DNA of 14,741 bases from Balneolales bacterium. GTDB taxonomy: Bacteria; Bacteroidota; Rhodothermia; Balneolales; Natronogracilivirgulaceae. How positions within the stretch are numbered: the stretch's first letter is position 1; every line of letters starts with the position of its first letter. The translations under genes and the position numbers were made by a program. The stretch covers positions 1 to 14,741 of the forward strand of contig SLLW01000382.1 in the NCBI GenBank assembly GCA_007133875.1, given 5' to 3'. Below are positions 1-14,741 of the stretch, in pieces. The notes under the pieces are model-generated. The model was not told the origin of the DNA. It made no database searches and worked only from the letters and a program-made list of their open reading frames with translations.

Positions 1-56
1 GGTAGAGCAATGGACTGAAAATCCATGTGTCGGCGGTTCGATTCCGCCCGGTCCCA
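1..56 (+). tRNA. tRNA-Phe (GAA), 5' part cut off by the window edge
   Basis: The 3' part of a tRNA gene is visible. The anticodon stem is ATGGA/TCCAT (10-14 with 22-26) and its 7-nt loop CTGAAAA has anticodon GAA at 17-19, which reads Phe codons. The T stem GGCGG/CCGCC (32-36 with 44-48) encloses loop TTCGATT. The last acceptor strand CGGTCCC (49-55) is followed by discriminator A56. The next bases are CAA, so the CCA end is not encoded and must be added by the CCA-adding enzyme. The first acceptor strand and most of the D arm lie left of the window. Confidence 0.93.
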
Positions 57-65
57 CAAGACAGC

Positions 66-113
66 AAAGCCTTGTAAGCCAAATCGTTATGGACTTGCAA
101 GGCTTTTTTTTTG
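66..113 (+). terminator. Rho-independent terminator of the tRNA-Phe gene
   Basis: Thirteen bases at 66-78 (AAAGCCTTGTAAG) pair with 94-106 (CTTGCAAGGCTTT), with one G-U wobble. The 3' arm runs directly into a tract of nine T. It begins ten bases after the tRNA end, so it most likely ends the tRNA transcript. In the reverse direction the A/T arms give a weaker terminator-like structure that could also stop minus-strand transcription arriving from 396. Confidence 0.8.
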
Positions 114-395
114 TCAGCGCCGGTTCTACGAAAACTTCCGATTGTGAAAATTGCTCCTGTCCTGAAGCTCTAATTCTATTAATTGATCCCCGTTTCCTGC
201 CGATATTCGGAGAATAACCGCTGATGATTCTGTTAATGTTGCAGATCCTGCTGTACAGCAAAGTTCCATTCTTCAAATATCGTCTCTGTCCAACTCAGAA
301 TCTTCGTTGAACATATTTCACAGCGGCGCACAACAAGTTACATATTCGTCTTCAGCTTGTTGCAAGTTTAAACCATTTTAAAATGTAAACATTTG
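114..395. other. Non-coding gap between the tRNA terminator and the aminotransferase gene
   Basis: I see no convincing gene in these 282 bases. Near the aminotransferase stop is an AT-rich near-palindrome at 366-390 (core CATTTTAAAATG). A CAACAAG/CTTGTTG inverted repeat lies in roughly 329-361. Neither has a U-run that would make a clear terminator for the minus-strand gene ending at 396. A 47-codon minus-strand frame at 126-269 lacks any supporting similarity. Confidence 0.5.
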
Positions 396-1280
396 TCATC
401 TGATTCCCATCTTCTGTTTGAGACCGGTTTGCAGTACTTTGACGATCGTACCAGGATGACCATTGGCAATGACACGATCATTGAGTCGGGTAATCGGCTG
501 GATGTCGGTTGTGGTACCTGTCATGATTATTTCATCGACATCAGGCAGGACTTTCTCAGGCACCGGCTCTTGTTCCACCGGGATTCCGGCTTCATCTGCA
601 ATTTCAAATACTACTTCACGGGTAATCCCGGAAAGGATATGCGGCGAATCGGGATGTGTATAAAGAGTTCCATCCATGACGACAAAAACATTGTTGTTGG
701 ACCCTTCGGTAATTACACCGTTGCGTACCATGATGGCTCCGAAAGCCCCACGTTCTTTGGCCTGTTGGGCCGCCATGGTATTGGGCAGCAAATTAACGGT
801 CTTGAGGTCACATCGTGCCCACCGTAAATCGGGCACAGTTATGGCATTGGCACCGTTTTTTTGAAGATCGTAGTTCGGTTTAAAGGGAGTGGCTGAAATC
901 AGTATGGTGGGTGGAGTATCCGGTGGTGGATGGAAATGCTTCCTCGGATGTGAGGTTCCTCTCGTAATTTGCAGGTAGAGTGTGGCCTGTCCCGACTCCA
1001 AACGGTTTTCCCGAATCAAATCATCCAGGATATCCTGAATACGGATACGTTCCCGATCGGCAAGCCGGATGCCCAGATCTTGCAAGCCTTTGTCCACCCT
1101 GGCCAGATGGGCATTTCGGCGGAACAGCCTGCCCTCAACAACACGGATCACTTCATAAATACCGTCGCCGAAGAGAAACCCGCGATCATCAATGGAGACA
1201 CAGGCCTCCTCCCGGGATTTGAATCGCCCGGCAAAATATACAACGGTTGAATCACTTCTGGATGAATCGGAATCCGACAT
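396..1280 (-). CDS. Aminotransferase class IV, D-alanine aminotransferase-like
   Basis: This is a PLP-dependent fold-type IV aminotransferase of 294 residues, close to the usual length of D-amino-acid and branched-chain aminotransferases. The N-terminal part has DRGFLFGDGIYEV, typical of D-amino-acid transaminase. The region RGTSHPRKHF resembles the RGTSPRxH segment of that enzyme. The expected Schiff-base lysine is Lys160 in CDLKTVNLLPN, and the cofactor-binding glutamate is Glu192 in ITEGSNNN. The likely reaction is transfer of an amino group between D-alanine and 2-oxoglutarate, supplying D-Glu/D-Ala for the cell wall or degrading D-amino acids; a branched-chain role cannot be excluded. 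The start at 1280 is chosen because GGAG (1286-1289) lies 5 nt upstream; an ATG at 1307 would add nine residues inside the preceding gene. That gene ends only 2 nt upstream, so the two are probably cotranscribed. Confidence 0.88.
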   Translation of the reverse strand: MSDSDSSRSDSTVVYFAGRFKSREEACVSIDDRGFLFGDGIYEVIRVVEGRLFRRNAHLARVDKGLQDLGIRLADRERIRIQDILDDLIRENRLESGQATLYLQITRGTSHPRKHFHPPPDTPPTILISATPFKPNYDLQKNGANAITVPDLRWARCDLKTVNLLPNTMAAQQAKERGAFGAIMVRNGVITEGSNNNVFVVMDGTLYTHPDSPHILSGITREVVFEIADEAGIPVEQEPVPEKVLPDVDEIIMTGTTTDIQPITRLNDRVIANGHPGTIVKVLQTGLKQKMGIR

Positions 1281-1282
1281 AA

Positions 1283-2335
1283 TTACTCCGAAAAGCGAAC
1301 AGTGCATTTCTTTTCATTACTCTGAAAAGCCAGTTCAATGATCCGGATTGTGTTGATCATCTGATCCGGGGTGACGGCAAGCTGCTCCCGGCCCCTGATT
1401 GCATTCACGATATTCTGGTAGTACCCGATATAATTACCGGCTATCGATTCAACTTGTCCGACCACATGCAGCCCGTTGATATCTGTATTCATCGTCCCCC
1501 AGCGGTCTTCGGGCTCGATTCCCCATCCGGGCTCATCGGGTGTCTTTCCTGCAATAAGAGCATCTTCCTGTGGATCCATGCCGTATTTAACAAAAGTGCC
1601 ATTCATCCCCTGGATGAGAAATCGCGGAGTTTGTGTTCGTACCAGCATTCCTCCCTTTATCCGTACTTTCAGGCGGTCATAGTGCAGGATCACGTCAAAA
1701 TAATCATCCGTTTCGGCATGGTCCCGTTGCAAACGGATATCCGCTGTGACCATTTCGGGTGTGCCGAATAAAACCAGAATTTGATCAATGAGATGCGGAC
1801 CAAGATCGAAGAAAACCCCGCTACCTTCGCCCGGTTTTTCCCGCCAGGCATCCGGCCGTTTGTGTTTTCGGAACCGGTCGTAAAAGGATTCGAATTCGAC
1901 GATTCTTCCCAGTTGATCTCCATTAACCAGCTGCCGGACCGTTTGAAAATCTCCATCCCATCGTCGATTTTGAAAGGCATTAATGATCCGGTTTTTTTCT
2001 GCCGCAAGATCGATCAATTCCCTTGCCTGTGCGGAGGTTGTGGTGAATGGCTTGTCGACCACGACATGTTTCCCGGCCAGTAAACATTTTTTTGCCAGTT
2101 CGTAATGAGTGTCGTTGGGTGTGGTGATAACGACCAGCGAGATGTCATCATCTTCCAGCAGGGTATCTGTATCCCGGACTACCTCGACCCAGGGATAGCG
2201 TTTTCTTGACTCCTCCCGGTGGCGTTCCACCACTTTGGTCAGTTTCAGTTCCGGTACAGAGGTGATGATCGGTCCGTGATAAACTCGCGATGCTTTGCCG
2301 AACGATACAAGTCCGGTGTTGATTGGTTCTGCCAT
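1283..2335 (-). CDS. Gfo/Idh/MocA oxidoreductase, IolW/YvaA (scyllo-inositol 2-dehydrogenase)-like
   Basis: This is a 350-residue NAD(P)-dependent oxidoreductase with an N-terminal Rossmann domain (about 1-125) and a C-terminal alpha/beta substrate domain. The family's lysine motif is DKPF (94-97, Lys95), in place of the common EKP. FDLGPHLID at 176-184 gives the catalytic-type Asp177 and His181. The blocks RRWDGDF (124-130) and FESFYDRFR (148-156) match the YvaA/IolW/YdgJ branch, whose Bacillus member reduces or oxidises scyllo-inositol with NADP(H). The glycine motif is altered: GLVSFGKAS (8-16) has Ser11 and Ser16 where GxGxxG is usual. Substrate is therefore inferred only; another sugar or polyol is possible. 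The gene heads a two-gene unit with the aminotransferase. No clear SD site precedes the ATG. Confidence 0.85.
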   Translation of the reverse strand: MAEPINTGLVSFGKASRVYHGPIITSVPELKLTKVVERHREESRKRYPWVEVVRDTDTLLEDDDISLVVITTPNDTHYELAKKCLLAGKHVVVDKPFTTTSAQARELIDLAAEKNRIINAFQNRRWDGDFQTVRQLVNGDQLGRIVEFESFYDRFRKHKRPDAWREKPGEGSGVFFDLGPHLIDQILVLFGTPEMVTADIRLQRDHAETDDYFDVILHYDRLKVRIKGGMLVRTQTPRFLIQGMNGTFVKYGMDPQEDALIAGKTPDEPGWGIEPEDRWGTMNTDINGLHVVGQVESIAGNYIGYYQNIVNAIRGREQLAVTPDQMINTIRIIELAFQSNEKKCTVRFSE

Positions 2336-2352
2336 TGTATTTAATATTTACT

Positions 2353-2381
2353 ATGATAAAATGACTATGAAGGCTTCCCAA
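2353..2381 (-). promoter_or_regulatory. Candidate sigma-70-like promoter for the oxidoreductase-aminotransferase unit
   Basis: On the minus strand TTGGGA (2376-2381) and TATCAT (2353-2358) are 17 nt apart. The -10 element lies 17 nt before the ATG at 2335, which would give a short leader of about ten bases. This is a pattern match only. Confidence 0.35.
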
Positions 2382-2391
2382 AGGATATATA

Positions 2392-2430
2392 AAACCTTAC
2401 ACATCATTACTTAACAGACTTGCAAGGTTT
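2392..2430 (-). terminator. Probable terminator of the CDGSH gene
   Basis: On the minus strand AAACCTTGCA (2421-2430) pairs with TGTAAGGTTT (2392-2401), ten pairs including one wobble around a 19-nt loop, followed by TTATAT. It starts about 8 nt after the stop of the CDGSH gene. The long loop and short, broken T-run make it a moderate candidate. Confidence 0.45.
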
Positions 2431-2437
2431 GCTGTTT

Positions 2438-2680
2438 TTACGTATTGATCTCCTTGTGCGTCCCGTCACAAAACGGTGCGGTTCGCGTGTGTTTGCATCC
2501 GCACCATGCGATTTTTTTGGGTTTATCAATTTTTTCCACAACCGGTTTAAATGAGGTCGCTTTGTGTGAACCGTCACAGAACGGTTGATTATCCGAATAT
2601 CCACAGGCACACCAAGCATAGGTTCCGGGCTCGACATCCATTAAAAAGGGTTGTTTGCTGGCAATTTTTGGCTTCTCCAT
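2438..2680 (-). CDS. Tandem CDGSH-type iron-sulfur protein
   Basis: This 80-residue protein has two CDGSH domains in tandem. The first has Cys24, Cys26, Cys35 and His39 (CACGYSDNQPFCDGSH). The second has Cys60, Cys62, Cys71 and His75 (CGCKHTRTAPFCDGTH). Each set is the three-Cys/one-His ligand pattern that binds a [2Fe-2S] cluster in mitoNEET-family proteins, and two motifs on one chain resembles the CISD3 (Miner2) layout. No signal peptide or membrane anchor is visible, so it is probably cytosolic. The role is not shown by the sequence; electron or cluster transfer is known for the family. It lies 77 nt downstream of marC on the same strand and is followed by a probable terminator. No SD is evident before its ATG. 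Confidence 0.92.
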   Translation of the reverse strand: MEKPKIASKQPFLMDVEPGTYAWCACGYSDNQPFCDGSHKATSFKPVVEKIDKPKKIAWCGCKHTRTAPFCDGTHKEINT

Positions 2681-2757
2681 ATAGCAGTTTTGTTTTATGA
2701 TAGATGATGTACATTATGAAAACAGTCCTTACAGGTAACAAGTTCTTGACTTATAAA

Positions 2758-3378
2758 TCAGGTCCCGATAATCGGCCGTACCCCGTTGATAATAAACTGA
2801 ACACCGATGGTAAGCGCAATGAAACCCATCATACGGGTGAGGGCCGTCATACCGGTGCGGCCCAACATGCGGGTAAAATTCGGTGCGACCACCAACAGCA
2901 GGAATGATGTCAACGCAACCAGTACAATAGCTATGGCAATTGTCAGATAATCAACCATGGTATCCGACTGTGAAGCCATCCCCAGTACCAATGCAATCGA
3001 ACCCGGGCCGGCCAGCATGGGCATGGCCAGCGGACTGAATGAGATATCGGGTTTCCGGAAAGCCTCTGAATGATCGGCGGCATTGAGTTTGCGTCCCTGG
3101 GAATCCGGATCAAGCAGGGAGTACGCCATTTTCATAATCAATAATCCACCGGCAATACGGATTCCCTCCAGACTGATTCCGAAAAAACTGATGATATAAT
3201 TCCCACCAATAAGAAACACGCCGAGTATCAGTACCATATAAATACTCGCTTTAAATGCCTGCTGCCGTCGCTGCTTGTCGCTGTCCCCGTCGGTCATTGC
3301 GAGGAAAATCGGCATTGCCGCAAACGGATTGGCTATGGAAAGCAGAGAGGTAAAACTGGCCAGTAAAAAAGCGATCAT
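2758..3378 (-). CDS. MarC family integral membrane protein
   Basis: This protein of about 206 residues has roughly six hydrophobic segments. The N-terminal segment has SIANPFAAMPIFLAMT, and the middle has the MPMLAGPGSIALVLG block typical of MarC (UPF0056) proteins. The C-terminal part has a TRMMGFIALTIGVQFIINGV helix. Despite the name, the family has no proven role in multidrug resistance and its substrate is unknown. I prefer the ATG at 3378 because AGGA lies 6 nt before it; an ATG at 3384 directly abuts that AGGA and would add two residues. The gene is divergent from the GAF gene, with about 117 bp between the starts. Confidence 0.9.
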   Translation of the reverse strand: MIAFLLASFTSLLSIANPFAAMPIFLAMTDGDSDKQRRQQAFKASIYMVLILGVFLIGGNYIISFFGISLEGIRIAGGLLIMKMAYSLLDPDSQGRKLNAADHSEAFRKPDISFSPLAMPMLAGPGSIALVLGMASQSDTMVDYLTIAIAIVLVALTSFLLLVVAPNFTRMLGRTGMTALTRMMGFIALTIGVQFIINGVRPIIGT

Positions 3379-3420
3379 GATCATTCCTGAAATATTAGCT
3401 GGAAAAACGGAGTGAAATTA

Positions 3421-3448
3421 TTGAATATGTAATGCTGTTTGATATAAA
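3421..3448 (+). promoter_or_regulatory. Candidate promoter for the GAF-domain gene
   Basis: TTGAAT (3421-3426) and TATAAA (3443-3448) are 16 nt apart and would give a leader of about 40 nt to the GTG at 3496. An alternative Bacteroidota-like pair, TTTG (3438-3441) and TATTTTG (3458-3464), overlaps it but departs from the TAnnTTTG consensus. Pattern match only. Confidence 0.33.
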
Positions 3449-3495
3449 TGATCTGAATATTTTGATCTGCAAATTTATGTATATTTCCAGCCAGA

Positions 3496-3996
3496 GTGAA
3501 CTCCAAACGTACTGTTTATTGTGACATGACACAAAAAGAAATTGCTTGGGATCAATTGTTGAATCAGACCCGGACCCTCATACAGGATGCGGCTGACCGG
3601 GAAGAGGCAATGCAGCATATTTGTGCGCTGCTTCATCGGGAAGTCCCCCATTACGATTGGGTGGGGTTTTATATGGTGGATCCGCTTGCGGAAAATCAGC
3701 TTGTACTTGGGCCGTATGTCGGAGAACCCACCGAACATATCCGCATTGCTTTTGGAGAGGGCATTTGCGGCCAGGCTGCCGATTCCCGCAAGACATTCCT
3801 GGTTCCGGATGTCAGTAAAGAGTCCAACTACCTTGCCTGCAGTCCGTCTGTTCAGTCCGAGATTGTTGTTCCTGTTTTAAAAGGGGATGAACTGATCGGA
3901 GAGATCGATATCGACTCAGACACACGGGGGGCGATGGGTGAACAAGACAGGAATCTACTGGAATCAATTGCTAAGGAAGTAGCAGAAATGTTCTGA
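3496..3996 (+). CDS. GAF-domain protein, free methionine-(R)-sulfoxide reductase-like
   Basis: The protein is one GAF domain of 166 residues, cytosolic in appearance, of the YebR/MsrC (fRMsr) type. Family-typical blocks are HYDWVGFYM (52-60), FGEGICGQAA (86-95), LVPDV (102-106), SEIVVPV (121-127) and IGEIDIDSD (134-142). fRMsr reduces free methionine-R-sulfoxide with up to three cysteines. Here Cys91 and Cys115 correspond to E. coli Cys94 and the catalytic Cys118, but the position of Cys84 is His81. The enzyme may therefore use Cys91 to resolve the disulfide, or may be a non-catalytic relative. The start is a GTG at 3496; an ATG at 3526 would remove ten poorly conserved residues, and neither has a good SD. 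Its stop lies 5 nt from the converging bactofilin stop. Confidence 0.85.
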   Translation: MNSKRTVYCDMTQKEIAWDQLLNQTRTLIQDAADREEAMQHICALLHREVPHYDWVGFYMVDPLAENQLVLGPYVGEPTEHIRIAFGEGICGQAADSRKTFLVPDVSKESNYLACSPSVQSEIVVPVLKGDELIGEIDIDSDTRGAMGEQDRNLLESIAKEVAEMF

Positions 3997-4001
3997 ACTG
4001 C

Positions 4002-4607
4002 TCACCAAAACCGGTCCACCCACTTTGTATCATCGGGCAGATCTCCAACTTTTTTACTTTTCGAGGCCGGTGTACTGTTTTCATCCGAAGATTTTGCTGT
4101 TGTATTAGCGGGAGTTTTTCCGTTTTCGGAGCGCTTCACCTCCCGATTGGAATTGCGCTGATCTCCGGCATCAAGCGGCAGTGCCCCTTTCACCACATTA
4201 TCATTTTTCCGCGCAGCAACCGCCGCAATACGGGAGTCTTTTCCCCACTCGATTTTTCTTCGTTCAATAGCTTCCTTTCCGATAACCATCTCCATGTTGC
4301 ATACCGCACCCTCTTCGATGTTGATCTCACCGGCAGCCACTTTCCCGTCAACTCTTCCTTCTTTGCTGATGGTGACCGTTCCGGCAGAAATCACATTCCC
4401 GGTAACTTTCCCCTGTACCTGAACAGCAGCGGCACGGATATACCCTTCTACAATGCCGGTTTCGGTTACAACCACCTTCCCGGCACTCTCGATATTCATC
4501 TTTACCGTACCAGAAATTTTCAGATGTGACGGGACAGTAATTAACCCATCAACGACTACAGAATCTTTACTAAAAAGACTCACGTACTCCAGGTTTGAAT
4601 TCGACAT
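4002..4607 (-). CDS. Bactofilin family polymer-forming protein
   Basis: This is a 201-residue bactofilin (DUF583/CcmA type). Residues about 14-112 form the beta-helix core, seen as repeating hydrophobic-Gly patterns such as VVVDGLITV, LKISGTVK, GIVEGYIRA, VQGKVTGNV and EGRVDGKV. Bactofilins self-assemble without nucleotide into filaments that scaffold cell-wall enzymes or membrane sites. After the core comes a charged linker (about 113-135). The long polar tail (about 136-190), rich in Ser, Thr, Lys and Asn, looks disordered and ends in an aromatic peptide, DDTKWVDRFW. The gene lies 112 nt downstream of the actin-like gene on the same strand, suggesting shared expression. No clear SD precedes the ATG. 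The family call is firm; the cellular role is not. Confidence 0.92.
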   Translation of the reverse strand: MSNSNLEYVSLFSKDSVVVDGLITVPSHLKISGTVKMNIESAGKVVVTETGIVEGYIRAAAVQVQGKVTGNVISAGTVTISKEGRVDGKVAAGEINIEEGAVCNMEMVIGKEAIERRKIEWGKDSRIAAVAARKNDNVVKGALPLDAGDQRNSNREVKRSENGKTPANTTAKSSDENSTPASKSKKVGDLPDDTKWVDRFW

Positions 4608-4719
4608 AATGAATTTGTTCGATTACTGGATACAAGAATACTCTTCAGAAACCGAAATGATGATACCATTTAAACGGATTCGTCATGAAGTAACAGCCTG
4701 AGTACGAAAATATTGCACG
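4608..4719. other. Spacer between actin-like gene and bactofilin gene
   Basis: These 112 nt separate two same-strand genes. I see no strong hairpin terminator after the actin-like stop, so read-through into the bactofilin gene is plausible. On the minus strand TATTCTTG, about 25-35 nt before the bactofilin ATG, is one mismatch from the Bacteroidota -7 element TAnnTTTG, a weak promoter candidate. Confidence 0.3.
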
Positions 4720-5745
4720 TTAATTCTGTTCTTCAAAGACACTTACGGTCGTATGGGCGTTACCGATATCCAGGCCGACAGCCGCTTCTGTCCCCCCTCC
4801 GGCAATATTTCTGGACCGGATACAGAAACCCCGGCTTGCAACAGTAGTCGGGTTATCAGCAACTTCAACATTGGCAAAACTTCCAAATTCCTCGGTGAAA
4901 TTGTTGACAATTTCCGGGTACAGTGCACCGCCACCCATCAGGATAATGGTATTAGCCCTGTTGAAATCTTCATCCTCCCAGGTGTTCCGCAACAGAGGTG
5001 TTACCACATCTTTATAATAGTGGGTCAACGCCCGTTTACGAATCTCTGCAAGATCAATACGCTTTCTGTTAACCGTGATATTCCCTCTTTGGAAGGCCGC
5101 ATCAAATTGATGTTCGGTCCGCAGGCCTACATAATAATTTTGCATCAGCTCTTTCATAGCCCAGTCGACGGCATAACGCAAGCCGGGTGCGGTGCCTTCG
5201 GTTCGCTGAATGATGCCTCCGTCTGTACTTAAGCCGATTTCAAGCGTCCCGTAACCGAGGCTGACCATAAAAAAGTTACCGGTTCGCTGGGTCCCGCCAC
5301 TCCGCATGGCAATAATACCGCCGATCAGCTCGGGAATGATTTCCACCCGGTTAACCGAGAACTGAAGCGACTGCTGATCCCGTCCGCCAAACGGCCGGGA
5401 GTCACACACCACAGAATCCAGTCCGGAAATATACTCATTCGCCTGATTCTTATTGATGTTGATGGTGGAAAAAGGAAACCCGGTTGTGATTACCATCGGC
5501 TCCTTCACATAGTTGGATGCGGTCAGAATACCCGCTTTCAAAAGGAGTTTATAGTCAATCTCCTCAGGAGAACTATTAATTGCCTTGTGTGGATTGCGTC
5601 CCTCAGAAAGGGCCAGGTTGCCAATAATATAATCTTCTTCACCTTCACGAATCTTCAGGCCGTTCAGTTGATCTTTGGCCACATTGACCAAATCGTTATT
5701 ATGTCCCTCAATGACACTTGGGAATGAGATGGATCGAATATTCAT
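4720..5745 (-). CDS. ParM-like actin homologue, apparently circularly permuted
   Basis: This 341-residue protein has actin-fold motifs in an unusual order. The N-terminus begins with SISFPSVIEG, a segment that normally follows the first phosphate loop by about 20 residues. Next come YIIGNLAL and the VITTGFPFS block (about 85-93, comparable to ParM IVCTLPLT). The phosphate-2 region, MVSLGYGTLEIG, lies at about 160-171. The adenosine motif ILMGGGALYP is at 268-277 and the closing helix is NPTTVASRGFCI. The phosphate-1 motif then appears at the very end as VGLDIGNAHTTVSVF (323-337). Joining the C-terminus to the N-terminus reconstitutes a canonical ParM-type start, so the gene looks circularly permuted. 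The usual phosphate-2 Asp is Ser162. An in-frame TAA just before a TTG at 5757 excludes a hidden N-terminal extension. I chose the ATG at 5745; the TTG would add four residues. It lies between uvrA and a bactofilin gene. Filament formation is inferred. Confidence 0.82.
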   Translation of the reverse strand: MNIRSISFPSVIEGHNNDLVNVAKDQLNGLKIREGEEDYIIGNLALSEGRNPHKAINSSPEEIDYKLLLKAGILTASNYVKEPMVITTGFPFSTININKNQANEYISGLDSVVCDSRPFGGRDQQSLQFSVNRVEIIPELIGGIIAMRSGGTQRTGNFFMVSLGYGTLEIGLSTDGGIIQRTEGTAPGLRYAVDWAMKELMQNYYVGLRTEHQFDAAFQRGNITVNRKRIDLAEIRKRALTHYYKDVVTPLLRNTWEDEDFNRANTIILMGGGALYPEIVNNFTEEFGSFANVEVADNPTTVASRGFCIRSRNIAGGGTEAAVGLDIGNAHTTVSVFEEQN

Positions 5746-5759
5746 ACCAACCTGCAATT

Positions 5760-5810
5760 ACGTATACGTTTCATTTCAGTGGGTGTGACCATTATTACAA
5801 TTACCACACC
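5760..5810. promoter_or_regulatory. Palindrome and spaced inverted repeat upstream of the actin-like gene
   Basis: A perfect 10-bp palindrome ACGTATACGT occupies 5760-5769, ending 14 nt before the ATG at 5745. Beyond it, GGTGTG (5782-5787) and CACACC (5805-5810) form an inverted repeat with a 17-nt spacer. These could be operator half-sites or RNA structure in the leader. No regulator is identified. Confidence 0.28.
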
Positions 5811-5930
5811 GGTTACTCTCTTTTTATCGGCCGGTTTTACAATTCTATAAGTATTTTAACCCAGGCACACAGTTTTCTTTGATTTTCTTAATCTTAAAAA
5901 CAGCGTTGGCAGCTGACAATCTTGATTTTC

Positions 5931-8735
5931 TTACAACAGTTGCTTGAGAAAAGCCCCGGTCAGGCTTTCGGAATTGCTGGCAATGTCTTCCGGAGTCCCT
6001 TCGCACACAATGGCTCCGCCTCCGAACCCACCTTCCGGTCCCACATCTATCACCCAGTCCGCCGATTTGATTACATCCAGGTTGTGCTCGATAATAATCA
6101 CCGAATGCCCCTGGTCAATAAGCCGGTTGAACGAATCAAGCAATCTGGAGATATCCTCAAAATGAAGTCCGGTGGTCGGTTCATCAAAAAAGTACAACAC
6201 ATGCTCTTTTTCGGATCGCGACAGGTAGCGCGCGAGTTTTACACGCTGTGCCTCCCCTCCGGATAGCGTGGTCCCGCTCTGTCCCAGTCGTAAATAACCC
6301 AGCCCGACATCTTCCAGCACCTGAAGCCGGTTGACAATCTGCTTCTCGTCGACAAAAAATTCCAGAGCTTCCGAAACGGACATTTCCAGCACATCGTGGA
6401 TATTTTTCCCGCGATATTTTACCCCAAGTACATCTTTCCGGTAACGGGTTCCGCCACAAGCCTCGCAAGGCAGCTCAATGTCGGCCAGAAACTGCATCTC
6501 GATTGTCTGCACCCCCTCTCCCTGACAGGTTTCACACCGTCCGCCGGGAACATTAAAGGAGAAGTGTCCGGCCGTGTACCCCATGATTTTGGCCTCCCTG
6601 GTTTTGGAGAAGACCTCCCGGATTCCGTCAAATGATTTGGTATAGGTGGCCGGATTCGACCGGCTCGACCGTCCGATTGGAGCCTGGTCAACCATTTCCG
6701 CCGCATCGATATGATGTAACCCCTTCAGTGTCCGATACCGGCCCACCCTGTCATTGTACACGCCCAGCTCTTTCATAATACCGGCGTAGAGCGTCCGATG
6801 AATCAGTGTCGATTTCCCCGATCCGCTGACCCCGGTGACACAAACCAGTTTCCCCAGAGGAAATGTTACATTCACGCTCTTCAGATTGTGCTCCACCGCA
6901 CCCTCGAGAACCAGCTCTTTTCCGCTTCCCTTCCGTCTTTTCTCCGGTACTGGAATCACCTTTTCGCCGCTGAGATACTTTCCGGTGAGGGTTTTTGATT
7001 TCAACAGATCCTGATAGCTCCCGGAGAAACAGACCTCTCCGCCATGGATTCCGGCAAACGGGCCAATATCCAGCACATTGTCGGCTGCCCTGATCATTTC
7101 CGGATCATGTTCAACGACCAGTACCGTATTTCCGATATCACGAAGTGATTTCAAAATGCTGATCAGCCGGTCGTTGTCGCGGGGATGAAGGCCGATGGTC
7201 GGTTCGTCCAACACATAGAGGCTCCCGATGAGCGAGCTGCCGAGTGCGTTCGCCAGGTTGATACGCTGCGCTTCACCACCACTGAGTGTGTTGGTTAGGC
7301 GGTTCAGGGTGATATAGTGGAGGCCGACCTCATCCAGATACCGGAGCCTTTTCCGAATCTCATAGAGAATCTGTCCGCCAACATCCATTTCATAATCACT
7401 GAGCTGCAGCTTGTCAAAGAACTCCCGGGCGTAACCGATGGTCATTTCCGAAACCTGGCCGATGTGCAGTTCGCCAATTTTTACGTAGAGTGCATCTTTG
7501 CGGACCCGGTAACCGTCACACTCCGGACACCTGGAGTACCCCCGGTACCGTGAATAGAAAACACGCATGTGCACTTTATAAAACTCGCTCTTTACCTGTT
7601 CGAAAACGGTATGGATGCCCGGATACTCATCTTTCCCGTACCAGAGGATGTGCTTGACCTCTTTGGACAGGGCGTGATAGGGGTCATCGATCGGCAGGCT
7701 GTACCGGGCTGCTACTTTGATCAGCAGCTTATGATTCTTGTTGAATTTCGGGGAGTTAAACGGTGCGATAGCGCCGCCACGGATCGAAAGCAGCGGATCG
7801 GGCACCACTTTATCCTCATCAATACCCTGTACACGTCCGAATCCTTCACAACTGCGGCAGGCTCCGAAGGGGTTATTAAACGAGAACATTTGCGGAGTCG
7901 GCTCCGTAAAATCGATACCGTCACGCTCAAACCGTTCGCTGAAGAGCAGCTCTTCGCCTTTGTGAATTTTGATGTAGCAGCGGCCCCGACCCTCCAGAAA
8001 AGCGGCCTCAATCGAGTCCACCAGGCGGCTTCGAAAGTCATCATCCTCTTTTTTTACGGCAAGCCGGTCCACCACCACCCGTACATCCGCGGGTTTGAGT
8101 TTGCGTAAATTCACTTCATCCCGGCTGAGGTCGACCATCGTTTCATCCGGCAGCAAAATCCGATTGAACCCTTTCTGCTGAAACACCGCCAGCTCCTCGC
8201 GCATCTTTTTGTTTTTCTCCATGCTGCCCCCAAAGAGCACATAAAAACGCTGCTTCTCGCCGAAACGGTCCAGAATCGTTGCCGCCACCGACTGCGGAGT
8301 CTCCTTTTTCACGACCTCGCCGGACACCGGAGAGATCGTTCGTCCGACACGCGCAAACAGCAGACGCATATAATCGTATATCTCGGTGGTGGTTCCAACC
8401 GTTGACCGCGGATTGTATGTCGTGTTTTTCTGCTGGATCGCCATGGCCGGAGAGATGCCCTGCATGAAATCGACATCCGGCTTATCCATCCGCTCCAGAA
8501 ACTGACGCGCGTAACTTGACAGGCTCTCCACATATCGGCGCTGGCCCTCGGCGTAAATGGTATCAAAAGCGAGGCTGGATTTTCCGGAACCACTCACACC
8601 GGTCACAACCGTCATCCTGTTACGGGGGATAGTGACATCCACATTCTTCAGGTTGTGCACCCGGGCACCCTTTATAATTATGGGGGACAGGGATTTGTCG
8701 TTTTTCAAAGTCGTCTGGTTTTTGAAGTCTGGCAT
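5931..8735 (-). CDS. uvrA: Excinuclease ABC subunit UvrA
   Basis: UvrA is the damage-recognition ATPase of nucleotide excision repair; as a dimer it loads UvrB on damaged DNA. The protein is 934 residues from the ATG at 8735, or 939 from a GTG at 8750; neither has a clear SD. Positions here use the 939 numbering. It contains two ABC ATPase modules: Walker A GVSGSGKSS (51-59) with signature LSGGEAQR (489-496) and VLDEP, then GVSGSGKST (640-648) with LSGGEAQR (829-836) and FFDEP. The C-terminal zinc finger is complete (Cys739, 742, 762, 765). Only one CxxC of the first zinc finger remains (Cys298, 301), and a further CPEC is at 408-411. Loss of the other CxxC appears in Bacteroidota-type UvrA as I remember it. 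The gene follows mrpE by 74 nt on the same strand. Confidence 0.98.
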   Translation of the reverse strand: MPDFKNQTTLKNDKSLSPIIIKGARVHNLKNVDVTIPRNRMTVVTGVSGSGKSSLAFDTIYAEGQRRYVESLSSYARQFLERMDKPDVDFMQGISPAMAIQQKNTTYNPRSTVGTTTEIYDYMRLLFARVGRTISPVSGEVVKKETPQSVAATILDRFGEKQRFYVLFGGSMEKNKKMREELAVFQQKGFNRILLPDETMVDLSRDEVNLRKLKPADVRVVVDRLAVKKEDDDFRSRLVDSIEAAFLEGRGRCYIKIHKGEELLFSERFERDGIDFTEPTPQMFSFNNPFGACRSCEGFGRVQGIDEDKVVPDPLLSIRGGAIAPFNSPKFNKNHKLLIKVAARYSLPIDDPYHALSKEVKHILWYGKDEYPGIHTVFEQVKSEFYKVHMRVFYSRYRGYSRCPECDGYRVRKDALYVKIGELHIGQVSEMTIGYAREFFDKLQLSDYEMDVGGQILYEIRKRLRYLDEVGLHYITLNRLTNTLSGGEAQRINLANALGSSLIGSLYVLDEPTIGLHPRDNDRLISILKSLRDIGNTVLVVEHDPEMIRAADNVLDIGPFAGIHGGEVCFSGSYQDLLKSKTLTGKYLSGEKVIPVPEKRRKGSGKELVLEGAVEHNLKSVNVTFPLGKLVCVTGVSGSGKSTLIHRTLYAGIMKELGVYNDRVGRYRTLKGLHHIDAAEMVDQAPIGRSSRSNPATYTKSFDGIREVFSKTREAKIMGYTAGHFSFNVPGGRCETCQGEGVQTIEMQFLADIELPCEACGGTRYRKDVLGVKYRGKNIHDVLEMSVSEALEFFVDEKQIVNRLQVLEDVGLGYLRLGQSGTTLSGGEAQRVKLARYLSRSEKEHVLYFFDEPTTGLHFEDISRLLDSFNRLIDQGHSVIIIEHNLDVIKSADWVIDVGPEGGFGGGAIVCEGTPEDIASNSESLTGAFLKQLL

Positions 8736-8773
8736 ACCGGTAAGATACACGGTACCGTGCCACTGTTACAACG

Positions 8774-8798
8774 ACCGGAATCACACTTCGGTTCCGGT
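8774..8798 (-). other. Hairpin between mrpE and uvrA
   Basis: ACCGGAA and TTCCGGT (8774-8780 with 8792-8798) form a 7-bp stem with an 11-nt loop, 12 nt after the mrpE stop. There is no T-run, so it is not a standard terminator; it could act as a 3' mRNA stabiliser or a weak attenuator ahead of uvrA. Confidence 0.3.
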
Positions 8799-8809
8799 AA
8801 TCATAGGCA

Positions 8810-9286
8810 TTATTGCGTCACTTCCAGAATTCGCCGTTCCATTCCGTTCTTGATGGATGCACGGACCTGATCCACCCCCTCGTCAATGTACATAGCATGA
8901 ATAAACAACTCTTTGCGGTCATCGGACACCTCCAGGCTGAGGGTTCCGGGCGTCAGGGAGATCATATTGGCAAGAACGGTAATCTCTAAATCGGTTTTAG
9001 CATCCAGTGGAATATCAACGACTCCCGATTTCATCCTGAAACTCGGTTTCATGACATCAATGGCTACCCGGATACTGGAAACGAACAGTTCCTTCAGAAA
9101 AAAGGTCGTCAGGGTGAACGCCTTCCAGACACGCCGGGTATAACCGGTCTTGTCAATGGCCGGACCCACAACCAGCAGCACCAGATAACCGAGAACAAGT
9201 CCGATCAGCAAGTTGCCAAACGAGAATGTCGCTGTTACAGCCGTCCAAATAAGCGCCAATAGAATATTAAAAAGGAAAAGTTTCAT
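8810..9286 (-). CDS. mrpE: Mrp Na+/H+ antiporter subunit E
   Basis: This 158-residue protein of the MnhE/PhaE family is a small subunit of the Mrp cation/proton antiporter in the cytoplasmic membrane. The first ~50 residues form membrane helices (FNILLALIWTAV, IGLVLGYLVLLVV). The cytosolic part has the family blocks KELFVSSIRVAIDV (65-78), LANMISLTPGTLSLEV (about 109-124) and HAMYID. Length matches the family. It is the last mrp gene here, 178 nt after mrpD, whereas mrpE usually sits between mrpD and mrpF. MrpE is needed for full antiport in Bacillus and for stability of the complex in other systems. Only a weak AGG precedes the ATG. Confidence 0.94.
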   Translation of the reverse strand: MKLFLFNILLALIWTAVTATFSFGNLLIGLVLGYLVLLVVGPAIDKTGYTRRVWKAFTLTTFFLKELFVSSIRVAIDVMKPSFRMKSGVVDIPLDAKTDLEITVLANMISLTPGTLSLEVSDDRKELFIHAMYIDEGVDQVRASIKNGMERRILEVTQ

Positions 9287-9464
9287 CTGCCTGGATTTAC
9301 ATTTATTTGTCAGATAGCGTATCCATGTGTAACAAGGTGCGTCCGGGTCTCCGCATTTTCGGGAATGGTTGTTTCATGCGTTTGAACATTGTTTTCTGTT
9401 ATCACGTGGCGTACAGTATCGCTGATTTCTTTGATATAATGGGTTAATTCGCAGTACGGAAACG
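9287..9464. other. Long spacer between mrpD and mrpE
   Basis: These 178 nt break an otherwise compact operon. They hold two overlapping minus-strand short frames: one of 28 codons starting with ATG (9303-9389) and one running open from near the mrpD stop but with only an internal GTG as start. Neither has a convincing SD or similarity. I see no terminator, so transcription may continue into mrpE. Confidence 0.4.
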
Positions 9465-10976
9465 TTACTGAGGCCCCATAACGGCTTCAATATAAACGGA
9501 TGGATCAAGCAGCTGCTCGGCGGCGGTCAGACAGATTTCAAGCAACGGTTGGGCAAAAAGGCCAACCAGGATAATCAATCCGGCCACAATCATCACCGGT
9601 ACCACCATAATGTAGAGATTCCCGGCACCAAAAAGCGGCATTTTCCCAAAATGATCGGGAACGCCTTTCTCCGGAACAGCCGCCCAGAACGCAGTCATCC
9701 AGATCTTGGTCATCGAGAAGAGGGTAAGTAGTCCAACCAGTATTGCCACCGCTGTAATTACGTATTCCCCGAGGGAGAGACCCGCTTTGACCAGCGTCAA
9801 TTTGGCCCAGAATCCCGAAAGCGGCGGGAATCCGGCCAGTGCAAATGCGGATATCAGAAACAGAGCCGCAAGGAACGGATAGTGCCGGTACAACCCACCC
9901 ATCTGTTTCAACTCAAACGTACCCATCAGCCGTTGTGCAATACCGCTGATCAGGAACAGATTGGTTTTGGCCAGGATATTGTGAAGCACATAGAAGATCG
10001 CTCCCATCAGGCCGAGCGCGGTGTTGAATGCCAGGCCCATGATCATATAACCTATCTGACTCACAATATGGAAGGAGAGGATCTTCCGGAACTCATAGTG
10101 AGAGGCCGCACCGAGGACACCGGTCACCATGGTAAATCCGGCGACCCAGATCAGGATCGTATGGGTATAGCCGACATCCTGCGTAAATAACAGGGTAAAA
10201 ACCCGTATCAAAGCGTAAACCCCGACTTTTGTGAGCAGCCCTCCGAAAATTGCCGAAATGGCCACCGGGGGGGTGTGATATGATGCCGGAAGCCAGAAGA
10301 AGAGCGGGAAGATCGCTGCCTTGATCCCAAATGAGACCAGGAAAATCATCGCTACGGTGGTTACCAGTCCGACATTCTCCACCTCCGGAAGCCGCAGGGC
10401 CAGATCTGCCATATTGAGCGTACCGGTCATGCCATAGAGCAAAGCGACACCGAACAAGAAAATTAGCGAAGAGAACAAGTTGATGATCACATACTTCAAA
10501 GCACCCTGAAGTTGATTCCGGCTGTTGCCGAGGGCCAGCAGAATGAAACTGGCGATGAGCATCACCTCGAACCAGACATAGAGGTTAAAAATATCACCGG
10601 TCAGGAAGCTGCCATTGACCCCCATCAGCAAAATGTGCAGCAGCGGATAGTAACCGAACTGCTCGCGCTGTTTATCGATGTCATAAATGGAATAAATGGC
10701 GATGATCAGCCCCATCACAGCCGAAATACCAAGCATCAGCATGCTCAACATATCGGCGACAAGGGTGATGCCAAACGGTGCTTCCCAGGTACCGAGCTGC
10801 AAAACCTGGATTCCATCGCCGTAGACATCACGGAACAACATCGCAACCGAAACCAGCAGAACGGCCATACCGGCCACACCAATCCATCGCTGCATCGCGG
10901 ATGATTTCCGGAACAGCAGCGCCAGGGTGGCGGTGATCAGGGGTATAACTACAGGCAGTACAAGTAAACCGTTCAT
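9465..10976 (-). CDS. mrpD: Mrp Na+/H+ antiporter subunit D
   Basis: This 503-residue polytopic protein belongs to the MrpD/NuoN-NuoM-like family of proton-translocating subunits, usual length for MrpD. It should have about 14 transmembrane helices. The key membrane glutamate is Glu137 in YVWFEVMLIASF, and channel lysines are Lys219 in SFGIKAAIFPLFFWLP and Lys250 in GGLLTKVGVYALIR. These residues are conserved for ion translocation in Mrp and complex I. The start ATG overlaps the mrpC stop in an ATGA (10973-10976), indicating translational coupling. Together with MrpA it forms the transport core of the complex. Confidence 0.96.
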   Translation of the reverse strand: MNGLLVLPVVIPLITATLALLFRKSSAMQRWIGVAGMAVLLVSVAMLFRDVYGDGIQVLQLGTWEAPFGITLVADMLSMLMLGISAVMGLIIAIYSIYDIDKQREQFGYYPLLHILLMGVNGSFLTGDIFNLYVWFEVMLIASFILLALGNSRNQLQGALKYVIINLFSSLIFLFGVALLYGMTGTLNMADLALRLPEVENVGLVTTVAMIFLVSFGIKAAIFPLFFWLPASYHTPPVAISAIFGGLLTKVGVYALIRVFTLLFTQDVGYTHTILIWVAGFTMVTGVLGAASHYEFRKILSFHIVSQIGYMIMGLAFNTALGLMGAIFYVLHNILAKTNLFLISGIAQRLMGTFELKQMGGLYRHYPFLAALFLISAFALAGFPPLSGFWAKLTLVKAGLSLGEYVITAVAILVGLLTLFSMTKIWMTAFWAAVPEKGVPDHFGKMPLFGAGNLYIMVVPVMIVAGLIILVGLFAQPLLEICLTAAEQLLDPSVYIEAVMGPQ

Positions 10977-11374
10977 GAATCTCTGTTTTCGTTGTTCTCG
11001 GTGTGGGTTACGATTGCCGACGAAGTATCCTCGGGATCCTCAAGCAACTCATCCTGATTGACGGTGCCCAGCTCTTTATAACTGCGATAGGCCAGAGCCA
11101 GCGCAAATGCCAGCAAACCGAAACCGATCACAATCGCTGTGAGAATCAGCGCCTGGGGAAGCGGATTGGCAAACGGAGCTTCGGGCATAACGCTGCCGGC
11201 CGCAATGAGCGGAGGGTTTTCGGTGGATATGCGTCCGAGCGAGAAAAGCGCCAGGTTCACGGAGTTGCTAATCAGGATGATCCCGATTATGGTCAGGATC
11301 AGACTTTGTCTGAGTAACATATAGATGCCGGTGGCAAATATGGCTCCTGCTAAAATGGGAAGTATTGTATCCAT
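10973..11374 (-). CDS. mrpC: Mrp Na+/H+ antiporter subunit C
   Basis: This 133-residue NuoK-like subunit has three predicted membrane helices: ILPILAGAIFATGIYMLL near the N-terminus, IIGIILISNSVNLALFSLGR around residues 29-48, and ALILTAIVIGFGLLAFALALAY around 75-96. The NSVNL segment between helices 1 and 2 is family-typical. The C-terminal 35 residues are acidic and polar, and probably cytosolic. The start is 4 nt after the mrpB stop, with no SD, so reinitiation from mrpB is likely. The stop overlaps the mrpD start. Confidence 0.95.
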   Translation of the reverse strand: MDTILPILAGAIFATGIYMLLRQSLILTIIGIILISNSVNLALFSLGRISTENPPLIAAGSVMPEAPFANPLPQALILTAIVIGFGLLAFALALAYRSYKELGTVNQDELLEDPEDTSSAIVTHTENNENRDS

Positions 11375-11378
11375 ATCA

Positions 11379-11801
11379 TTAAAAAGTCAGCGGTTCCTCT
11401 TCCAGTGAAAAAATCACGGCAACAATGAATCCGACCACGCACAGATAGACACCGATATCAAAGATAAGCGGGGTGCTGAGCTTCACTTCGGATCCGCCCA
11501 ACTCCAGAAAGAGCCACTTCCCGGTCAGGAACGGATCGCCCATAAACATGGGGATCAGGCCGCTGATCACCAGGCTGGCCAGTCCGATCGCAATCAGTGT
11601 GATGGGATGGATTCGGAGTATTTTGCGGGTCGCCGCGGTTCCGAAAGCGATGGCATACAGCGTAAATGCTCCGGCCCCTACCAACCCGCCAATGAATCCG
11701 CCGCCCGGCTCATCATGGCCGCGGAAGAACAGGAATAGCGAAAAAAGGACCAGAACCCCGATCATCATTCGGGTGGTGGTATGTAAAATCAGACTTTGCA
11801 T
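11379..11801 (-). CDS. mrpB: Mrp Na+/H+ antiporter subunit B
   Basis: This 140-residue MnhB-domain membrane protein has about four helices. The signature RGHDEPGGGFIGGL (28-41) lies after the first helix; helices follow at GAGAFTLYAIAFG, LIAIGLASLVISGLIPM and IGVYLCVVGFIVAVIF. It is a full-length separate subunit, not fused to MrpA. Its ATG shares one base with the mrpA stop (TAATG at 11799-11803), a strong coupling arrangement. No independent SD is apparent. Confidence 0.95.
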   Translation of the reverse strand: MQSLILHTTTRMMIGVLVLFSLFLFFRGHDEPGGGFIGGLVGAGAFTLYAIAFGTAATRKILRIHPITLIAIGLASLVISGLIPMFMGDPFLTGKWLFLELGGSEVKLSTPLIFDIGVYLCVVGFIVAVIFSLEEEPLTF

Positions 11802-14128
11802 TATGATTTATTTTCTTTTGAAGATCCGGGGCGAGTCATTTTTATCAACGCATAGACGGCAAGTCCTGCAATAGCAACCACAACGACCTCGCCCATGGTA
11901 TCCAATGCCCGGAAGTCAACCAGAATGACATTCACAATGTTTCTTCCATGGGCCAGCGGATAACTTGCCTCAGCATAGTATTCGGAGATAAAGGCGTCGA
12001 ATGGCACTGCGGTAACCGCCAGAATAAGCAGCGTCATCATCAGTCCCGCCGAAATGGCAATAACACCGTCTCTGGTGCGTGATACACCGCTTCGAACCTC
12101 CTTGATCTTGGGTACATGAATCAGTACCAGTACAACCAGAATTACGGTAAGCGTCTCAACAAGGACCTGGGTCATGGCCAAATCAGCCGCACCGTGCATG
12201 AGATAGATCAGCGAGAGTCCGTATCCGATGATACCTGCAGCGACGATGATGGTGAGCCGCGAATTTCCGAATGCCAGCATAATGCCCAGCGAGCCGACTA
12301 TGGTGATCGAAAGCGCCCAATCATATACATGAACATTGGAAAAATCCGGATTCCAGATGATACCCGATTGCGTCAGAAATGTATAACCAATAGCTACGAG
12401 CGCGGTGACCATGATCGTAACCAGATAGTTGGACATCAGCCCGTTCTGCAGGATCCTGGTCTGCCATCCCGCCAGGCCAAGCATTCCGTTGACAAGCCCA
12501 TCATATACATTGACCGGAAACCGTGCAAAGACCATCTGATATCCTTTCATGGGGGCTGATTCGCGCAGGCCGTCCCAGATCCGGTACGTGAGCAGGCCAC
12601 CTGCCAGAGTGAGGAGACTCAACATTAGCGGCATGTTAAAACCGTGCCACAGAGAGAGATAAAAATCCAGCGGCTCACCCCATACACTGCCGGCTACCGG
12701 CACAATAAGACTTTTATCAACCAGAAATGGCAGCACACCAAAAACCACACTCAGGACTGCCAGAATAATCGGGCCGATCCACATGGACGGCGGCGTTTCG
12801 TGCGCTTTTTTGGGGGTTTCCACCTGTTTCCCGAAAAATGGCCTGATAACCACAATGGCAGATGCGGCTACAATAGCGATATTGGCAACCACTGCCAGTG
12901 TGATAAACAGTACCGGAAGCAGGGTGGCCTCTAAAGCCGCCTCGTAGACGATTTCTTTTGCAATAAATCCGAAGAGTGGCGGTATTCCCGCCATGGAGAG
13001 TGCCGCAAGGGCGGCGGCTACGGCCGATATCGGCATAAGCTTCCTGAGTCCGCCCAGCTTGAGAACATCCCGGGTGCCGGCTTCGTGATCGATTCCGCCG
13101 GCCACCATAAAGAGCGCGCCTTTGTACATGGCGTGAGACAGAATGTATACCGCCAGGCCCTGCATTGCCAGCTCGGTACCGAGACCGATCAGCATCATCA
13201 TTGTCCCCAGTGCCATGACCGTGGAGTAAGCCAGAATCTGCTTGAGGTCGGTGAAACTGAGTGACAGCCATGCACTGATCAAAAGTGTCACTACGCCAAA
13301 ACCGCCGACCAGTATCATCCAGGTGTCTGTAAATCCGAGCACCGGATGCAACCTGGCGAGCAGGTACACACCGGCCTTGACCATTGTCGCAGAGTGCAGA
13401 TAGGCACTAACCGGAGTAGGCGCCGCCATCGCACCGGGTAACCAGAAGTGGAATGGGAACTGGGCGGATTTGGTGAATGCCCCGCCGAGTACCAAAAGCA
13501 GGATGGCCAGGTAGTGGGGATGCTCCCGAATAATATCTCCTTCATTCAGAAGCGCAGAGACCTCCCATTGGCCGGAGGCAAAGCCCATGAGAACCATCCC
13601 CCCAAGCAGTGCCAGTCCGCCGATTCCGGTGACCAGTAATGCCTGAAGTGCCGCTTTCCGGGACGCCTCCTGCTCATGGTTAAATCCAATAAGCAGGTAG
13701 GAAGTGAAACTGGTCAGCTCCCAGAAAACAAAGATACTGATGAGGTTGTCCGCCAGAACCACGCCCAGCATGGAACCCATGAAGAGCAGGATGGCCAGAT
13801 AGAACCGGGGCAGATATTCATTGCCGCTTAAGTATCCGGCGCCATAAAGCACGATGAATGTTCCGATCCCGGTGATGATAAGGCCGAACATGAGGCTGAG
13901 TCCGTCGAGGTAAAATGCGAGATTAACCTCGAAAAACTCCATGGATACCCATGTCGTTGATTGCGTGATGGTTCCGCCGGCCGCAATTTCCGGCATAAAG
14001 GAGAGCAGGTACAAGAAACTACCCAGGGGAAGCAGCGCCAGAATCCAACCGGTTTTCTCACGAAACAACTTGAAAATCCAGGGGGCCAGTAGTGCAGTGA
14101 CAAAAATGAGGCCGATTACGATCAGCAT
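11801..14128 (-). CDS. mrpA: Mrp Na+/H+ antiporter subunit A
   Basis: This 775-residue protein is the large Mrp subunit, homologous to NuoL of complex I, with roughly 20 membrane helices. The NuoL-like part carries Glu137 in VFWELTSFTSYLLIGF, Lys220 in GGAFTKSAQFPFHFWLP and Lys251 in HSATMVKAGVYLLAR. The C-terminal extension contains the DUF4040-like block GAADLAMTQVLVETLTVILV and then NVILVDFRALDTMGEVVVVA in the last ~45 residues, which in MrpA forms the MbhE-like end. Length is normal, so it is not an MrpA-MrpB fusion. It exchanges cytosolic Na+ (or K+/Ca2+) for external H+ as part of the heptamer. A strong SD (AGGAGGAGG) lies directly upstream, and a short leader frame overlaps its start. 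Confidence 0.97.
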   Translation of the reverse strand: MLIVIGLIFVTALLAPWIFKLFREKTGWILALLPLGSFLYLLSFMPEIAAGGTITQSTTWVSMEFFEVNLAFYLDGLSLMFGLIITGIGTFIVLYGAGYLSGNEYLPRFYLAILLFMGSMLGVVLADNLISIFVFWELTSFTSYLLIGFNHEQEASRKAALQALLVTGIGGLALLGGMVLMGFASGQWEVSALLNEGDIIREHPHYLAILLLVLGGAFTKSAQFPFHFWLPGAMAAPTPVSAYLHSATMVKAGVYLLARLHPVLGFTDTWMILVGGFGVVTLLISAWLSLSFTDLKQILAYSTVMALGTMMMLIGLGTELAMQGLAVYILSHAMYKGALFMVAGGIDHEAGTRDVLKLGGLRKLMPISAVAAALAALSMAGIPPLFGFIAKEIVYEAALEATLLPVLFITLAVVANIAIVAASAIVVIRPFFGKQVETPKKAHETPPSMWIGPIILAVLSVVFGVLPFLVDKSLIVPVAGSVWGEPLDFYLSLWHGFNMPLMLSLLTLAGGLLTYRIWDGLRESAPMKGYQMVFARFPVNVYDGLVNGMLGLAGWQTRILQNGLMSNYLVTIMVTALVAIGYTFLTQSGIIWNPDFSNVHVYDWALSITIVGSLGIMLAFGNSRLTIIVAAGIIGYGLSLIYLMHGAADLAMTQVLVETLTVILVVLVLIHVPKIKEVRSGVSRTRDGVIAISAGLMMTLLILAVTAVPFDAFISEYYAEASYPLAHGRNIVNVILVDFRALDTMGEVVVVAIAGLAVYALIKMTRPGSSKENKS

Positions 14129-14163
14129 GACCTCCTCCTGCCGTTATCGGCCGGGCTGACCAT
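14122..14163 (-). CDS. Possible 13-residue leader peptide ahead of mrpA
   Basis: A short frame reads MVSPADNGRRRSC and its TGA (14122-14124) overlaps the mrpA start region (ATG at 14126-14128) in the arrangement ATGCTGA. It is preceded by GGGGAGGTGA (14171-14180), a near-perfect match to the anti-SD sequence, though about 10 nt from the ATG. Ribosomes ending here could hand over to mrpA. It contains three consecutive AGG arginine codons, which double as the mrpA SD. It may instead be chance; no homologue is known to me. Confidence 0.3.
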   Translation of the reverse strand: MVSPADNGRRRSC

Positions 14164-14275
14164 GCTGCGGTCACCTCCCCTATTTTTGAATAACAGGCTC
14201 ATAAAAATCTGAGTTAAAACGATGGTTGATAACTTGTTTTAAATGGTACATTCACACCGGATGCCCCGGTCAGGA
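14164..14275. other. Spacer between mrpG and mrpA
   Basis: This is the non-coding part of the mrpG-mrpA interval. It contains an AT-rich block (about 14181-14245) and, just after the mrpG stop, a weak ACCGG/CCGGT hairpin (14256-14270). On the minus strand TTTAAC and TGTTAT 17 nt apart are a poor promoter match. I see no terminator and no recognisable riboswitch. Confidence 0.35.
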
Positions 14276-14650
14276 TCAGTCATTATCCGGAATAGAACCA
14301 GAGGGTTTTACGCCTTTGCCGGACTTGTCATAATACGTTTTCAGTTCATCGACAACGGTTCCTTTCCAGAAAGGTATACCAGACCTGTAGGCAGCGCGGC
14401 CAATCGTGTGTGCCGCAACCGGAGCAGTCATCAGGATGAAGATGATGGTTGCAATGGCACGAGATACAATTCCGATTTCTGCGTACGTGAAAGCGACCGC
14501 AAGCAGGATGAGTCCGGCGCCAAGGGTGCCGGCCTTGGTTGATGCGTGCATGCGCATGAGAATATCGGGCAGGCGCAGGATACCAACAGCGGCTACCAAT
14601 ACAAAAAAGCCGCCGGTAATAAGCAGAATTCCGGCAATGATCTCAAGCAT
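14276..14650 (-). CDS. mrpG: Mrp Na+/H+ antiporter subunit G
   Basis: This 124-residue MnhG/PhaG-type subunit has three membrane helices: the N-terminal IIAGILLITGGFFVLVAAVGIL, then AGTLGAGLILLAVAF, then IATIIFILMTAPVAAHTIG. The motifs RLPDILMRMHASTKA and MTAPVAAHTIGRAAYRSG are typical of the family. The polar C-terminal tail (about 95-124) is cytosolic in appearance. The start at 14650 has GGAGG about 7 nt upstream and overlaps the mrpF stop; a longer reading from 14725 would run through mrpF in another frame and is rejected. It lies 147 nt before mrpA. Confidence 0.96.
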   Translation of the reverse strand: MLEIIAGILLITGGFFVLVAAVGILRLPDILMRMHASTKAGTLGAGLILLAVAFTYAEIGIVSRAIATIIFILMTAPVAAHTIGRAAYRSGIPFWKGTVVDELKTYYDKSGKGVKPSGSIPDND

Positions 14651-14741
14651 GATTTCCCTCCTTTTCGCTTTTTTCAGCCCACTGAAACACAAACCGTGCG
14701 AATGCGATGGTTCCCAGGAATGCAATAAGCGCGAGAACTAC
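14643..14741 (-). CDS. mrpF: Mrp Na+/H+ antiporter subunit F, C-terminal 32 residues only
   Basis: The right edge of the window encodes the last 32 codons of a minus-strand frame, ending in a TGA (14643-14645) that overlaps the mrpG start. The readable part is hydrophobic and includes ALIAFLGTIAFARFVFQW, which matches the last membrane helix of MnhF/MrpF, followed by a charged tail. Position directly before mrpG fits the usual F-G order. The N-terminal two thirds lie outside the window. Confidence 0.85.
   Translation of the reverse strand, partial: VVLALIAFLGTIAFARFVFQWAEKSEKEGNHA

Follow-up and report, generated by a model that had tools for sequence, protein, structure and literature searches.

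Can a protein keep the actin fold when its phosphate-1 hairpin stands at the end of the chain? This question is raised by a gene found in a 14,741-nucleotide stretch of Balneolales DNA (contig SLLW01000382.1), the whole of which is called here the window. An earlier note on this DNA had read the product as an actin homologue with a C-terminal phosphate-1 motif, and had proposed that it is a circular permutant.

Order of the motifs and predicted fold

The features of the gene and of its product are the following.

4720..5745, minus strand: circularly permuted actin-like protein of 341 residues (open reading frame; Pfam PF17989, ALP_N; AlphaFold AF2 model)
5704..5745, minus strand: residues 1-14, MNIRSISFPSVIEG, the N-terminus here and, in canonical actins, the strand after phosphate-1
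5233..5262, minus strand: phosphate-2 motif SLGYGTLEIG, residues 162-171 (alignment to BiP)
4924..4935, minus strand: adenosine motif GGGA, residues 271-274, its three glycines invariant in alignments A1 and A2
4747..4776, minus strand: C-terminal phosphate-1 hairpin GLDIGNAHTT, residues 324-333 (sequence, homologues and AF2 model)

The reading frame starts with an ATG at position 5745 and its stop ends at 4720. FPSV occupies residues 8-11 of the 341-residue protein; GLDIGNAHTT ends eight residues before the C-terminus, and no such motif is found at the N-terminus. Upstream of the ATG, the frame is open for four codons only (open frame of 345 residues), which excludes a second, N-terminal copy of the hairpin, as the note had argued.

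When compared with Pfam, the protein matches ALP_N (PF17989) with 44.3 bits, above the curated cut-off of 26.3, from profile position 16 to 146; positions 1-15 of the profile are without a match. None of the NCBIfam models matches the protein. With MreB it has the actin fold in common, but it remains below the cut-off of PF06723, MreB_Mbl (14.7 bits against 27); a separate MreB_Mbl match is present in the window's genome (461 bits, profile 2-323). If the last block of the protein is moved to the front, ALP_N aligns from position 1 instead of 16, with a gain of 7.0 bits. This bears out the proposal that placing the C-terminal block first restores a ParM-like N-terminus. As for two homologues, the rotated sequence of P0023 still has no ALP_N start at position 1, and in P0078 ALP_N is unmatched in both the native and the rotated order.

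The AF2 model is a confidently predicted actin fold (pLDDT 92.7, pTM 0.91), the final residues of which form two strands; the homology to actins and the C-terminal place of phosphate-1 are thus both upheld. The model and alignment A1 have one extra N-terminal glycine, and a model residue therefore carries the number of the protein residue plus one. The nearest folds in the PDB are ParM-type actins (pCBH ParM, 6ixw; Dh-cParM1, 8x1i) and Ta0583 (2fsj), as judged with a sequential aligner, outside the alignment of which the C-terminal hairpin falls. Ta0583, an archaeal protein, is aligned from chain residue 18 on; its hairpin is thus normal and N-terminal, unlike that of the window protein. For the CorM filament (9rmi), the sole feature compared is the aligned stretch, which starts at chain residue 60. 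At the sequence level, a whole-sequence phmmer search of PDB chains returned weak Hsp70 matches only, and the top matches of the A1 profile were BiP (E 0.0005) and Dh-cParM1 (E 0.002). Mean-field covariation (251 sequences, effective number 94) yielded a shallow and noisy list, the top pair of which, 72-325, connects the C-terminal strand to helix 1.

In structural terms, the break in the chain would fall after strand 2 and before strand 3 of subdomain IA, and a short linker would join the old C-terminus to the phosphate-1 hairpin. Coming last in the chain, the hairpin would complete the ATP site; the order and the fold are supported, and its docking is presumed from them. There is good support for reading the window protein as a ParM/Alp-type actin that has been circularly permuted in nature.

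Distribution and active site of the family

Three protein searches gave 231, 531 and 89 overlapping matches, among which 214 different proteins are listed (at most 120 per search). In the first search (231 matches), G-x-D-x-G-N was present in the C-terminal part of all 120 homologues listed. Over the 214 matches listed, this motif lies past residue 250 in 210 proteins and, in two fragments, at residues 240 and 202, also near their ends. The note had asked whether the order is kept across genera, and it is, in many of them: the motif is C-terminal in 212 of the 214 listed homologues, and a phosphate-1 motif occurs in the first 120 residues of none (0/214). In P0213 and P0214, the corresponding C-terminal position is occupied by a degenerate GLDVDD; their phosphate-2 motif is also degenerate (NLGQGACE). 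From their sequences, these two proteins look like possible nucleotide-free pseudo-actins that apparently lost the motif. A few homologues continue well beyond the motif, P0115 and P0116 for about 170 residues.

The window's genome is fragmented (442 contigs), and the permuted order might in principle result from misassembly or from a frameshift. However, the same order recurs across the listed homologues, and P0078 and P0089, which share it, are encoded on contigs longer than 4 Mb. The recurrence refutes an artefact, the probability of which is negligible.

Among those listed, the relatives bearing names belong to Balneolales, Rhodothermales, Roseivirga, Cyclobacterium, Fodinibius, Lunatimonas, Odoribacter, a Sphingobacteriaceae MAG and similar taxa, which we take to be Bacteroidota in the broad GTDB sense. 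Genome searches detected the permuted actin at several ranks: in the phylum, 24 of 395 genomes carry it (one as a 53-residue fragment), in the class 31 of 244, in the order 19 of 128, and in the order to which G349 belongs 11 of 341. Within the taxa covered by these searches, the family is widespread but patchy. An ALP_N search of the 395 genomes gave 12 matches in 11 genomes; none of them begins before profile position 15, and every one falls on a place of the permuted family. A six-frame PF17989 search of the window's own genome missed even the window gene, so that the lack of a normal-order ALP_N protein in the 395 genomes is weak evidence. Members of the family are labelled ParM/StbA family protein at NCBI, and ParM at JGI as well; permuted actins are already in the databases, under the ParM/StbA label. 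A permutant found family-wide shows that evolution can give the actin fold new chain ends.

Asp326 of phosphate-1, the glycines of the adenosine site and Glu139 are invariant in A1. At phosphate-2, Ser162 aligns to the Asp of Hsp70 (alignment to BiP); this position is Ser in 211 and Asn in 2 of 213 listed homologues, the one left of the 214 being a fragment that does not cover it. The phosphate-2 Asp helps to place the metal and the water. Since a Ser stands here in its place and the putative catalytic Glu139 is kept, slow hydrolysis and long-lived filaments are suggested. Judging from the fold and the conserved motifs, the permuted actin would bind ATP and would very likely polymerise. The same replacement of Asp by Ser, as well as the persistence of P0213 and P0214 with degenerate nucleotide motifs, would also suit a permuted actin-fold regulator that binds nucleotide, does not polymerise and acts on bactofilin as a switch. 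Such a regulator is unlikely, given that the closest folds are those of filament formers and that Asp326, Glu139 and the adenosine glycines do not vary in A1.

The neighbouring bactofilin and its last residue

Downstream of the actin gene, the window contains a bactofilin gene.

4002..4607, minus strand: bactofilin of 201 residues, next gene downstream, gap of 112 bp (PF04519, 68.7 bits, cut-off 27.9)
4005..4019, minus strand: bactofilin C-terminus VDRFW, with Trp as last residue, after a long low-complexity tail

This arrangement is recurrent. A same-strand bactofilin is found downstream of the permuted actin in 21 of the first 28 loci and in 19 of 21 further distinct loci, hence in 40 of 49 loci in all. 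No bactofilin is nearby in L048, L049 and L054-L058 of the first set (for L055, only 1.45 kb downstream is covered), nor in L136 and L137 of the second. These nine loci are confined to two genera, g26 and g33, and a bactofilin is encoded elsewhere in all seven of their genomes that were checked. In L056, a 1239-residue pentapeptide-repeat protein (2308-6027) is encoded directly upstream of the actin gene. Left out of the locus counts were L135, whose contig equals that of L011 in length and was considered identical to it, L037 (the 53-residue fragment, G365) and, from G482, an N-terminal fragment located at one end of contig C298.

Of the 40 loci with a bactofilin downstream, 37 have it as the next gene; these include L047, with a gap of 1 kb, and L067, with a 127-residue open reading frame between the two genes. 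The gap is -1 bp in five loci. In L059-L061, one gene separates actin and bactofilin; it encodes a TPR protein in L059 and belongs to the same cluster in L060 and L061. The order in these three loci is M23 peptidase, permuted actin, TPR protein, bactofilin and ATP synthase genes (Pfam assignments for L059 only). Two genomes, G183 and G226, encode two permuted actins each (L065 and L066; L067 and L068), every one with a W-ended bactofilin downstream. Bactofilin matches number one to four per genome (25 genomes), so that adjacency to the actin gene is not expected by chance. From this gene order, we infer that the permuted actin partners with the downstream bactofilin.

A further feature, absent from the earlier note, concerns the last residue of these bactofilins. 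In a first set of next-gene bactofilins, all 18 end in Trp or Phe (15 W, 3 F) on tails that are otherwise dissimilar. In a second set, which was not used to notice the pattern, the same is true for 17 of 19 (16 W, 1 F). Overall, 35 of 37 have such an end, the misses being L133, which ends in WI, and L146. By comparison, a W/F end is found in none of the three bactofilins of L059-L061, where a gene intervenes, and in 2 of the 26 non-adjacent bactofilins of the same genomes (1/23 and 1/3). Fisher's test on 35/37 versus 2/26 gives p of about 6e-13, relatedness being ignored. Among the other open reading frames of at least 200 residues in the first loci (n = 191), the last residue is Trp in five and Phe in ten.

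In a tree of the bactofilin domain (FastTree, no support values shown), one clade holds 20 of the 26 non-adjacent proteins, and part of the W/F contrast is therefore due to descent. The non-adjacent L147, which is W-ended, groups with the window's own bactofilin type. It may be imagined that the W/F end serves as a membrane anchor, or is a trait inherited within a subfamily, without any link to actin. The 20 proteins of this clade, devoid of a W/F end, favour this idea, as ending and ancestry are partly confounded. On the other hand, L109, L148 and L149, also non-adjacent, group with adjacent bactofilins yet have no W/F end (again without support values), and the last residue is kept on tails of different sequence. 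Finally, one clade of the actins has a W-ended tail of its own. The anchor or inherited trait thus appears possible but somewhat doubtful.

The actin clade just mentioned comprises 13 proteins (P0182, P0183, P0185, P0186, P0188-P0190 and P0192-P0197), with a C-terminal extension of about 90 residues ending in an RLGKFLKTGMW-like sequence. P0032 and P0120 are actins that end in Trp without this tail. In the predicted structure of P0186, a short end helix (pLDDT 60-65) follows a linker (pLDDT 42-53), and no confident docking of the tail is seen. As regards bactofilin tails, PMC12448750 reports that BacP binds PadC through a site in its tail, and that the C-terminal tails of bactofilins are mostly far shorter than the BacP tail and show little conservation. 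The W/F end of the neighbouring bactofilins is a candidate docking peptide for the actin. It would provide a possible link between two cytoskeletal families so far investigated separately.

A proposed two-part cytoskeleton

The family and its usual bactofilin neighbour suggest an undescribed two-part bacterial cytoskeleton. The window protein is probably an ATP-binding, filament-forming ParM/Alp permutant which works with a chromosomal bactofilin by means of a C-terminal docking peptide. The bactofilin encoded downstream would be the partner, acting as a nucleotide-independent scaffold. The ParR tail serves ParM by binding it; by analogy, the flexible Trp/Phe-ended tail of the bactofilin may offer the actin a docking peptide in many copies. 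The static bactofilin polymer would gather or end dynamic actin filaments, and the pair would form a chromosomal cytoskeleton devoted to envelope growth, cell shape or positioning, not to plasmid partition. A composite mechanism can be put forward tentatively: the Trp-ended tails of the nucleotide-free bactofilin polymer would capture or nucleate permuted-actin filaments, ATP control would thereby be conferred on a static scaffold and, in one clade, the docking tail would sit on the C-terminus that the permutation gave to the actin. The permutation also places the chain ends elsewhere on the protein surface, and this bears on the ways in which filaments acquire partners.

A role in DNA segregation, with a chromosomal ParM-like filament moving DNA through an unseen adaptor, should also be considered. 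The best fold matches are indeed of the ParM type, as are the NCBI and JGI labels. However, the permuted actin has no match in plasmid records (72,556 records; tblastn, E 1e-3) or in phage records. In addition, its recurrent neighbour is a bactofilin, and no Pfam match to a partition adaptor such as ParR occurs among the 30 neighbour proteins scanned. DNA segregation is therefore quite improbable. In viral contigs, 80 pattern matches were obtained, none of which was confirmed; a 221-residue piece of ParM also gave no match in the plasmid records.

Among the closest known systems are the ParM/Alp actins (PF17989; 6ixw, 8x1i), with the ALP_N score above the curated cut-off and the best structural matches. 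The window family differs from them by its C-terminal phosphate-1, the Asp-to-Ser replacement in phosphate-2, the lack of a match in plasmid records and the bactofilin neighbour. According to PMC12645912, FcmB of filamentous cyanobacteria is likewise a chromosomal, ParM-derived actin with a gene immediately downstream (fcmC), and has a role in morphology. Its neighbour, however, encodes FcmC and not a bactofilin, and the strings 'permut' and 'bactofilin' are absent from the text of that paper. Bactofilin-M23 peptidase operons, as described in PMC10945521, resemble the present loci in that a partner is encoded beside the bactofilin scaffold, but the frequent neighbour is here an actin. In L059-L061, a gene of a single cluster, assigned to M23 by Pfam in L059, is placed just upstream of the actin gene. 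Where such a peptidase gene adjoins the actin gene, the system may plausibly take part in growth of the wall.

A keyword search of the full texts of open-access journal papers found no description of a permuted actin, ParM or MreB, or of a bactofilin with a ParM or actin homologue. The earlier claim that no actin family built in this way has been described agrees with this result, PMC7203096 being covered in part only. In that paper (2020), circular permutation, ParM and bactofilin all occur as terms, in a context outside the part covered. A kinase classification (PMC1079889) deals in general terms with circular permutation inside fold groups. The family is thus taken to be a branch of the ParM/Alp actins with a permuted topology, which probably has a new partnership with bactofilin.

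As for the remainder of the window, inspection by eye indicates several successive genes for Mrp-type antiporter subunits at 8810-14725, upstream of uvrA and on the same strand.
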